64,000 nt of DNA, taken from contig NZ_AXWW01000010.1 of assembly GCF_000482865.1 (NCBI RefSeq), positions 62,001-126,000 on the forward strand, given 5' to 3'. This document shows, in pieces, positions 1 to 64,000 of this stretch; the first letter of the stretch is position 1, and each line of letters begins with the position of its first letter. A program made the translations under genes and the position numbers. Source of the DNA: Actinokineospora inagensis DSM 44258. Its GTDB lineage: Bacteria > Actinomycetota > Actinomycetes > Mycobacteriales > Pseudonocardiaceae. A model generated the notes under the pieces. It was not told the DNA's origin. It worked only from the letters and a program-made list of their open reading frames with translations, and searched no databases.

Positions 1-499
1 CCGCCAGCACCAGCCACCGGCCGTCGGCGTGCCGGACCCTGGCGTCCACCTCGACCTGGGTGCCGGGCGCGGCGGCCAGCGAGCCGAACGCGCGCTGCAG
101 GCCCGCGAGGTCGTGCGGGTGCACCAGGTCGCGCATCTGCCGCGGGGTGATCGAGCCGACCGGGTAGCCGAGCACGTCGTGCAGGGCGTCGGCGGCCGCG
201 CTCATGGTGCCGTCCTCGGCCACCGTGACCACCAGCGCCCGGTCGGCGACCGGCTGCGGGCCGCTTCGCGGGCGGGGCACGTCGGCCGGGTCCGTGTCGC
301 GCACGTCGAGGGCGCGCACCAAGCCGATGACCGAGCGCAGCACCGTCGTGTCGTGCGGGTCGAGCCCGCCGAGGACGGCCTCGCCGAGCAGATCGGCCAC
401 CTGGCTGGGATCGTCCTCGGCGCCGAGCAGCCGGGTGGCCTCGTCGAGCAGGCCCGCGAGCGCGGGCCGAGCGCGGTGACCTGGCTGGTCCGACGACAT
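1..499 (-). CDS. PAS-domain signalling protein, N-terminal part (runs off left edge)
   Basis: Only the first 166 codons lie in the window; the gene continues past position 1. The ATG at 497-499 has GGAG seven bases upstream, which fixes the start. The first 75 or so residues are a unique acidic segment. From about residue 88 the chain reads like a PAS fold, with DALHDVLGYPVGSITP and VHPHDL, and it closely resembles the first PAS domain of the kinase at 699. The two genes are divergent and share a 199-bp intergenic region, so they may form one sensory system. The output domain (kinase, phosphatase or cyclase) is outside the window and cannot be named. Confidence 0.75.
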   Translation of the reverse strand, partial: MSSDQPGHRARPALAGLLDEATRLLGAEDDPSQVADLLGEAVLGGLDPHDTTVLRSVIGLVRALDVRDTDPADVPRPRSGPQPVADRALVVTVAEDGTMSAAADALHDVLGYPVGSITPRQMRDLVHPHDLAGLQRAFGSLAAAPGTQVEVDARVRHADGRWLVLA

Positions 500-698
500 T
501 GATTCACTCCACTGGCGGTACGGGGCGTCCCCCGCGCCACATTACGAGCGCGGCCGGTCCGGGAGCGCTCATCTGGTCCACCTGGGACGTTTTTCACCAC
601 ATCGGGTGGTGGCCGGTAGCGAAACCGGTGCGGAACGGTTGTCCCGACCGAGACCGGGGGGTCCACGTTCGACACACTGATCACGACAAGGAGGTCAG

Positions 699-2447
699 AT
701 GGCGGACACCACCGCGGGTTCCCCGTGGGACTGCGCGGCCGCGGTGCGCGCCGTGACGTGGGCCGACCGCTCGGGCCGGGCCGTCCACGCCGCGCTCGCC
801 CTGCTGCGCGCCCTGCCCGGGGTGGTCGACGCGGGGGTCGGGTCCCCGGTGGACGGTGCGACCACCACCGTCGCGCTGACCTCCGGCGGGGTGGTGTCGG
901 TGCGCTGCGACGGCGAGCCGGACCCGCGGCTGGCCCCGCTGGTGGACACCGTGGCGGCCACCCTGGACGCGGCGCGGGCGGACGAGGTGATCGACTTCCG
1001 GGACGCGGTGATCGCCCAGATGCCCAGCATCGCCGCCCTGTTCGGCCCGGACGACCTGCTCCGCTGGAGCAACATGGTGCACTGGCCGGACGGCACCCCG
1101 GTCCGCTACGGCGAGACCACGCTGTCCGCGATCACCGCGCTGGTGCACCCGGACGACCAGGCCGCGCTCGGCGCACTGCTGGCGGCGCTGCGCACCGACC
1201 ACCCCGGCGGCCAGGTCCGGCACACGGCCAGGGTGCGCACCCCGGTGGGCTGGCGGGTGCTCGACATCGACCTGCTGGACCGGTTCGACGACCCGGTGAT
1301 CGGTGGCCTGGTCGCCTTCGCGCACGACGTGACCGAGCTGCAGGAAGCCCAGCGGCGCAACAAGGTCACCGCGACCCGGCTCAAGGTGCTCGTCGACTCG
1401 CTGCAGGTCGGGGTGCTGCTGCAGGACGACGACCGGGTGCTGATGATCGCCAACACGACCGCGACCACGATCCTGGAGCTGCGCAAGCCCCCGGCGGAAC
1501 TGGGTGGGCTGCCCGCCGAGGTGGTGCGCGGCCTGCGCGGCATGCCGCCCGAGTACTACGCGGAGCTCGACGAGCTCGCCCGCCGGTGCATGGCCGAGGG
1601 GGTGCCGGTGCGCGGGGCGGTGGTGAACCTCGGGCCGAACCGGGTGGTGGAGGTGGACTTCGTCCCGGTCGAGGTGAGCGAGGAACACCTGGGGCACCTG
1701 TGGGTGCTGCGGGATGTCACCGAGCAGGTGGAGTCGCAACGCTCGCTGCGCCGCCGCAACGCGGAGCTGTCCCGGTTGGCGTCGTTGAAGACCGAGTTCA
1801 TCGCGACCGTGTCGCACGAGCTGCGCACCCCGCTGACGACGTTGACCTCGTTGGCACCGCTGCTGATCGACGGCCACGGCGACCCGACGCTGGCGCAGGC
1901 GGTCGACCGGAACGTGCACCGGATGGCGACCCTGGTCGAGACGCTGCTGTTCCTGGCCGGGCTCGAGTCGCACAGCCGGACGTTGACGTTGACGCCGATC
2001 ACGATGGAATCGTTGGTGAGCGAGCAGATCGCCACCCTGTCGTCGGCCGCGGCGGCCCGCACGGTCGCCGTGCGCGACACCACGGCCGAGCGGACGACGG
2101 TGCTCTCCGGCGACCGGGACCTGTTGGCGCGCATGATCCACCACATCGTCGCCGCCGCGATCGGCAGCTCACCACCGTCGGCCGCGGTGCACGTGCACTC
2201 GGTCGGCGCGATCACCGGGTGGGTGCTGGAGGTCACCGACGAGAACCCGCTGCCCGGCGACTCCGGCAGGCTGTTCACCAGCATGCCCAGCGGCGAGAGC
2301 GACCCGCTGATGGGCTCCGGCCTCGGCCTGGTGCTGGCGCGCGCCATCGCCGAGCGGCACGGCGGCGAGATGCTGCTGGAACCCGCGCACAGCGGCCGCG
2401 GCACGACGATCCGGGTGGAACTCCCGCTCGCGGGCCCCGGTTCATAG
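699..2447 (+). CDS. PAS-containing sensor histidine kinase-like protein with degenerate ATP-binding site
   Basis: The 582-residue protein has no membrane segment, so it should act in the cytoplasm. It shows an N-terminal region (1-95), a PAS domain (about 101-215, with VHPDDQAAL and HDVTELQEAQ), a second PAS-like domain (about 225-345, ending in LRDVTEQVE), and a HisKA domain with SHELRTPL, where H373 is the expected phospho-acceptor. The ATPase domain keeps the G2 box GSGLGLVLA near residue 539. However, the N-box helix reads RMIHHIVAAAIGSS without the usual Asn, and the G1 box is DENPLP rather than DxGxG. The start ATG has GGAGG seven bases upstream. The protein may be a weak kinase or a phosphatase or scaffold; no response regulator is adjacent. 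Confidence 0.8.
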   Translation: MADTTAGSPWDCAAAVRAVTWADRSGRAVHAALALLRALPGVVDAGVGSPVDGATTTVALTSGGVVSVRCDGEPDPRLAPLVDTVAATLDAARADEVIDFRDAVIAQMPSIAALFGPDDLLRWSNMVHWPDGTPVRYGETTLSAITALVHPDDQAALGALLAALRTDHPGGQVRHTARVRTPVGWRVLDIDLLDRFDDPVIGGLVAFAHDVTELQEAQRRNKVTATRLKVLVDSLQVGVLLQDDDRVLMIANTTATTILELRKPPAELGGLPAEVVRGLRGMPPEYYAELDELARRCMAEGVPVRGAVVNLGPNRVVEVDFVPVEVSEEHLGHLWVLRDVTEQVESQRSLRRRNAELSRLASLKTEFIATVSHELRTPLTTLTSLAPLLIDGHGDPTLAQAVDRNVHRMATLVETLLFLAGLESHSRTLTLTPITMESLVSEQIATLSSAAAARTVAVRDTTAERTTVLSGDRDLLARMIHHIVAAAIGSSPPSAAVHVHSVGAITGWVLEVTDENPLPGDSGRLFTSMPSGESDPLMGSGLGLVLARAIAERHGGEMLLEPAHSGRGTTIRVELPLAGPGS

Positions 2448-2522
2448 GGTCCGGTCAGCGGCGGCACAGGAAACGCACAGGGCGCGGGTCGATCCTCGGT
2501 GGTGGAGAAGAGGAGGCCCGGA

Positions 2523-3164
2523 ATGAACCCCACCTGGCACCTGGCCGGAGCCCAGGGCACCCGGCACGTCAACGCGGACGCGGTCGCCTCCCGCGGTGGC
2601 CGGGTCTTCGCGCTGGCCGACGGCATCGGCGACAACGCGGTCGCGGCGGGAGCGGCCAAACTCGCCGCCACCACCGCTGTGATGGCGGCCTCGCCGCGCG
2701 AGGGTGTCCTTGCCGCCCAACAAGCCCTGCGCGCCCTGCCATCCGGCGACTGCGTGTTGGTCGTCGCGCACGTCACCGACCTCGGCTACCGGGTGGCCTG
2801 GGTGGGCGACGCCCGCGCGTACACGTGGGACGGCACGGTGGTCCGGCAACTCACCCACGACCACACGATCGCCCAGTACTTCGCCGACCGGGGCGTCGAA
2901 GTGGCCGCACACCTGGCGAACGTCGTGACTTCGAGCGTCCGCACCGCAACCGACATCGGCGAGGTGGACACCTACCACCGGGGCGGCCTGCTGCTCACCA
3001 GCGACGGTGTCCACAAGGGACTGTCCGACACCTCGATCGCCTCCCTGGTCCGGCGCTCACCCGACCCGGCCGCGGCACTCGTGTCATCGGCCCCCGGCAA
3101 CGACAACGCGACCGCGCTCATGGTGGAACGCGGCGCGGAACTGCCGATCTTCGTCGCCGCCTAG
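2523..3164 (+). CDS. PP2C-family serine/threonine protein phosphatase
   Basis: This soluble 213-residue protein is a compact PP2C (PPM) phosphatase that would remove phosphate from Ser/Thr residues using two metal ions. Metal-site motifs are present in order: NADAVAS and ALADGIGDN near the N-terminus, WVGDARAY in the middle, LLTSDGVHKGL, and GNDNATALM near the end. An upstream in-frame GTG at 2499 exists, but AGGAGG lies six bases before the ATG at 2523, so the shorter start is chosen. It follows the PAS kinase by 75 bp on the same strand and may be co-transcribed with it. Its stop overlaps the stop of the opposing FMN reductase gene. Confidence 0.85.
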   Translation: MNPTWHLAGAQGTRHVNADAVASRGGRVFALADGIGDNAVAAGAAKLAATTAVMAASPREGVLAAQQALRALPSGDCVLVVAHVTDLGYRVAWVGDARAYTWDGTVVRQLTHDHTIAQYFADRGVEVAAHLANVVTSSVRTATDIGEVDTYHRGGLLLTSDGVHKGLSDTSIASLVRRSPDPAAALVSSAPGNDNATALMVERGAELPIFVAA

Positions 3165-3736
3165 ACGGACGCGGAGGTCTCCTGCCGCAGCGGTGCGAGC
3201 GCGGTGCTCCAGGCGACAACCTGGTCGAGCATCGTCGTGACGGCAGGCCGGTTGTAGTCATTCGGCTTGAACACGGAGAAATTCTCGAACTCGGTGAGCA
3301 ACGACAGCACGACCTGCTGCCGCACATCAGCCATCTGCAACTCCCCCGCGACAAGCCGCAGGTGCTCCACGGCCCGCGCACCCCCGGCCGACCCGTAGGA
3401 GACGAACCCGACGGCCTTGTTGTTCCACTCCGCGTACAAGAAGTCGATGGCGTTCTTGAGGACCCCGGACGTACTGTGGTTGTACTCCGGGGTGACCATG
3501 ACGAACCCGTCATAGGCCGCGATCTTCGCCGCCCACTCGCGGGTGTGCTCGTTCTGGTACTGCCCAAGCGACGCCGGAATCGGCTCGTCCAAGTGCGGCA
3601 ACGGGTAGTCGCGCAGATCGATCAGGTCGAAATCCGCGTCCCCCCGCCCGTCGGCCAGCCCGTACACCCACCTGGCCACCTGCTCCCCCACCCGATTCGG
3701 CCGCGTACTCCCGATGATGATGCCGATCCGCGTCAT
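3161..3736 (-). CDS. NADPH-dependent FMN reductase family protein
   Basis: The 191-residue flavodoxin-fold enzyme is expected to bind FMN and reduce quinones, azo compounds or free flavin with NAD(P)H. The FMN phosphate-binding loop is IIGSTRPNR (residues 7-15), and the second flavin contact is TPEYNHSTSG (82-91), both diagnostic of the family. GGAGG sits nine bases before the ATG. The gene is convergent with the PP2C gene, and the two stop codons overlap on opposite strands (CTAG at 3161-3164), so there is no room for a terminator between them. Substrate cannot be told from sequence. Confidence 0.88.
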   Translation of the reverse strand: MTRIGIIIGSTRPNRVGEQVARWVYGLADGRGDADFDLIDLRDYPLPHLDEPIPASLGQYQNEHTREWAAKIAAYDGFVMVTPEYNHSTSGVLKNAIDFLYAEWNNKAVGFVSYGSAGGARAVEHLRLVAGELQMADVRQQVVLSLLTEFENFSVFKPNDYNRPAVTTMLDQVVAWSTALAPLRQETSASV

Positions 3737-3935
3737 ATGCCCAGCCCTCCTGGTCGATTCGTGCCTTTCGGAGCGTACGACGACTTTTGTGCCACCTCGG
3801 CTTCCGCGGTGGTGGTTGAACCTCTTTTCGTTGCCCCACCAGGTAAGTGTCGGTCTGTGTCCTGTCCGGACTTCACCCGTCCAGGCGACAAAACTTATCC
3901 ACAGGCTGGCTCTGTCGGCCCGTTGCCAAGATCCA

Positions 3936-3958
3936 CTGTCGGTGAGGGCCAGTAGACT
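3936..3958 (+). promoter_or_regulatory. RecA-NDp/PafBC-type promoter motif
   Basis: CTGTCGGTG, eight bases, then TAGACT. This matches the mycobacterial DNA-damage promoter pattern tTGTCRGtg-N8-TAnnnT. A TTATCCACA box lies 32 bases upstream. The motif faces the CRISPR array, whose first repeat begins 200 bases downstream. No intact gene starts in between. Confidence 0.55.
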
Positions 3959-4059
3959 GGCCTCGGGGACGCCCCCCGGGAAGGGTGGGGGCCGGGCTGC
4001 GCCCGGTGGGGCGGCGGTAAGAGGTGGTGGTTGGGGGGTGTGGCTGGGGTAGGGCTGGT

Positions 4060-4158
4060 AGTTGAGTGGGTTGTGCGATCATGGGCGGGGTGTGGGGGCG
4101 GCGGCAGAAAGTGAATGAGAATTGGCGTTGGCCGCTCTGAACCCGCAGGTCAAGAAGT
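4060..4158 (+). promoter_or_regulatory. Probable CRISPR leader
   Basis: The stretch directly before the first repeat is less G-rich than its surroundings. It lies at the end where all repeats match the consensus, and the opposite end carries the decayed repeats. That polarity places the leader here. The leader boundary itself is an estimate. Confidence 0.4.
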
Positions 4159-5099
4159 GTCCTCCCCGCGCACGCGGGGCTGTTCCCCACCACCGAGATG
4201 TTGGCTTGGGGCTTACGGAGTCCTCCCCGCGCACGCGGGGCTGTTCCCCCGCTCGCCTAGGAGAAGACCGGCATGACGCAGTCCTCCCCGCGCACGCGGG
4301 GCTGTTCCGTGCACATGTGCACTTGTACAGTGGTCGTGGGTGTCCTCCCCGCGCACGCGGGGCTGTTCCGATCGGTCGCGGGCTGCCCCATTGTGATCCC
4401 TTGTCCTCCCCGCGCACGCGGGGCTGTTCCCACCGCAGTCGGGGCTGATCGCCGGGTGGCGCGGTCCTCCCCGCGCACGCGGGGCTGTTCCCAGCAGGCT
4501 GGCGTAGGTGTGCCGCAGGGTGTGGTCCTCCCCGCGCACGCGGGGCTGTTCCCAACCCGAGTGGTCCGCGACCTCCACCGTCAACGTCCTCCCCGCGCAC
4601 GCGGGGCTGTTCCCTTGAGGACGTGCGCGGCCACCACAGCCGGACCGTCCTCCCCGCGCACGCGGGGCTGTTCCAGCTCGGGCAGGCGCTTGGGGTTCCA
4701 GCGGTCGTCCTTCCCGCGTACGCGGGGCTGTTCCCCCGGCGACACCCAGCAGCCAGGCCGTGGCCTGGTCCTCCCCGCGCACGCGGGGCTGTTCCGCGAA
4801 GTACTTCGCCTGGTCGACCTTGAGCATGTCCTCCCCACGCACGCGGGGCTGTTCCCAGCTTGGCGTCGTAAGTGGGGACGAGGGGGATGTCATCCCCGCG
4901 CACGCGGGGCTGTTCCGTTGACGCGCTCTTTCTCCCGCACCCCGGCGACGTCATCCCCGTGCACGCGGGGCTGCTTCCTTGGTCCACAGCGCGAGCGGGC
5001 TCGCCCACACGTCGTCCCCGTGTGCGCGGGGCTGTTCCCGAGTTCGTCCGGGGCGGATATTTGTGGCTTCCGCGGTCCCCGTGCACGCAGGGCTGGTCC
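4159..5099 (+). CRISPR. CRISPR array, type I-E-like repeat, 16 repeats and 15 spacers
   Basis: Repeats of 28 bp begin at 4159, 4220, 4281, 4342, 4403, 4464, 4525, 4586, 4647, 4707, 4768, 4828, 4889, 4950, 5011 and 5072, a period of 61 (twice 60). The repeat starts GTCCTCCCC, has the CCCCGCG/CGCGGGG hairpin, and ends GGGGCTGTTCC, as in actinobacterial type I-E systems. Spacers are 32-33 bp. The first nine repeats are identical. From 4889 on, the start becomes GTCATCC or GTCGTCC, the 4950 copy has an extra base, and the last (5072) is strongly decayed, so the array runs left to right from its leader. No cas gene is in the window. Long open frames across this stretch are repeat artefacts. Confidence 0.97.
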
Positions 5100-5206
5100 G
5101 GACGGCTCGCGGGCTAGTTCGGGTGTTGGTGGGGCCATTGCGGGTGGGGCTCGGCAGCCCCAGCCGGTGAAGGGCGGGGCGGGTGGGGCTGCCGAGGGTT
5201 GAGGGG

Positions 5207-7138
5207 TTAGATGGTGAAGCGGCCGACGATGCCGCGCATGCGTTCGGCGGTGCCTGCGAGTTCGTCGGCGGCGAGGGCGGTCGACACGGCGCCTGCGGTG
5301 GTTTGGCGGTTGTCGTCGACGACGGTGGTGATGCCGGTGGCGATGTCGCGGGCGTCGGCGGCGACCTGGCTGATGGCGCGGCTCATGTCGCCGGTGGTGG
5401 CGGACTGCTCCTCCACGGCGGCGGCGATGGTGGTTTGGAACTCGTTGATCCGGCCGATGACGGTGGCGATGCCCGCGATGGCGGCGACGGCGGCCCGTGC
5501 GTCCGACTGGATCGTCTCGACGCGGGCGGAGATGTCGCCGGTGGCCCGGCTCGTCTCCTGGGCCAGGTCCTTGACCTCGCTGGCGACGACCGCGAAGCCC
5601 TTGCCGGACTCGCCCGCCCTGGCCGCCTCGATGGTCGCGTTCAGCGCCAACAGGTTCGTCTGGTCGGCGATGGCGGTGATGACCTTGACGACCTCGCCGA
5701 TCTGCTTGGAGCTGTCCTCCAGCCGGGCGATGGTGGCCTGCGTCGCCACCGCGGCGTCCGCGGCCTCGTCGGCGACGGCGGCGGCGCGGCTGGCGCCGCT
5801 GGAGATCTCGTCGATGGCGGCGGTCATGCCCTCGGCGCCGGTGGACACCTCGGACACGTGCTCGGACACCTGGTTGGCGATGTCGCCGACCTCGCCCGCC
5901 CGGCTCACGCTGGACTCGGCGTTGCGGCGCAGCTCGCCGGACACGGCGGACAGCTCGGTCGAGGCGCTGGCGACGCCCTCGGCGTTGCCCTGCAGCTCCT
6001 CGATGGCGGACTTGACCCGGCCGAGGGCGTCGTTGAGCGCGGTGCCCATCTGGCCGACCTCGTCGCCGGTGTCGACGACGACGCGCTGGGTGAGGTCACC
6101 GGCGGCCAGGGCGCGCAGGGTGCCGACGGTGCGGCGCAGCGGCACGGTGGCCGACAGGTAGAAACCGACCAGCAGGTAGCCGACCAGCAGCACGGCGAAC
6201 AGGGTGGCGAGCTCGACCACCAGGGCCTTCTGCTCGAACCCGGAGATCCGGGTGTCCAGCAGCCCGTCCAGCTCGGGGCCGAGCTTGTCCACCAGGTCGG
6301 CGGCGGCGGCGCGGGCCGCGTCCCCCGCGGCGGCGGTGATCGCGGTCAGCGAACCCGACGACACGGCGGTGTTGACCTGGGTCAGCACGGCGCCGACCGC
6401 GGTCCGCTCGGCGTCCACAGTGGACTGCAGGGCGACCAGCGACGACCGCTCGGTCTGGGCCAGCGAGGTCTTCAGGCCGGTGTCGACGGCGTCCTGGGTG
6501 CTGGCCAGCGCGCCCGCGGCCTTGGCCAGGGCGAGCCGGGTGGTCTCGGCCCGCTTGTCGGAGCCGTCCCGCACGGCGAGGGTGGCGTCGTCGACGACCT
6601 GACCGGTGAGGTCGAGCAGGGCCGGGAGCCGGAACACGAGCGCGTCCATGACGTAGTAAGAGTCGAGGTCCGGGTCCAGGGTCAGGTTCGAGGCGTCGGA
6701 GATGTGCACGGCCAGCGTCAGCAGGGCGTTGGTCGCGGTGGTGTAGGCGTCGTAGGCGGTCTGGCCCGCGCCAGCGGCGGTCGCGGTGGACAGGGCGGAC
6801 TTGGCCTCCTGCCACGACGACGACACGCCCAACTCGGCGCCGTACTGCTTGTCGACGGCGTCCACGGCGGTCACCTTGTCGGCGAACGACGACGCGGCCG
6901 AGCCGGACGACGCGGTCTTGCGGGCGTCGACGGCGGCGCTGGTCAGGGTCAGGACCGGGCGCAGGTAGGCGACGCCGTCGCGCTCCTGCGCGCTGAAGTC
7001 GACCTGCGAGGTCTGGATGCCGATGTAGCCCCAGGCGACGAAGCCGAGCGGCAGCAGCAGCACGACGGTCAGCAACAGGATCTTGTAGGCGTACTTCAGT
7101 CTGCCGAGTAGAGCACTCGCGGGCGCGAACAGGGACAC
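5207..7138 (-). CDS. Methyl-accepting chemotaxis protein
   Basis: This 643-residue membrane chemoreceptor passes ligand signals to CheA/CheW. It has a first membrane helix at about 17-40, an extracytoplasmic helical sensor domain of about 270 residues, a second membrane helix near 315-335, a HAMP domain directly after it ([13 protein letters not shown]), and the long cytoplasmic coiled coil whose hairpin tip reads [19 protein letters not shown], the receptor signature. The GTG start at 7136-7138 has GAGGAG ten bases upstream; no ATG alternative fits the membrane helix. A sigma-28-type promoter lies at 7176-7203. No adaptor or kinase gene is adjacent; the chemosensory genes lie about 40 kb to the right. 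The ligand is unknown. Confidence 0.93.
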
Positions 7139-7175
7139 GGCCTACTCCTCACCGAGGGCACGTTCGTTTCCCGGA

Positions 7176-7203
7176 CACTCGGCTCGGCCGCCGTGCAGTT
7201 AAG
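7176..7203 (-). promoter_or_regulatory. Sigma-28-type promoter of the chemoreceptor
   Basis: Read on the minus strand: CTTAA, 15 bases, GCCGAGTG, ending 37 bases before the GTG start. It follows the CTNAN-N15-GCCGANNN layout seen at the other flagellar promoters here. Confidence 0.6.
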
Positions 7204-7240
7204 GACATCACCCCCGAAAGGGGCAGGTCGCTACCGGAAC

Positions 7241-9205
7241 TCACCCGACGTGCACCCCGGGCCTGCGCCGGGGGTCCGGTTCGGCGGTGCGCAGGATCTC
7301 CCGGGTGACCGGGGCCGTGTCGCCCTGGCCGAGCAGCAGGTACCGGAACAGGTGGGTGATGGGGTTGCCCTCGGACCACTCGAAGTAGCAGCGCGGCCGC
7401 ACCCCGGTGGCGTCGCGCAGCGCCAGCAGGATCGCGGCGATCGCGTTCGGCGCGGCGGGGCTGTCCGCGCGCAGCACCCGGTGGCCGTTGACGTCGACTC
7501 CGCGCACCCGCAGCACGTCGCTGAAGTCGGACGGGTCGATCACGTCGATCTCCAGGAACAGCACGTCGGCCGAGCCGGGCACCGGGTTGAGGCCGCGCTG
7601 CTCGGCCTCCTTCGCGGCGTACTCGGCCGCGTCGCCCGCCTGCCGCTTGTTGGCGATGATGCTCAACCGGCCGTCGTGCTCGATGGAGTCGGTGACGAAC
7701 CGGCGGGCCTCCTCGTCGAACTCGATCCGCTCGGCGCGCAGCTCGGTGGTCCGGGTGACCCGGGAGATCAGCGACACGACGATGATCGCGGCGACGAAGA
7801 TGGCCGAGATGGCGATCCCGTCCGGCTTCTCGATCACGTTGGCCACCAGCGCGTAGAGCAGCACCAGGGTCAGCACCGAGAACCCGACCCCGGAGGCGGC
7901 GTGCTTGCGGCGGATCGCGGAGACGGTGACGGCGAACGCGCCGGACACCATCATCGCCAGGATGCCGGTGGCGTAGGCCCCGGCCTGGGCGTCGACGTTC
8001 GCGTCGAACGCGATGGTGATGCCGATGTTGGTGGCGGTGTAGACCAGCACGACCGGGCGGACCGCGCGGCCCCACTCCGGCGCCATCCCGTAGGACGGCA
8101 GGTAGCGCGGCACGATGTTGATCAGGCCCGCCATCGCCGACGCGCCCGCGAACCACAGGATGAGCACGCTGCTGACGTCGTAGGCGGTGCCGAACACCTC
8201 ACCCAACCGGCTGTGCGCGAGGTACGCCAGCGCGCGGCCGACCGCCTGGCCGCCCGGCTGGAACTCCTTCGCCGGGATCAGCACGGTGGTGATCAGGCTG
8301 GTGGACACGAGGTACACCGACATGATCACGGCAGCGGTGGTGAGCAGCTTGCGGGTGTTGTGGATCCGGTTCGCCAGCCGCTGCTCGCCCTTCCCCTTCG
8401 CGGCGATCAGCGGCATCATGCTGACCCCGGTCTCGAACCCGGACAGGCCGAGCACCAGCAGCGGGAAGGCCAGGACGGCGGTACCGGCGAGGTTGCCGCC
8501 CGAGGTCAACGCGGTCCACCAGTCCGACAACTGCGCGCCGTGGCCGAACAACTCCCCCAACCCGACCACGACGATGACCGCGTTGAGCGCGAGGAACACC
8601 GCGACCAGCGGGATCGCCACCGACACGGCCTCGCTGAAGCCGAGCAGGAACACCCCGCCCAGCACCAGCAACAGGACCACGGTCACCCACACCTCGCGGC
8701 CGTGCAGGAACGACGGGAAGAACGGGTTCTCCACCATGTGCACCGTCGCGTCCGCCGCCGACAACGTGATGGTGATGATCCACGAGGTGGCGACGAACCC
8801 GAGCAGCACCAGCACGAACACCTTGCCCCGCCAGAACGGCAGCAGCTTCTCCAGCATCGCCACCGAACCCTGCCCGTTCGGGCTCTCCTTGGCGACGCGC
8901 CGGTACATCGGCAACATGCCGAACAACGTCAACGCCACGATCAGCAACGTCGCGATCGGCGAGATGGCCCCCGCCGCCACCACGGCGATGGCGGGCAGGT
9001 ACGAGAGCGTGGAGAAGTAGTCGACCCCGGTGAGGCACATGACCTTCCACCAGGCCTGCGGCTCCCCGTGCTCCTCCTCACTGGCCCGCCCCACCGGCTG
9101 CACCCGGTGCTCCATCAGCCACCTGGTCACCGCCCGCCGCGGCGGACCCCCCTCCGTCGGCGAGTCCACCTCCGCCGGGAGCAGGTACTCCGGTTCGGTG
9201 CTCAT
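7241..9205 (-). CDS. APC-superfamily amino acid permease
   Basis: The 654-residue integral membrane protein has about 12 hydrophobic segments between residues 60 and 510, then a hydrophilic C-terminal domain of roughly 130 residues. The first segment carries [19 protein letters not shown], typical of large actinobacterial APC permeases, and the middle has [17 protein letters not shown]. It probably moves an amino acid or related solute with protons; the substrate is not visible. The in-frame frame extends to 9286, but ATG at 9203-9205, after GGGACGAG, gives the normal N-terminus. It is separated from the chemoreceptor by 102 bp and seems unrelated to motility. Confidence 0.85.
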
Positions 9206-9346
9206 CTCGTCCCTGCCGGGGGTGGCGTGCTGCACGGGGTGAAGCATGCCGCATCCGAGTCCATCCCGTGGACCACGCCACTCCACCCACCCGTGTCCGT
9301 GATCACCACCCGCGACGTCGATGCCGACTGAGCAGCCCCCGAATCC

Positions 9347-9369
9347 AGCCTAGTGGGGGGCACCGACAG
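9347..9369 (-). promoter_or_regulatory. RecA-NDp/PafBC-type promoter core (copy A)
   Basis: Read on the minus strand: CTGTCGGTG, eight bases, TAGGCT. A TTGTCCACA box lies upstream at about 9393-9401. It points toward the permease gene start, 142 bases away. Confidence 0.5.
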
Positions 9370-9634
9370 AAACCGGCTCCCGCGTGGCGGCCTGTGGACA
9401 ACCTCGACGGCCGGCCGTTCGACACCACCGGCGCGGCCACGTTCGAGGCACAGCGTCAAGATCAAGCCGGTGCGAGCAGCCCCCGAATCCAGCCTAATGG
9501 GGCGACCCGGGCCGAGACCGGAGTGAGCGGGAGGCTGTGGACGAACAGCCGCGATGGGGATGGTCGAGGTTCGAGCCGACCTGGGGGTCCACACACAGCC
9601 GAGCTGTCCACACCCTCAGCGCAGGACCGGGCTC

Positions 9635-9657
9635 CCGTCGGTGCCGCCCACTAGGCT
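9635..9657 (+). promoter_or_regulatory. RecA-NDp/PafBC-type promoter core (copy C)
   Basis: CCGTCGGTG, eight bases, TAGGCT, with a CTGTCCACA box at 9604-9612. No gene starts downstream on this strand. Confidence 0.5.
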
Positions 9658-9773
9658 CGATTCGGGGGCTGCTCGCACCGGTTCGATCTTGAACCCGGCG
9701 ACGTGGGCCGCTGACAACCCGGCACCGCGGCATCCATCGAGTTGTCCACAGGTCACCACGCGGGACCGCGTTC

Positions 9774-9796
9774 CTGTCGGTGCCCCTGGCTAGGCT
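9774..9796 (+). promoter_or_regulatory. RecA-NDp/PafBC-type promoter core (copy D)
   Basis: CTGTCGGTG, eight bases, TAGGCT, with a TTGTCCACA box at about 9742-9750. The only change from the mycobacterial consensus is the first base. No gene starts downstream on this strand. Confidence 0.5.
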
Positions 9797-10070
9797 CGAT
9801 TCGGGGCTGCTGAGGCCGATTCGATCTTGAACCAGACGGAGTGGGCCGGTGGCAGCCGGGCACCGCGGCATCCATCGAGCTGCCCACAGGCCGCCACGCG
9901 GGACCCGATTTCTGTCGGCATCCCCGGCATAGGCCCGAACCGGGGGCTGCTCAGGCCGACTCGACGCGCCCGCGCCCCACAGGGGTCCGGTGAGGGGCGC
10001 GTGCGGCAGCCCCTCAGCGACTGTCCACAGGCCGCCGGGCTGTCCACAGCCCCAGCGCAGGACCGGATTC

Positions 10071-10093
10071 CCGTCGGTGCTGCCCACTAGGCT
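10071..10093 (+). promoter_or_regulatory. RecA-NDp/PafBC-type promoter core (copy F)
   Basis: CCGTCGGTG, eight bases, TAGGCT, preceded by two TGTCCACA boxes (10022-10029 and 10041-10048). Transcription from it would run antisense into csrA. Confidence 0.5.
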
Positions 10094-10141
10094 GGAATCG
10101 GGGGCTGTTCAGCGCAGTCGATCTTCGTGCGGGGAGCTGAC

Positions 10142-10429
10142 CTACTCGGCTGGGGGCTTGGGTGGGCGCGGTGGGGGGACCGGGCCTGGGTGGCCCGGTC
10201 CCCGGTTGCGCAGGGCGTCCGACAGGAGGGCCGCGGCTTGTTCGCCCGTGCGGGCGGCGGCCTCGTTGGCGCGGCGGAGTTCGCGGTAGACCTCGTCGCG
10301 GTGGACCGCGACGGAGCGGGGGGCCTGGATGCCGACGCGGACCACGTCGCCGCGGATGTCGAGGACGGTGACGGTGACCTCGTCTCCGATGCGGACGCTC
10401 TCGCCGGTTCGACGGGTCAGCACCAGCAC
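10142..10429 (-). CDS. csrA: Carbon storage regulator CsrA, flagellin translation regulator
   Basis: CsrA is a small homodimeric RNA-binding protein that blocks ribosome access at GGA motifs. The first 60 residues hold the whole CsrA fold, starting [16 protein letters not shown] and including [20 protein letters not shown]. The 95-residue chain is longer than most CsrA proteins because of a Pro-rich tail from about residue 65. It is the last gene of the flgN-flgK-flgL-fliW-csrA operon, 27 bases after fliW. As in Bacillus, FliW should hold CsrA inactive until flagellin binds FliW, so the likely target is the flagellin leader at 14822-14878. Confidence 0.95.
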
Positions 10430-10456
10430 GTGATCACTCCTGTCGAAGCGCGGTGT

Positions 10457-10909
10457 TCAGGCGGGCAGCAGTCGGGCGCGGATGGGGAGATCTTCCTCCA
10501 GGATGACCTGCGCCGCTCGTCGGGTGCTCTGGTCGACGATGACCGGGGCGAGCAGGTTGGCGGTGGCCTCGGCGACCGAACCGGCGGCGGTGACCACGAG
10601 CAGGACCAGCAGGTCGGCCGGGTCGGTGGTGCCGAGCTGCTCGAGGACCTGGGTGCTGACCTCGGGCGCGTAGTCGGGGAAGAACGGCGCGGGTGGGACC
10701 ACCAGGAACCGCAGTTCCGGCTCCTCCACCGAGCGCAGGGTGAACAGCGGCCCGTCCTCGTCCACGGCGACCAGCGCGAACTCGCGGTGGTCGGGGAACC
10801 CCGGGATGGGGGTGCGGAACTCGATGGTGGGCAGGCCGTGCTCGGCGCCTGCGGTGGACTCGGTGCTCACGGCGGACGCCGCACCTCCTCGGGCCAGGGT
10901 GGCGGTCAT
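10457..10909 (-). CDS. fliW: Flagellar assembly factor FliW
   Basis: FliW binds free flagellin and, when flagellin is exported, binds and inhibits CsrA, coupling flagellin synthesis to export. This 150-residue protein has a variable 25-residue N-terminus, then the family core: IEFRTPIPGFPDHREFALV, PLFTLRSVEEPELRFLVVPP, FFPDYAPEVS and an ADLLVLLVVT strand, ending with the helix-strand region TANLLAPVIVDQSTRRAAQVI. Its ATG overlaps the flgL stop by three bases (minus strand ATGA), so the two are translationally coupled. csrA follows 27 bases on. Confidence 0.94.
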   Translation of the reverse strand: MTATLARGGAASAVSTESTAGAEHGLPTIEFRTPIPGFPDHREFALVAVDEDGPLFTLRSVEEPELRFLVVPPAPFFPDYAPEVSTQVLEQLGTTDPADLLVLLVVTAAGSVAEATANLLAPVIVDQSTRRAAQVILEEDLPIRARLLPA

Positions 10910-11799
10910 CGCAGGAAGTCCAGCAGGGAGGGCTGGACGACCCGCGCGGTGGCGGCGAGGGCGGCCTGGTAGCCCGCGGTCTGCGTCTGCAGGCTGATGA
11001 TCGCCTTGGCCATGTCGATGTCCTCGATGTCGGTCAACCGCGAGTTCAGCGCCACGGTCTGCGTGCCCGCCGTGTCCTGGGCCGCGGTGAGCTGACTGTA
11101 CCGACTGCCGATGGAGGTCAACTCCGTGTCGACCCGCGTCTTCGCCGAATCCAACCGATCGAGGTCACCGGTGAGCCCGGACGTGCTGCCGTTGGTCAGG
11201 TTGGTCGCGATGGACCCCAGCACGTCGAACACGCTGCTGCCCGCGGTGGTGCCGAACACGTCACCCGACACGTCGACGCGCACCTGGGTGTTGTCGCCGA
11301 CGCGGCGCATGACCGTGCCGGTGTCACCCAGGTAGGCGCCGGTGTCGTCGAACGCGCGGGTGGACGCGCTGGTGCCGCCGAACACCGGGCGACCGAGGTA
11401 GCTCGTGTTGGCCAGGCCGATCATGCTGTCCCGGATGGTGCCGATCTCGGTGGCGATGCCCGCGCGGGCGGCCGGGTCGCTGGCCGCGGGCTCGGACTTG
11501 CCCTGCAGCACCAGGTCGCGGGCGCGGTTGAGCAGGTCGGTGGCGCTGGTCAACGCGTTCTCCGCGGTGCTGATGCGGGCGACGCCGTCGGTGGCGCTGC
11601 GGGTGTAGCGGTCGCGGGTCGCGATGTCCTGGCGGACCTGCATGGCCGAGACGACGCCGGTCGGCGAGTCGGACGGCTTCGAGACCTGCTTGCCGGTGGT
11701 GATCTGCTCGCGCAGCGTGTCCAGGTTGTTGGAGCTGGTGCGCAGGCCGGAGAGCACGCGCAGTTGGGTCGACTGTTCCGTGACGCGGAAGCCGGACAT
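10906..11799 (-). CDS. flgL: Flagellar hook-associated protein 3 (hook-filament junction)
   Basis: FlgL forms the ring that joins FlgK to the filament. The 297-residue protein has flagellin-like terminal helices: the N-terminus reads RVTEQSTQLRVLSGLRTSS with LREQITTGKQVSKPSDSP, and the C-terminus has LTDIEDIDMAKAIISLQTQTAGYQAAL. It is a little shorter than many homologues because the middle domain (about 140-240) is small. It lies three bases after flgK, in the order FlgK then FlgL expected for these proteins, and overlaps fliW downstream. Confidence 0.94.
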   Translation of the reverse strand: MSGFRVTEQSTQLRVLSGLRTSSNNLDTLREQITTGKQVSKPSDSPTGVVSAMQVRQDIATRDRYTRSATDGVARISTAENALTSATDLLNRARDLVLQGKSEPAASDPAARAGIATEIGTIRDSMIGLANTSYLGRPVFGGTSASTRAFDDTGAYLGDTGTVMRRVGDNTQVRVDVSGDVFGTTAGSSVFDVLGSIATNLTNGSTSGLTGDLDRLDSAKTRVDTELTSIGSRYSQLTAAQDTAGTQTVALNSRLTDIEDIDMAKAIISLQTQTAGYQAALAATARVVQPSLLDFLR

Positions 11800-11802
11800 C
11801 GG

Positions 11803-13188
11803 TTAAGCCCCCATCCGGTTGATCAGGGTGTCCAACATGGAGTCAACGGCGCTCATCACCTTGGCAGCGGCCTCGTAGGAGCGCTGGTAGGACAGCATCG
11901 AGGTGAGCTCCTCGTCGAGGTTGACCCCGGACGCGGCTGACCGCGCGGCGTCGACCTGGTCGGTGATGGTGCCCTGGGTGGCGGCGGCCTGGGCGGCGGC
12001 CTTGACCTTCATGCCGATGTCGGCGACGTTGGTCTGGTAAACCTGGTCGGCGCCGCCGGTGGCGGAGCCGAGCCGGGCCATCACGTCGGCGTTGCCGCCG
12101 TCGAGCGCCTTGGTGGCGCTGGACGACGCGGCGATCGCCTTGGGGTCGGTGGTGGTGACGGCGATGCCCGCGGCGGTGGTGCCGCTCATCAGCGCGCCGC
12201 CCGCGACACCGGCGGCGGTGAAGCCTGCCGCGTTGGCGGTGTTGACCTGGTTGACCAGGGTCTTGGCGACGTTGTCGAACCGGGTCAACTGGTCGGTCAG
12301 CGTCGTGTTGAGCCCGGTGAGCAGTGCGCCCGCCTTGCCGCCCGTCCCGGTGACCGCCGTGGCGTTGTCCGTCCACTGCAGGGTGACGGCGTTGCCGCCC
12401 TGCGCGTCGGTGATGGTCGTGCCGCCCGCGACGGCGAGCTGGCGGGCGGTGGCGCCGGTCACCAGCGACGACCCGCCGATGGTCAGGTTGACCGCGTCGT
12501 CCGGGGTGCGGGTCACCTGCGCGCCGGTCATCTCCACCAGCGACAGCGCGACGGTGTCGCGCTGGTCGGCGAGCTCGTTGTAGCTGACCCCGGCCGCCTT
12601 GGCGCGCACGACCGAGTTGTTCAGGTCGGCCAGGCGCTGCGCGGCGGCGTTGATGTCGCTGGCGGTGCCGCCCAACTGGGTGCGGCGCCCGTCGAACTGG
12701 CCGGACAGCTCGCTGGCGGCGTTGCCCAGCGAGTTGGCGACGGACTGGGCGCGGGTCAGCAACTGGGTGCGGGCACCCTGGTCGCCGGGGTTGTCACCGA
12801 CGTCGGTGAAACCCGCCCACAGGTTGGTCAACTGCGCCTGCAGGCCGTTGTCGCTGGGTTCGTTGTAGACGGTCTGGGCGTCGGTGAGCACCTCGCTGGT
12901 GGTGGTGAGCGAGGCGTTGCGCTCGTGCTCGGTGCGGACCCTGGCCTCGACGTAGGCGTCCTGCAGCCGGTTCACCGAGGTGACCTGCACGCCCTGGCCG
13001 GTGGAGTTCTTGTCCGGAGTGGACCAGAGGGCCGGGACCTGGGAGCCACCCACCGGGGTGGTTTCCAGGCGCTGCCGGGTGTACCCCTCGGTGCCCGCGT
13101 TCGCGATGTTCTGACCGGCCAGCTCCAGGCCCTGGCGCTGGGTGCGCAGGGCGGTGAGGGCGGTGTTGATCCCGCTGAAGGTGCTCAT
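11803..13188 (-). CDS. flgK: Flagellar hook-associated protein 1
   Basis: FlgK is the first hook-filament junction protein, exported by the flagellar type III system. The 461-residue chain begins STFSGINTALTALRTQRQG and has the rod/hook N-terminal motif AGQNIANAGTEGYTRQRLE near residues 27-45. The C-terminus carries VNLDEELTSMLSYQRSYEAAAKVM, the typical closing coiled coil. The ATG directly abuts the flgN stop codon. The order flgN-flgK-flgL gives the chaperone just before its two clients. Confidence 0.95.
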   Translation of the reverse strand: MSTFSGINTALTALRTQRQGLELAGQNIANAGTEGYTRQRLETTPVGGSQVPALWSTPDKNSTGQGVQVTSVNRLQDAYVEARVRTEHERNASLTTTSEVLTDAQTVYNEPSDNGLQAQLTNLWAGFTDVGDNPGDQGARTQLLTRAQSVANSLGNAASELSGQFDGRRTQLGGTASDINAAAQRLADLNNSVVRAKAAGVSYNELADQRDTVALSLVEMTGAQVTRTPDDAVNLTIGGSSLVTGATARQLAVAGGTTITDAQGGNAVTLQWTDNATAVTGTGGKAGALLTGLNTTLTDQLTRFDNVAKTLVNQVNTANAAGFTAAGVAGGALMSGTTAAGIAVTTTDPKAIAASSSATKALDGGNADVMARLGSATGGADQVYQTNVADIGMKVKAAAQAAATQGTITDQVDAARSAASGVNLDEELTSMLSYQRSYEAAAKVMSAVDSMLDTLINRMGA

Positions 13189-13677
13189 CTACAGGGCCTC
13201 GTCCACCAGTCGGGCGCCCACGGCGGCGGGCGCGGTGCTGCCGTCGGCCCGGTACAGGGCGGTCTCGCCGTCGCCGCGCACCACGCGCAGCGCCTCGGCG
13301 ACCGCCCGGCGGCCGGACGTCAGCAGGTCTCGGTTGGCCTCCACAGCGGACTCGATTTCCGCCGAAAGAGTGGCAAGCGCGGTGCGGTGCTCGGCGAAGA
13401 CGGCCTTCCACGGCTCGTCGAGTGCCTCGGTGAGCTGGGCCAGGCTCGGGCCGGGCGGCAGGCCCAGCGTGTCGGCGAGCTCGTCGACGGCGGCGGCGCG
13501 CAGCAGTTCGGTGCTCTGGATCCGCTCCAGCATCAGCTCGACCTCGTAGGTCGCCGACCCCAGCCACCTGGTGCGGCCCGCGGCCAGCAGCAGGCTCTCC
13601 ACCTCCAGCTTGAACAGCAGGAGGGACAGCAGCTCGCGCTGCCGCCAGAGGATCGCCGAGGTCTCCACGGGGTTCAT
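13189..13677 (-). CDS. flgN: FlgN-type flagellar export chaperone
   Basis: This 162-residue, largely helical protein has the size, position and pattern of FlgN, the cytoplasmic chaperone for FlgK and FlgL. The helix near residues 6-30 reads ILWRQRELLSLLLFKLEVE, like the FlgN start in Gram-positive flagellar operons. An in-frame frame continues upstream to 13803, but GGAGG lies eight bases before the ATG at 13675-13677, and the sigma-28-type promoter at 13722-13749 would lie inside the longer version. It is the first gene of the leftward operon that ends with csrA. Confidence 0.85.
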   Translation of the reverse strand: MNPVETSAILWRQRELLSLLLFKLEVESLLLAAGRTRWLGSATYEVELMLERIQSTELLRAAAVDELADTLGLPPGPSLAQLTEALDEPWKAVFAEHRTALATLSAEIESAVEANRDLLTSGRRAVAEALRVVRGDGETALYRADGSTAPAAVGARLVDEAL

Positions 13678-13721
13678 CTGCACTGCCTCCGGTAGGCGGG
13701 TCCGATGGTTCTCAACAAGCC

Positions 13722-13749
13722 CTATCGGCCCAGTGGGGGCACGCTTGAG
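13722..13749 (-). promoter_or_regulatory. Sigma-28-type promoter of the flgN-flgK-flgL-fliW-csrA operon
   Basis: Read on the minus strand: CTCAA, 15 bases, GCCGATAG, ending 44 bases before the flgN ATG. It is the closest match in the window to the FliA/WhiG consensus TAAA-N15-GCCGATAA. Confidence 0.7.
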
Positions 13750-13898
13750 GAAACCGCAGAAAACCGTTCCGAGAGTCGCACCCGAGACGCACCCGGGAGG
13801 CACTGGGGACGCACCCTCCGACCCCCACCTTTGACGTCATCAGGGCGGACACACCAACCGCCCGTGACGTCCCAGATGGATGAGCGGCGGAGGAAGCA

Positions 13899-14765
13899 AT
13901 GTCCGAGAGCACCACCACCCGCACCACCGACACCGACGCCCTGATCGCGGCGAACCTGCCGCTGGTCGGCCACGTGGTGCGCGAGATGCTGGCTCGGGTC
14001 CCCGCGCACGTTCGGCGCGACGAGCTGTTCTCCGCGGGCTCGGAGGCGCTCGTCGCCGCCGCCAACGCCTACGACGCCGCCCGCGGCGTCCCGTTCCCGG
14101 CCTACGCCGCGGTGCGGGTGCGCGGCGCGCTGCTCGACGAGCTGCGCGGCCAGGACTGGGCGAGCCGCTCGGTGCGCGGCAAGGTCCGCAAGCTGGAGTC
14201 CGCCCGGGACGCCTTCGTCGCCGAGCACGGTCGGGTCCCCTCGGACGCCGAGCTGGCCGAGGCCATGGAGACCGACGTGCGCACCGTGGTGTCCATCCGG
14301 GACGACGTGCAGCGCTCGTTCGTGGTGAGCCTGCAGTCCGTGGTGTCCGACAGCCCCGAGGCCACCGAGATGGTCGTCCCGGACGAGCGCGGCACCCCCG
14401 AGGACCTCATCGTCGAGCGGGAGCGCATCGGCTACCTGCGCGACGCCGTCGAGGTGCTGCCGGAGCGGCTGCGCGTCGTCGTCGAGGAGTACTACTTCAA
14501 CAGCCGCCCGATGGCCGAGATCGCCGAGAAGCTCGGGGTCACCGAGTCCCGCGTCTCGCAGTTGCGCGCCGAGGCCACCGCCCTGCTGCGCGAGGGCATC
14601 AACTCGCAGCTCGACCCGGAGCGGGTCGGCGCCACCGAGAAGCCGGACGGCTGCGCCGCGCGCCGCCGCGCGTCCTACTACGCCGCCGTCGCCGCCCAGG
14701 GCACCCTGCGTACCCGCTTGGCGAAGACGACCGTGCACGGCGTGCCGGTCGACCTGTCCGCCTGA
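13899..14765 (+). CDS. fliA: FliA/WhiG-family sigma factor (sigma-28)
   Basis: This sigma-70 class 3 factor should direct RNA polymerase to late flagellar and chemotaxis promoters. Region 2 is at about residues 17-95 (LPLVGHVVREML, SAGSEALVAAANAYDAARGVPF), region 3 at about 100-160 (DWASRSVRGKVRKLE, LAEAMETDVRTV) and region 4 at about 190-245 (LPERLRVVVEEYYFNSRPMAEIAEKLGVTESRVSQL). A roughly 40-residue basic tail follows. GGAGGA lies four to five bases before the ATG. It sits between the flgN operon and flagellin, both with matching promoters. In Streptomyces the homologue WhiG works in sporulation; here the flagellar setting supports the motility role. No flgM-like anti-sigma gene was seen nearby. 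Confidence 0.93.
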   Translation: MSESTTTRTTDTDALIAANLPLVGHVVREMLARVPAHVRRDELFSAGSEALVAAANAYDAARGVPFPAYAAVRVRGALLDELRGQDWASRSVRGKVRKLESARDAFVAEHGRVPSDAELAEAMETDVRTVVSIRDDVQRSFVVSLQSVVSDSPEATEMVVPDERGTPEDLIVERERIGYLRDAVEVLPERLRVVVEEYYFNSRPMAEIAEKLGVTESRVSQLRAEATALLREGINSQLDPERVGATEKPDGCAARRRASYYAAVAAQGTLRTRLAKTTVHGVPVDLSA

Positions 14766-14793
14766 TTACCCCAAAAAAATCTTCCCGCCGTTC

Positions 14794-14821
14794 CTCAGAT
14801 ACCGGCGGGGATAACCGAAAG
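14794..14821 (+). promoter_or_regulatory. Candidate sigma-28-type promoter of flagellin
   Basis: CTCAG, 15 bases, ACCGAAAG, 57 bases before the fliC ATG. The -35 element and spacing match the other sites but the -10 departs in two or three positions. The -35 and spacer overlap a 7-bp stem (14783-14808). Confidence 0.5.
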
Positions 14822-14838
14822 TTCCGTTGACGGCCCAC

Positions 14839-14871
14839 GGAAGGGCCGACAAGGACTCTCTTCAAGGAGGA
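14839..14871 (+). promoter_or_regulatory. Candidate CsrA-binding leader of flagellin mRNA
   Basis: Three GGA triplets occur at 14839-14841, 14853-14855 and 14866-14868; the last lies inside the ribosome binding site GGAGGA. CsrA binds GGA motifs, and csrA/fliW are encoded about 4 kb away, so translational control of flagellin is likely. Binding is inferred, not shown. Confidence 0.45.
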
Positions 14872-14878
14872 AAATCAA

Positions 14879-16051
14879 ATGAGTCTGCGCATCAACTCCA
14901 ACATCGCGGCCATGAACGCTTACCGCAACCTGTCGGTCAACGACAAGCAGATGTCGAGCTCCCTCGAGAAGCTCTCGTCTGGTCTGCGGATCAACCGTGC
15001 GGCGGACGACGCCGCTGGCATGTCGATCGCCCAGGGCCTCACCGCCCAGATCGGCGGCCTCAAGGTCGCGGGCCGCAACGCCCAGGACGGCGTCAACGTC
15101 GTTCAGACCGCCGACGGCGCGCTGAACGAGTCGGCTGCCATCCTGCAGCGCATGCGGGACCTGGCTGTCCAGTCGGCCAACGGCGGCTCGCAGGACACCA
15201 ACGCCCAGGCGGCGGCTCAGACCGAGTTCGGCCAGCTCCAGTCGGAGCTGGACCGGATCGCGAAGACCACCTCCTTCGGCGGCCAGAAGCTGCTGGCCGT
15301 TGGCACCGCGGGCGGGGCCGCCTACGCCGGGTCCTTCCAGGTCGGCGCCAACAACACCACGGACGACCGCATCGACGTCACCCTCGACGCGACCGTCTTC
15401 GGTACCGCGGGCACCAAGGCCAGCAACACCCTGACCGGCACCTTCAGCAACGCCCTCGACGGTGAGTCCATCACCGCCACGCTGAACGGCACCGGCGCGA
15501 CCGTCAAGCTGAACAACCCGACCAACCTTGACGACGTCGTGAACCAGCTCAACGCGAACAACAACTTCAGCTCCTCGTTCGTCGCCACCAAGTCGGGCGC
15601 GGACCTGAAGATCTCGTCCAAGGTCGCCGCCAACGAGACCATCGCCGTCACCTCGACCGCGTCCGGCCTCACCGCAGGCACCGCGACCGCGGGCACCTCC
15701 GGCTCCACCGCCACCGGCTTCGACAGCGCTGGCCTCGGTGTCGGTTCGTCGGTCAACCTGTCGAACACCGCGAACGCCCGCAACGCGATCGACTCCGTTG
15801 ACTCGGCCATCAAGAGCCTGTCCACTGCTCGCGCCCAGCTCGGCGCGTACCAGAACCGGTTCGAGCACACCATCAACAACCTGAACGTCCAGGTGGAGAA
15901 CCTCTCGGCGTCCAAGTCGGCGATCACCGACACCGACATGGCCGACGAGATGGTCAAGTTCACCCGCTCGCAGATCCTGTCCCAGGCCGGCACCGCGATG
16001 CTGGCCCAGGCGAACCAGGCTCCGCAGTCCGTTCTGAAGTTGCTGGGCTGA
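14879..16051 (+). CDS. fliC: Flagellin
   Basis: The filament subunit, exported through the flagellar type III machine. The 390-residue protein has the conserved N-terminal D0/D1 helices (SLRINSNIAAMNAYRNL, SSGLRINRAADDAAGMSIAQ) and the C-terminal pair (AQLGAYQNRFEHTINNLNVQ, ending MLAQANQAPQSVLKLLG). The surface domain between about 150 and 280 is Thr/Ser/Ala-rich and variable. GGAGG sits eight bases before the ATG. This is the only flagellin gene in the window and forms its own transcript, with a promoter upstream and a strong terminator just after. Codon use is plainly biased to C-ending codons, as expected for a highly expressed gene. Confidence 0.98.
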   Translation: MSLRINSNIAAMNAYRNLSVNDKQMSSSLEKLSSGLRINRAADDAAGMSIAQGLTAQIGGLKVAGRNAQDGVNVVQTADGALNESAAILQRMRDLAVQSANGGSQDTNAQAAAQTEFGQLQSELDRIAKTTSFGGQKLLAVGTAGGAAYAGSFQVGANNTTDDRIDVTLDATVFGTAGTKASNTLTGTFSNALDGESITATLNGTGATVKLNNPTNLDDVVNQLNANNNFSSSFVATKSGADLKISSKVAANETIAVTSTASGLTAGTATAGTSGSTATGFDSAGLGVGSSVNLSNTANARNAIDSVDSAIKSLSTARAQLGAYQNRFEHTINNLNVQVENLSASKSAITDTDMADEMVKFTRSQILSQAGTAMLAQANQAPQSVLKLLG

Positions 16052-16063
16052 GTCAGCCGATTG

Positions 16064-16103
16064 GCCCGGGTACTGATCAGCCAGATCAGTACCCGGGCTT
16101 TTC
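16064..16103 (+). terminator. Rho-independent terminator of fliC
   Basis: A perfect 15-bp stem (GCCCGGGTACTGATC, loop AGCCA, complementary arm ending at 16098) is followed by TTTTCT. It starts 12 bases after the flagellin stop. The fliD promoter begins within the T-run. Confidence 0.93.
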
Positions 16104-16130
16104 TCATTATCCGGGCCACCCGGCCGAAGT
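16103..16130 (+). promoter_or_regulatory. Sigma-28-type promoter of fliD-fliS
   Basis: CTCAT, 15 bases, GCCGAAGT, ending 53 bases before the fliD ATG. It starts exactly where the flagellin terminator ends, so fliD is transcribed separately from fliC. Confidence 0.6.
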
Positions 16131-16183
16131 AACGGGTGACGACCCGTGAGGTTCACGGAATCGACGGAGAAGAAGGCCAGGAC

Positions 16184-17485
16184 ATGACTAGTAGCGTCGA
16201 CGGTCTCGTCAGTGGGCTGAACACCACCACCATCATCTCGCAGTTGATGACCATCGAGGCGGCCCCACAGGACCGCCTGAAGACCAAGGTCAGCGACCAG
16301 CAGACCCTCACCAGCGCCTACCAGGCGGTCAACGCCAAGATGCTGGCGGTGCAGAACGCGACGAAGGACCTGGCGACGGCCACCACCTGGACCGCGGTCA
16401 AGGGCGCCTCCTCGTCGAGCAACGTCACCGTGAGCACCTCGTCCACCGCGCTGACCGGCACCGCCACGTTCGACGTGAAGTACCTGGCCTCCGCGCACGT
16501 GATGACCTCCGCCGTGCCCTCTTCCGGCAACGTCGTCAACGGCAACAAGCTCACCTTCACCAAGCCGGACGGCACCTCGACCGACGTCAACATCACCACC
16601 AACACCGCGCAGGGCGTCGCCGACGCGATCAACTCGTCCAGCGCGGGCGTGCGGGCCAGCGTGATCACCACGACCAGCGGCCAGGTGCTGCAGTTCTCCG
16701 CCACCGGCACCGGCGCGGCCAAGTCGTTCACCGTCTCGGGCCTGACCAACTCCGCGAACGTGATGACCCAGGGCATCGACGGCCAGGTCAACGTTGGCGA
16801 CCCGAACAACGGCGGCTACACGCTGTCCAGCTCGGACAACAGCTACACCGGCCTGATCCCCGGGGTCACCGTGACCGCCACCAAGGTCGAGTCCGGCGTC
16901 ACCGTCACCACCACCGCCGACCCGTCCAAGGCGGCCCAGGCGATGGTGAACCTGGTCAACGCGGTCAACTCGGCACTGTCCACGATCGACTCGGCCAGCG
17001 CGTACAACCCGACCACCAAGACCGGCGGCCCGCTGACCGGCAACGCACTGGTGCGCAGCCTGCGCGAGTCGCTGCTCAGCGCGGTCAGCCAGGGCACCGG
17101 GTCCGGCAGCTTCGCGGCCAACGGGGTGTCGCTGAGCAAGGACGGGCAGCTCACCCTCGACCAGAGCGCCTTCCTCAACTCGATCACCAGCGACCCGGCG
17201 GGCACCAAGGCCAACCTGGGCACCACGCTGGGCGGCCGGTACAGCACCCTGGCCGACGACAACATCAACAGCACCACCGGCAAGATCACCCTGGTGATCC
17301 AGGCCGGGGACAGCTACGTGCGCTCGCTCAACGACCAGATCAGCGACTGGGACACCCGGCTGGCGGCCAAGAAGACCGCGCTGCAGACCCAGTACGCCAA
17401 CCTGGAGACCGCGCTCGGCAAGCTCAAGGACCAGGCCAGTTGGCTCTCCGGTCAGCTCGCCAGCCTGCCCACCAGCAGCTCCTGA
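16184..17485 (+). CDS. fliD: Flagellar filament capping protein (HAP2)
   Basis: FliD forms the cap at the filament tip and guides flagellin folding. The 433-residue chain starts TSSVDGLVSGLNTTTIISQL, the conserved HAP2 N-terminus, followed by AAPQDRLKTKVSDQQT. The C-terminal coiled-coil region reads LNDQISDWDTRLAAKKTALQ and ends at LASLPTSSS. An upstream in-frame codon at 16136 is possible but lies close to the promoter and gives an unusual leader, so the ATG at 16184 is preferred. fliS follows after 11 bases. Confidence 0.94.
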   Translation: MTSSVDGLVSGLNTTTIISQLMTIEAAPQDRLKTKVSDQQTLTSAYQAVNAKMLAVQNATKDLATATTWTAVKGASSSSNVTVSTSSTALTGTATFDVKYLASAHVMTSAVPSSGNVVNGNKLTFTKPDGTSTDVNITTNTAQGVADAINSSSAGVRASVITTTSGQVLQFSATGTGAAKSFTVSGLTNSANVMTQGIDGQVNVGDPNNGGYTLSSSDNSYTGLIPGVTVTATKVESGVTVTTTADPSKAAQAMVNLVNAVNSALSTIDSASAYNPTTKTGGPLTGNALVRSLRESLLSAVSQGTGSGSFAANGVSLSKDGQLTLDQSAFLNSITSDPAGTKANLGTTLGGRYSTLADDNINSTTGKITLVIQAGDSYVRSLNDQISDWDTRLAAKKTALQTQYANLETALGKLKDQASWLSGQLASLPTSSS

Positions 17486-17496
17486 GGAGGCTCCTG

Positions 17497-17889
17497 ATGA
17501 CTTCCCCCGCGCTGCGCCAGCGCTACCTGGCTGACTCGATCACCACCGCGACCCCCGGTCGCCTGCTGGTGATGCTCTACGACCGGCTGTGCCTCGACCT
17601 CTCCCGCGGCGTCGACGCGCTCGCCGCGCAGGACCGGGAGAACGCGTCGGAACTGCTGCTGCACGCCCAGGACATCCTGCTGGAGCTGCAGGGCTCGCTG
17701 CGCCCCGACGCGTGGGCGGGCGGCCCGGAGCTGGCCAGCCTGTACTCGTACCTGCTCGCCGAGCTGATGCGGGCCAACATCAAGCAGGACGCCGACTCGG
17801 TCCGCCGCTGCCTGGCCATGGTCGAGCCGCTGCGCGACGCGTGGCGCGAGGCCGTGGAGACGCTGCCCGCGACGAACGGGGCGTCATGA
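17497..17889 (+). CDS. fliS: Flagellin export chaperone FliS
   Basis: FliS binds the flagellin C-terminus and prevents premature polymerisation before export. The 130-residue helical protein contains LRQRYLADSITTATPGRLLVMLYDRLCLDL, in which the YxxxxI/V..A.P..L(L)xMLYD pattern is the family signature. AGGAGG overlaps the fliD stop and lies six to seven bases before the ATG, so a longer frame beginning within fliD is rejected. It overlaps the next gene by four bases (ATGA). Confidence 0.95.
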   Translation: MTSPALRQRYLADSITTATPGRLLVMLYDRLCLDLSRGVDALAAQDRENASELLLHAQDILLELQGSLRPDAWAGGPELASLYSYLLAELMRANIKQDADSVRRCLAMVEPLRDAWREAVETLPATNGAS

Positions 17890-18257
17890 CCCGATCCGCC
17901 CCGACGACAACGGCGCCGGGCGCCGCGCCGGACACCACCGGCGCGTGGAACAGGGCCTGGGCCGAGGCGCTCGACCGCCTCGAGGCCGACGTCGCCTCAG
18001 CCGAGGCGCTGCTCGTCGACGAGCACATGCTGCGCGAGCTGCCCAAGTTCGACCCGTGGAAACCGCCTGCCGGACTGGGTCCGCTGCCGCTGGACATGCG
18101 CCCGCGCGCCGACGCCGTGCTGGCCCGGCAACTGCAACTGGCCACCAAGCTCGCCGCCGCCATGGCGGGCGCCGCCATGCACTCCCTGGTGGTGGGCAAG
18201 ATGGTCGACGACTCCCACGACCGGGCACGTCCGAGCTTCGTGGACGTGGCGCTCTAG
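17886..18257 (+). CDS. Conserved small protein downstream of fliS (FliT-position)
   Basis: The 123-residue protein is not recognised with confidence. Its ATG overlaps the fliS stop, so it is surely part of the fliD-fliS operon. It is predicted helical and soluble: WNRAWAEALDRLEADVASAE, then a Pro-rich linker PKFDPWKPPAGLGPLP, then RPRADAVLARQLQLATKLAAA. The position is that of FliT, the chaperone of FliD in other bacteria, but no clear FliT motif is visible. It ends with a short 6-bp stem just after the stop. A role in filament-protein export is an inference from place only. Confidence 0.75.
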   Translation: MTRSAPTTTAPGAAPDTTGAWNRAWAEALDRLEADVASAEALLVDEHMLRELPKFDPWKPPAGLGPLPLDMRPRADAVLARQLQLATKLAAAMAGAAMHSLVVGKMVDDSHDRARPSFVDVAL

Positions 18258-18311
18258 GCCCCTGGGACTTCCCAGGCCCGACAAAGCACTGGCAGACAAC
18301 AGAAAACGCCA

Positions 18312-18350
18312 AGAGCGGCGGCACGGACACATCGTCCGTGCCGCCGCTCT
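18312..18350 (+). terminator. Strong stem-loop after the fliD-fliS operon
   Basis: A perfect 17-bp stem (AGAGCGGCGGCACGGAC, loop ACATC) lies 55 bases after the last gene of the operon. The following sequence, CGTTGTCG, is only weakly T-rich, so it may act as a terminator or as an mRNA 3'-end stabiliser. Confidence 0.65.
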
Positions 18351-18795
18351 CGTTGTCGCGCACCACCATCCCGAGCGTGAATCGGATGATCGCGGGCTCG
18401 TGGTCGTCCCGGGTGGGGTTTGGTCTCAGGACCGCGGTGGTCTCGCGGACCATCGGGTGAAACCGCGCTTGTCGCGAAGCGAGTCGCCTGGCCTGCTGCG
18501 ACTCGGACAGAGCTCCGTCCTGGTCGCGCCGCACAGGAGCCGGGCGTGGGCGAGGTCGACGCGGCGTCCCCGGCGGTCGGCCGGGTGGGGCCCTCCAGGG
18601 CGATGGCGAAGGCGACAGTTGAGGTAGCGGCCGCAGGGGTAGCGGTCGGGCTGGTCGAACACGCCGAGCTCGACCAGCTCGTCCGACAGGTGGCCTCGTC
18701 GTGGCCCTCCTCCAAGCCGGTCTGGATGGGCGAACCGGAACGCACCCCGGCCGCGCCGGGAACATCAACCCCGGCGGCAGATGATTGTCCTGTGT

Positions 18796-18842
18796 GGATC
18801 TCCCGGTGATCGTCCGCTGATCGTCGGGAGATCCGCGTTTTT
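18796..18842 (+). terminator. Rho-independent terminator upstream of flgB
   Basis: GGATCTCCCG pairs with CGGGAGATCC around an imperfect inner stem and is followed by GCGTTTTTC. The T-run is on the plus strand only. It would insulate the flgB operon from upstream transcription, or end a small plus-strand transcript. Confidence 0.7.
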
Positions 18843-18926
18843 CTGGCCTGAGCTGCACGAAGAACACCCGAGTGGTACCCGAAGCGCACCCGATTTCGAG
18901 AGCGCGACCACAGACTTTTTCGTCAG

Positions 18927-18954
18927 CTCAAGCCAGACTCAGACGAACCAACGC
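18927..18954 (+). promoter_or_regulatory. Weak candidate sigma-28-like promoter before flgB
   Basis: CTCAA, 15 bases, ACCAACGC. The -35 element and spacing fit the other flagellar promoters, but the -10 lacks the CCGA core, so this is a low-grade match 70 bases before flgB. Confidence 0.2.
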
Positions 18955-19024
18955 GTGAGCACGGACCGCTCACCCCCACCCGCCACGGATCGGCGAACCG
19001 GCACCGCGAACAGGAGCACCGGTC

Positions 19025-19375
19025 GTGTTCGACGATCTGACCACCAAGGCCGTGCGGGCCTCGCTCGACGGTCTGGCGATGCGCCAGCGGGTCCAGGCGA
19101 ACAACATCGCCAACATCGAGACCCCGGGCTTCAAGGCCAAGCGCGTCGACTTCGAGACCGCGCTGAGCCAGGCCATCTCCAGCGGTGACGGCGCCTCCGA
19201 CGTGCGGGCCACCATCTCCACCTCCCCGCTGGCCGCCCGACAGGACGGCAACAACGTCAACATCGACGAAGAGACGTTGGGATCAACCGAGACCGGTCTG
19301 CGCTACCAGCTCATGCTGCGCGCGATGGACGACCGGTACGGCTTGGTCAGCACCGTCCTGAAGGGTGTGCGCTGA
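19025..19375 (+). CDS. flgB: Flagellar basal-body rod protein FlgB
   Basis: FlgB is a proximal rod subunit connecting the MS ring to the rod. The 116-residue protein has the rod-family N-terminal motif QANNIANIETPGFKAKRVDF (residues 26-45) and the C-terminal LRYQLMLRAMDDRYGLVSTV. Start is GTG with AGGAG about eight bases upstream. It opens the long rightward flagellar operon and lies two bases before flgC. Confidence 0.94.
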   Translation: MFDDLTTKAVRASLDGLAMRQRVQANNIANIETPGFKAKRVDFETALSQAISSGDGASDVRATISTSPLAARQDGNNVNIDEETLGSTETGLRYQLMLRAMDDRYGLVSTVLKGVR

Positions 19376-19377
19376 CC

Positions 19378-19770
19378 ATGTTCAACCTCATCGACACCGC
19401 CGCCAGTGGCGCCTCGGTGCACCGCAAGTGGATGGACGCGGTGTCCGACAACATCGCCAACATCAACAACGTCGCGCCGACCAGCGGCTCCGCCTTCCAG
19501 GAGCGCTTCGTGGTCGCGAAGGAACTCCCCTCGCACAACGGAACCGTGGTCAGCGAGATCCAGTCCGGCGACAAGACGGGTCGGGTCGTGTTCGAGCCGA
19601 CCAACCCGCTCGCCGACGCCAAGGGGTACGTCCGCTACCCGGACATCGACCTCAGCTCGCAGATGGGCTACCTGATCATGGCCCAGCGTGGATACCAGGC
19701 CAACCTCGCCGTCGTCGAACGGGCCACCACGGCCTACCAGGCGGCCCTACAGCTGGGGAAGAACGCGTGA
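19378..19770 (+). CDS. flgC: Flagellar basal-body rod protein FlgC
   Basis: FlgC is the second proximal rod subunit. In 130 residues it has the rod motif VSDNIANINNVAPTSG in place of the usual ANNxANxxTxG, and the closing segment YLIMAQRGYQANLAVVERAT, which defines the rod/hook C-terminal domain. The ATG is two bases after the flgB stop, and its TGA overlaps the fliE GTG. Confidence 0.94.
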   Translation: MFNLIDTAASGASVHRKWMDAVSDNIANINNVAPTSGSAFQERFVVAKELPSHNGTVVSEIQSGDKTGRVVFEPTNPLADAKGYVRYPDIDLSSQMGYLIMAQRGYQANLAVVERATTAYQAALQLGKNA

Positions 19771-20087
19771 CCACCCCCATCAGCGCGGTGACCGCCGCGA
19801 TCTCGACGCCCGCCGTCGCCGCCCCCATCTCGTTGAGCGACACGTCCGCCGCAGGCTCCGCCTCCGGCACCAGCTTCGCCGGTCTGATCGGCAAGGCGCT
19901 GGAGAGCAACCAGGCCGCGCAGGACTCGGCTAGCCAGCTCGCCATCAAGGCGGCCACCGGTGACGACATCGACGTGCACAACTACCTCGCCGCCGCCACC
20001 GAGGCCAACCTGTCCACGCAGTTGACGGTCCAGGTCCGCAACAAGGCCGTCGAGGCCTTCCAGGAGATCATGAGGTTGCAGGCGTGA
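19767..20087 (+). CDS. fliE: Flagellar hook-basal body complex protein FliE
   Basis: FliE joins the MS ring to the rod. The 106-residue protein has a low-complexity N-terminus and the conserved C-terminal half: FAGLIGKALESNQAAQDSAS, GDDIDVHNYLAAATEANLS, TVQVRNKAVEAFQEIMRLQ. GTG start overlaps the flgC stop (GTGA), and its own stop overlaps the fliF GTG, showing tight translational coupling. Confidence 0.95.
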   Translation: MTTPISAVTAAISTPAVAAPISLSDTSAAGSASGTSFAGLIGKALESNQAAQDSASQLAIKAATGDDIDVHNYLAAATEANLSTQLTVQVRNKAVEAFQEIMRLQA

Positions 20088-21751
20088 ACCAGGACCGGAT
20101 CATGGTGCTGCTGCGTCGTGTGGTGGACGGCTTCAAGGCGTTCACGCTGGGCCAGAAGATCGTGGTCGTCGGCGGCGTGCTCGTCGCCACCATCGGCGTC
20201 TGGGTCTACCTGCACTTCTTCTCGGCCACCACGAACTACTCGCCGCTGTTCACCAACCTGGCCGCGAAGGACGCCTCGGCGATCGTCGACCAGCTCAACA
20301 CCGAGGGCGTCGCCTACCAGCTCGCCGACGGCGGGACCACGGTGATGGTGCCGACCGACTCGCTCTACGCGGAGCGGCTGAAGATGGCCTCCGCTGGCCT
20401 GCCCGCCTCGTCCGACACCGGCTACTCGCTGCTCGACCAGCAGGGCGTGACCACCTCGGAGTTCATGCAGCAGGTCACCTACCAGCGGGCGCTGGAGGGT
20501 GAGCTCACCAAGACCATCAAGGCGATCGACGGCGTGACCGGCGCGACCGTGCACCTGGCGATCCCCACCAAGGACGTGTTCTCCGACAGCACCTCCAAGC
20601 CGACCGCGTCGGTCATGGTGAGCAGCGGGGCGGGCAAGAAGCTCTCCGCCGACCAGGTGCAGACCATCGTGCACCTCGTCGCGTCCGCCGTGGAGGGCAT
20701 GGACGCCAACGACGTCACCGTCGCCAGCTCCGACGGCACCGTGCTCGCCACCGCGGGCCAGTCCACCTCCGGCTCGACCAGCACCCGCGACCAGGAGACC
20801 GCCGCCTACGAGCAGCGCCTGTCCACCTCGCTGCAGTCGCTGCTCTCGCAGGTGGTCGGCGCCAACCACGCGGTGGTCAAGGTGACCGCGGACCTGGACT
20901 TCGACACCTCGGAGACCAAGAGCCAGACCTACACCAAGTCGACCGCCCCGGCGATCTCGGAGTCCACTTCGGACGAGACCTACACCGGCAACGGGGCGAG
21001 CGCGGCGGGCAGCGCCAACGGCGGCGTGCTCGGCCAGACCAACGGCACCACCGGCTCCACCACCACCGGTTCGAGCACCAGCACGGACGGCAGCGGCACC
21101 TACTCGCAGCAGAAGGCCGTGCGGGACAACGCGGTCAACTCGGTCATCGAGACCAGGCAGAACGCGCCGGGCACCGTCCGCAAGCTCGGTGTGGCCGTGC
21201 TGCTGGACTCCTCGACCGCGTCCAACGCCGACCTGGCGCAGATCCGCGAACTGGCCTCCTCCGCGGTCGGCCTGGACACCACCCGCGGCGACACCCTCGC
21301 CGTCAGCTCGATGAAGTTCGACACGAGCGCGCAGCAGTCCGCGCAGCAGGCGCTGGCGGGCCAGCAGGCCGATGACGCCAAGGCCAGCCAGATGTCGCTC
21401 ATCAAGCAGGGCGCGGTCGGGCTCGCGGTGCTGGTGCTGCTGCTGGTGACCTGGTTCGCCACCCGCAGCCGCCGCAAGCGCTCCCGGGTGCTGCAGGCCG
21501 CCGAGATGCAGCGGCTGGACGAGATCAAGGCGGAGCTGGAGCGCACCAGGCAGGTCGCGCTCGAGGCCGCCGAGGACAAGGCCCGCCTCGAGGCCGCAGG
21601 CGAGCTGACCGCGCTGGGCGCGGGCAGCGGCGACGGCGTCGACGGCGGCGCGCAGGAGCGCAAGCTCAAGGAGATCGAGGCACTGGTCGACGAGCAGCCC
21701 GACGAGGTCGCGCGGTTGCTGCGCGGCTGGCTGGCCACGAAGGGAGCCTGA
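20084..21751 (+). CDS. fliF: Flagellar MS-ring protein FliF
   Basis: FliF builds the MS ring in the inner membrane, the base for assembly. The 555-residue protein has a membrane helix at about residues 25-45 (IVVVGGVLVATIGVWVYL), YscJ/FliF ring domains (YSPLFTNLAAKDASAIVDQL; LEGELTKTIKAIDGVTGATVHL), a Ser/Thr/Gly-rich loop around 300-350, a second membrane helix near 448-465 (GAVGLAVLVLLLVTWFAT), and a cytoplasmic C-terminus whose end (VDEQPDEVARLLRGWL) should bind FliG. The C-terminal part is close to the classical FliF arrangement. Confidence 0.96.
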   Translation: MNQDRIMVLLRRVVDGFKAFTLGQKIVVVGGVLVATIGVWVYLHFFSATTNYSPLFTNLAAKDASAIVDQLNTEGVAYQLADGGTTVMVPTDSLYAERLKMASAGLPASSDTGYSLLDQQGVTTSEFMQQVTYQRALEGELTKTIKAIDGVTGATVHLAIPTKDVFSDSTSKPTASVMVSSGAGKKLSADQVQTIVHLVASAVEGMDANDVTVASSDGTVLATAGQSTSGSTSTRDQETAAYEQRLSTSLQSLLSQVVGANHAVVKVTADLDFDTSETKSQTYTKSTAPAISESTSDETYTGNGASAAGSANGGVLGQTNGTTGSTTTGSSTSTDGSGTYSQQKAVRDNAVNSVIETRQNAPGTVRKLGVAVLLDSSTASNADLAQIRELASSAVGLDTTRGDTLAVSSMKFDTSAQQSAQQALAGQQADDAKASQMSLIKQGAVGLAVLVLLLVTWFATRSRRKRSRVLQAAEMQRLDEIKAELERTRQVALEAAEDKARLEAAGELTALGAGSGDGVDGGAQERKLKEIEALVDEQPDEVARLLRGWLATKGA

Positions 21752-21757
21752 CCCGAC

Positions 21758-22774
21758 ATGTCCGAACTGCCGAACACCCCGGAAGGCCTGCGCAAGGCCG
21801 CGGTCCTGCTGCTGCAGATGGGCAAGGACGGCTCGGCGAAGGTGCTCTCCAAGCTGCGCGAGGCCGAGGTGGAGATGCTCTCCGCCGAGGTCGCCCGGCT
21901 CGGCGCGGTCGACGCCACCTACACCACATCGGTGCTCGACGAGTTCCACGCGATGGCCAAGGCGCGCAAGCACGTCGCGCACGGCGGCATGGACTACGCC
22001 CGCGAGCTGCTCATCGAGACCCTGGGCCACGACCGGGCCGACGAGATCGTGGACCGGATCGGCGCGACCATGGTGGACGTCCCGTTCCGCTTCCTGCAGC
22101 GCGCCGAGCCGCGCCAGGTGCTCTCGTTCGTGCAGGACGAGCACCCGCAGACGGTGGCCCTGGTGCTGGCGCACATGCCCGCCAACCTGGCCTCGGCCGT
22201 GCTGGCCGGGCTGGTCCCGGAGCGGCAGAGCGAGGTCGCGCTGCGGGTGGCGACCATGGGCCGCACCTCCCCGGAGATCGTGCGCAAGCTGGAGAACCAG
22301 TTGGAGCGCAAGCTGTCCTCGCTGCTGCAGCCATCGGACGTGTCGACCATCGGCGGCGTCGGTCCGCTGGTGGACATCATCAACCGGTCCGACCGGGCCA
22401 CCGAGCGGTCCATCCTGGACGGTCTGGCCAAGCGCTCCCCCGAGCTGGCCGACGAGATCCGCAGCCAGATGTTCATGTTCGAGGACCTGGTCGGCATCGA
22501 CGACAAGTCGCTGCAACTGGTGCTGCGCAACATCGCGCCGTCCGACCTGGCCACCGCGCTCAAGGGCGTGCGCGACGACGTGCGGGACAAGATCCTGCGC
22601 AACCTGTCCGAGCGCGCCGCGGAGAACCTGGTCGAGGAGATCGAGGTGCTCGGCGCGGTTCGGCTGCGGCTGGTCGAAGAGTCCCAGGCCAAGATCATCG
22701 GCGAGATCCGCACGCTGGAGGAGTCCGGTCAGATCGTGCTGCGGCGAGGGGATGAAGATGAGTTCGTCGCCTGA
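21758..22774 (+). CDS. fliG: Flagellar motor switch protein FliG
   Basis: FliG is the rotor part that meets MotA and sets rotation. The 338-residue chain has the N-terminal FliF-binding domain (EGLRKAAVLLLQMGKDGSAK), the middle domain with EHPQTVALVLAHMP (the EHPQ motif), and the C-terminal motor domain: LVGIDDKSLQLVLRNI with DLATALKG and a charged helix region RDDVRDKILRNLSERAAENL. It starts six bases after fliF. Its 3' end overlaps fliH by 17 bases. Confidence 0.97.
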   Translation: MSELPNTPEGLRKAAVLLLQMGKDGSAKVLSKLREAEVEMLSAEVARLGAVDATYTTSVLDEFHAMAKARKHVAHGGMDYARELLIETLGHDRADEIVDRIGATMVDVPFRFLQRAEPRQVLSFVQDEHPQTVALVLAHMPANLASAVLAGLVPERQSEVALRVATMGRTSPEIVRKLENQLERKLSSLLQPSDVSTIGGVGPLVDIINRSDRATERSILDGLAKRSPELADEIRSQMFMFEDLVGIDDKSLQLVLRNIAPSDLATALKGVRDDVRDKILRNLSERAAENLVEEIEVLGAVRLRLVEESQAKIIGEIRTLEESGQIVLRRGDEDEFVA

Positions 22775-23408
22775 CCGCCTCGGTCACGAGCGGGTCGGCA
22801 CCGTGCTGCGCGGAGACGACGACGCGGCCGTGCCGTTCCAGATCGGCGTCACCGCCTCCGGCCAGGGCCGGGCGGGCGCGCACGCCGAGGGCTACGCCAC
22901 CGGCTGGGCCCAGGGCATGCGCGAGGCGCGCGAGGCCACCTCGGCCGCCCGCGCCCGCGCCAAGGCCGAGCTGGACCGGCTGCTGGCCGAGCGCGCGCAG
23001 CGGGCCGCCGCCGCGCTCGGCGCCGTGCACGCCGCCGCCGACCAGGTGCTGGCCACCACGGTCAGCCGGGCCGAGGACCTGGCGACCGAGGTGCTCTCCG
23101 CCGCGGTCGAGCTGGCCGAGGCCATGCTGGGCGCGCAACTGTCGGTCGCGGTGACCGAGAGCGCCAAGGCGGGGTTGGACCGCGCGATCGGCGGGCTGCC
23201 CGCGACCGCGTCGGTCACCGTGCGGGTCAACCCGGCCGACCACGCCGAGCTGGTCGCCGACGGCGACCCGGCCCCCGGCCGCCCGGTCACCCTGGTCGCG
23301 GACCCGTCCGTCGCCCGCGGTGACGCCATCGCGCAGACCTCAGTGACCACAGTGGACGCCACCCTCGGCGCCGCGATCGCCCGCGTCCGAGCGGAGCTGG
23401 AGCCGTGA
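22758..23408 (+). CDS. fliH: Flagellar assembly protein FliH (stator of export ATPase)
   Basis: FliH binds FliI and anchors it at the export gate. The 216-residue protein has a Gly/Ala start (AHAEGYATGWAQGMREAREA, with the GxxxG repeat helix typical of FliH), a long Ala-rich coiled coil at about 50-110, and a C-terminal domain with VRVNPADHAELVAD. Two in-frame ATGs lie six bases apart; the second (22758) is chosen because GAGGGG then has a good spacing. The gene begins inside fliG and overlaps fliI by four bases. Confidence 0.88.
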   Translation: MSSSPDRLGHERVGTVLRGDDDAAVPFQIGVTASGQGRAGAHAEGYATGWAQGMREAREATSAARARAKAELDRLLAERAQRAAAALGAVHAAADQVLATTVSRAEDLATEVLSAAVELAEAMLGAQLSVAVTESAKAGLDRAIGGLPATASVTVRVNPADHAELVADGDPAPGRPVTLVADPSVARGDAIAQTSVTTVDATLGAAIARVRAELEP

Positions 23409-24781
23409 GCCTGATGTTCGGTGAGGACATGACCGACACCGCCGCCACCCCGAGCGGGTTGTTCGGCGACCGCGTCGCCGCGCTGCGTTCGGTGGCCCGG
23501 CCGCGCCGCACCGGTGTGGTCGTCGGCGTGGTCGGGCTCGCGGTGACCGTGTCCGGCATCGTGGCCCGCATCGGCGACCTGGTCCGGATCGGGTCCGCCG
23601 AGGCGCCGCTGCTGGCCGAGGTGGTCGCGCTGGACCACGAGCGGGTCGTCTGCCTGCCGCTCGGCCCGCTCGGCGGGGTCGGCGTCGGCAGCCCGGTGGT
23701 CAACACCGAGGGCCCGCTGCGGATCGCGGTCGGCGAGGAGTTGCGCGGCCGGGTGCTCGACGGCCTCGGTCGCCCGATGGACGGCGGTCCGGCGCTGACC
23801 GGGATGAGCCGGGTGTCGGTGGACATGGCGCCGCCGTCGGCGATGGAGCGCTCGCTGATCAGCGAGCCGCTGCAGTTGGGCGTGCGGGCGCTGGACACCA
23901 TGGTCCCCTGCGGGCACGGGCAGCGCATCGGCATCTTCGCCGGGTCCGGCGTCGGCAAGTCCAGCCTGCTGTCGATGATCACCCGCGGCACCGAGGCGGA
24001 GATCACCGTGATCGCGCTGATCGGCGAGCGCGGCCGCGAGGTGCGCGAGTTCCTCGAGCACGACCTCGGCCCGGAGGGCCTGGCCCGCTCGGTGGTCGTC
24101 GTCGCGACCTCCGACCAGCCGCCGCTGGTCCGGCTGCGCGCCGGGTTCGTGGCCACCCGCATCGCCGAGTGGTACCGCGACCGGGGCAAGAACGTGCTGC
24201 TGATGATGGACAGCCTGACTCGCATCGCGATGGCGCAGCGCGAGGTCGGCCTGTCCGCGGGCGAGCCGCCCGCGACCCGCGGCTTCCCGCCGTCGGTGTT
24301 CGCGCTGCTGCCGACCCTGCTGGAGCGGGCCGGGCCCGCCCCGGTCGGCGGCATCACCGGCCTCTATACGGTGCTGGTGGAGGGCGACGACCACAACGAG
24401 CCGATCGCCGACGCCGCCCGGTCCATCCTGGACGGCCACGTGGTGCTGGACCGGCGGCTGGCCACCGCGGGCCACTTCCCCAGCATCGAGGTGCTGGAGT
24501 CGGTGTCCCGGGTGACCGGGGCGATCACCACCCCCCAGCAGCGGTCCGACTCGTCGGAGCTGCGCCGCCTGATGGCCGCCCAGCGCGACGTGCGCGAGCT
24601 GGTCGAGATCGGCGCCTACGTGCCGGGCACCAACCCGGACGCGGACCGGGCGCTGGCGCTGCGCGACCAGATCAACGACTTCCTCCGGCAGAGCATCGGC
24701 GACCAGGTCCCGGCCGAGCGGGCCTGGGCGCAGTTGGGCGCGCTGCTGCACGGCAACCCGAACGGCGAGGGACTGTCATGA
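23405..24781 (+). CDS. fliI: Flagellum-specific export ATPase FliI
   Basis: FliI is the hexameric ATPase of the flagellar type III export system, related to F1 beta. In 458 residues the P-loop is GSGVGKSS (about 180-187), Walker B is VLLMMDSLTR, and the Q-loop region reads GLSAGEPPATRGFPPSVF. The start GTG overlaps the fliH stop. All catalytic positions expected for the family seem present, so the enzyme should be active. fliJ overlaps its stop. Confidence 0.97.
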   Translation: MSLMFGEDMTDTAATPSGLFGDRVAALRSVARPRRTGVVVGVVGLAVTVSGIVARIGDLVRIGSAEAPLLAEVVALDHERVVCLPLGPLGGVGVGSPVVNTEGPLRIAVGEELRGRVLDGLGRPMDGGPALTGMSRVSVDMAPPSAMERSLISEPLQLGVRALDTMVPCGHGQRIGIFAGSGVGKSSLLSMITRGTEAEITVIALIGERGREVREFLEHDLGPEGLARSVVVVATSDQPPLVRLRAGFVATRIAEWYRDRGKNVLLMMDSLTRIAMAQREVGLSAGEPPATRGFPPSVFALLPTLLERAGPAPVGGITGLYTVLVEGDDHNEPIADAARSILDGHVVLDRRLATAGHFPSIEVLESVSRVTGAITTPQQRSDSSELRRLMAAQRDVRELVEIGAYVPGTNPDADRALALRDQINDFLRQSIGDQVPAERAWAQLGALLHGNPNGEGLS

Positions 24782-25206
24782 CGATCCGCACCAAGCTGGC
24801 CGCGGTGCTGCGGGCCCGCAAGGCCCAAGAGGACATCGCCAAGGGCGAGCTGACCAGGGCGAACGCCCGGTTGGCCGACGCGGGCGCGCACACCGACACC
24901 CGGGCCGAGTCGATGCGGGCCTGGGCGGGCCCGCGCGACGGCGACGCCGCCAGCTACCTGGCCGCGATCGCCGCGGGCCGGGCGCTGGCCGCCGCGCTGA
25001 GCGAGGCGCGCGCCGCCGAGCGGGCCGCGCACGGCGAGACCGAGGTGGAGGCCGCGAAGCTGCGCGAGGCGGCCAAGGCGCGGCGCGGGGTGGAGAAGCT
25101 GGTCGAGCGGGCCACCGAGGACGAGCGGCTGGCTGGCCTGGCCGCGGAGCAGAAGGCCGCCGACGAGGTCGCGGTGAGCAGGCACGGGCGCGGGGAGCAG
25201 CGGTGA
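24778..25206 (+). CDS. fliJ: Flagellar export protein FliJ
   Basis: FliJ is the coiled-coil central stalk of the export ATPase. The 142-residue protein is Ala/Glu/Arg-rich with almost no Pro and is predicted to be two long helices, starting TIRTKLAAVLRARKAQEDIA and ending VEKLVERATEDERLAGLAAE. Assignment rests on the structure and on the place directly after fliI (4-bp ATGA overlap); the sequence itself is fast-evolving. Its stop overlaps the GTG of the next gene. Confidence 0.88.
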   Translation: MTIRTKLAAVLRARKAQEDIAKGELTRANARLADAGAHTDTRAESMRAWAGPRDGDAASYLAAIAAGRALAAALSEARAAERAAHGETEVEAAKLREAAKARRGVEKLVERATEDERLAGLAAEQKAADEVAVSRHGRGEQR

Positions 25207-26201
25207 ACGGGATCGACGCGATCATGTCGCGGATGGCCGAGATCAGCGCCCTGGTGGCGCCGCAGGCCACGAGCACCACGAGCACCAACGCGACCTCGGA
25301 CGCGGACTTCTCGGCCACGCTGGGCCAGGCGCTCGGCGACGCCGACACGGCGGGCGACGCGACCGGGTCGACCGGCTCGACCACCGGCACCGACGTGGTC
25401 AACGACGCGAAGAAGTACCTCGGCGTGCCGTACGTGTGGGGCGGCACCAACCCGTCGACCGGTCTGGACTGCTCCGGCCTGGTCCAGCGGGTGTACGCCG
25501 ATCTGGGCATCACGCTGCCCCGGGTGAGCCGCGACCAGGCCACGGTGGGCACCGCGGTGTCCTCGCTGGACCAGGCCAAGCCGGGTGACCTGCTGGCGTT
25601 CGGCTCGCCGGTGCACCACATCGGCATCTACCTCGGCAACGGGCAGATGATCCACGCGCCGGAGCCGGGCCAGAACGTCAAGATCGGCAAGGTCTACGAG
25701 ACGCCGACCGCGATCCGCCGGGTCGTCCCGGACTCGACCACCGGGTCGAATCAGTCCATTGTGGACTCGATGGGTTCGCTGTCCGCGCTGACCTCGAAGT
25801 ACAGCACGTCCGGCGACTCCTCGGCGTACGCGAACCTGTTCGCCCAGGCGACCGCGAAGTACGGGCTCCCGTCGGGGCTGCTGTCCGCGGTGGCCAAGCA
25901 GGAGTCCAACTACAACCCCAACGCGGTCAGCGGCGCGGGCGCGCAGGGCCTGATGCAGTTGATGCCGTCCACCGCGTCGAGCCTGGGGGTCAACGCGTTC
26001 GACCCGGCGCAGGCCGTCGACGGCGCGGCCCGGCTGCTCAAGAGCAACCTGCAGAGCTTCGGCTCGGTGCCGCTGGCGCTGGCCGCGTACAACGCCGGTC
26101 CGGGCGCGGTCCGCAAGTACGACGGCGTGCCGCCGTACACCGAGACGCAGAACTACGTCAAGAAGATCATGGCGAACCTGACCGCGGAGGCGGCCGCATG
26201 A
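25203..26201 (+). CDS. NlpC/P60 plus lytic transglycosylase wall hydrolase (FlgJ-role candidate)
   Basis: The 332-residue protein joins two peptidoglycan-cutting domains. Residues about 65-175 are NlpC/P60 with catalytic C90 in LDCSGLVQ and H138 or H139 in VHHIGIYLG. Residues about 207-325 are an SLT (lysozyme-like) domain with catalytic E234 in AKQESNYNPNAVS and the motifs GLMQLMPSTA and ALAAYNAGPGAV. There is no signal peptide, so it is probably exported by the flagellar machine itself. It sits between fliJ and fliK with overlapping stops and starts, so it is a true operon member. No flgJ exists in the window; this enzyme probably opens the thick wall for the rod. Confidence 0.93.
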   Translation: MNGIDAIMSRMAEISALVAPQATSTTSTNATSDADFSATLGQALGDADTAGDATGSTGSTTGTDVVNDAKKYLGVPYVWGGTNPSTGLDCSGLVQRVYADLGITLPRVSRDQATVGTAVSSLDQAKPGDLLAFGSPVHHIGIYLGNGQMIHAPEPGQNVKIGKVYETPTAIRRVVPDSTTGSNQSIVDSMGSLSALTSKYSTSGDSSAYANLFAQATAKYGLPSGLLSAVAKQESNYNPNAVSGAGAQGLMQLMPSTASSLGVNAFDPAQAVDGAARLLKSNLQSFGSVPLALAAYNAGPGAVRKYDGVPPYTETQNYVKKIMANLTAEAAA

Positions 26202-28045
26202 CCATCCTCGGTCTCACCCCGATGACCCGCCCCGCCGCCGCTTCGAGCGACAGCGCGGTGGACAAGAACGGTGCGGAGAAGAACGGTTCCGAGAAGGCCC
26301 CCGCCTTCGCGAACCTGTTGCAGTCCCTGGCCAACGACCCGGCGGCGACCACGCCGGGCAAGGCCGGTTCTGCCGACGCCCACGCGGGCCCGGCCAAGTC
26401 CAAAAAGGACGAGAAGCACGACTCGACCGATCAAGCGGACCTCACGTCCGGCGCGGTGCTGCCGACTCTGGGGTTGCCGTTCGGAACGGTCGCGGTGACC
26501 CCCCAGGTCGCCACCGCCGTGCGCACCGGGACCACCGGAACCACCGGGACTTTCGAGACCGCTGGGACTTTCGAAACCCCCGGGTCGACCGGGGTGACCG
26601 TCGCGCAGCCGGTGGCCGAGTCCACCCCGGTCGCCGCGAGCAAGGTGGCGCTGACCGGGCCGATGGTCGTGCCGACCGCTCCGAGCCAGGCGGGCCGGAC
26701 CGGTGAGACCGGTCAGGTCGCGCCGAACACCCAGGTTCCCGCCGCCGCGGCGTCCCACCCCGCCGCGGCGGCGGTGTCCACCGGGACACCCGCGCCCACC
26801 GCTGAGCCCGCCGCGGTCCAGGTCGGGGCCACTGCCGGGGTCACTGCGCCGGTGGACGTCCAGCAGGCCGCCCAGGGTGCGGATCGGGTGCTGGGTGGCG
26901 AGACGGGTGCGAAGCCCGAGGTCCCGACCGGCCCGGCCGACAAGACCGCCGTGGACATCGCGACCACCCAGTCGGCACCGACCGACCTCTCCGGCACCGC
27001 GCAGGCCAACGGCCTCGCCGCGGTCACCGGTGACGCGCGCCCCCAGGTCGGGGCCAACCCCGCGACCCCCTCGGTGGCCAACCCGGTGACCGACCCGGTG
27101 ACCAACCCGGTGATGAACCCGGTGACCGCCCCGGTGATGAACCCGGTCGCCGTCGCCCAGATCGCCGTCGACCAGCCGGTCGCCCCGGTCGCGCCGACGA
27201 CCCAGGGCAAGGCGACCGAGCCGAGCGTGCCGAGCCAGGCGGGCGCGCCCGCCGTCGAGGCCACCGCCACGCAGACCGCGGCAGGCGCCAAGACCGAGTC
27301 CGGCAAGGGCAAGCACGGCGACAAGGACGACAAGGACGACAAGGACGACAAGGACAAGCGGGACGAGCAGCGGCCCGGTCAGCCGGTCGGCGCCGCCGAC
27401 CGGCAGGCCACCCAGTCCGGCCAGGTTTCCCCGGCAGCTCCGTCCACTGTGGACATCAAGGTCCAGCCGTCCACCCAGGACACCGCGCAGGTCGCCCCGG
27501 TCGCGGTGCCGACCGTGGAGCTGACCGCGACCCGCACCCCGTCGGTCCAGGCCACCAGCGCCCCGACCGCCCCCCAGACCCCGGTGCCGACGCAGAACGC
27601 GCACCGGCTGGCCGCGGAGATCACCCCGCTGCGCGGCCACAACGGCGACCACGCGCTGACCGTGCACCTGCACCCGGTCGACCTCGGCCCGGTCGTGGTC
27701 ACCGCGCGGATCCACGGCGGCGACATCCACCTCGACCTCGGCGGCGCGACCGCCGCGGGCCGGGAGGCGTTGCGCGCCGCGCTGCCCGAACTGCGCCGCG
27801 AACTGGAGCAGGCCGGGTTCACCTCGACGGTGGTCGGCGACTCGCTGAACGCCGGGACGAACGCCAACTCCGGCGGCGACCAGCGGTCCCAGTGGGACCA
27901 GTGGACCGCCGACGCGCGCGACCGGTCGAACTCGAACGCCAACCAGTACCCCGGCGGCGAGACCCGGCGGGTCACCCCCGAATCCCCCGTGACCACCACC
28001 AGCACCCCCGCGCGCGGCGCGGGCGTGCTCGACCTGCACGCCTGA
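26198..28045 (+). CDS. fliK: Flagellar hook-length control protein FliK
   Basis: FliK is the secreted ruler that measures hook length and switches export to filament proteins. The 615-residue chain is mostly low complexity (Pro/Ala/Thr/Val/Gln), with a repeated NPVT/NPVM segment near residues 292-315 and a lysine/aspartate run of DKDDKDDKDDKDKRDE near 370. The conserved C-terminal domain is at about 470-550: HALTVHLHPVDLGPVVVTAR, GREALRAALPELRRELEQAG. Length and disorder fit a ruler. The ATG overlaps the hydrolase stop. Confidence 0.9.
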   Translation: MTILGLTPMTRPAAASSDSAVDKNGAEKNGSEKAPAFANLLQSLANDPAATTPGKAGSADAHAGPAKSKKDEKHDSTDQADLTSGAVLPTLGLPFGTVAVTPQVATAVRTGTTGTTGTFETAGTFETPGSTGVTVAQPVAESTPVAASKVALTGPMVVPTAPSQAGRTGETGQVAPNTQVPAAAASHPAAAAVSTGTPAPTAEPAAVQVGATAGVTAPVDVQQAAQGADRVLGGETGAKPEVPTGPADKTAVDIATTQSAPTDLSGTAQANGLAAVTGDARPQVGANPATPSVANPVTDPVTNPVMNPVTAPVMNPVAVAQIAVDQPVAPVAPTTQGKATEPSVPSQAGAPAVEATATQTAAGAKTESGKGKHGDKDDKDDKDDKDKRDEQRPGQPVGAADRQATQSGQVSPAAPSTVDIKVQPSTQDTAQVAPVAVPTVELTATRTPSVQATSAPTAPQTPVPTQNAHRLAAEITPLRGHNGDHALTVHLHPVDLGPVVVTARIHGGDIHLDLGGATAAGREALRAALPELRRELEQAGFTSTVVGDSLNAGTNANSGGDQRSQWDQWTADARDRSNSNANQYPGGETRRVTPESPVTTTSTPARGAGVLDLHA

Positions 28046-28065
28046 GCGACGAGCAAGGAGCGCCT

Positions 28066-28488
28066 GTGACCACCCCGATCTCCGGCCAGAGCCAGACCGG
28101 CTCGACCACCACCACGTCCAGCACGTCGGGCGGCGCGAACGCGCTGACCTCGCTGGACTCGCAGGCGTTCCTCAAGCTGCTGGTCGCCCAGTTGCGCTAC
28201 CAGGACCCGGACAACCCGACCGACCCGACGCAGTTCATGAGCCAGACCGCGACGCTGACCCAGGTGCAGAAGCTCACCGACCTGACCAACGCCGAGACGA
28301 GCATGCTCACCTCGTCGCTCAGCGCGCAGGCGAGCAACCTGGTCGGCAAGACGGTCAGCTACAAGACCAAGGTCGACGGCGACACGATGACCGGCACGGT
28401 CACCGCCGCCACCTTCGGCGCCAGCCCCACTGTTCGCATCGGCAACACGGACGTGCCGCTCTCGATGGTCACGGGCCAGAAGTCCTGA
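28066..28488 (+). CDS. flgD: Flagellar hook assembly scaffold protein FlgD
   Basis: FlgD caps the growing hook. The 140-residue protein has a disordered N-terminus of about 25 residues, then the FlgD core LDSQAFLKLLVAQLRYQDP, NPTDPTQFMSQTATLTQVQ and a short C-terminal beta domain, the compact form found in Gram-positive bacteria. GTG start with AAGGAG seven bases upstream. It lies 20 bases after fliK and 89 before flgE, the normal order. Confidence 0.94.
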   Translation: MTTPISGQSQTGSTTTTSSTSGGANALTSLDSQAFLKLLVAQLRYQDPDNPTDPTQFMSQTATLTQVQKLTDLTNAETSMLTSSLSAQASNLVGKTVSYKTKVDGDTMTGTVTAATFGASPTVRIGNTDVPLSMVTGQKS

Positions 28489-28577
28489 CCAACTCCCCCG
28501 TGACCCGGTTACACGGATGGACGCCGGTCACGCCCATCAGAGCCACAACGGCACCAACGAGAAAAGGCTGAACCCCC

Positions 28578-29408
28578 ATGTTGCGTTCCCTCTTCGCGGG
28601 CATCAGCGGCCTGCGCGCCCACCAGACCATGATGGACATCACCGGCAACAACATCGCCAACGTCAACACCAGTGGCTTCAAGAGCTCCGCGCTCGTGTTC
28701 GAGGACGCGCTCAGCCAGAGCATCCGCACCGCCGCCGCCGCGGGCGCCAACACCGCCGCGCAGAACCCGGCCCAGGTCGGTCTGGGTGTGAAGGCCGCGG
28801 GCACCAGCGTCAACTTCACCCAGGGCAACAGCCAGTTGACCAACCGCACCGAGGACATGCTGATCCAGGGCGAGGGCTTCTTCGTGATCGACAACGCCGG
28901 CACCCAGGCCTACACGCGGGCGGGCTCGATGGCGTCGGACTCGGCGGGCCGGATCACCTCCGCCGACGGCGGCCTGGTGCAGGGCTGGATGGCCAACAAC
29001 GGCGTCATCGACCAGACCCAGCCGACCACCGCGCTGACCATCGACTCGGCCAAGTACGCCTCCTACTCGCTGTCCCCGGACGGCACCCTGGTCGGCGTGC
29101 TGGCCTCCGACGGCACCCAGCAGAACATCGGCCGGATCGCGGTCGCCAAGTTCTCCAACGTGACCGGCCTGGAGAAGATCGGCGGCACGTTGTACCGGGC
29201 GACCGCCAACTCGGGCAACGCGCAGATCAACGCGCCCGGCTCGAACGGCATGGGCGTGCTGGTCTCCGGCGCGCTGGAGATGTCCAATGTGGACCTCGCC
29301 CAGGAGCTGACCAACCTGATCATCGCCCAGCGCGGTTTCCAGGCCAACTCCAAGGTCATCAGCACCTCCGACGAGCTGCTGCAGGACCTGATGAACCTCA
29401 AGCGCTAG
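28578..29408 (+). CDS. flgE: Flagellar hook protein (FlgE/FlgG family)
   Basis: The 276-residue exported protein starts LRSLFAGISGLRAHQTMMD with TGNNIANVNTSGFKSS, the hook/rod signature, and closes with ELTNLIIAQRGFQANSKVIS and LQDLMNLKR. Position after flgD and length near the Bacillus hook protein make it the hook subunit FlgE. It is close to FlgG in size, and no separate flgF or flgG is in the window, so it could serve more than one role or the distal rod genes lie elsewhere. ATG start; no sigma-28-type site precedes it. Confidence 0.9.
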   Translation: MLRSLFAGISGLRAHQTMMDITGNNIANVNTSGFKSSALVFEDALSQSIRTAAAAGANTAAQNPAQVGLGVKAAGTSVNFTQGNSQLTNRTEDMLIQGEGFFVIDNAGTQAYTRAGSMASDSAGRITSADGGLVQGWMANNGVIDQTQPTTALTIDSAKYASYSLSPDGTLVGVLASDGTQQNIGRIAVAKFSNVTGLEKIGGTLYRATANSGNAQINAPGSNGMGVLVSGALEMSNVDLAQELTNLIIAQRGFQANSKVISTSDELLQDLMNLKR

Positions 29409-29432
29409 TGACAACCCGGGCAGGCGGTTCAC

Positions 29433-29460
29433 CTCAATCCGGTGGGCCGCCTGCCGATGT
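29433..29460 (+). promoter_or_regulatory. Sigma-28-type promoter of flbD-motA-motB-fliL
   Basis: CTCAA, 15 bases, GCCGATGT, ending 58 bases before the flbD GTG. It splits the long operon so that motor genes can be expressed late. Confidence 0.65.
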
Positions 29461-29518
29461 TCCACCTGTAGGGGTCCACGGACGGGCCCAACCGGACGGC
29501 ACCCCAAGGACGGACGCT

Positions 29519-29812
29519 GTGATACTGCTGAATCGGCTGAACGGTCAGCCCTTCGCCTTGAACCCAGACCTGCTCGAACGCGCCGAGTCGACCCCCGACA
29601 CCGTCATCACGCTGGTGAACGGGGCCAAGTACGTGGTCGCGCAGTCCCTCGACGAGCTCGCCGCGCTGGTGCGCGAGCACCGCGCGGTGATCCTCGGCCA
29701 GGCCCAGGAGGCCGCCGAGTACGCCGCCGCGCACGGGCCGCGCCCGGTCCCGACCCTGGTCGACGACGACACCGAGGCCACCCTGCTGCACCTGCCGGAA
29801 AGGGGACAGTGA
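29519..29812 (+). CDS. flbD: FlbD family flagellar protein
   Basis: The 97-residue protein begins MILLNRLNGQPFALNPDLLE and continues TPDTVITLVNGAKYVVAQS, the full FlbD/SwrD family pattern. In Bacillus the homologue SwrD raises motor power. Here it has a C-terminal extension of about 35 residues rich in Ala, Pro and acidic residues. GTG start with AAGGA eight bases upstream. Its stop overlaps the motA ATG by one base, so it is tied to the stator genes. No DNA-binding domain is present, so it is not the Caulobacter regulator of the same name. Confidence 0.9.
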   Translation: MILLNRLNGQPFALNPDLLERAESTPDTVITLVNGAKYVVAQSLDELAALVREHRAVILGQAQEAAEYAAAHGPRPVPTLVDDDTEATLLHLPERGQ

Positions 29813-30579
29813 TGGATCCGGCAAGTCTGGCGGGCATGGGTCTGTCCCTGGTCGCCATCTTCGTCTCCATGATCATGGAGGGCGGCAACCCGGCCTCCAT
29901 CCTGCTGCCCGCCCCGATCATCCTGGTCATCTTCGGCACCCTGGGTACCGCGATGGCCGGTGGCATGCTCAAGGACTCGCTCGGCCTGATCAACCTGATC
30001 AAGAAGGCCGTGCTGTCGAAGAAGGTGGACGGCACCGAGATCATCGACGTGGTGGTCAAGCTGGCCGACCGCGCCCGCCGCGAGGGCCTGCTGGCCCTGG
30101 AGGACGAGGCCAAGAAGGTCGACGACCCGTTCCTGCGCAAGGGCTTGGAGTTGGCCATCGACGGCACCGACTCCGAGGAGGTCCGGGAGATCCTCGAGGC
30201 GGAGATCGACACGAAGCGCAAGGCCGACAAGGCGGGCGCCAAGATCTTCAACGACATGGGCGGTTTCGCGCCGACCATCGGCATCATCGGCACCGTGCTC
30301 GGCCTGGTGCACGTGTTGGAGAACCTCTCCGACCCGAGCACGCTGGGTGAGCTGATCGCGGGCGCCTTCGTGGCGACCCTGTTCGGCGTGATGACGGCGA
30401 ACGTGATCTGGCTGCCGATGGCCAACCGGCTCAAGCGGATCAGCGAGCTGGAGTGCGAGCAGATGCAACTGGCGCTCGAAGGCGTGCTGGCCATCCAGGC
30501 CGGGTCCAACCCGCGCCTGGTCGCCCGCAAGCTGCGCAGCCTGGTGCCCGCCTCCGCCGAGCAGGACAAGGCAGCCTGA
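29812..30579 (+). CDS. motA: Flagellar motor stator protein MotA
   Basis: MotA and MotB form the proton channel that turns the rotor. The 255-residue membrane protein has four hydrophobic segments: two near the N-terminus (LAGMGLSLVAIFVSMIMEGG, SILLPAPIILVIFGTLGTA) and two at about 140-200 (FAPTIGIIGTVLGLVHVLEN, GAFVATLFGVMTANVIWLPM). The cytoplasmic loop is charged. Proline-bearing motif FAPTIGIIGTVLGL is the family signature. A GTG one codon upstream is possible; ATG at 29812 has a better spaced AGGGG. It is coupled with flbD and motB by one-base overlaps. Confidence 0.95.
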   Translation: MDPASLAGMGLSLVAIFVSMIMEGGNPASILLPAPIILVIFGTLGTAMAGGMLKDSLGLINLIKKAVLSKKVDGTEIIDVVVKLADRARREGLLALEDEAKKVDDPFLRKGLELAIDGTDSEEVREILEAEIDTKRKADKAGAKIFNDMGGFAPTIGIIGTVLGLVHVLENLSDPSTLGELIAGAFVATLFGVMTANVIWLPMANRLKRISELECEQMQLALEGVLAIQAGSNPRLVARKLRSLVPASAEQDKAA

Positions 30580-31475
30580 TGTCCGGGCCGAAGCGCGGTA
30601 GGCGCCACGGCGGCGGTCACGACGAGGAGCACGAGAACCACGAGCGCTGGCTGCTCACCTACTCGGACATGATCACGCTGCTGATGGTGCTGTTCATCGT
30701 CATGTTCGCCATGTCCACGGTGGACGCGAAGAAGTTCGACCAGCTCAAGGAGAGCCTGGCTGGCGCCTTCGGCGGCAGCCAGACGCTGGTGACCGGCGGC
30801 TCGTCGGGCAGCCCGGACACCTCCGGGGTCAGCCCGGACCAGATCGACCTGCAGTCCGCCGCGGGCGGTCAGGGCGCGGACGTGACCACGTTGTCCAAGC
30901 AGGAGCAGGACAAGGCGGTGCAGCAGAACGACCGCGCCAAGGCGGCCGCCGACCTGCAGAAGGCGCGGGACGAGGTCGCCAAGCTCAAGGCCATCGAGCA
31001 GAAGATGACCGAGCTGCTGGCCAAGCAGGGCCTGGCCGACAGCGTGCAGTTCAGCATCGACCAGCGCGGCCTGGTCGTCACGATCATCACCAGCTCGGTG
31101 GTGTTCGGCGGCGACAGCGCCGAACTGCTCAGCCAGGGCAAGGAGGTGTTGGACGCGGTCGCCCCGGCGCTCGTGGCCATCCCGAACCACCTGGAGGTCG
31201 GCGGGCACACCAACCAGTTGCCGGTGCCGACGAAGAACTACCCCAGCGCCTGGGAGCTGTCCACCGCTCGCGCGTCGAGCGTGGTCCGCTACCTGCTGGG
31301 CAAGGGCATGACCGCCGACCGGATGACGGCAGCGGGCTACGCCGACACGAAACCGCTCTACCCGCCAAGCGACCCGCTCTCGATCACCCGGAACCGCCGG
31401 GTCGAGGTGGTCGTGCTGTCCGACCAGTCCGCCGAGGTCAAGGCCCTGTTGCCGACCGCGGCGGCGGAGAAGTGA
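30579..31475 (+). CDS. motB: Flagellar motor stator protein MotB
   Basis: MotB anchors the stator to peptidoglycan and carries the proton-binding Asp. The 298-residue protein has a basic/His-rich start, one membrane helix at about 28-48 with TYSDMITLLMVLFIVMFAM (the D after YS is the proton site), a plug/linker with long coiled-coil segment near 100-145, and an OmpA-like peptidoglycan-binding domain at about 160-290 (VVFGGDSAELLS, LEVGGHTNQLPVP, LSTARASSVVRYLL, NRRVEVVVL). All key parts are intact. Its ATG overlaps the motA stop by one base. Confidence 0.95.
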   Translation: MSGPKRGRRHGGGHDEEHENHERWLLTYSDMITLLMVLFIVMFAMSTVDAKKFDQLKESLAGAFGGSQTLVTGGSSGSPDTSGVSPDQIDLQSAAGGQGADVTTLSKQEQDKAVQQNDRAKAAADLQKARDEVAKLKAIEQKMTELLAKQGLADSVQFSIDQRGLVVTIITSSVVFGGDSAELLSQGKEVLDAVAPALVAIPNHLEVGGHTNQLPVPTKNYPSAWELSTARASSVVRYLLGKGMTADRMTAAGYADTKPLYPPSDPLSITRNRRVEVVVLSDQSAEVKALLPTAAAEK

Positions 31476-31494
31476 ACCGGAGGGAGGAACAACG

Positions 31495-31932
31495 ATGAGC
31501 AAGGACAAGGACAAAGACAAGAAGGACGAGGGCACCGAGCCCAAGAAGAAGTCCAAGAAGCTGTTGATCATCATCCTGGCCGTGGTGCTGCTGGGCGGTG
31601 GTGGCGGCGCGTACTTCGTGCTCGGCTCCTCCGGTACGTCGGCACCCACGCCGGGCAAGGTGCTGGCACTGGACGCGGTGACGATGAACCTCACCGACGG
31701 GCACTACCTGAAGCTGAAGCTGGCCCTGCAGACCACCTCGTCGGCCAGCGCCGACCTGGACGGCAGCAAGGCGCTCGACCTGGCGGTCGCGCAGTTCAGC
31801 AACAAGACGGTGGCCGAGCTGTCCAGCAACCAGGCGCGGGAGACCCAGAAGAGTGAATTGAAGGAGAAGATCGGCAAGGCGTATGACGAGGAAGTGATGG
31901 ACATCTACCTCACCGAGTTCGTCATGCAGTAA
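31495..31932 (+). CDS. fliL: Flagellar basal body-associated protein FliL
   Basis: FliL forms rings around the stator and supports torque. The 145-residue protein has a very Lys/Asp-rich N-terminus (KDKDKDKKDEG), a single membrane helix at about 24-46 (LLIIILAVVLLGGGGGAYFVL), and an extracytoplasmic domain with LALDAVTMNLTDGHYLKLKL and EVMDIYLTEFVMQ at the end. GGAGG precedes the ATG. It is 19 bases after motB and 65 before fliM; a short 6-bp stem lies in that gap. Confidence 0.92.
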   Translation: MSKDKDKDKKDEGTEPKKKSKKLLIIILAVVLLGGGGGAYFVLGSSGTSAPTPGKVLALDAVTMNLTDGHYLKLKLALQTTSSASADLDGSKALDLAVAQFSNKTVAELSSNQARETQKSELKEKIGKAYDEEVMDIYLTEFVMQ

Positions 31933-31962
31933 CCCGATCGGTCGGCATCGGCCGACAACTCG

Positions 31963-31990
31963 CTCAGGTACCCGGCGGTCCGGCCGATGA
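31963..31990 (+). promoter_or_regulatory. Sigma-28-type promoter of fliM and downstream export genes
   Basis: CTCAG, 15 bases, GCCGATGA, ending seven bases before the fliM GTG. The spacing means the transcript would start at or next to the start codon (leaderless). Confidence 0.65.
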
Positions 31991-31997
31991 AGGCGTC

Positions 31998-32957
31998 GTG
32001 CAGACACCTTCGTCATCACCGGGCCGTCGGGCTGGCGGCGCCAAGACCGGCGGCCTGGTCACCGACGGTCGTCCGCTCTCCAGCTACGACTTCCTGAGTC
32101 CGGCGAAGCTGCCCCGCGAGCACCTGCGCACGCTCCAGGTCGCCTACGAGACGTTCGCGCACCGGCTGGCCATCCTGCTGACCTCGCAGTTGCGGGTGGT
32201 CTGCCGCGTCACCGTGCAGTCGGTCGACCAGATCTCCACCGACGAGTACCTCGCGCGCGAGGTCGAGCCGGTGGTGGTCGCCCCGCTGCGGTTCGACCCG
32301 CTGCCGGGCACCGCCATCCTGGAGCTGACCCAGGCCACCACGCTGACCCTGATCGACCACCTGCTCGGCGGGTCCGGCGGCAAGCAGCACGTGCGCCCGC
32401 TGACCGACCTGGAGACCCCGCTGGTGCGCGACCTGCTCGGCGACGTGCTGGCCGAGCTGAAGATCGGCCTGGCCGAGTTCGTCCGGGTCGACCCGATCCT
32501 GGGCGCCCTGGAGTACAACCCGCAGTTGGTCCAGGTCGGCGGCCCGGCCGACGTCATGGTCGCCGCCGGGTTCGACCTGCACGTCGGCGAGGCCGAGTCC
32601 ACCCTCACGCTGACCGTCCCGCTGCAGTCCGTGCTGCCCTCGCTGCAGAAGCACAGCGAGAGCGCCGAGGTGACCGCCGGTGAGCGCGCCGCCCAACTGG
32701 CCGCGCGCGACCTGCTCACCCAGGGGCTGCGCGAGGTCCCGGTGGAGGTCTCGGTCCGGTTCGCCCCGGCCCGGCTGCGCTCGGACGACCTGTTCGACCT
32801 GCGCCCCGGCGACCTGCTCTCGATCGGCCACCCGGTGAGCCGCCCGCTCGACATCACCACGGCGGGCCGGGTGTTCGGCCACGCCGTCGCCACCAAGCAG
32901 GGTGCCCGCCTGGCCTGCCAGGTCGTGGCCGCGAACAAGGAGGACGCGCACGCATGA
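31998..32957 (+). CDS. fliM: Flagellar motor switch protein FliM
   Basis: FliM links FliG to FliN in the C ring and normally receives CheY-P. The 319-residue protein has the FliM middle domain ([27 protein letters not shown] region) and a C-terminal SpoA domain ([33 protein letters not shown]). The N-terminal 30 residues are a Pro/Ser/Gly/Arg-rich tail without the usual LSQxEIDALL peptide that docks CheY. The GTG at 31998 has no ribosome binding site, and a sigma-28-type promoter ends seven bases upstream, so translation may be leaderless. An upstream start carrying the docking peptide is not present in frame. Confidence 0.93.
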
Positions 32958-33685
32958 CCAGCACGCACACCGACTCCGCCGCCGCCGTCCGCGCGGCCGC
33001 CGAGGCCGCGCTCGCCGTGCTGCCCGCCAGCGAGGCGCTCACCGCGGGCGCCCCGGTCACCGACCCGGCGACGCTGGCGCTGCCCGGCGCGGCCGTGTGC
33101 GCCGACCTGAGCGGGCAGACCCAGGGCACGATCGCGGTGCTGGTCAACCAGGAGCTGGTGGAGGCGCTCAAGTCGAGCCCGCTGGGCGAGCTGGACCTCG
33201 GCGCGGCGGTGGCCCCGGCGCTGGAGGCCGCGGCCAAGGTGCTCGGCTCGGTCGCGGGCCCCGGCAGGCAGACCACCACCGAGGCCGCGCTGGCCTCGCT
33301 GGCCGAGACCGGCAACCTGGTCGGCGTCCCGCTCACCGCGGGCGCGGCCATGCACGCCGTCATCGCGCTGGCCACCCCGCGGCCCAGCGCCCCGGCGCCC
33401 CGGCAGGCAGGCCAGCCCACCCGGACCACCTCCGCCGCGATGGACCTGCTCAGCGGGGTCGAGATGGAGGTCACCGTCGAGCTCGGCCGGACCAGGATGA
33501 CCGTGCGGGAACTGCTCTCGCTGGGCTCCGGGTCGGTCATCGAGCTGGACCGGGCCGCGGGCGCCCCGGCGGACGTGCTGGTCAACGGCAGGCTCATCGC
33601 CCGCGGCGAGATCGTGGTCATCGACGAGAACTTCGGCATCCGGATCACCGAGATCCTCGCGGGCGCCACCGCGGACGCCATCTGA
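32954..33685 (+). CDS. fliN: Flagellar motor switch protein FliN with CheX/CheC-like N-terminal region
   Basis: The C-terminal 80 residues are the FliN SpoA domain ([54 protein letters not shown]), the lower C-ring subunit. The N-terminal 150 residues form an extra domain with the overall pattern of CheC/CheX/FliY phosphatases ([31 protein letters not shown]) but without the Glu-xx-Asn active site, so it is probably not a phosphatase. At 243 residues it is about twice the usual FliN. It overlaps fliM by four bases. Confidence 0.92.
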
Positions 33686-34122
33686 TGGCCGAGATCCTGC
33701 GCGTCTTCTTCGCGCTGGTGCTGGTCATCGGCGCGCTGTGGGTCGCGGCCCGGCTGGCCAGGCGCCCGCTGCGCAACCGCCGCGCGGGCGGCCTCGACGT
33801 GCTCGCCCGCACCCAACTCTCCCGCGGCGCCGCCGTCACCGTGGTGCAGGTCGACAAGACCGCGCTGGTGCTCGGCGTCACCGACCAGCAGGTCAGCCTG
33901 CTGCACGTGGCGGACGCGGAGGCGTTCGCGGCGCCGGAACCGGTCGCCCGCACCGTCACCCCCAAGATCACCCAGCGGGCCGCCAAGACCGACGCCGGGG
34001 ACACCGCGACCGCGGCCGCGGCCAAGACCGACAAGCAGGCCGCGCTGACCGGGTCGGCGCTGTCGCCGAGCACCTGGAAGCAGGCGCTGGACGCCCTGCG
34101 CGAGCGGTCGGTGCGCAAATGA
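33685..34122 (+). CDS. fliO: Flagellar biosynthetic protein FliO
   Basis: FliO helps assemble the FliP ring of the export gate. The 145-residue protein has one N-terminal membrane helix (LRVFFALVLVIGALWVAARL), a basic stretch, and a small domain with LDVLARTQLSRGAAVTVVQV and KTALVLGVTDQQVSLLH, which is the recognisable FliO core. The tail is Ala/Thr/Lys-rich. The ATG overlaps the fliN TGA by one base, and its TGA overlaps the fliP ATG. Confidence 0.9.
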   Translation: MAEILRVFFALVLVIGALWVAARLARRPLRNRRAGGLDVLARTQLSRGAAVTVVQVDKTALVLGVTDQQVSLLHVADAEAFAAPEPVARTVTPKITQRAAKTDAGDTATAAAAKTDKQAALTGSALSPSTWKQALDALRERSVRK

Positions 34123-35108
34123 CCGACCGGCACCCGGCCGTCCTGGCCAACACGGTCCTGACCAACACCGTCCTCGCCAACACCGTTCTGGTCCGCACCG
34201 ATCCGGTCAGCACCGGGCCGTTCCTGCCCGAGCCGCGGCCCCGGGTGTTCATCCCGACCCAGCGGACCAGCCCGGACCCGGTGCGCCCGCCCGCGCGCAG
34301 GGACCTCGGTCGGGTCAAGAAGACCAGCGTGCTGGCGATGCTGGTGGTCCTCATCGGACTGCTCGGCGCGGTCGGCTCCGCCTCGGCGCAGACCGAACCG
34401 ACCAGCCCCACCAGCGCGGCGACCCAGCCGACCGGGCCGACCGGCCCGACCGGGGTCACCGTCACCGTCGGCACGCCGAGCAAGCCCAGCGAGTCGATCG
34501 TCATCCTGCTGCTGCTGACCACGCTGTCGGTCGCGCCGTCGCTGCTGCTGCTGACCACCTGCTTCACCAAGATCTTCGTTGTGCTCAGCATCACCCGAAA
34601 CGCCCTCGGATTGCAGAACGTCCCGCCGAACCAGGTGATAGCGGGCCTGACGCTGTTCCTGAGCCTGTTCATCATGGGACCGGTCGTGTCCAAGGTGAAC
34701 AGCGACGGCATCCAGCCCTACCTCAACGGCTCGAAGTCCCAGTCGGTGGCCTTCAACGACGGGATGAAGCCGCTGAAGGAGTTCATGCTCAAGCAGACCA
34801 GGCCCGAGGAGATCGCGCTGTTCACCAAGGTGTCGGGGCAGGCCAAGCCCGCCAACGCCGACGCGGTGCCCGCGACCACGCTCATCCCGGCCTTCGTGTT
34901 GTCCGAGCTGCGCGCCGCCATGCTGATCGGCTTCGTCCTGTACATCCCGTTCCTGGTCATCGACATGGTCGTCTCCGCGGCGCTGATGTCGCTGGGCATG
35001 ATGATGCTGCCCCCGGTGACCGTCTCGCTGCCGTTCAAACTCCTCCTCTTCGTGCTCGCCAACGGCTGGGGCCTGATCATCACCGCCCTCGTCGGCACCT
35101 ACTCGTAA
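34119..35108 (+). CDS. fliP: Flagellar biosynthetic protein FliP
   Basis: FliP is the main protein of the export gate. The core from about residue 115 to 329 is strongly conserved (IVILLLLTTLSVAPSLLLLT, CFTKIFVVLSITRNALGLQ, PPNQVIAGLTLFLSLFIMGP, TLIPAFVLSELRAAMLIGF). A signal-peptide-like helix ends in SASAQT near residue 91. Before it is an unusual 65-residue hydrophilic extension that begins with repeated NTVL units (LANTVLTNTVLANTVLV). The ATG overlaps the fliO stop, so the long form is the natural choice, although the mature core is of normal size. Confidence 0.94.
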   Translation: MTDRHPAVLANTVLTNTVLANTVLVRTDPVSTGPFLPEPRPRVFIPTQRTSPDPVRPPARRDLGRVKKTSVLAMLVVLIGLLGAVGSASAQTEPTSPTSAATQPTGPTGPTGVTVTVGTPSKPSESIVILLLLTTLSVAPSLLLLTTCFTKIFVVLSITRNALGLQNVPPNQVIAGLTLFLSLFIMGPVVSKVNSDGIQPYLNGSKSQSVAFNDGMKPLKEFMLKQTRPEEIALFTKVSGQAKPANADAVPATTLIPAFVLSELRAAMLIGFVLYIPFLVIDMVVSAALMSLGMMMLPPVTVSLPFKLLLFVLANGWGLIITALVGTYS

Positions 35109-35118
35109 AGGGATCGCC

Positions 35119-35388
35119 GTGAACGACACCACCATCATCGAGCTGGGCGTCCAGGCCATGCTGATCACGGCCAAGCTGGCCGCCCCGATCCTGCTGACCG
35201 CGCTGGTGATCGGCTTCGGGATCTCGCTGTTCCAGTCGGTCACCCAGATCCAGGAAGCCACCCTGTCGTTCGTGCCGAAGGCGATCGGCATCGGCGTCGC
35301 GCTGCTGCTCACCGGCAGTTGGATGGTGCACGAGATCATCAGCTTCACCAGCGACCTCTACCAGAAGATCCCGTCGCTGCTGGGCTGA
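35119..35388 (+). CDS. fliQ: Flagellar biosynthetic protein FliQ
   Basis: The 89-residue export-gate subunit has two membrane hairpin helices (MLITAKLAAPILLTALVIGFG; AIGIGVALLLTGSWMVHEII) and the conserved turn FQSVTQIQEATLSFVPK. Length and order after fliP are normal. GTG start with AAAGGG about eight bases upstream; fliR follows four bases after the stop. Confidence 0.95.
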   Translation: MNDTTIIELGVQAMLITAKLAAPILLTALVIGFGISLFQSVTQIQEATLSFVPKAIGIGVALLLTGSWMVHEIISFTSDLYQKIPSLLG

Positions 35389-35392
35389 CGAC

Positions 35393-36160
35393 GTGGAAGC
35401 CCAGCTCGCCCCCGGCACCCTCACCGCGTTCCTGCTCGCAGGCATCCGGGCCATCGCGTGGCTGCTGATCGCCCCGCCGTTCAACGGCCGGTCGATCCCC
35501 GGCACGGTGAAGGCCCTGCTGGGTGTGGCGATCGCGCTGCCCATGGTGCCGAAGCTGTCCGCCAACGTGCCCAGCGCGGAAACCTGGGCACTGGCGGTCA
35601 GCGCGGCCGAACAGGTGGTCGTCGGGGCCGGGCTGGGCTTCCTCACCGCGATCATCTTCGCGGGCGTGCAGGCCGCGGGTGACCTGCTCGACGTGTTCGG
35701 CGGGTTCTCCCTCGCCGCCGCCTACGACCCGCTGTCGCTGGCGGGCAACGCCGCCGTCCTCGGCCGGTTCTACGGCCTGACCGCGACCGCCCTGATGTTC
35801 GCCACTGACGCCCACCAACTGGTCATCCGGGGGTTCACCCTGTCCTACGACGCGATCCCGCTCAACGGGGCGTTCTCCCTGCAGCGCCTGTCCGACCTGC
35901 TGACCAGCGGGCTGGGCAGGCTTTTCATGTCGGCCGTGCTCATCGCCGGGCCGATGGTGGTGGTCCTGTTCTGCGCCGACATCGGCCTCGGCCTGCTCAA
36001 CCGGATCGCACCCGCGCTGAACCCGTTCGCGATCGGTTTCCCTGCCAAAGTGGCGTTGACCCTGGTGATGGTCGGCATGGCCCTCACCCTGCTCCCGCAG
36101 GCGGTGCACAGCATCGCCGAGGAAGCCACCAACGCCGTACTGAAAGCGATCGGTAGATGA
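35393..36160 (+). CDS. fliR: Flagellar biosynthetic protein FliR
   Basis: FliR completes the export gate with FliP and FliQ. The 255-residue protein has about six hydrophobic segments. Typical stretches are AFLLAGIRAIAWLLIAPPFN, SIPGTVKALLGVAIALPM, VQAAGDLLDVFGGFSLAAAY and LLNRIAPALNPFAIGFPAK, which match the FliR pattern. GTG start, just four bases after fliQ, and four-base overlap with flhB. Confidence 0.95.
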   Translation: MEAQLAPGTLTAFLLAGIRAIAWLLIAPPFNGRSIPGTVKALLGVAIALPMVPKLSANVPSAETWALAVSAAEQVVVGAGLGFLTAIIFAGVQAAGDLLDVFGGFSLAAAYDPLSLAGNAAVLGRFYGLTATALMFATDAHQLVIRGFTLSYDAIPLNGAFSLQRLSDLLTSGLGRLFMSAVLIAGPMVVVLFCADIGLGLLNRIAPALNPFAIGFPAKVALTLVMVGMALTLLPQAVHSIAEEATNAVLKAIGR

Positions 36161-37257
36161 GCGGGAAGTCCGACGCAACCGAGAAGCCGACACCGAAGCG
36201 GCTCAAGCAGGCCAGGTCCGAGGGCCAGATCGCGCGCACCGCCGAACTGGGCACCTGGGCCGCCGTCCTCGCCTCGACCTGGGTCATCCCCGGCGTGCTC
36301 ACCACCCTGTTCGACGACAGCGCGTCCTGGCTGCACCAGATCGCGGGTTTCATCGCCAACCCCGACCCCGCCGCCGCGTTCACCATCCTCGGCACCACGT
36401 TCAAAGAGGGCGCGATCGCCGTCGCCCCCCTGCTCGGCGCGACCCTGCTGGCCGTCCTGGCCAGCGCGGGCGCCCAAGGCGGCCTGCGCCCCGCGATGAA
36501 GCTGCTCAAGCCCAAGTTCACCCGCCTCAACCCGCTGAGCGGCCTGAAGCGGATGTTCGGCCCGCACGCCATCTGGGAACTGGTCAAGACCCTGCTCAAA
36601 ACCGGCATCCTGGCCGTGGTCCTGTACACGGCGGTCAAGAACCTGATCCCCACCATCATGGGCTCGGGCTCCCTGCCCCTGTCCTCACTGGTCAACACCC
36701 TGGGCGACACGGTGCTGTCCCTGATCCGGATGGCCGCCATCGCGGGCCTCGTGATGGCAGCAGCCGACTACATCGTGGCCAGGCGACGCACCAACAAAGA
36801 GCTGCGGATGACGAAGCAGCAGGTGAAGGACGAACACAAGAGCACAGAGGGCAACCCCGAGATCAAGGGCCAAATCCGCGCCCGCCAACTCGCGATGAGC
36901 CGCAACCGCATGATGTCCGACATCGCCACCGCCGACGTCGTCATGGCCAACCCCACCCACGTCGCCGTCGCCCTCCGCTACGACCCCGACAAGGGCGCCC
37001 CCCGCGTCATCGCCAAGGGCGCAGGCGAAATCGCCGCCAAAATCCGCGAACTGGCCACCGAACACCGCGTCCCCATCGTCCGAGACATCCCCCTGGCCCG
37101 CGCACTGTACAGCGCTTGCGAGGTCGGCCAGGAGATTCCGGTCGACTTGTTCGGTCCAGTGGCACATGTTCTCGCGTTCCTGCACCGCCTGCGGAGCAGG
37201 GGATCGGCGGCGGGCATCCACAACATGCCGGCGGGGGCGGCGGCAGCAGCGGCCTAA
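36157..37257 (+). CDS. flhB: Flagellar biosynthetic protein FlhB (export specificity switch)
   Basis: FlhB controls the switch from hook to filament export and cleaves itself at an NPTH motif. In 366 residues, four membrane helices lie before residue 215; the cytoplasmic domain follows, with ADVVMANPTHVAVALRYDPD near 263-282, so the self-cleavage site is intact. The N-terminus (EKPTPKRLKQARSEGQIART) is the conserved amphipathic part. It is the last gene of the main operon; flhA is separated from it by about 5.5 kb of inserted and lost sequence, and is on the other strand. Confidence 0.97.
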   Translation: MSGKSDATEKPTPKRLKQARSEGQIARTAELGTWAAVLASTWVIPGVLTTLFDDSASWLHQIAGFIANPDPAAAFTILGTTFKEGAIAVAPLLGATLLAVLASAGAQGGLRPAMKLLKPKFTRLNPLSGLKRMFGPHAIWELVKTLLKTGILAVVLYTAVKNLIPTIMGSGSLPLSSLVNTLGDTVLSLIRMAAIAGLVMAAADYIVARRRTNKELRMTKQQVKDEHKSTEGNPEIKGQIRARQLAMSRNRMMSDIATADVVMANPTHVAVALRYDPDKGAPRVIAKGAGEIAAKIRELATEHRVPIVRDIPLARALYSACEVGQEIPVDLFGPVAHVLAFLHRLRSRGSAAGIHNMPAGAAAAAA

Positions 37258-37406
37258 ACACCCCAAAACCGCCACACGAGAACGCACCACCCGCCACCCA
37301 CCCCAAATCGACGAAGCACCACACCGGCACCGCGCCCTCGAAAATCGACCCGCATCGACGAAGCCCACACCTGCACCGCGCCCCTCGGAAGCCGCCGATA
37401 CCAACC

Positions 37407-37556
37407 GCCCGTTGTGGTGAAGTTGCTTTGTTTGGGGGGACAGTAGCCTTAAGCTCCCTGGCGGGTAAGGCCACGTCTTTTCAGTGGCCCCGCCTTTTAG
37501 CCTTACCCAAGGCTGCTGTCAGGGGCCCCAAACAAAGCAACTTCACCACAACGGGC
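37407..37556. repeat. 150-bp cruciform with perfect 31-bp inverted repeat (MITE-like)
   Basis: The arms 37407-37437 and 37526-37556 are perfect complements (left arm starts GCCCGTTGTGGTGAAGTTGC). Inside, ACAGTAGCCTT pairs with AAGGCTGCTGT (one wobble) and GGGTAAGG pairs with CCTTACCC, so almost the full element can fold. The composition (many A and T) differs from its GC-rich surroundings. It could be a miniature inverted-repeat transposable element, a bidirectional terminator of the flagellar operon, or a structured RNA; no T-run follows either arm. Confidence 0.8.
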
Positions 37557-37665
37557 ACTTCGCATTATCTGGCGCACATGGCCGGCGTCGCCGCCAGGCG
37601 ACAAGGCCGAATCCCGAGGCGCAGCCGAGGCCCAGAGTCCCTGCGTAGGCCCTCACGCCCCACGA

Positions 37666-37688
37666 CTGTCGGTGGGCTCGTCTAGGCT
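37666..37688 (+). promoter_or_regulatory. RecA-NDp/PafBC-type promoter motif
   Basis: CTGTCGGTG, eight bases, TAGGCT. The -10 hexamer ends two bases before the left inverted repeat of the IS element, so the IS has cut this promoter from whatever it served. Confidence 0.5.
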
Positions 37689-37690
37689 GT

Positions 37691-38485
37691 GAGGGTTATT
37701 CAGAGCGGGCGTAGAAGTAGAGGCTGATGACTGTTGTGATGGTGGTGGGGAAGGTGTGGGGTGGGCGTCTGTAGTCGGTGTGGAGTATGCGCCAGGTTGT
37801 GAGGTGGGCGATGGTGCGTTCGACGGCGACGCGGGTCTTGTTGTGGTGGAAGTTGAAGTCTTTCTGCCATTGTGGTTGTTCGCGTTTGCGGAATGGGGTG
37901 ATCATGTCGCTGCCGATGTAGCCTTTGTCGGCGAGCCGGGTCGTGGTGTCCCGATCTTCCAGGATGCCTGACTGTCTGATGCGGTGCGTGTCGTGGTGGC
38001 GGCCGTCGATCGGGTCGGAGACCCAGGCGAGTCTGCCGTCGAGGGTGGATGCGACCTGGACGTTGACCCCGGTCCTGCGGTGTCGTGTGGAGTAGAGGCC
38101 GGGTCGTGACGCCCATGACCAGCACGGCGGCAGGGTTCCGTCCACGATGTGCCGGGCCTGCTCGTCCAGGTCGTCGGCGGTGGATATGTGGTCGTGGAGG
38201 ATCTTGCCGAGCACGGGCGTCAGCGCGGTGATCGCGCGGCTGATCGTCGGCTGCGACACCCCGAACGTCTCCGCCAACCCCGTTCGCTGGCGTCTCGGTG
38301 AATCGCGGCGCACAGGTTCTCGATGGAACCCCGCGTCAAGCCGGTGCTATGACACATGTCAGGCGATCCGTTTGGTGAGAACTCTGGTGTGGTAACCGAA
38401 TTATCTCAAACGGGCCGCCACCTACATCACGCACCCCCACCCTTGATGATCATCGGGCAAGGTTGAATCCGCCTGAATAACCCTC
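37691..38485 (-). mobile_element. IS5-like insertion sequence, degenerate
   Basis: Ends are a perfect 13-bp inverted repeat (GAGGGTTATTCAG at 37691-37703; complement at 38473-38485). A 3-bp direct repeat TGT flanks it (37688-37690 and 38486-38488), fitting target-site duplication. The only coding content is one DDE transposase with a broken N-terminus. At 795 bp it is shorter than typical intact elements of this group, which fits an internal deletion. Confidence 0.85.
37696..38357 (-). pseudogene. IS5-family DDE transposase, frameshifted
   Basis: The conserved part (from about 38270 down to 37696) has a helix-turn-helix LAETFGVSQPTISRAITAL and a DDE_4-type catalytic domain with D in HIVDGTLPPCW, D in WVSDPIDGRHHD and E in VAVERTIAHLTTW. 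Before it, the start is found in another frame: ATG at 38355-38357 gives MCHSTGLTRGSIENLCAAIH, then a deletion and shift occur near 38290. The protein cannot be made whole from this copy unless translation restarts inside. This is one event on an element that otherwise keeps its ends. Confidence 0.8.
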
Positions 38486-38785
38486 TGTGTGGTCGCTCGT
38501 GACGTGGCCCGTGATGGTGGTCGTGTCGCTTATCGGGCGTGGGTGGCGCGCAAACGCGCGAGGGCGATGCGGGTCAGGCCGAAACCGCGGAAGCCGGAAC
38601 GGGCGGGTCGGTTGCGGGATTATGTGGTGGCCGGATTGAACGAGCGTTGGTCTCCGCAGCAGATCGCGACCAGAATGCGGCAGGAGTTTCCGACCGACCC
38701 GGCGATGCGCGTGTCCCACGAGACGATCTACCAGACCCTGCTCGTCCAGGGGAAAGGCGAGCTGCGGGCGGTGATGTACCGATGA
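38486..38785 (+). pseudogene. IS30-family transposase fragment
   Basis: The frame reads VARDVARDGGRVAYRAWVAR and then ERWSPQQIATRMRQEFPTDP and MRVSHETIYQTLLVQGKGE, which is the helix-turn-helix and linker of an IS30-type transposase. The N-terminus is cut exactly at the IS5-like element, and the catalytic DDE part after VMYR is missing. It is a dead fragment of about 98 codons. Confidence 0.85.
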
Positions 38786-38815
38786 ACGAACTCCTGCTCA
38801 CACACGGCGGCGCAA

Positions 38816-39182
38816 TCACCGGCTGAGACCAAGCAGTTGCCGCCACCTGGTCCAAACCACAGTGACGACGCAACCCGCGGAACCCCCGAGTCCGCCGAAG
38901 AAGACCGGGTTCACCCAGGGGGGGAACATCTTCGTATGTCGTGCCGTCCACGAACAGGCAGGTGTACCTCAGCGGCAACAGACTGATGCGCATCTTGACG
39001 AAGTCCGCCCCCTCATTCACGAAACCTTGGGCACAAGCCTCATCGGTCTCGCCCAACAAGCCCCCCACCAAGCCCACCGTGTACGCCCCAGCGGCGGCCA
39101 GGGCCAACAGCACCGCGCAGACCTTCAGCGGAACTCGGAAGCTCACCGCACCAACCATCCTTCCCTGGCGCCTTCCGGGCAT
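38816..39182 (-). pseudogene. Small two-helix membrane protein broken by a one-base homopolymer frameshift
   Basis: Frame 1 starts MVGAVSFRVPLKVCAVLLAL (ATG at 39158, or 39182 for the longer form), gives a membrane helix to about residue 30, then an outer loop with a Cys pair (EACAQGF and RYTCLFVD). At a run of seven C bases on this strand (seven G bases around 38925-38931 on plus), deleting one C joins it to VPPWVNPVFFGGLGGSAGCV and a second membrane helix, ending LLGLSR at 38816. Without the deletion the frame runs nonsensically into the IS30 fragment. The joined product has the usual two-helix layout, so a frameshift or sequencing error in the homopolymer is the best reading. Confidence 0.65.
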
Positions 39183-39294
39183 GGAGTCTGCCAGGAGGAA
39201 CGATGCGGCGGGCAATCGGCTCCACTCAGCGGTTGGCCATGCTGCCAAGTGGTGTGGAACCGCTCGTAGCGGAGCGGGTGTGACGCGTTCTCCG

Positions 39295-40830
39295 CTAGCG
39301 CCTTGCCAAGGCGGTGGCGAAGGCTTGGAACAGGGCTTCGGCATCGGTGGGCCGTGTTGTACGCCAGGCGATGATGCCGTCGGGGCGGATGAGGGTGGCG
39401 CCGTGGGGGCCGATTCCGTAGCGGGTGTGGAAGGTGGGGGTGGGGATGGTGTGGGACTGGAGGGGGACGCCCAGGTGGGTGGCGGCGGTGGCGGCGAAGG
39501 GGGTCCAGGTGGGGGTGCTGGACAGCAGGACGAAGTCCTGGCCGAAGAGGTCCACAGTAGACACCTGCCGACCGTCTCGCTCGAACCACACGTGTGGGGC
39601 GCGGGAGCCGGGGCGGGCGGTGGGGTGGAAGGGGTTTTCGCTGGGGGCGTCGTCCTCGGTGGCGATGGTCGGGGAGTGGTAGCGGAAGCCGAGGACGAGT
39701 TCCGCGGCTCGGTGGAGGGGGGTGGGGCCTGCGTCGTCGGGGGTGGCGCCGGGGGTTCGGGTGGGGAGGAGGCGCAGGGCCTCGGCGACGACGCGGTCGG
39801 CGATGGGGCGGCGTTCGGGGTCGTAGGTGTCGAGGAGGGCGGGGGACGCGGTGGTGTCCAGGACCAGGGCGAGTTTCCAGGCCAGGTCAAAAGCGTCGCC
39901 GATGGCGGTGTTGCCGCCGAAACCGCCTGCGGGTGGGGTGACCTTGGCGGCGTCTCCCGCGAGGAAGACCCGGCCGGACTGGAAACGGTCGGCGACGGCG
40001 GCGGCCATCTCCCACGGGCGGACGGCGACGATGTCGGGGTGCGCGGTGGGACGGTCGAGGGCGTGGCGGATCAGCGCTGTGCAGTGGGCGGGGGTGAAGT
40101 CCCCGGGGGACTGGCCGCGCGCGGGGTCGTAGCCGACGCTGAGGAGGTGGCGGTTGATTTCCCGGTCGATGGTGATGAAGACGCCGCTGAAGTGGTCGTT
40201 GTTCAGGACGTGCAGGGCGGTCTCGGACTCGGTGAGCAGGTCGCGCAGGTCGGCGTCGAAGATGATGCTGACCTGGTGGGCGAGGGCGCCGGGGCCGTGC
40301 CGGTCGATGCCCAACGCGGACCGGATGCGGCTGCGGCCGCCATCAGCGGCGATGAGGTAGTCGGCGCGGACCCGGCCGGTGTCGAGCTCGGCGGTGACGC
40401 CGGTGTCGTCCTGGGTGAAGGACAGCAGCTCGGTGCTGAACCGGACGGTGGCGCCGAGCCGTTCGGCGTGCCGGAGCAGCAGCGGCTCCAGCTTGTCCTG
40501 GCCCGCCCGGCCGATCTTGACCGGGGACAGGGCGCCGATGTCGCCGGTGTCGGAGAGCTCCTCGTGCAGGGTCGGGCCCGGCACGGTCGCGGCCATCCGG
40601 ACCCGGAACCTGGCCTGCCCGGCGGCGACGGCGGGAACGTCGTCGGCGATGCCCGCGTAGCCGAGCAGTTCCATGGTCCGCTGGTTCTGGCCCGCCGCCC
40701 TGGGGAACGGTGACGTTCCCGGGTGCCGCTCGACGACCAGCACGTCGACCCCGCGTCGGGCCAGGAACGCCGCGCTCGCCGAGCCCGCCAGGCCAGCGCC
40801 GACGACCAGCACCGAAAACCGCTCCCCCAT
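39295..40830 (-). CDS. FAD-dependent aromatic hydroxylase (PheA/TfdB family)
   Basis: The 511-residue flavoprotein has the N-terminal FAD fold [21 protein letters not shown] (GxGxxG), the DG motif [19 protein letters not shown] near 165, and the second FAD motif [20 protein letters not shown] near 300, followed by a thioredoxin-like C-terminal domain ([15 protein letters not shown]). This is the class of NADPH-using hydroxylases that act on phenols or polyketides. GGGGAG lies seven bases before the ATG. No other biosynthesis genes are adjacent, so the substrate is open; it interrupts the flagellar region and may have been gained. Confidence 0.9.
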
Positions 40831-40914
40831 CGACCACTCCCCCGGTTGCCGCGATCAACCCCCGTCCAGGTAAGTGATCACCGGACCGGCTGTCAAGGCA
40901 ACTGCCGGGGGCGG

Positions 40915-41169
40915 TCAGGCGCGGTCGGTGCGTACGGCCCGGACGACGGTGGGGTTGGGGGTGAGCTCTGTGTCGTCCAGGGTGCGGACCGGGCGGCGGT
41001 AGCGGAGGTAGGCGGCGCGGGGGATGGACAGCAGGATTGCCGCGATGGGGACTGCGATGAGGAAGCGGATGAGGGCGTCGGTGGGTTCGACCTTGCCGGT
41101 GACGAAGGCCGAGTACAGCGACGGGGAGGCCATCAGCAGGGCGACGGCCAGTGTGGAGAAACGGAACAT
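40915..41169 (-). CDS. Small two-helix membrane protein at the end of the flhA operon
   Basis: An 84-residue protein with two hydrophobic helices (about 6-24 and 33-53) and a short Arg-rich cytoplasmic tail. It is not recognised. It follows flhF by 12 bases on the same strand, so it is probably the last gene of the cheB-to-flhF operon and may have a role in motility; there is no other evidence. Start ATG at 41167-41169 has only a weak ribosome binding site. Confidence 0.7.
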   Translation of the reverse strand: MFRFSTLAVALLMASPSLYSAFVTGKVEPTDALIRFLIAVPIAAILLSIPRAAYLRYRRPVRTLDDTELTPNPTVVRAVRTDRA

Positions 41170-41181
41170 GGGTGGGCTCGC

Positions 41182-42837
41182 TTAGGCCGGACCGCGGCGG
41201 GTCGGGGTGGTTGGGGGGACGCCGTCGATGATCAGGATGGGCAGGCCGAGTTCGCGGACGGAGTCCGGGTCGGTGCTGGCGGCGGTGCCGTAGACGGCGA
41301 CGGCGTCGACGCCGCCCAGGTCGGCGAGGTGGCGGCGCAGGTCGGCGGTTTTCCTGGTGGCGTCGATGGCGGCGACGATGTGCTGCGCGCCCAGTGCCTG
41401 CGCGACCGAACCGGCCCAGCGGCCGCCTTCCGGGTCTTCCACGGCGGAGGCGATGGCGACGATCGACGGGACCGGTTTGCGGCTCAGGTCGTAGGCCATG
41501 TCGGCGGCGTGCTCGGGGCCGAGGACACGGCCGCGGCCGATCTGGTCCGGCCCGGCCACCTGCACCGCGCCGGGGCCCAGCCGCATCTTCTGGCAGATCC
41601 ACTCCGCGGCGATGGTGGCCTCGTGCAGGGCACCCGCGACCACGATCACCTTGCCGGGCAACGCGACCAGCAGGTCGCGCGGCACCGGGGTGTCCCAGCG
41701 GCGGCGCGGGCGCGGGGTCGGGTCGACCAGCAGCCGCGGCTCGTCGGCGGTGGGCCACTCGACCTCGGTGGCGGCGGAGATCGGCTCGGCGACGGCGTCG
41801 TCGAGGTAGTCGTCCTCGTCGGGCAGGGCGTGCCGGGCGTGTGACGACGGCATCCGCGGCGGCACCAGCAGTTCGCTCAGCGCGTGCGGGAAGTCGTTCT
41901 CCTCCAGCGGTTCCACCGGTTCGGTGTCCACAGTGGCCGAGTCATCGACCAGCACGTCGTCCACAATGGAGCTGGCAACGGCAGTGTCCTCGACAACCGG
42001 ATCGACAACCGGCTCGGCGACGGGCTCCGGCGCGGCCGGTGCCTCCACGGTGGACTGGGCGGCAAACATCCGCCCGCCCGCGGTCGGCCGCTGCACCGAG
42101 GGGAACTCGGCGGGCCGGACGGTGTTGGCGCTCGGCGGGCGCCACGGCGCGGCCTGCTCCCCCAACAGCACCGCGCGCAGCTCCTCGTCGGTCATGTCGT
42201 CCATGGCGGACTCGTCGAAACCCTTGGTGGGCGCGGGCTTCGGGTCGGCCCAGGCGGGCCGCTGGTAGCCTGCGCCAGCGCTACCCCTGGCGACCTCGAC
42301 CCCGTCGCGCAGCTCCAGCCCGGCGACCTCAAGGCCGCGCGGCGCGTCGCCGACCCGTGGCAGCACGGCGCCCTCCCACTCCCCTGTCGGTGTGCGGCCG
42401 CCCGGTCCGGCGGCCCTGGCCGCGGCCGCCGAGATGCCCCGCCCGGCTTCGGCGGCGAGCAACTGGTCGACCGGGGCGCCGTTGGCGGGCGGGCCGCCCG
42501 CGTCGGCGAAGAACTTGGCGAACGGGTCGCCGACCCGGCTCGCGGGCTCGTCCACCCGCTGCTCCGGCACGGCCTTCGCCGCGGACCCGCCGTCGTGCTT
42601 GTCGGCCAAGTCCATCAGGTCCTTGACCGAGAGCACCTGCTCCTTGGGCAGCGCGGGGTCGCCCGGGTCGGGCACCTCGACCCCGATCTCGAACCACTGC
42701 TTGGAGAAGAAGCCCGCGACCCCGCCCTTGCGCAGGCGGTCGGCCGACACGATGCGGGCGTCGGCGCCGTGTTCGGTGCGCACCCGGTCGAGCAGGGCTT
42801 CCAGGTCAGGTCCCTCAAGCAGCAAGCGTGTAGCCAC
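41182..42837 (-). CDS. flhF: FlhF-like protein with degenerate GTPase domain
   Basis: The 551-residue protein begins TRLLLEGPDLEALLDRVRTE, the start of the FlhF B domain, with HGADARIVSADRLRKGGVAG after it. A very long acidic and Pro/Ala-rich middle (about 65-390) follows. The C-terminal domain (about 395-550) has the SRP-GTPase outline, yet the P-loop position reads VVAGALHEATIAAE, without the GxxxxGKT motif, and the later DTAG/TKxD boxes are not clear. FlhF normally places flagella and needs GTP; this one is probably inactive as a GTPase or works as a scaffold. It overlaps the end of flhA by 23 bases. Confidence 0.78.
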   Translation of the reverse strand: MATRLLLEGPDLEALLDRVRTEHGADARIVSADRLRKGGVAGFFSKQWFEIGVEVPDPGDPALPKEQVLSVKDLMDLADKHDGGSAAKAVPEQRVDEPASRVGDPFAKFFADAGGPPANGAPVDQLLAAEAGRGISAAAARAAGPGGRTPTGEWEGAVLPRVGDAPRGLEVAGLELRDGVEVARGSAGAGYQRPAWADPKPAPTKGFDESAMDDMTDEELRAVLLGEQAAPWRPPSANTVRPAEFPSVQRPTAGGRMFAAQSTVEAPAAPEPVAEPVVDPVVEDTAVASSIVDDVLVDDSATVDTEPVEPLEENDFPHALSELLVPPRMPSSHARHALPDEDDYLDDAVAEPISAATEVEWPTADEPRLLVDPTPRPRRRWDTPVPRDLLVALPGKVIVVAGALHEATIAAEWICQKMRLGPGAVQVAGPDQIGRGRVLGPEHAADMAYDLSRKPVPSIVAIASAVEDPEGGRWAGSVAQALGAQHIVAAIDATRKTADLRRHLADLGGVDAVAVYGTAASTDPDSVRELGLPILIIDGVPPTTPTRRGPA

Positions 42838-44866
42838 TGTTCACCACCCCGACTGTCTCGATCCGGTGGGTACCACCGGACAGCTCGGAATACGACAGCA
42901 CGGCCAGCCGCGGCACGGCGGCGTGCACCAGGCGGAAAAGCGGGGTGCGCAGGCGCGGGGCGCAGGCGAGCACGGCGGCCTGGCCCTGGCTCTCGGCGCG
43001 ACCGGCGAGCCCGGCGATGTCGCCGACGATCGCCTCCAGCGTCCCCGTGTCCACCGCGAGCCGGTCGCCGAGCTCGGTGACCCGGATCGCCTCCAGCAGG
43101 GTCTGCTCGACCCGCGGGTCCAGCGTGATCACCGACAGCACGCCGTCGACGGCGAGCCGGGCGGCGATGGCCGGGCCGAGCGCGGCGCGCGCGGCCTCGA
43201 CGAGCCGGTCGATGTCGGCACCGGCCTTGGCCGCCGGGGAGAGCGCCTCGTAGATGCCGACCAGGTCGCGGATGGGGACACCCTCGTCGAGCAGGCGGTG
43301 CAGCACCCGCTGGATCTCGCCCAGGCTCATCAGGGCCGGGGTGAGCTCCTCGACCACGACCGGGTGGGTGCGGCGGACGACGTCGGTGAGCGCGCGGACG
43401 TTCTCCCGGCCGAGCAGGCGACCGGCGTGCGTGCGGGTGACCTCGGCGAGGTGGGTGACCAGGACGGAGGCGCGGTCGACCACGGTGGCGCCGAGCGCCT
43501 CGGCCTGGTGGCGCAGCTCGGACGGGATCCACTTGCCCGCCAGGCCGAACACCGGCTCGGTGCCCGCGCGGCCGGGCAGCGCGTCCAACTCGTCGCCGAT
43601 GGCCAGCACGGTGCCGGGCGGGGCGTAGCCGCGGGCGACGTCGGCGCCGTTGATCCGGATGACGTAGGAGGACAGCGGCAGGTCGAGGTCGTCGCGGGTG
43701 CGCACCGGCGGCATGACCACGCCGAGCTCCAGGGCGATCTTGCGGCGCAGCGCGCGGACCCGGTCGAGCAGGTCGCCGCCCGCGGCGTCCACCAGGTCGA
43801 CCAGGTCGGTGGCCAGGGCCAGCTCCAGCGGGTCGACCCGCATCTCGGCGATGAGCGCCTCGGTGGCGTCCGGCACGATCTCGGCGACCTCGGTGGAGTC
43901 GCTGGTCTCGGCGGTGTCCTGGCCGGGCTTGGGGCCGCGGCTGGACACGAGCAGCAGGCCGCCGCCGACGATCAGGAACGGCAGCATCGGCATGCCGGGC
44001 ATGAGCGAGAGCCCGATCAGCGCGACGCCGCCGATCTTCATCGCCTTGCGGTTGGCGGTGAACTGGCTGGTGACCAGGGACCCCATGTCCTGGTCACCGG
44101 CGGCGCGGGTGACGATGAGGCCGGTGGCGACCGAGAGCAGCAGCGCGGGGACCTGCGAGACGAGGCCGTCGCCGATGGCCAGCAGGCTGTAGGAGTTGAT
44201 GGCGTCGGTGGGCGACATGCCCTTCTGCAGCATGCCGACCGCGAAGCCGCCGAGCAGGTTGATCAGGGTGATGACCACCGCGGCGATCGCGTCGCCCTTG
44301 ACGAACTTGGACGCGCCGTCCATGGCGCCGTAGAAGTCGGCCTCGGCGGTGACCTCGGTGCGGCGCTTGCGGGCCTCGGGCTCGTCGATGAGCCCGGCGT
44401 TGAGGTCGGCGTCGATGGCCATCTGCTTGCCGGGCATGGCGTCCAGGGTGAACCGGGCGCCGACCTCGGCGACCCGGCCTGCGCCGTTGGTGATCACGGC
44501 GAACTGGATGACGATGAGGATGAAGAACACGACCAGGCCGACCACCAGCGAGCCGCCGACCACCGCGTGGCCGAAGGCGCCGATGACCGCGCCCGCGTGC
44601 CCGTCGAGCAGGACGAGCCGGGTGGCGCTGATGTTGAGCGCCAGCCGGAACAGGGTGGCCAGCAGCAGCACCGACGGGAATACCGAGAACTCCAGCGGTT
44701 TGCGGACCTGCATGCTGATCAGCACGATCAGCAGCGCCAACCCGATGTTCATCACGATGAACATGTCCAGCAGGAAGGTCGGCATCGGCACGACCATCAA
44801 GACGATGATCATGATGACACCGGCGGGTACCGCGAACTGGCTCAGTCGCCTGGAGTTCATGTCCAT
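42815..44866 (-). CDS. flhA: Flagellar export gate protein FlhA
   Basis: FlhA forms the nine-member cytoplasmic ring and channel of the export gate. It has eight membrane segments in the first 310 residues (VPAGVIMIIVLMVVPMPTF at the start) and the FHIPEP motifs SATRLVLLDGHAGAVIGAFG and MPGKQMAIDADLNAGLIDE. The soluble C-terminal domain follows (YAPPGTVLAIGDEL; LTDVVRRTHPVVVEELTP). The open frame extends upstream to 44968, but the family N-terminus fits ATG 44866 (MDMNSRRLSQ); neither start has a clear ribosome binding site. The hook-filament export partners are encoded far to the left, so flhA has moved into the chemotaxis operon. Confidence 0.94.
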   Translation of the reverse strand: MDMNSRRLSQFAVPAGVIMIIVLMVVPMPTFLLDMFIVMNIGLALLIVLISMQVRKPLEFSVFPSVLLLATLFRLALNISATRLVLLDGHAGAVIGAFGHAVVGGSLVVGLVVFFILIVIQFAVITNGAGRVAEVGARFTLDAMPGKQMAIDADLNAGLIDEPEARKRRTEVTAEADFYGAMDGASKFVKGDAIAAVVITLINLLGGFAVGMLQKGMSPTDAINSYSLLAIGDGLVSQVPALLLSVATGLIVTRAAGDQDMGSLVTSQFTANRKAMKIGGVALIGLSLMPGMPMLPFLIVGGGLLLVSSRGPKPGQDTAETSDSTEVAEIVPDATEALIAEMRVDPLELALATDLVDLVDAAGGDLLDRVRALRRKIALELGVVMPPVRTRDDLDLPLSSYVIRINGADVARGYAPPGTVLAIGDELDALPGRAGTEPVFGLAGKWIPSELRHQAEALGATVVDRASVLVTHLAEVTRTHAGRLLGRENVRALTDVVRRTHPVVVEELTPALMSLGEIQRVLHRLLDEGVPIRDLVGIYEALSPAAKAGADIDRLVEAARAALGPAIAARLAVDGVLSVITLDPRVEQTLLEAIRVTELGDRLAVDTGTLEAIVGDIAGLAGRAESQGQAAVLACAPRLRTPLFRLVHAAVPRLAVLSYSELSGGTHRIETVGVVNSGYTLAA

Positions 44867-45192
44867 CCCGGATAGCGGGTGCGGCCGGTCCCTGGCCTCG
44901 TGCTGCCTTCCTGGCTCCACGTCGGACGGTTCTTCGGCCGGTGTGGAGCGGTACTGAGCATTACCCACGACACAACGAATCGCCAGTGGTTCGCCGCCCC
45001 GTACGCCAGGCGGCGAACCGGCCAGCGATCCGTCTCGCGGCCACTTCGGCTACCCAGCGGGTAGTCGACATGTCCGCACTGGGCCCGGCACTCGCGGCCC
45101 ACCGCTATTGAGTTCCCAAACTGCACCGGCCGCACGCGATATCCGACCAACTATCACCCAACCGAGCGGCGACACGCCGCTGATCGGGTGAA
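44867..45192 (-). other. Gap before flhA with an 11-bp stem-loop
   Basis: No gene is supported. A perfect 11-bp stem (GGTTCGCCGCC, loop of 10) lies at 44988-45019, between the cheX-like gene and flhA on the same strand. On the minus strand it is followed only by a mildly T-rich stretch, so it could be a weak terminator or attenuator. No clear sigma-28-type site was found before flhA. Confidence 0.45.
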
Positions 45193-45669
45193 CTAGTTCA
45201 GCGGCACCACAATGGACAGCACGCCGCCCTTGTAACCCGCGATGTCCACCGTGAGGTCGAGCCTGCTGCCCAGCGACGCCAGGTGCGACCTGACATCGGT
45301 GGGCACCGAACCCGCCTCGGTGTGCACCGCGTGGAACTTCACGTGCGGCAGACCCGCGCGGTTGAACAGTCCGGTGAGGATGTTGCACACCTCACCGAGG
45401 ATGTCGGTGAGCAACGGCGAGAGCTCACCGTCCTCGACGCACGCCTCGGCCCCGCCCGGCGGGACCAACCCCATCGCCGCGGCCGTGTTGGCCGCCAGCG
45501 GCAGGGAGAAACCGATCACCCCGGCCAGCTTCTGGTCGTTGCGCTGGTACACCGCGACGACCGGCGCGTCCGCGGACGGCGGGTCGGTCGGGTTGACCTT
45601 GATCTCCCGGCCGAGGAGGTTGGCCAGCGTTTCGCGGACCTGCTTGGGCACCGGCAGTGCCTCTGTCAT
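45193..45669 (-). CDS. CheX-family chemotaxis phosphatase-like protein (copy 2)
   Basis: The 158-residue protein has the CheX fold pattern, with the helix LLTDILGEVCNILTGLFNRA, where the E-xx-N pair (GEVCN) matches the CheX/CheC phosphatase active site, and a strand-rich end DVRSHLASLGSRLDLTVD. It should remove phosphate from CheY-P. It lies five bases from the upstream cheY (45674-46036), forming a regulator-phosphatase pair. The same pair is found again just upstream. Active-site residues look complete. Confidence 0.78.
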   Translation of the reverse strand: MTEALPVPKQVRETLANLLGREIKVNPTDPPSADAPVVAVYQRNDQKLAGVIGFSLPLAANTAAAMGLVPPGGAEACVEDGELSPLLTDILGEVCNILTGLFNRAGLPHVKFHAVHTEAGSVPTDVRSHLASLGSRLDLTVDIAGYKGGVLSIVVPLN

Positions 45670-45673
45670 CGCC

Positions 45674-46036
45674 TCACCCCAGAATGTCGGAGAGCTTGTC
45701 GCGGAAGGTCTCCGCGGTGAACGGCTTGCTGATCAGGAACAGCGCGCCACCCGCCTCGGCCTTGGCGATCATCTCGTCCGAGCACTCGGAGGTGACGAAG
45801 GCGAACGGTACCGTGTTGCCCGCCGCGCGCAACGCGTGCAGCAGCTCGATGCCCGACATGTTGGGCATGTTCCAGTCGGAGAGCACGAGGTCCGGCTTCT
45901 CCTCGTTGACGGAGGTCTGGGCGGCGGCACCGTCCGGGGCCTCGACGATGTCGTGGTCCTCGAAGCCTGCCTGCCGCAACGTCCGGATGACGATCTGCCG
46001 CATCACCCGACTGTCATCCGCGACCAGGATCTTCAT
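45674..46036 (-). CDS. cheY: Chemotaxis response regulator CheY (copy 2)
   Basis: A 120-residue stand-alone receiver domain. The acidic pair is in LVADDSRVMRQIV, the phospho-acceptor Asp is in LVLSDWNMPNMSG, the Thr is in FAFVTSECSD and the Lys is in LFLISKPFTAE. With no output domain, it should act on the motor switch when phosphorylated by CheA. It is one of two cheY genes in the operon and is only about half identical by eye with the other, so the two may do different jobs. It begins two bases from the upstream cheX stop. Confidence 0.92.
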   Translation of the reverse strand: MKILVADDSRVMRQIVIRTLRQAGFEDHDIVEAPDGAAAQTSVNEEKPDLVLSDWNMPNMSGIELLHALRAAGNTVPFAFVTSECSDEMIAKAEAGGALFLISKPFTAETFRDKLSDILG

Positions 46037-46038
46037 AC

Positions 46039-46521
46039 CTACACCCCCTGTGCGTTGTTGGAAGGACCACCACTGAGCAAGGTCACCACGTACGGCTCGT
46101 CACGCCAGCGCACAACGGTCCGGCAGACCTCGACGGTGCCGGGCCAGCGCTCGTGGCCGGTCGCCGAGACGCGCGGGAGGGAGAGCTGGGACGGGGACGG
46201 CAGCACGCTCTTGACGTTACCGCCCAGCACGTTCGCAAGCTCGCCGAGCGCGTCGCCGACGTCGTCGGTGGTCACCTCGTCCGGCTCCATCGCGAACAGC
46301 ACCGACGCGACGTCGCGGGAAGCCTTGTGCGAACAGGACACGACCAGGTGACCCTCGTACGCGCCGACCATCGCGACGGACGCGGCGAGGTCGACCGGGG
46401 CACCGGTGTCCGGGGCGGCGAAGATGGTCTCTTCCTCGCCACCGTTGAGGAACGCCGACCACACCTGTTCGGCGATCATGTCGAGGTCAACCTCGACCGT
46501 CGTGGTCACGTCATTGGTCAT
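46039..46521 (-). CDS. cheX: CheX-family chemotaxis phosphatase (copy 1)
   Basis: The 160-residue protein has the full CheX pattern: an N-terminal helix (DLDMIAEQVWSAFLNGG), a strand pair (SVAMVGAYEGHLVVSCS) and the active-site helix VGDALGELANVLGGNVKSVL, where the Glu (E of GELAN) and Asn two residues on form the phosphatase site. It would quench CheY-P in a bacterium that lacks CheZ. It is joined without a gap to the upstream cheY (one-base spacing) and to the downstream cheY. Confidence 0.88.
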   Translation of the reverse strand: MTNDVTTTVEVDLDMIAEQVWSAFLNGGEEETIFAAPDTGAPVDLAASVAMVGAYEGHLVVSCSHKASRDVASVLFAMEPDEVTTDDVGDALGELANVLGGNVKSVLPSPSQLSLPRVSATGHERWPGTVEVCRTVVRWRDEPYVVTLLSGGPSNNAQGV

Positions 46522-46905
46522 TTAGGACACCCCCGCCGGGACGAGCCCGAGGAGGGCCAGCTTGTCGATGATGCCGTCTCGGGTGAACGGCTTGATCACG
46601 TACTCGTGCGCACCGGCGGCCAGCGCCCGGACGATCTGCCCGTGCTCGCTCTCGGTGGTAACCATCATCAGCGTCATCTGACGCATCTCGGAGATCTTGC
46701 GGACCTCGATGACGAACTCGAGGCCGGTCATCTCCGGCATGTTCCAGTCGACCAGCGCCAGGTCCGGAACCCGACCGGTGCTCTCAAGCACGTTGAGAGC
46801 CTCCCGACCGTTGCCCGCCTCCAGGACCTCGTAGTCGAGGTCGGCCAACAGGCCCCGGAGAATCTTGCGCATGGCCCGGGAATCGTCGATCACAATCCCT
46901 AGCAC
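46522..46905 (-). CDS. cheY: Chemotaxis response regulator CheY (copy 1)
   Basis: A 127-residue receiver with acidic pair IVIDDSRAMRKIL, phospho-acceptor Asp in LALVDWNMPEMTGL, Thr in LMMVTTESEHG and Lys in EYVIKPFTRDG. The start is GTG at 46905, and the first seven bases overlap the end of cheR. With the cheX after it, this is the first of two cheY-cheX pairs. It probably is the main CheY of the operon. Confidence 0.92.
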   Translation of the reverse strand: MLGIVIDDSRAMRKILRGLLADLDYEVLEAGNGREALNVLESTGRVPDLALVDWNMPEMTGLEFVIEVRKISEMRQMTLMMVTTESEHGQIVRALAAGAHEYVIKPFTRDGIIDKLALLGLVPAGVS

Positions 46906-47741
46906 TGCGTCACCTCTTTCACCATTTGGCGGTCACGGGCAGGCGCCCGGTAGATGGCGGTCCGTCCGACGGCCACCCGCTCGAACACCGAGTCGATGCC
47001 CACAGTGGACTCTGCGGCACCCAGCAGCAACCAACCACCCGGGTTGAGCACCTGCCGGACGCGCTCGAGCACGGCGCGCTTGGTGTCGGGTTCGAAGTAG
47101 ATGAGCACGTTGCGCAGGAACACCACGTCGAACTTGCTCATGGGCGGCAACGTCGTGCACAGGTTGATGCGCTGGAACGACAGGTTCTGCCGGATCCGCG
47201 GCACCGCCTCCCACTCGGCGCCCGCGCGCTGGAAGTAGGTCACCAGGTCGGTCGCGGGCAGGCCGCGGTTGATCTCGAGCTGGTTGAACCTCCCCGCGCG
47301 GGAACGGCGCAGCATCTCCTCGGACAGGTCGCTGCCCATGATCTGGTAGCCGCGCCCGGCGGGCAGCGCCTTCTCCATGGTGATCGCGATGCTGTAGGGC
47401 TCCTGGCCGCTCGAACACGCCGCCGACCAGATCCGCACCGGGCGGTTGTGGGCGGAGAGCACGTCGGGCAGGATGACGTCGGTCAACGCCGAGAACGGCT
47501 CGCGGTCGCGGAACCAGGACGTCTCGTTGATCGTGAGCGCCTCGACCACCTGCGTGCGCAGGGCCGCCGACCCGGTGCGCAGCGCGTTGGCCAGCGAACC
47601 CACCGTGTCGTGCCCGGTGGCCTTCGCCACGGGCTTGAGCCTGGACTCGACCAGGTATTCCTTACCGGGGCGCAGGACCATGCCGGCCTCTCGGAAGACG
47701 AGATCGGCCACGTAGCCGAACAGCGCCGGTGTCATTTCCAC
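46899..47741 (-). CDS. cheR: Chemotaxis protein methyltransferase CheR
   Basis: CheR adds methyl groups from S-adenosylmethionine to receptor glutamates for adaptation. The 280-residue enzyme has an N-terminal helical domain (YVADLVFREAGMVLRPGKEY), INETSWFRD, the SAM-binding IWSAACSSGQEPYSIAITME, and FDVVFLRNVLIYFEPDTKR. GTG at 47739-47741 is chosen because GGAGG lies seven bases upstream; an ATG two codons in is poorer. Its 5' end overlaps cheB by ten bases. Confidence 0.95.
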   Translation of the reverse strand: MEMTPALFGYVADLVFREAGMVLRPGKEYLVESRLKPVAKATGHDTVGSLANALRTGSAALRTQVVEALTINETSWFRDREPFSALTDVILPDVLSAHNRPVRIWSAACSSGQEPYSIAITMEKALPAGRGYQIMGSDLSEEMLRRSRAGRFNQLEINRGLPATDLVTYFQRAGAEWEAVPRIRQNLSFQRINLCTTLPPMSKFDVVFLRNVLIYFEPDTKRAVLERVRQVLNPGGWLLLGAAESTVGIDSVFERVAVGRTAIYRAPARDRQMVKEVTQC

Positions 47742-48814
47742 CGCGCCACCTCCTTTCCAGTTGCCGTCGCCGACGCGGGCAGGCGGGCGACGATGTTCTC
47801 CGCGATGAGGCCGAGCGGCAGCACCGCGTCGGCCAAGCCCGCGCTGACAACCGCACCAGGCATTCCCCAGACCACCGAGGTGGCCTGGTCCTGGGCCAGT
47901 ACTCCGGCGCCGAGTCGCACGAGCTCCTCGGTGCCGCGTTTGCCGTCCTGGCCCATGCCGGTGAGCATGACCGCCAGCGACGCCGAACCGTAGACGCGCG
48001 CTCCGGAGCGGAACAGCACGTCGACAGCAGGTCTGCAGTGGTTTTCCATGGGGCCGTCGTGCAGCCGGACGCGGGGTCCGCCCGGACCCTTCGCGGCCTC
48101 CATGTGCCTGCCGCCCGGTGCGATGTAGACACTGCCGGGCAGCAGCGGTTCCCCGTCGCGCGCCTCGACCACCCGCAGGGCGGCCTCCTGGTCGATGCGA
48201 CGGGCGAGCATGGTGGTGAACACCGGGGGCATGTGCTGGGCGACCAGCACCGGCACCGCGAGGGTGCCGGGCAGCTTGGTCAGCACCGTGCGCAGCGCTT
48301 CCGGTCCGCCGGTGGACGAGCCGATGAACACGGCCTGCACCGCCTTGCGCGGGCCCGACGGCGGCTTCTTCACCGAGTCCGGCGGGCGCGGCGGCGGCGC
48401 GGTGTACACCGGCTTGCCGCACAGGGCGTGGATGCGCGGCAGCAACTGCTCGCGCACCTCGGTGACGGCCTTGTTCACGCTGCCCGCGTTGGCGGGCTTG
48501 GTGACGTAGTCGGTGGCACCGGCGGCCAGCGCGGCCACCGTCGCCTCGGCGCCGTCGCTGGTCATCGTGGAGAACATGATGACCGGCAGCGTCGGGTTGG
48601 TCTTGCGGATCTCCCGCACCGTCTCGACCCCGTTGAGCACCGGCATCTCCACGTCCAGCGTGACGATGTCCGGCTTCAACTGGGCGATCTTGGCCAGCGC
48701 GATCCGCCCGTCCGGCGCGGTCCCGACGACGCGCACCTTCGGGTCCGCGGACAGCACATCAGTGACGAGACGGCGGATCACCACCGAGTCGTCCACCACC
48801 AGTACTGAGATCAC
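47732..48814 (-). CDS. cheB: Chemotaxis methylesterase CheB
   Basis: CheB removes methyl groups from receptors and is activated by CheA. The 360-residue protein has an N-terminal receiver domain (VLVVDDSVVIRRL; ITLDVEMPVLNGVE-like acceptor region; KPANAG) and a C-terminal esterase with catalytic Ser in VFIGSSTGGPEAL, His in LVAQHMPPVFT and Asp in MLTGMGQDGKRGT. GTG at 48812-48814 has GGAGG five bases upstream; a longer open frame is rejected as the receiver begins right here. First gene of the leftward operon cheB-R-Y-X-Y-X-flhA-flhF. Confidence 0.95.
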   Translation of the reverse strand: MISVLVVDDSVVIRRLVTDVLSADPKVRVVGTAPDGRIALAKIAQLKPDIVTLDVEMPVLNGVETVREIRKTNPTLPVIMFSTMTSDGAEATVAALAAGATDYVTKPANAGSVNKAVTEVREQLLPRIHALCGKPVYTAPPPRPPDSVKKPPSGPRKAVQAVFIGSSTGGPEALRTVLTKLPGTLAVPVLVAQHMPPVFTTMLARRIDQEAALRVVEARDGEPLLPGSVYIAPGGRHMEAAKGPGGPRVRLHDGPMENHCRPAVDVLFRSGARVYGSASLAVMLTGMGQDGKRGTEELVRLGAGVLAQDQATSVVWGMPGAVVSAGLADAVLPLGLIAENIVARLPASATATGKEVARWK

Positions 48815-48864
48815 GTGGGCCTCCAGGGTCGGCGGCGGGGGCACCTGCCTCCGCGACAACCCTG

Positions 48865-48892
48865 GGATCGGCCGCACCCGTCCGGTCCTGAG
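48865..48892 (-). promoter_or_regulatory. Sigma-28-type promoter of the cheB operon
   Basis: Read on the minus strand: CTCAG, 15 bases, GCCGATCC, ending 50 bases before the cheB GTG. It should drive the chemotaxis operon that runs down to flhA and flhF. Confidence 0.65.
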
Positions 48893-49028
48893 CCCTCGAC
48901 TCGCCGATTTCTCATGACCCGCACAGCGTTCACAGCGTCCTCAGGGCAGTGGCGTCCGCTGTGGACTCCGCCCGATCGGGTCCCCTGTGGACCCGGCCAG
49001 TTCGAGCTTGCCCTGGAACAAACGACAC

Positions 49029-49060
49029 GACCGGCTGAACCACGGGGGGTTCAGCCGGTC
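49029..49060 (-). terminator. Stem-loop after the hypothetical gene at 49104
   Basis: A perfect 12-bp stem (GACCGGCTGAAC on plus, loop of eight) lies 44 bases beyond the stop of the leftward gene. No clear T-run follows on the minus strand, so it is a weaker type of terminator that shields the cheB promoter. Confidence 0.6.
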
Positions 49061-49103
49061 GGGGACCTCGGGAGTGCTACGACCAGTCGCTCACCGGTCG
49101 CCG

Positions 49104-49973
49104 CTAATCGGCGAGCACCAGCCAATCCGGGCCGAAAGCGGCCAGGCAGGGGACGAGGAGTTCCTGGGCGGACTCGGAGTCCACCAGGTCGCGCACCATC
49201 AGAGCCTGCACCGCGCCGGAGAGCACGTTCCACACCCCGCTGGCCCGGTCGTCGACCGACACTCCCGCCAGGTCGACCGCCCGGACCAGGAGTAACTGGG
49301 CGGTGGCGGCGGCCCGGACCCGACCGGAGACGTGCACCGCCCAGGCGGCCGAGTGCATCGCGGCCGACCAGTCGACCTGCTCGGCGCGCATCCGGTCGGC
49401 GGCCACGGCCAGCGCGCGGACCTCGGCGGGGTGCGCGGCGCGAACCCGGTCGAGCAGCCGGTGCACCAGGTCGTGGGTGGGGCCCAGGTCCAGGGCGGGC
49501 TCCGGCAGGTCGCGGCGGGCGGTGAGCCACGCCGAGGCGAGCACCCTGCGGTCGGTGTCGGTCAGCGACTCGCGCAGGTAGGTCGCGCAGATGGCGTCGG
49601 TGACCAGGGCGACCACGTCGTCCGGTGGTTCGGGCGCGGTGCCCGCCGGGAAGGTGTCGCGGTCGGGGACCAGGACGTCGGTGCGCACGCAGTGCAGCAG
49701 CCCGGCCAGCGAGCCGATCGGCGAGTGCTGCAGCAGGGTGACCGCGGACGGACCGGTGAGGTCGCGGACGCTGGTCTGTTCGGCGGCCGCCGCGAGCGCG
49801 TGCGAGCGGGCGAGGCCGAGGGCGGGGGTGTGGGAGGCGGCCCGGGAGGCGAGGACCTCGATGCCCGAGGTGGACTGGGCGAGCAGCGTCAGCAGAATCT
49901 CCGCCGTCGCAGGCCCGCCCGCCATCCGGGTGAGGTCGAAGCCCAACACGGGGGCGCTGACAAGGCTGTACAC
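49104..49973 (-). CDS. Hypothetical protein, helical, between cheB and a chemoreceptor
   Basis: This 289-residue Ala/Leu/Val-rich soluble protein has no motif I recognise. It has regular helix periodicity (LLTLLAQSTSGIEVLASRAA; RVLASAWLTARRDLPEPALD) with WSAAMHSAAWAVHVSGRVRA in the middle, so it is likely an all-alpha fold. Start GTG at 49971-49973 is a choice: a TTG at 50003 would add ten residues. It shares strand with the che genes but has its own gap on both sides, so a link to chemotaxis is only by place. Confidence 0.7.
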   Translation of the reverse strand: MYSLVSAPVLGFDLTRMAGGPATAEILLTLLAQSTSGIEVLASRAASHTPALGLARSHALAAAAEQTSVRDLTGPSAVTLLQHSPIGSLAGLLHCVRTDVLVPDRDTFPAGTAPEPPDDVVALVTDAICATYLRESLTDTDRRVLASAWLTARRDLPEPALDLGPTHDLVHRLLDRVRAAHPAEVRALAVAADRMRAEQVDWSAAMHSAAWAVHVSGRVRAAATAQLLLVRAVDLAGVSVDDRASGVWNVLSGAVQALMVRDLVDSESAQELLVPCLAAFGPDWLVLAD

Positions 49974-50170
49974 CCGAGTCAGTATGCACCCGCGATTACG
50001 CAAATAGCACTGGATCGGGTGAAATATTACACAGAGCGACGGCGCCGTCCCGGGGGGTGCGAGACGACGCCGCCTGGTCGAGTGGTGTTACACCGATCGG
50101 CGCAGCACAGAATGGTCGTTCCGGAGCAGCGGCCGTGATCACCGCGTGATCGTCGCCGATCGGTCGCGAA

Positions 50171-51823
50171 TCAGGTCGCGAAGCGGTTGACCTGCTCCTG
50201 GAGCTGCGCGGAGAGCCGGGTGAGGGTCTGCATCGCCAGGTTCGACTCGCTGATGCTGGCGGTCGCGTTGTTCGCGCCGTCGGCGACCCCGGCGATGTTC
50301 GCTGCGATCTCGCTCACACCGGACGCGGCCTCGCCCACGTTCCGGTTCATCTCGGCGGTCGTGGCGGTCTGCTGCTCCACCGCGGAGGCGATGGTGAGCT
50401 GGAAGTCGTTGATCCGGGCGATGATCTCGGAGATCTCGTCGATGGCGTTCACCGCGTTGGCCGTGTCGGCCTGGATCATCTCGACCCGGCGCGAGATGTC
50501 CTCGGTCGCCTTCGCGGTCTCCTGCGCCAACTCCTTGACCTCGTTCGCGACCACGGCGAACCCCTTGCCCGCGTCGCCCGCCCGAGCGGCCTCGATGGTG
50601 GCGTTGAGGGCCAGCAGGTTGGTCTGCTCGGCGATCGAGGTGATGACCTTGACGACGTTGCCGATCTCCATCGACGACTCGCCCAGCTTCGCGACCGTGC
50701 CGTTGGTGGTCGCGGCGACCGACACGGCCTGCCCCGCCACGCCCGCGGCCTCGTTGGCCGACTGCGCGATCTCCTTGATCGACGCGGACATCTCGTCCGC
50801 GCCGGTCGCCACGGTCTGCACGTTGCGGGCGACCTGCTCGGCCGCGGCGGACACGACGCCTGCCTGCGCGGAGGTCTCACCGGTGCTGTCGCTGACCTTG
50901 CCCGCGATGGTGGCCATGTCGTGCGTCGCGCCCTCCAGCGAGCCGATGCCGGTCCGGATCGCGGCGACCGTGTCGTGCATGCTCTCGGTCGCGGTGTTCA
51001 GCGCCGCGGCCATCACGCCGATCTCGTCGGTGGAGCGGACCTCGACCTTGCGGGTCAGGTCCCCGTTGGCCACCGAGTCCAGCACGCTGGACACGCCGCG
51101 CACCGAGCGGACGATGCCGCGGATGATCAGCCAGCCGACCAGCAGCGCCAGCAGCAGGCCGACGCCGAGCACGATCAGCGAGGTCCACCGGGCGCTGTCG
51201 CTGGCGGAGGCGGCACCGGTCACCTCGACACCCACCGCGTTGAGCTCGGTGGTCTGCATCTCGACCAGGTCGACGCCCAGGTCGTCCAGGGCGGGACCGG
51301 CGATGTTGTTGTAGCGGGCGAGGGCCACCTCGGGCCTGCCCGCCTTGGCCGCCGGGAACACCTGGTTGGTGACCACGTCGGCGACCTTGTCCAGGTGGGT
51401 GATAGCGCGCTGCACGGTGGTGGGCGGGACGGCGCTGAAGTCGGGGTCCTTGGCGATGCCGTCCTGGAACTGGACCAGCGCGCCGCGCAGCACGCCGATG
51501 GCGGCCGTCGTGTCGCTGATCTCCTTGTCCACCCGCGCCAGGTCGGTGCTGATGAACGAGGACAGCAGGTGCTGGGTCGCGGTGATCGCCGCGCCGTTGA
51601 AGTTGCTGATCGCCCCGACGGCCGCGGCGTTCTTGCCCAGCCGGGCCGAGGTGTTGGCACCGTGGTCGGTCGCGATGATGCCCTGCATGCCGACGCCGAC
51701 GGCGACGACGGCGGGCACCGCGATCGCGGCGAGGATCTTGGTGGCGAGCGAGCGGTTCGCCAAGAACCGGCCGAGGCCGCCGCGGCGGGTGCCGGGCGCG
51801 GCCTCGGGGGTGGTGTCGACCAT
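50171..51823 (-). CDS. Methyl-accepting chemotaxis protein (second receptor)
   Basis: A 550-residue chemoreceptor located directly after cheA and cheW. It has a membrane helix at about 31-52 ([20 protein letters not shown]), a helical sensor domain of about 150 residues, a second membrane helix near 210-232 ([20 protein letters not shown]), HAMP ([15 protein letters not shown]), and the receptor hairpin [20 protein letters not shown]. The start ATG 51823 is chosen over upstream in-frame codons because it gives a normal basic N-terminus. The distance from cheW (164 bp with a strong hairpin) suggests its own promoter, but no sigma-28-type site was found. Confidence 0.93.
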
Positions 51824-51944
51824 CAGGTGGGTGCCCTTCGGTGGGGCCGTCGCTGGCGACGGCAGGCGCGGGTGGAGGGTGCTGCCCAATGGGGACCGAT
51901 ACCGGGACAACGGGCCGGGGCGAATCCACCGACCACCACCAAAC

Positions 51945-51976
51945 GGGGCTCCGGGGGCCAGTGGCCCCGGAGCCCC
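51945..51976 (-). terminator. Stem-loop between cheW and the second chemoreceptor
   Basis: GGGGCTCCGGG pairs perfectly with CCCGGAGCCCC around a ten-base loop. It starts 11 bases after the cheW stop on the minus strand. It should end or reduce cheA-cheW transcription before the receptor gene. Confidence 0.65.
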
Positions 51977-51987
51977 GGGTGGGTGGG

Positions 51988-52422
51988 TCAGCCGGTCTCG
52001 CTGCCGCGGACGGCCGCGCGGGCGTCCAGCGCGAGCATCAGCCGCTTGGCCAGCGGGAACGCCGCGGTGATCAGCTCGCGGGCCGGACCGGACAGCGTGT
52101 CCGGGATCGGCTCGGCCGCGGTGTCCTCCAACTCGACCACGTCGCCGATGCGGTCGACCAGCAGGCTCACCGACTCGTCGTCGGTGCGGACGATGACGTT
52201 CATCGCCGGGCCGGTGCGCACCACGGCGGGCTCACCGAGGCGGACCCGCAGGTCCAGGGCCGCGATGACCTGGCCGCGCAGGTTGAACAGGCCGCCGACG
52301 TGGCCGGGGGCCAGCGGAACCGGCGTGTACTCGGAGAACGCGAGCACCTCCTGCACCTCGCCGACCTCCAGGCCGAACAACTGGTCGGCCACCTCGAAGG
52401 TGGCGTACCGGACGGTGCTCAC
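51988..52422 (-). CDS. cheW: Chemotaxis coupling protein CheW
   Basis: CheW bridges receptors and CheA. The 144-residue protein has the two-subdomain SH3-like pattern: [20 protein letters not shown], then [20 protein letters not shown] with the conserved NLRG turn, and [23 protein letters not shown] or ATG-like start overlaps the cheA stop by four bases, showing translational coupling with cheA. Confidence 0.95.
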
Positions 52423-54737
52423 GACGCCTCCACATAGCTGTAGTCACGGGTCTCGAAGTCCGGCAGTTGGAAGTCCGGGTCGGCGGCCATGATCGCCCGA
52501 CGCATGTCGAGCAGCTCGGTGACCTTGTCGTCGATGACGGTGGAACCGGACAGGCCGTCACCGTCGGACGGGCCGTGCGGGGCGGTGTCGTCGACGATGT
52601 CGAGGATGCCGTCCACCGCGAGCGCCACCGAGTGGCCGCCCGAGGAGTACACGACCGCGGGCACGGTGTCCGAGGTCTCCTCCGACCACGAGCCGAGCAG
52701 ACCGGAGAGCCGCAGCACGGGCAGGATCTGGCCGCGGTACTGCACGACCTCCCGGGAGCCGACCCGCTCCACGGCCTGCACCGGGAACTCCTCCAGGCGG
52801 GTGACCATGGACAGCGGGATGGCGACCCGGCGGTCGCTGACCCGGGTGACCAGCAGGCGGTCGCGGGTCTCGGCCTTGACCGCCTCGGCGGCCAGCGCGG
52901 CGGCCGCGGCGGCGGCGCGCTCGGCGTTGCCGAGGTGCGCGTTGCGGGCCAGCGCCAGCACGTCCAGGATCAGCGACACGCGGCCGTCACCCAGGATGGT
53001 GGCACCGGCGTAGCAGCCGACGTCCTTGAGGTGGCTGGCCAGCGGCTTGACCACGACCTCCTCGGTGGTCAGCACGCGGTCGACCACCAGGCCGAACTCG
53101 TGCCCCTCACCGTTGAGGACCGCGACGTAGATCGCCTCGCCGCGCTCCTCGGGGCGCTCGGGCGCGCCGCCAAGGGCCTCGTTGAGCCGGACCAGTGGCA
53201 GCAGTCGGCCGCGCAGGCGGCAGACCGGGGCGCCGGAGACGTACTCGATGCGCGCCGAGGTCTGCCCCTCGACCGAGACCAGCTCGCGGACCGACATCTG
53301 CGGCAGCACGTAGCGCTCGCCCGCGCTCTCCACGATCAGCGCCTGGACGATGGCCAGGGTGAGCGGGATGGTCAGCCGCCACGTGGTGCCCTTGCCGACC
53401 ACCGAGCGCAGGTCGACCGCGCCGCCGATGGCCTCCAGGTTGGTGCGCACGACGTCCATGCCGACGCCGCGGCCGGACACGTTGCTGACCTTGGCCGCGG
53501 TGGAGAAGCCGGGCCGGAACACCAGGCGCAGCACCTCGTCCGGGTCCATCGCGGCGACCTGCTCTGCGGAGAGCAGCCCGCGCTTGACGGCGGTCGCGCC
53601 GATCAGCTTCGGGTCCACGCCCTTGCCGTCGTCGGCGACCTCGACCACGACGTGGCCGTGCTCGTGGTAGGCGCGCAGGGTCAGCGTGCCCTCGGGGTTC
53701 TTGCCCGCCTTGACCCGGTCCGCCGGGGACTCCAGGCCGTGGTCGACGGCGTTGCGGACCAGGTGGGTCAGCGGGTCCTTGACCGCCTCGAGCAGGCTGC
53801 GGTCCAGCTCGGTCTCGGCGCCCTCGAGCTCCAGCCGCACCTGGCGGCCGATGGAGTTGGACAGGTCGCGGACGACCCGGGGCAGCTTCGACCAGAGGTG
53901 GCTGATCGGCTGCATGCGGGTCTTCATGACCCCTTCCTGCAGCTCGCTGGTGATCAGGTTGAGCCGCTGGGCGGCCCGGCTGAGGGTGTGGTCGCCGGAG
54001 TGCTCGGTGGCCCGCACCATCTGGTTGCGGGTCAGCACGAGCTCGCCGACCAAGCGCATCAGCTTGTCCAGCAGGTCGACGTCGACCCGGACGGAGGTGT
54101 CGGCGACACCGCGGCGGCTGGCGGGCTCCTCGGTGGGCGCGGCGGCGGCCTCGGGGGCTCCCGGCTGCGCGACGGCGGCCGGGGCCTCGGCGACGGGCGC
54201 GTCCACAGCGGGGGCGTCCACGGCGGGCGCCTCGACGACCGGGGCGGGCGCGGGCGCCTCGGCGACCGGCTCGGCGGGCGCGGCGGAGTCGGCGGTGGGC
54301 ACCGGGGCGGGCTCGCCGTTGATGCACGCCTCGACCTCCACGATCAGGTCGCGGATGTCCATCTCGCCCTCTTGGCCGTCGGCCTCGATCTGGGCGAGCA
54401 GCGCGCGCACCACGTCGACCACGCGCAGCAGCACGTCGGCGCCGCGGCGGTCGAGGATCTGGGCACCGTCGCGCAGCCGGGCGAGCAGCGACTCACCGAC
54501 GTGCGTCACCTGCTCCAGCTTGGCGAACGCCAGGAACCCGCTGGTGCCCTTGATGGTGTGAATGGTGCGGAAAACACTGGCGAGTCGGTCGCGGGCCGTA
54601 GGGTCGCGCTCCAGCGCGACGAGGTCTTGGTCCAACTGGTCGAGGTTCTCGTAGCTCTCGACCAGGAATTCCTGGACCACATCATCGAAGTCTTCCACGC
54701 TCCACCACGCTTCCAGGTCCGGTGTCGACGCCTTCAT
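52419..54737 (-). CDS. cheA: Chemotaxis histidine kinase CheA with two CheW-like domains
   Basis: CheA phosphorylates CheY and CheB in response to receptors. In 772 residues: HPt domain with H60 in FRTIHTIKGTSGFLAF, an Ala/Pro/Val-rich linker (about 125-215), dimerisation domain (DLLDKLMRLVGELVLTRNQM), ATPase (HLVRNAVDHGLE; VEVADDGKGVDPK; GRGVGMDVVRTNLEAIGG) and two C-terminal CheW-like domains. One of them (VCRLRGRLLPLVRLNEAL) is the classical P5; a second (VVQYRGQILPVLRLSGLLGS) follows it. No CheY-binding P2 is evident. The start 54737 is chosen as it gives the normal HPt; the frame extends to 54860, over the promoter. Confidence 0.93.
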   Translation of the reverse strand: MKASTPDLEAWWSVEDFDDVVQEFLVESYENLDQLDQDLVALERDPTARDRLASVFRTIHTIKGTSGFLAFAKLEQVTHVGESLLARLRDGAQILDRRGADVLLRVVDVVRALLAQIEADGQEGEMDIRDLIVEVEACINGEPAPVPTADSAAPAEPVAEAPAPAPVVEAPAVDAPAVDAPVAEAPAAVAQPGAPEAAAAPTEEPASRRGVADTSVRVDVDLLDKLMRLVGELVLTRNQMVRATEHSGDHTLSRAAQRLNLITSELQEGVMKTRMQPISHLWSKLPRVVRDLSNSIGRQVRLELEGAETELDRSLLEAVKDPLTHLVRNAVDHGLESPADRVKAGKNPEGTLTLRAYHEHGHVVVEVADDGKGVDPKLIGATAVKRGLLSAEQVAAMDPDEVLRLVFRPGFSTAAKVSNVSGRGVGMDVVRTNLEAIGGAVDLRSVVGKGTTWRLTIPLTLAIVQALIVESAGERYVLPQMSVRELVSVEGQTSARIEYVSGAPVCRLRGRLLPLVRLNEALGGAPERPEERGEAIYVAVLNGEGHEFGLVVDRVLTTEEVVVKPLASHLKDVGCYAGATILGDGRVSLILDVLALARNAHLGNAERAAAAAAALAAEAVKAETRDRLLVTRVSDRRVAIPLSMVTRLEEFPVQAVERVGSREVVQYRGQILPVLRLSGLLGSWSEETSDTVPAVVYSSGGHSVALAVDGILDIVDDTAPHGPSDGDGLSGSTVIDDKVTELLDMRRAIMAADPDFQLPDFETRDYSYVEAS

Positions 54738-54837
54738 CGGCGAGTCCGGCCAGCGCATGAGGTTTTGCGCACGGGGTTTCCGCGTGGCAGGCGGACCAGC
54801 CCCGATCGAGCGCATGCTGATGGCCAGGTTGGACTGT

Positions 54838-54865
54838 CCTTCGGCAACCGGGTCGAGCACTTCAG
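54838..54865 (-). promoter_or_regulatory. Sigma-28-type promoter of cheA-cheW
   Basis: Read on the minus strand: CTGAA, 15 bases, GCCGAAGG, ending 100 bases before the chosen cheA ATG. It overlaps the longest open frame of cheA, which is another reason to prefer the shorter start. Confidence 0.6.
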
Positions 54866-54933
54866 CGGGACCCCGGGAAAGCTCCGATCAGGTGGCCGAT
54901 TTCGCCCCATCGGGCGACACCCGGCGCATCCCG

Positions 54934-55440
54934 CTAGATGACGGTCAGCGTCAGGGTCGCCGTGTAGGTGCCGGGGCTGGGGAGCAGCAGCCGGAAGTCG
55001 GCGGTGAGGCGCGCGGTGCCGCGACCGGCGTCCGGGTCGGCGGCGGCGAGCAGGCGGCTGCCGTCGAGACCGATGATGGCGCGGCCGGTGGTGAGGACCT
55101 GGACCGGCGAGTGGTCGACCACCAGCGGGGTCCAGGACATCGGGTTGCCGAGCACGGCACCGGTCGAGTTGGTGAAGGAGCTGATCTGGCCGGAGACGGT
55201 CCAGCCGGGGTCGCCCGCACGGGTGTCGACGACGGTCAGCGCCGGGAGGGTGCCTGCGGTGGCGTACCAGGTGCCCGCGAACCGGGCGTCCGGGAGGGCG
55301 TACGGGGTCTGGTCGACCGAGATGAGCAGGCCACCGTCGTCGACGGTGACCGCGAGGGTCTCGGTGGACGCCCACGCCGTGCCGCCGCTGCCCGCGAGGG
55401 CGAGGAGCACGAGCGCGACCACAACGGGCGCACGACGCAT
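54934..55440 (-). CDS. Secreted beta-rich protein with WxL-like motif
   Basis: The 168-residue protein has a Sec signal peptide (MRRAPVVVALVLLALAGSGG, cleavage near TAWAS) and a beta-rich mature domain with WYATAGTLPALTVVDTR, DPGWTVSGQISSFT and NPMSWTPLVVD, ending TYTATLTLTVI. The DTRxGxPGWTxSGQ and WTP elements are like those in the WxL surface domains and related proteins of Gram-positive bacteria. It is likely to bind the wall or stay outside as a small surface protein. The ATG start at 55440 fits the signal peptide. Confidence 0.75.
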   Translation of the reverse strand: MRRAPVVVALVLLALAGSGGTAWASTETLAVTVDDGGLLISVDQTPYALPDARFAGTWYATAGTLPALTVVDTRAGDPGWTVSGQISSFTNSTGAVLGNPMSWTPLVVDHSPVQVLTTGRAIIGLDGSRLLAAADPDAGRGTARLTADFRLLLPSPGTYTATLTLTVI

Positions 55441-55732
55441 GGAGACCCCAGTTCTGACGAAGAATCGCCGCACAGTGGCAGGCGTCGGTGAACCGGGGGC
55501 AACCTGCGGCACAACAGCGGACGAACCAGTCGCTCGACCCAGAAGGTTGGCTGGGTATCGGCCTGTCCACGGCGTTCCTGGCAAGGCGCCGGAACGGCCT
55601 CGTACTGGACCGTACTTGGGCGTTTCGGCAACGCCGCCAGGGACGTCGTAGGCAGGTCGAGACCCTGTCAACCTTCTGGGTCGGGCCACTGAGTGGCCCG
55701 GACCTCCCTGCGGCGGTCCGGGCCACCCGGGC
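55441..55732. other. Gap between the secreted protein and the L,D-transpeptidase gene
   Basis: No gene is supported in these 292 bases. There is a stem CGGGCCAC/GTGGCCCG near 55682-55701, right after the L,D-transpeptidase gene on the minus strand, that may be its terminator. The promoter of the secreted-protein gene must also lie here, but no certain site can be named. Confidence 0.4.
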
Positions 55733-56209
55733 TCAGCGAACCACCTCGACGACATCCCCCGGGGCCAGCGTGCGGTAGAACGTCCGCGCGGCCTCGGGCG
55801 AGAGGTGGACGCAGCCGTGCGACTGCTGGGACAGGCTGCCCTGGTGGAACGCGACACCGGTGGTCGTGAAGAACACCGAGTACGGCATCGGCCCGTGGAA
55901 GGCCTTGCTGTAGTGGTCGATGTCCTTGTAGGTCACCTGGAAGCTCCCGGTCGGGGTGCGGTGACCGGCCTTGCCACTGGTGATCGGGACGGCGCCGTAG
56001 GTGACGGCGCCGTTGTCCATCAACCACGCGGAGTGCGCGCTGAGGGACACGCAGGCTCTCGCCGCCGCGCTGCACGGTGCCGCCGGTTGTGCCGGTGCCG
56101 CCGCCGCGGGTTGCGCCGTGAGCACACCCGCCACTCCCATGGCCACTGCCACACTCGTGACACCGACCGCCTTGCGCAGACCCGTCGCCGCCTCGCGTTG
56201 GGTCCCCAT
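55733..56209 (-). CDS. Secreted L,D-transpeptidase (YkuD fold)
   Basis: The enzyme makes or remodels 3-3 peptide cross-links or attaches proteins in the cell wall. In 158 residues, a signal peptide (residues 1-38, ending AQPAAAAPA) leads to a small YkuD domain with AWLMDNGAVTYGAVPITSGK, TPTGSFQVTYKDIDHYSKAF, then the catalytic HQGSLSQQSHGCVHLSPEAA, in which Cys, His and Ser of SHGCVHL are intact. GGGAGG five bases before ATG 56209 sets the start. No neighbour shares its function, except the secreted protein gene 293 bp downstream. Confidence 0.92.
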   Translation of the reverse strand: MGTQREAATGLRKAVGVTSVAVAMGVAGVLTAQPAAAAPAQPAAPCSAAARACVSLSAHSAWLMDNGAVTYGAVPITSGKAGHRTPTGSFQVTYKDIDHYSKAFHGPMPYSVFFTTTGVAFHQGSLSQQSHGCVHLSPEAARTFYRTLAPGDVVEVVR

Positions 56210-56350
56210 GCCGACCTCCCATCCGCCCGCGTGCGGGCTCGTGTTTGGTACTGCCTTGGGTAACCGGGTAGTACCCGGTTCCGTTGCGGCCCAACCGCCC
56301 ACGATCCGGGAACCCGAGCGGGCGGGCGGCCGGAGCGGAAAAATCCCGGC

Positions 56351-56536
56351 ATGGACCGGTTGCGCGCGCTGTTGACGAAGGCGGTGCTGGACCTGGGCGC
56401 TGTCCTCTACCCACACCCGGACTTCCTGCGGCCCCCGCCGCGGCCGCACCCGCCGTCGCCGGGGCACCCCGAGCTCATCGGGACGGCGCCGACCAGGGCC
56501 GAAAGGGCGGTTCTGCGCGCGTTGGCGGGTGAATAA
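56351..56536 (+). CDS. Small hypothetical protein, DUF6059-like
   Basis: A 61-residue protein with a short amphipathic start (MDRLRALLTKAVLDLGAVLY), a Pro-rich middle, and the end HPELIGTAPTRAERAVLRAL, similar to the PPGHPERL...PLTPAERAL ending of short actinobacterial DUF6059 proteins as I remember them. It lies between the L,D-transpeptidase (divergent) and a membrane protein gene (56 bases on). No strong ribosome binding site; the coding case rests on the family likeness. Confidence 0.55.
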   Translation: MDRLRALLTKAVLDLGAVLYPHPDFLRPPPRPHPPSPGHPELIGTAPTRAERAVLRALAGE

Positions 56537-56591
56537 GCGGACCTCGGGGTTATCTTTGATCGACCCACCGCGCGAGTCCCCGGAGGCGGTC

Positions 56592-57236
56592 ATGGTCACG
56601 ACCACCCAACTCAACCCAGTCCAAGACGGTCTGGTCCACTCCTACCTGTTCCTGCGCCGGGCGATCGGCTGCATCGGGCTGTGCCTGCCCGTGGCGCTGA
56701 TCGTCGGCAACCTGGTCGTCGGCGACGGCCTGCGCGACTCGATCAGCGGCTACTACTACAGCGACGTGCGCAACGTGCTGGTCGGCGCGATGTGCGCGGT
56801 CGGGGTGTTCCTGTTCTCCTACCGGGGTTACGGCTGGGTCGACGACCTGGTGTCCGATCTGGCCGCCGTCGCCGCGATCGGGGTGGCGGTCTTCCCCGCC
56901 GCGCCCGCGAACCCGGTCGGCGACGACAAGGTCTACGGCGTCCTGCACCTGGTGTCGGCGGCCGTGTTCTTCCTGTCGCTGTCGTACTTCAGCCTGGTTC
57001 TGTTCCGCCGCAACGAGGGCGAGTACACACCGGAGAAGGCGGCCCGCAACCGGCTCTACCTGACCTGCGGCGTCGTGATGCTCGCCTGCCTGGCCGCGCT
57101 CGTGGTCTGCAACTGGCCCATGGCATCGGTCACGGCGGGATGGCGACCGGCACTGTGGCTGGAGACCACCGCGATCCTCGCCTTCGGCATCTCCTGGCTG
57201 ACCAAGGGCGAAGCCATCCTCGGTGATTCACGTTAG
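56592..57236 (+). CDS. DUF998-like integral membrane protein
   Basis: A 214-residue protein with six or so membrane segments. Typical pieces are FLRRAIGCIGLCLPVALIVG, DSISGYYYSDVRNVLVGAMC and VYGVLHLVSAAVFFLSLSYF, which are common in unnamed bacterial membrane proteins of the DUF998 type. CGGAGG lies five bases before the ATG at 56592; longer in-frame starts exist but have no such site. Its stop codon touches the stop of the opposing gene. Function is unknown. Confidence 0.8.
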   Translation: MVTTTQLNPVQDGLVHSYLFLRRAIGCIGLCLPVALIVGNLVVGDGLRDSISGYYYSDVRNVLVGAMCAVGVFLFSYRGYGWVDDLVSDLAAVAAIGVAVFPAAPANPVGDDKVYGVLHLVSAAVFFLSLSYFSLVLFRRNEGEYTPEKAARNRLYLTCGVVMLACLAALVVCNWPMASVTAGWRPALWLETTAILAFGISWLTKGEAILGDSR

Positions 57237-58610
57237 TCAGCAACGGTTCCGCTCGTCGCAGGGCACGAACCCCGCGTCCCGGAGTTGGGTGCGGACGGCG
57301 TCGCCGGTCAGGTAAGCCAAAAACCTGCCCTCGGCGCTGTCCGCGTCCGGCTCACCGAAGCTGTAGACGGACAGCGGGCTCCAGAACGGGTAGCCGCCAC
57401 CGCGCACGTTGGCGATGTCCGGACCGTTCCCGTCCAGGTTCAGGACGGTGAGCGTGCTGCCCTTGAGCGCGGGGAGGTCCGCGTAGCCGAGCGCGCCCAC
57501 GGTGGCCTCGATGGCGTCGACCGTCGCGCTCGCGGTGTCGCGTTCGCACCGGATCACCGGGGCCGCGTTGTCGCGCGGCGACAGGCAGTCGTCGGAGGTG
57601 ATGGCGGGCTCGGTGCCGTGCAAGACCTGCTTCTCGAACAACTCCCGGGTCGACGACTCCAGCCCGCGACCGACCAACCGGATGGGCACCTTCGCGCCGC
57701 CCAGTTGCGACCAGTCGGCGTACTTGCCCGCGTAGATGTCGCGGAGTTGGGTGCTGGTGAGACCGGTGATGCCGGTGTTCTTGTTGACCGCCAACCCGTA
57801 GATGACGGTGGCGAGTGGTCGCTCCACCAACGCCGGGAACGCCTTGTTCGACACCGGAACGACCGCCAGGTTCCCGTCGGCGCTGTCAGGATTGGGCGTG
57901 CCCAACCGGTTCAGTGTCTCGCGGGGTTGGGCACTTGACGTGATCACCACATGGTTGCCCGCGCAGCCCGTCGTGGCCACGTACTCCTTCACCACGCCGT
58001 CGAGCACGGGCGCGGCGATGCTGGACGCGAGGACCTTGACATCCCCCGTGGGGCAGGTGTTGTCGACCGAGCTGTTCCCGATCGCCAAGCCGAACAGCAC
58101 GAGGAACACGACGAGCAGTCCGGTCAGCAGACCGGCGGCGGGTGATTTCTGCTTGCCGTGCAAGAACTTCCCCGCGCGGACGCGGCCGGAGGCGGTGACC
58201 GTGCGACCGGAACCGGACAGCAGCACCAGGAGTTTGAACCGCTCCCGGCGGTTGAGCGGTACCGGCGGTACGGCGAGGGTGTCCTGGCCCGCGTTGTCCG
58301 CCAGTTCAAGACCTCTGGACAACTCGGCCCGCAACCCGGGCGCGGCCTCGGCGATGTGCACGGCCTCGATCCGGCGGTCCGGGAAGGCGAACTCCACGCC
58401 CTCTTGGTCTTCCTGGTGCAGCGGCCGGGTGCCTTCGTTGGCGAGGCGGAGCAGGACCGTGCTGTGCTCGCTCGGGAGATCACCCACCATGACCGGCGCG
58501 TCCAAGTGCACCCGGTAAGTGAGCACCCGGCCGCGCCGCGACCACACCACGACCAGAGCGGCGACGGCCAGCAGCACACCGGCCCCACTCAGCGCGAGGT
58601 ACCAGGTCAC
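57237..58610 (-). CDS. Membrane-anchored PstS-like periplasmic-binding-domain protein
   Basis: A 457-residue protein. An N-terminal membrane helix (LALSGAGVLLAVAALVVVW), a cytoplasmic or linker beta-domain of about 120 residues, a second membrane helix near 160-180 (LLTGLLVVFLVLFGLAIGNS), and an extracellular type II binding fold at about 185-457. That last domain has the PstS/substrate-binding pattern (VKVLASSIAAPVLDGVVKEY; GLAVNKNTGITGLTSTQLRD; YAGKYADWSQLGGAKVPIRL). There are no ABC permease genes beside it, so it may sense or hold a ligand such as phosphate and signal inward. The ATG at 58667 is an alternative start, 19 codons longer. Confidence 0.8.
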   Translation of the reverse strand: MTWYLALSGAGVLLAVAALVVVWSRRGRVLTYRVHLDAPVMVGDLPSEHSTVLLRLANEGTRPLHQEDQEGVEFAFPDRRIEAVHIAEAAPGLRAELSRGLELADNAGQDTLAVPPVPLNRRERFKLLVLLSGSGRTVTASGRVRAGKFLHGKQKSPAAGLLTGLLVVFLVLFGLAIGNSSVDNTCPTGDVKVLASSIAAPVLDGVVKEYVATTGCAGNHVVITSSAQPRETLNRLGTPNPDSADGNLAVVPVSNKAFPALVERPLATVIYGLAVNKNTGITGLTSTQLRDIYAGKYADWSQLGGAKVPIRLVGRGLESSTRELFEKQVLHGTEPAITSDDCLSPRDNAAPVIRCERDTASATVDAIEATVGALGYADLPALKGSTLTVLNLDGNGPDIANVRGGGYPFWSPLSVYSFGEPDADSAEGRFLAYLTGDAVRTQLRDAGFVPCDERNRC

Positions 58611-58703
58611 GTCGCCACGTCCACCAGCATCGGCCGGTCCTCCGCTCCCCAACTGTTCCGGCGGCATGCTAGCCCAGCGGCCGTGTGGCTACAGTTCCCC
58701 GTC

Positions 58704-59936
58704 ATGGGGGTGTGGCGTCCGACGAACCGGCAGGCGGAAGGCCTGGTGCTGCTCGCCGTCGGCGGCGCCCTCCTGGTGGCGGCGAGCCTTGCTGTGAGCG
58801 GGGTGTTGCGCTGGTCCGATGTGCTGCGGTGGTTGCGGAGTTGGGGGCCGTTAGCCGGGCTGGCGCTGGTGGCATTCGTCTGTGTTGTCGTGGGCGCGCG
58901 AGCCGTGCGGGGTGGTCGTGGTGGGCCGCGTGCGGTGCAACCGATCCGGTGGTGGGTGTTCGCGGCCGCGGCGGTGTTGGTGGTCGGGATGACGTGGGCG
59001 GGTGTGAGCGGATTCCTGACCCTGGTACCGCCCACCGACCCGGTTGCCCGCCTGGAGGCCGTGAAGACCGGTCTGGCGGTCGGTGGCGGTGCCGTCGCCG
59101 GGATGGCGCTGCTGTTCACCGCGCGGAAGCAGTGGTTGAGCGAGCGGACGCAGGTGCACACCGAGACCGACGCGACCGAGCGCCGGGTCGCGGACCTGCT
59201 GCACAACGCGGTCGAGCAGTTCGGCACCGACAAGGACACGCTCGTCCGGCTGGGTGGTTTGTCCGCGCTGGAACTGTTGGGGCAGGAGCACCCCGACATG
59301 CGGCAGATCGTGGTCAACCTGGTGTGCGAGTCGCTGGTGTTGGGGCACCCGCACGTGCAGGTCAGCCGGGCGGCGCAGCGGCTGCTGACCACGCACCTGC
59401 GCCGGACGAGCGACCAGCACTGGACCGGCATCGACCTCAACCTCACCGGCGCGCACCTGGTCGACTTCGACCTGAGCGACTGCGTGGTCCGCACCGCGGT
59501 CTTCACCAACGCGCACTTCACCGGCGCCGCAACCTTCCGCGGCGCCCAATTCACCGAGGTCGCCGTGTTCCGGGACGCGCGGTTCACGGCAGTGGTCACC
59601 TTCAGCGGGGCGACATTCGCCGGGAACGCCGAGTTCACGGGAACCAGGTTCGACGCGGAGGTGACGTTCGACAGCGCCGGGTTCGGTGGCGTGACCAGCT
59701 TCCACCGGGCCAACTTCGCCGGAGTAGCCATCTTCGCGTCGACCGATTTCCGCGGCAGCACGAGTTTCGCGGAATCGACCGGGGACGCGACGCCGAACTT
59801 CTTCCGGGTGCGGTGCGCCACGGCGGTCAACTTCCGGGACGCCCGGCTCGGCGCCCTCGGTCAGTCCGAACTGGACTCACTGGTGGCCGCCCAACGGGCG
59901 GTCGTCGAGCCGCGGCGGTCGTTCTGGGGCTGGTAG
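58704..59936 (+). CDS. Membrane protein with C-terminal pentapeptide repeats
   Basis: A 410-residue protein. Three hydrophobic helices in the first 130 residues (LVLLAVGGALLVAASLAVSG; LAGLALVAFVCVVVGARAV; WWVFAAAAVLVVGMTWAGV), a linker with TDATERRVADLLHNAVEQFG, and a C-terminal solenoid at about 250-385 made of FxGAxF-type pentapeptides (TFRGAQFTEVAVFRDARFTA). Such proteins usually have a cytoplasmic binding role that is not known. ATG 58704 lies eight bases after TACAGT, so the mRNA may be leaderless. Its 3' end overlaps the opposing monooxygenase gene by 76 bp. Confidence 0.85.
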   Translation: MGVWRPTNRQAEGLVLLAVGGALLVAASLAVSGVLRWSDVLRWLRSWGPLAGLALVAFVCVVVGARAVRGGRGGPRAVQPIRWWVFAAAAVLVVGMTWAGVSGFLTLVPPTDPVARLEAVKTGLAVGGGAVAGMALLFTARKQWLSERTQVHTETDATERRVADLLHNAVEQFGTDKDTLVRLGGLSALELLGQEHPDMRQIVVNLVCESLVLGHPHVQVSRAAQRLLTTHLRRTSDQHWTGIDLNLTGAHLVDFDLSDCVVRTAVFTNAHFTGAATFRGAQFTEVAVFRDARFTAVVTFSGATFAGNAEFTGTRFDAEVTFDSAGFGGVTSFHRANFAGVAIFASTDFRGSTSFAESTGDATPNFFRVRCATAVNFRDARLGALGQSELDSLVAAQRAVVEPRRSFWGW

Positions 59937-61093
59937 TCCGGCAGGTCGGCGGTGGCCATGGTCGCGGTGCCTGCGACCAGCATCCGGCGGACGAAAGCGG
60001 TGCTGAACAGGGTGTTGCGCAGCCACAGTCCGGAGGCGGTGGCCGGGGCGAGGAACTTACCGGGGTTGGCGCCGCGCTGCCAGCGGGTCGTGTAGGGCCG
60101 CATTCTGTCCTCATAGGACTTCAAGGCCGCCGGATTCCCGTTCGCCCTGGCGAGTTCGCCTGCGAGGACGTAGGCGCCGACGAGGCCCGTGCCGACGCCC
60201 ATGCCGCCGAGCGTGACACCCCAGGCCGCGTCACCGAGGAGCGCCACGCGGCCGGTTGACCAGTGCGGGACGCGAACGCGGCTGATCGAGTCGAAGTAGA
60301 GGTCGTCGGCGGCGCGCAGACCGTCGAGCAGCTTAGGGACGTGCCAACCCATGCCGGTCAGGGCCTTGGTGATCAGGGCCTTGTGCCGGTCGGTGTCGAA
60401 CCAGTCGTGGTCGACGCGGGGCGCGGCGAATACGACGAGAGCGCCCGCCTTGGTTTCGTCGTCGCGGTCAGCGGAAACGCTCGCCATCCGGCCAGGTTGG
60501 TTGTACTGCAACGGCGTGGTGTCGACGCCGGGGTTGGGGAGGTCCCAGCCCGCGATGTAGTAGTCGAGGTGGCGGACGTAGTCGGTCTCCGGGCCGTGCG
60601 TGAGGACGCGCACGCCGGAGTGCAGGCCATCCGCGCCGATGACGAAGTCGAAGGTCCTCGGGGCGGCGTGGGCGAACTCGACGGCGACGCTGTCCGGCGC
60701 GTTGACCAGGCCGGTGACGCGGTCGCGGAACAGGTACTCCACGCGCGGGGCGGACCGCTCGTAGAGGACGCGGGACAGGTCGCGACGGCGCACCTCCAGG
60801 TCTCCCCCGGCGAACTCCGCGGGCAGCGTGAAGATCTCCCGGCCGTCGGCGGTCACGCAGGTCATCGCGCCGCCGCGGGTCCGCAGCGCGGTCAACTCGT
60901 CGAGCACGCCCATCCCGCGGAGCACGCCCAGGTGCGTCGACCCCCGGAAGTCGACGGCGAATCCGCTGGTCCGGAGCGTTTTCGCGATCTCGACCACGGT
61001 GACGGTCGCGCCGTGCTCGGCCAGCCACCACGCCACCGCCGGGCCCGCGACCCCCGCGCCCGACACCAGTACCCGCACACCTTCGAGTGACAT
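59861..61093 (-). CDS. FAD-dependent monooxygenase
   Basis: A 410-residue flavin monooxygenase of the PHBH/UbiH type. The FAD fold is VLVSGAGVAGPAVAWWLAEHG (residues 7-27), the DG motif is FDFVIGADGLHSGVRVLT near 150 and the second FAD motif is GRVALLGDAAWGVTLGGMGVG near 280. GGAGGGG precedes ATG 61093. It is divergent from a TetR gene with a shared operator, so it is likely the target of that repressor and may defend against or change an aromatic compound (tetracycline- or antibiotic-inactivating monooxygenases have this layout). The last 25 codons overlap the pentapeptide gene. Confidence 0.88.
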   Translation of the reverse strand: MSLEGVRVLVSGAGVAGPAVAWWLAEHGATVTVVEIAKTLRTSGFAVDFRGSTHLGVLRGMGVLDELTALRTRGGAMTCVTADGREIFTLPAEFAGGDLEVRRRDLSRVLYERSAPRVEYLFRDRVTGLVNAPDSVAVEFAHAAPRTFDFVIGADGLHSGVRVLTHGPETDYVRHLDYYIAGWDLPNPGVDTTPLQYNQPGRMASVSADRDDETKAGALVVFAAPRVDHDWFDTDRHKALITKALTGMGWHVPKLLDGLRAADDLYFDSISRVRVPHWSTGRVALLGDAAWGVTLGGMGVGTGLVGAYVLAGELARANGNPAALKSYEDRMRPYTTRWQRGANPGKFLAPATASGLWLRNTLFSTAFVRRMLVAGTATMATADLPDYQPQNDRRGSTTARWAATSESSSD

Positions 61094-61106
61094 CGCCCCT
61101 CCAGTC

Positions 61107-61147
61107 CAAAACTGTATCCGATGGAAACAGTATATGCTGGATACAGT
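61107..61147. promoter_or_regulatory. TetR operator and divergent promoter region
   Basis: ACTGTATCC (61111-61119) and GGATACAGT (61139-61147) are perfect inverted repeats 19 bases apart. Between them, AACAGTATATGCT gives another half-site and a TATATG-like -10 for the TetR gene. The site lies in the 74-bp gap between the monooxygenase and TetR starts and should allow both genes to be repressed together. Confidence 0.75.
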
Positions 61148-61167
61148 CCCCGCGCGCAAGGAGCGAC

Positions 61168-61890
61168 ATGCCCGACGCCCACGACCTGCTGTGGGGTCAC
61201 CGCCCGACCCCGACCCGCGGCCCCCGCCGCACCCTCACCGTCGAGCACATCGCGACCACGGCCATCACCATCGCCGACGCGGACGGTCTGCCCGCCACCA
61301 CCATGCAGCGCGTCGCCGAACGGCTCGACGTCACCAAGATGGCCCTCTACCGCTACGTCCCCGGCAAGGACGAACTGGTCGCCCTGATGATCGACACCGC
61401 GCTCGGCGAGCCACCGGACGGGCCGCCCGCGCCGTGGCGGGCCGCCCTGCGCTCCTGGTCCGACGCGCTGTTCACCCGGTTCGCCGCCCACCCGTGGGCG
61501 CTGGCCGCCACCATCGGCCCCCGCCCGATCGGCCCGCACGAACTGACCTGGCTGGAACGGGCGCTGGCCGCACTGGCCGACACCGCGCTGACCGGCTCCG
61601 AGGCCATGGACACCGTCGCCACCCTGGTCGGCCACGTCCGCGGCATCGCCCAGCAGATGGCCGCCCAGCACACCGAGGCGGCCCTGCAGCACTCGTTCGC
61701 CACCCTGGTCGAGGGTCGCGCGGACCGCTTCCCCGCCATCGTCCGCGCCCTGTCCTCTTCGTCCTCTTCGGACAACCAGGACTCGGACAACCAAGGCTCG
61801 GACAACCAGGGTGGCGCCCTGGCGTTCGGCCTGGACCGCGTGCTCGACGGGGTGGAACTGTTCCTGCGGGTGAAGGCAAACCCGAGTTAA
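61168..61890 (+). CDS. TetR-family transcriptional regulator
   Basis: A 240-residue repressor. The DNA-binding region is at about 23-70 (LTVEHIATTAITIADADGLP; TMQRVAERLDVTKMALYRYV), with a TetR_C-type ligand domain after it (LADTALTGSEAMDTVATLVG). A low-complexity run SSSSSSDNQDSDNQGSDNQG near 205-225 is unusual. AAGGAG stands just before ATG 61168. With the operator in the shared gap, it should repress itself and the divergent monooxygenase until a small molecule binds. Confidence 0.9.
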   Translation: MPDAHDLLWGHRPTPTRGPRRTLTVEHIATTAITIADADGLPATTMQRVAERLDVTKMALYRYVPGKDELVALMIDTALGEPPDGPPAPWRAALRSWSDALFTRFAAHPWALAATIGPRPIGPHELTWLERALAALADTALTGSEAMDTVATLVGHVRGIAQQMAAQHTEAALQHSFATLVEGRADRFPAIVRALSSSSSSDNQDSDNQGSDNQGGALAFGLDRVLDGVELFLRVKANPS

Positions 61891-61937
61891 CCCGCGGCTT
61901 GCCGGTCCCTGGCCGCCCGCGCCCTACAGTGCCCGTT

Positions 61938-62825
61938 GTGAGCCAGTTGAGCTATTTCGAAGCGATCGTGGTGGGGGCGTTCCAAGGGGTCACCGAGCTG
62001 TTCCCGGTGTCCAGCCTGGGGCACAGCGTGATCATCCCGGCGGTGGTCGGCGGGCAGTGGGCGCGCGACCTCTCCGTGTCCGCGCCGGAGTCGCCGTACC
62101 TGGCCTTCATCGTGGGGTTGCACGTGGCGACGGCGGCCGCGCTGCTGGTGTTCTTCTGGCGGGACTGGGTGCGGATCGTGGGCGGGCTGGTGTCCTCGGT
62201 GCGGTACCGGCGGCTGGAGACCGGCGACGAGCGGCTGGCGTGGTTGATCATCGCCGGGACGATCCCGGTGGGCGTTTTCGGCCTGCTGCTGGAACACCTG
62301 TTCCGCACGACCCTGGGGAAACCGATCCCGGCGGCGGCGTTCCTGGTCGCGAACGGCGTGGTGTTGCTGGTCGGGGAACGGCTGCGCAGGCGTACCGAGG
62401 TCACTGAGAATGCCGAGGCCACCGAGGACGAGGACGCGCGGCTGGGCCGGATGAGCTTCAAGGACGGCGTGTTCATCGGCTCGGCCCAGGTTCTCGCGCT
62501 GCTGCCGGGGATCAGCCGCTCGGGCCTCACCATGGTGGCCGGACTGGTGCGCGGACTGTCGCACGAGGACGCGGCGCGGTTCTCCTTCCTGTTGTCCACC
62601 CCGGTGATCCTCGCGGCCGGGGTGCTGAAGGTGCCCGACCTGTTCGGACCGCTGGGCGCCGGGATCGGCGGGCAGGTGGTCGCGGGGAGCGTCGCGTCGT
62701 TCATCAGCGCGTACCTCGCGGTGCGGTTCCTGACCCGGTACTTCCACACCCGGACGCTGACGCCGTTCGCGATCTACTGCGTCACCGCAGGCGCAGCCGC
62801 GCTGGTGTGGCTGTCGGTGGCGTGA
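61938..62825 (+). CDS. uppP: Undecaprenyl-diphosphatase UppP/BacA
   Basis: UppP removes one phosphate from undecaprenyl diphosphate so that the lipid carrier can be used again for the cell wall; it also gives bacitracin resistance. The 295-residue membrane protein has the family motifs GAFQGVTELFPVSSLGHSVI near the start and LPGISRSGLTMVAGLVRGLS near 190. About eight hydrophobic helices are seen. The GTG at 61938 has TACAGT seven bases upstream and no ribosome binding site, so it could be translated without a leader. It is 31 bp before the next kinase gene. Confidence 0.93.
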   Translation: MSQLSYFEAIVVGAFQGVTELFPVSSLGHSVIIPAVVGGQWARDLSVSAPESPYLAFIVGLHVATAAALLVFFWRDWVRIVGGLVSSVRYRRLETGDERLAWLIIAGTIPVGVFGLLLEHLFRTTLGKPIPAAAFLVANGVVLLVGERLRRRTEVTENAEATEDEDARLGRMSFKDGVFIGSAQVLALLPGISRSGLTMVAGLVRGLSHEDAARFSFLLSTPVILAAGVLKVPDLFGPLGAGIGGQVVAGSVASFISAYLAVRFLTRYFHTRTLTPFAIYCVTAGAAALVWLSVA

Positions 62826-62856
62826 TCCACCAGACTGACCGCGGCGGGGAGGTGGC

Positions 62857-64000
62857 ATGAGGCGGCGGATCGTGGGGTTGGCGCTGGCGGCGGCCGTCCT
62901 GGCGATCACCCTGTTCGGCTTACCGCTGGCGGCGGGCGTGGCCAAGTACAACCTGCACGACGAGCGCGCCGAGCTGGAGCGGATCGCGGCCAGGGCGGCG
63001 CTCGCGGTGGCGACCGACCCGCGCGCCCAGGTGGGGTCGGAGCTACACGTCGGCGAGCCCACCACCAGCATCGCCGTCTACGCCCCTACCGGCCAACTCC
63101 GCTACGGCACCGGCCCGTCCACCGCCGACAAGGCCGTGCGGCGGGCCTCGGGCGGCGACGTCGCCGACGACACCACCACCGCCGAGGTCGTCGTCGCGGT
63201 CCCGGTGCAGGCCCCGGACGGGTCGCTGACCGCGGTGGTGCGGGCGTCGACACCGCTGAGCGAGGTCACGCTGCGGACCGGGCTGATGTGGCTGGCCATG
63301 GTCGGGCTCGGCGTGCTGGCGCTGGTGCTGACCTGGCTGATCGCCCGGCGGATGGCGCGCAGGCTGGCCCGGCCGCTGGAGGAGCTGACCGGCGCGGCGC
63401 AGGTCCTCGGCGACGGCGACTTCACCGTCCGCACGGCGCGGACCGGGATCGCCGAGATCGACTCGGTCGGCGCGTCGCTGGACTCGACCGCGCGCAGGCT
63501 CGGCGAGACGCTGGACCGGGAGCGGGCGTTCTCCGCGCACGCCTCGCACCAGTTGCGCACGCCGCTGGCCGGGCTGCGGCTGCAGTTGGAGTCGGCGCTC
63601 GTGTCGCCGGACGCCGACCCGCACGCGGCGATCCGGGCGGGCATCGAGTCGGCCGACCGGCTGGAACGCATCGTCGAGGACCTGCTGGCGCTGGCCCGCG
63701 ACGACGCCGACGCGCGCACGTCCCTGGTCGACCTGGACGCGCTGCTGGCCGACGTGCTGGCGAGCTGGAGCGGTCACCTGCCCGGCAGGCGCCTGGTGGT
63801 CGACGGGTCCGGCGCGCCGCGGCCACGGGCGTCGGCGGCCGCGGTCCGGCAGATCCTGAACGTGCTGCTGGACAACGCCGCCACGCACGGGGTCGGCACG
63901 GTCACCGTCACCGCGCGCGACGCGGGCGAGGCGCTGGCCGTCGACGTGACCGACGAGGGCGGCGTCGAGGCGGACCTGGACCCGTTCCACCACCGCACCG
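62857..64000 (+). CDS. Two-component sensor histidine kinase, 3' end beyond the window
   Basis: The first 381 codons are present. The protein has a membrane helix at about 5-27, an extracytoplasmic sensor of about 110 residues, a second helix near 144-165, HAMP (LEELTGAAQVLGDGDFTVRT), HisKA with FSAHASHQLRTPLAGLRLQL (His phospho-acceptor) and an ATPase N-box ILNVLLDNAATHG, so it is a typical active kinase. GGGGAGG precedes the ATG. The right edge cuts it in the ATPase domain. Its response regulator is not in view and may be on the missing side. Confidence 0.9.
   Translation, partial: MRRRIVGLALAAAVLAITLFGLPLAAGVAKYNLHDERAELERIAARAALAVATDPRAQVGSELHVGEPTTSIAVYAPTGQLRYGTGPSTADKAVRRASGGDVADDTTTAEVVVAVPVQAPDGSLTAVVRASTPLSEVTLRTGLMWLAMVGLGVLALVLTWLIARRMARRLARPLEELTGAAQVLGDGDFTVRTARTGIAEIDSVGASLDSTARRLGETLDRERAFSAHASHQLRTPLAGLRLQLESALVSPDADPHAAIRAGIESADRLERIVEDLLALARDDADARTSLVDLDALLADVLASWSGHLPGRRLVVDGSGAPRPRASAAAVRQILNVLLDNAATHGVGTVTVTARDAGEALAVDVTDEGGVEADLDPFHHRT

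Follow-up and report, generated by a model that had tools for sequence, protein, structure and literature searches.

Six copies of a dispersed repeat in the intergenic block beside csrA

The intergenic block beside csrA of Actinokineospora inagensis DSM 44258 contains six copies of an interspersed repeat, hereafter called the B unit. With moderate confidence, we interpret this cluster as a partly decayed local array, built from a dispersed intergenic repeat that is specific to the lineage and in part putatively promoter-competent; in the best reading, the units are solo, REP- or Correia-like dispersed modules of a superfamily. While the repeat identity of the units is observed directly, the cluster's own function may be nil. 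In the open-licence literature we found neither this repeat family, which is apparently undescribed, nor any interspersed repeat with a DNA-damage promoter or joined to pairs of DnaA boxes.

In the window, that is, the whole stretch of 64,000 nucleotides analysed here, the block (9236-10141, 906 bp) lies between csrA (10142-10429, minus strand), whose 3' end adjoins the cluster and which is preceded upstream by fliW (10457-10909), and a predicted minus-strand gene (7241-9235), the start of which is turned towards units A and B. The latter gave zero NCBIfam or Pfam matches and is a membrane permease by eye only. As the initial annotation had described, six diverged units in mixed orientation, each with a DnaA-like box, are found here, spanning positions 9328-10112, with A and B on the minus strand and C to F on the plus strand.

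Specifically, unit A (9401-9328, minus) consists of the box TTGTCCACA (9401-9393), an exact core, TGTCGGTG-N8-TAGGCT (9368-9347), and the leader TAGGCTGGATTCGGGGGCTGCTCAG (9352-9328), and is directed toward the start of gene 7241-9235 at a distance of 117 bp. Unit B (9545-9456, minus) carries the box TTCGTCCACA and an intact TAGGCT leader followed by GATCTTGA, without a GTCGGTG box. Unit C (9587-9693, plus) shows TCCACA boxes at 9588 and 9607, an exact core, CGTCGGTG-N8-TAGGCT (9636-9657), the leader and GATCTTGA, and unit D (9742-9833, plus) shows TTGTCCACA (9742-9750), an exact core (9775-9796), a leader one G short and again GATCTTGA. In unit E (9880-9954, plus) both the box, CTGCCCACA, and the core, TGTCGGCA-N9-TAGGCC, are decayed, and GGGGGCTGCTCAG is retained. 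Finally, unit F (10021-10112, plus) has two CTGTCCACA boxes (10021 and 10040), an exact core (10072-10093) and the leader, and points antisense into the csrA 3' end, 54 bp from the stop codon, in agreement with the initial description of a cluster that borders csrA. The exact YGTCGGTG-N8-TAGGCT core is thus found in four of the six units (A, C, D and F); the two copies already recognised as decayed are B and E, which fail the PafBC consensus. Compared with TTGTCCACA, the boxes are exact in A and D, and carry one change in B, C and F and two in E.

This concentration is far above expectation. Allowing up to two mismatches, the core pattern is matched seven times in the window against 0.78 expected (maximum of 4 in 100 shuffles), and the 906-bp block holds seven TCCACA, where the window's own rate predicts 0.47. 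A leader scan recovers five of the six units, D being missed because its leader is one G short. Pairwise identity among the units ranges from 61 to 83%, and the block's direct repeats reach 80-89% over 36-126 nt (three of four families) and its inverted repeats 75-89% (the eight longest, pairs of 22-66 nt). C and F (83%) on one side and A, D and E (76-78%) on the other appear to form sub-groups within the cluster, a pattern suggestive of duplication in place combined with inversion.

The absence of a convincing open frame, also proposed at the outset, is borne out by a codon-usage gene caller, which finds zero genes in 9236-10141; a small protein was rejected, since the ORFs of the block are dropped by this caller and are without coding signal. 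No known RNA family was matched in the window at Rfam gathering scores. An origin from a plasmid or a phage was likewise rejected: the cluster has zero matches in plasmids, and one palindrome region of a related genome described below (G015) has none in plasmids or phages.

The B unit is a dispersed repeat of several Actinokineospora species

The search for similar units in the genome of the window (G000, 7.28 Mb), a check put forward with the initial annotation, returned 99 exact YGTCGGTG-N8-TAGGCT cores, against 0 for the reversed-pattern control, so that the proposition of no such units elsewhere fails. Within the genus, these 99 cores and the at least 83 of G015 stand against 0-17 in 14 other genomes, among the matches listed, and the two high counts provide a natural comparison for array growth. 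The G000 cores are of two main kinds, type A, organised in tandem arrays, and type B, dispersed and corresponding to the units of the window.

The B unit comprises one or, frequently, two TTGTCCACA-like boxes (the two spaced by about 19 bp), approximately 20-25 nt, an optional YGTCGGTG, 8 nt, the leader TAGGCTGGATTCGGGGGCTGCTCAG and CGGTTcGATCTTG. Its 22-mer, with up to one mismatch, has 52 matches in G000 and is found in five of the 61 genomes examined, all five among the 16 of the genus Actinokineospora. By this same 22-mer, with which presence outside the five genomes was judged, exact matches occur also in Lentzea sp. NBRC 105346 and Kutzneria sp. 744; one weak match (83% over 46 bases) lies in G004. 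In the loci fetched from the five genomes of the genus we collected 151 distinct B units, at up to five mismatches to a 23-mer, an acceptance at which a few may be false. For G000, the loci comprise 78 of 85 clusters, in 76 stretches, plus nine stretches found through the 22-mer; seven clusters (C40:44022, C42, C45, C56:12, C79, C88 and C91) were left out. Cores also lie within about 500 bp of the starts of G000 contigs C13, C23, C31, C40, C45, C52, C56 and C88, which indicates that assembly breaks are prone to occur at the repeats and that the copy numbers are likely underestimates.

Across the family, the more constant parts are the leader and the boxes, and the GTCGGTG box is optional. Conservation of the leader equals that of the -10-like element, going beyond the need of a bare promoter, and this counts against reading the unit as a promoter alone. 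Ahead of the units, the sequence varies widely and is often located at gene 3' ends. A shared fold is absent on either strand in the 25 B units sampled (mononucleotide shuffles, z from -4.7 to +1.8), with a single outlier below z -2 (-4.7). This absence, and that of a conserved body downstream (see below), bear on the initial suggestion that the units may be templates for short RNAs.

A positioned but optional PafBC-type promoter core

The initial annotation had likened the core to the promoters controlled by PafBC. In the available text of PMC5656591, the consensus of these promoters is given as tTGTCRgtg-8nt-TannnT, and the window pattern fits it. The genome also encodes the regulator: two adjacent WYL proteins (C2:49403 and C2:50377) match the solved PafB and PafC chains with E values of 6e-88 and 2e-88, respectively. 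In addition, a strict PafBC scan of G000, excluding TAG, yielded 14 sites, 11 of which are located 12-117 bp before a called gene start; one of the other three lies inside a called gene and two in A and B repeats (L200, L205). Among the genes behind these sites are pcrA, a proteasome ATPase gene, metH and a PD-(D/E)XK nuclease gene, and in G014, G003 and G002 an mfd-type gene is preceded at 51-85 bp by an exact TGTCGGTG-N8-TAGGCT. The NCBIfam matches of pcrA, metH and mfd concern proteins cut by the locus end and fall below the models' curated cut-offs; one mfd-type call (L226) was made through NCBIfam and the other two through N-terminal sequence likeness only. In G003 (L232:1501-1534), the mfd-type promoter reads TGTCGGTG-N8-TAGGCTGGATTC, identical to the core and leader start of the B unit. 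This identity may hint at an origin of the B unit from the promoter of a repair gene, or it may be a coincidence.

DUF222/HNH endonuclease genes are said to have a PafBC-type promoter, which counted in favour of reading the units as remains of the fronts of such genes, as first proposed. This explanation is exceedingly improbable and is refuted for G000 at Pfam sensitivity, since PF02720 has 0 matches there, while one control genome, Corynebacterium glutamicum, does match; the diverse sequence ahead of the units, often at gene 3' ends, argues against it as well.

Among the 68 B units of G000, GTCGGTG (up to one mismatch) was present at the exact PafBC spacing in 35, and in at most two at any of 33 other offsets. 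The corresponding numbers in the other genomes are 4/38 in G006, 1/27 in G015, 0/11 in G005 and 0/7 in G011, where most B units keep the box and the leader without GTCGGTG. Therefore, the PafBC box is real and positioned, yet optional in the B family, and promoter function is not the family's invariant. For the same reason, on the units compared, a decoy for PafBC, another role initially suggested, cannot be the general role of the family, most B units in the four sister species being without the box. By their sequences, about half of the B units of G000 look like competent damage-type promoters, and we infer the same competence for units A, C, D and F of the window.

DnaA-like boxes within the B unit

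According to the available part of PMC4285127, the 9-mer TTGTCCACA is the actinobacterial high-affinity DnaA box. The dnaA-dnaN gap of G000 contains four TCCACA sites, one of them within an exact TTGTCCACA. In the 68 B units of this genome, TCCACA occurs 61 times in sense and 9 times in antisense orientation, against an expectation of 1.2, the majority lying at offsets -64 and -45, and the bias is alike in the four other genomes (19/2, 41/9, 9/0 and 32/2). The identity of the 9-mer and its one exact occurrence in the dnaA-dnaN gap make DnaA binding at the boxes plausible.

We therefore weighed whether the repeats serve to titrate DnaA, as paired dispersed boxes forming a multi-site analogue of datA, the DnaA-box cluster used here as comparison system. 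The resemblance of the boxes to the high-affinity site, the content of the dnaA-dnaN gap and the similar offsets of the boxes in all five genomes speak for this possibility, but the leader and the PafBC box would be left unexplained and the consensus of type A is without DnaA-like boxes, so that we regard titration as quite improbable.

Sister arrays with the same core and a covarying palindrome

Type A consists of tandem units of about 78 bp, TGTCGGTG-N8-TAGGCTGTGTATTCGGGGGCT-N7-CGGTTGATC(T/A)TG. In 62 of 96 units, each with another exact core in its locus and hence free of ascertainment, TGTCGGTG is conserved at 1.82 bits per position, compared to 0.86 for the 8-nt spacer and 0.60 for the linker. 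Among the matches listed, the units of G015 (at least 83 exact cores), G011 (17) and G006 (11) join the boxes to the core. Many G015 cores belong to tandem units of about 118-133 bp, and the fetched ones carry paired DnaA-like boxes; in 52 ascertainment-free G015 units, GTCGGTG (up to one mismatch) is at the PafBC offset in 33, and in 10 at one control offset (-32).

In five species, these same-core sister arrays are usually followed downstream by a palindrome that covaries. In G000, 38 of the 45 type A arrays with room for it have such a palindrome, of about 140 nt, on their own strand within 500 nt ahead, and the distance between array and palindrome is 157-170 nt in 35 of 39 cases, one of the 39 being from G015. 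For the fetched arrays of other genomes, counting up to 700 nt from the final exact core, the palindrome is present in 33/39 cases in G015, 7/11 in G006, 3/3 in G011 and 1/2 in G009, at distances of 110-465 nt. The same search ahead of B units, within 500 nt, gave 0 of 125, and no conserved downstream body.

In an alignment of 29 representatives of 88 palindromes, from which N-containing ones were left out and whose inner part is uncertain for G000, 18 of the 43 predicted pairs are changed on both sides. The non-Watson-Crick pairs, read on the unit's strand in 41 distinct arm pairs, are A-C in 51 cases and G-T in 5. Since A-C on this strand corresponds to G-U on the opposite one, the exceptions suggest that the RNA folding the palindrome is that of the faced gene, strand-biased mutation being the alternative explanation. 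The idea of a damage-induced structured RNA read from the unit in the sister arrays is weakened, the pairing exceptions favouring the opposite strand. Searches for known RNA families in six loci, five of which contain the palindrome, returned zero matches at E 0.1.

The window itself contains a copy of the type A long palindrome (37410-37553, minus), in the gap following the gene that ends at 37257, with zero Rfam matches at gathering scores. At 37667-37709, an exact PafBC-type core has its usual leader replaced by GTGAGGGTTATTCAG and adjoins a fragment of an IS5-type transposase gene (37696-38259, minus). An IS end probably interrupts the unit here, as L023 shows an identical junction; IS-type sequences stand beside two A-type sites (L069 and window position 37696). 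A third kind of element, at 3895-4010 (plus), combines a TTATCCACA box, TGTCGGTG-N8-TAGACT and a GGACGCCCCCCGGGAAGGGTGGGGGC hairpin, and similar elements are present in L231 (G005) and in L234 and L241 (G011).

Placement at convergent gene ends and turnover of positions

Using a codon-based gene caller, we classified the gaps occupied by A or B units as 49 convergent, 4 divergent and 46 tandem. Empty gaps of at least 100 bp, drawn as background from the same loci rather than from the whole genome, were 15 convergent, 78 divergent and 106 tandem; accordingly, convergent gaps are enriched (Fisher P = 6e-16) and divergent gaps depleted (P = 3e-12). The 32 multi-unit B clusters have outward-facing units at 51 of their 64 ends (P = 2e-6). 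A gene lies at most 800 bp in front of 79 outermost B units, a count that leaves aside seven B units located in called genes. The unit faces a stop in 57 of these cases and a start in 22, and 48 of the 57 stop-facing units lie at 21-106 bp. Single units in tandem gaps face stops and starts alike, with no stop bias. Concerning the core, it is present in 9 of 13 start-facing and 21 of 36 stop-facing outermost units of G000, hence not clearly commoner at starts; in G006, GTCGGTG is commoner in units facing a start (3/6 vs 2/32, P 0.02, one among several tests).

This placement could indicate a function on the opposite strand, the unit serving the faced gene as a 3'-end element in RNA or termination, with the PafBC likeness being secondary. 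Such a role is suggested by the preference of the outermost units for nearby stops and by the A-C excess of the palindromes, which emerged although these were picked by a rule accepting G-T and rejecting A-C. However, facing a stop is automatic in convergent gaps and the single units of tandem gaps are unbiased, so that the count of 57 to 22 leaves a 3'-end function unproven; moreover, the A-C excess spans 8 columns against 4 for G-T and reflects few independent events, the B units share no fold on either strand, and the exact 8-nt spacing of GTCGGTG would find no explanation. We thus consider a 3'-end element unlikely. The idea that every gene is provided with a terminator unit of its own is weakened by the gaps between tandem genes.

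At the two gene ends compared, those of csrA and of the gene at locus L132, unit positions are mostly not shared between species. The csrA block is not conserved at the orthologous loci of six relatives, and only G015 has a B unit there, together with one core and one palindrome; in G006 (L187:1852-2468), three tandem palindromes with 239-240-bp spacing follow shortly 3' of csrA, where G000 has its B cluster. Likewise, among the matches listed, the orthologue of the L132 gene is accompanied by a B unit in 0 of 15 relatives, and in G002 the two L132-flanking genes are convergent across a 134-bp gap without a unit. Against pure turnover, G006 and G015 share, in the same place and with differing unit numbers, a pair of arrays around a gene that by eye encodes a GMC-type oxidoreductase.

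Lineage-specific positions, together with the outward orientation of the cluster ends, are also what one would expect if the units were the terminal repeats of a Correia- or MITE-like mobile element, an outward pair enclosing the element and promoter and boxes serving its spread. Promoter-carrying bacterial interspersed repeats are indeed known, the Correia elements being the example in the available text of PMC10969869. On the other side, the distance between paired units is variable (about 100 to about 650 bp), long alternating arrays occur (L170), and visual inspection of 22 proteins encoded next to B units revealed zero transposases, which together make this origin distinctly unlikely. Mobilisation by a RAYT was rejected: the Y1 transposase family PF01797 is absent from all five unit-bearing genomes and present in 2 of 16 in the genus.

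Proposed mode of action

For the preferred reading, a partly decayed array of a dispersed and partly promoter-competent repeat, we propose that the B unit would spread and persist like REP/BIME or Correia-type repeats. Intact units of G000 would act as PafBC promoters, giving rise to short outward transcripts after DNA damage; most of these would be antisense to neighbouring 3' ends, as predicted for unit F and csrA, and some would enter the start of a gene, as predicted for unit A and gene 7241-9235. The boxes could additionally bind DnaA. If active, the repeats would make transcription at numerous gene ends depend on damage and perhaps on the state of replication.

A broader picture is conceivable, although we hold it doubtful. 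Several Actinokineospora species would carry about 10-100 dispersed damage-responsive modules, with a PafBC box and often DnaA-like boxes, frequently aimed at convergent 3' ends, through which damage or a replication block would elicit genome-wide convergent and antisense transcription; full-length members would add the covarying hairpin, folded by transcripts of the faced gene, and the csrA cluster would be one such site.

Comparison with known systems

With promoters of the PafBC-controlled, RecA-independent P1 type, the window units share the consensus, exact in four of six with T or C as first base, and the presence of the regulator genes in the genome. They differ from them in being repeated about 100 times in the genome and often aimed at gene 3' ends rather than starts, and the B family differs in the optional nature of the upstream box, in the extra conserved leader and in the DnaA-like boxes. 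As in DnaA-box clusters such as datA, several DnaA-box-like 9-mers are gathered inside one intergenic block, but those of the window belong to a dispersed repeat with other conserved parts.

REP/BIME elements, for which the available text of PMC3733652 covers GTAG- and CGTC-tagged REPs, resemble the B units in forming extragenic clusters of mixed orientation in convergent and co-directional gaps, often near stops. In contrast to their palindrome of 20-40 nt, the B unit measures about 75-115 nt and has no shared fold in the 25 copies sampled, carrying instead a promoter-like core and DnaA-like boxes. The RAYT (Y1) transposase that goes with REPs of the GTAG class is absent from the five host genomes. 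Correia elements and bacterial MITEs, as presented in the accessible portion of PMC10969869, are similarly dispersed and bear promoter-like sequence in their repeat ends, whereas the B elements are without fixed length and their putative promoter is of the damage type rather than the sigma-70 type. In conclusion, the B repeat corresponds in full to neither definition, being REP/BIME-like in its placement and Correia-like in its promoter-like sequence.
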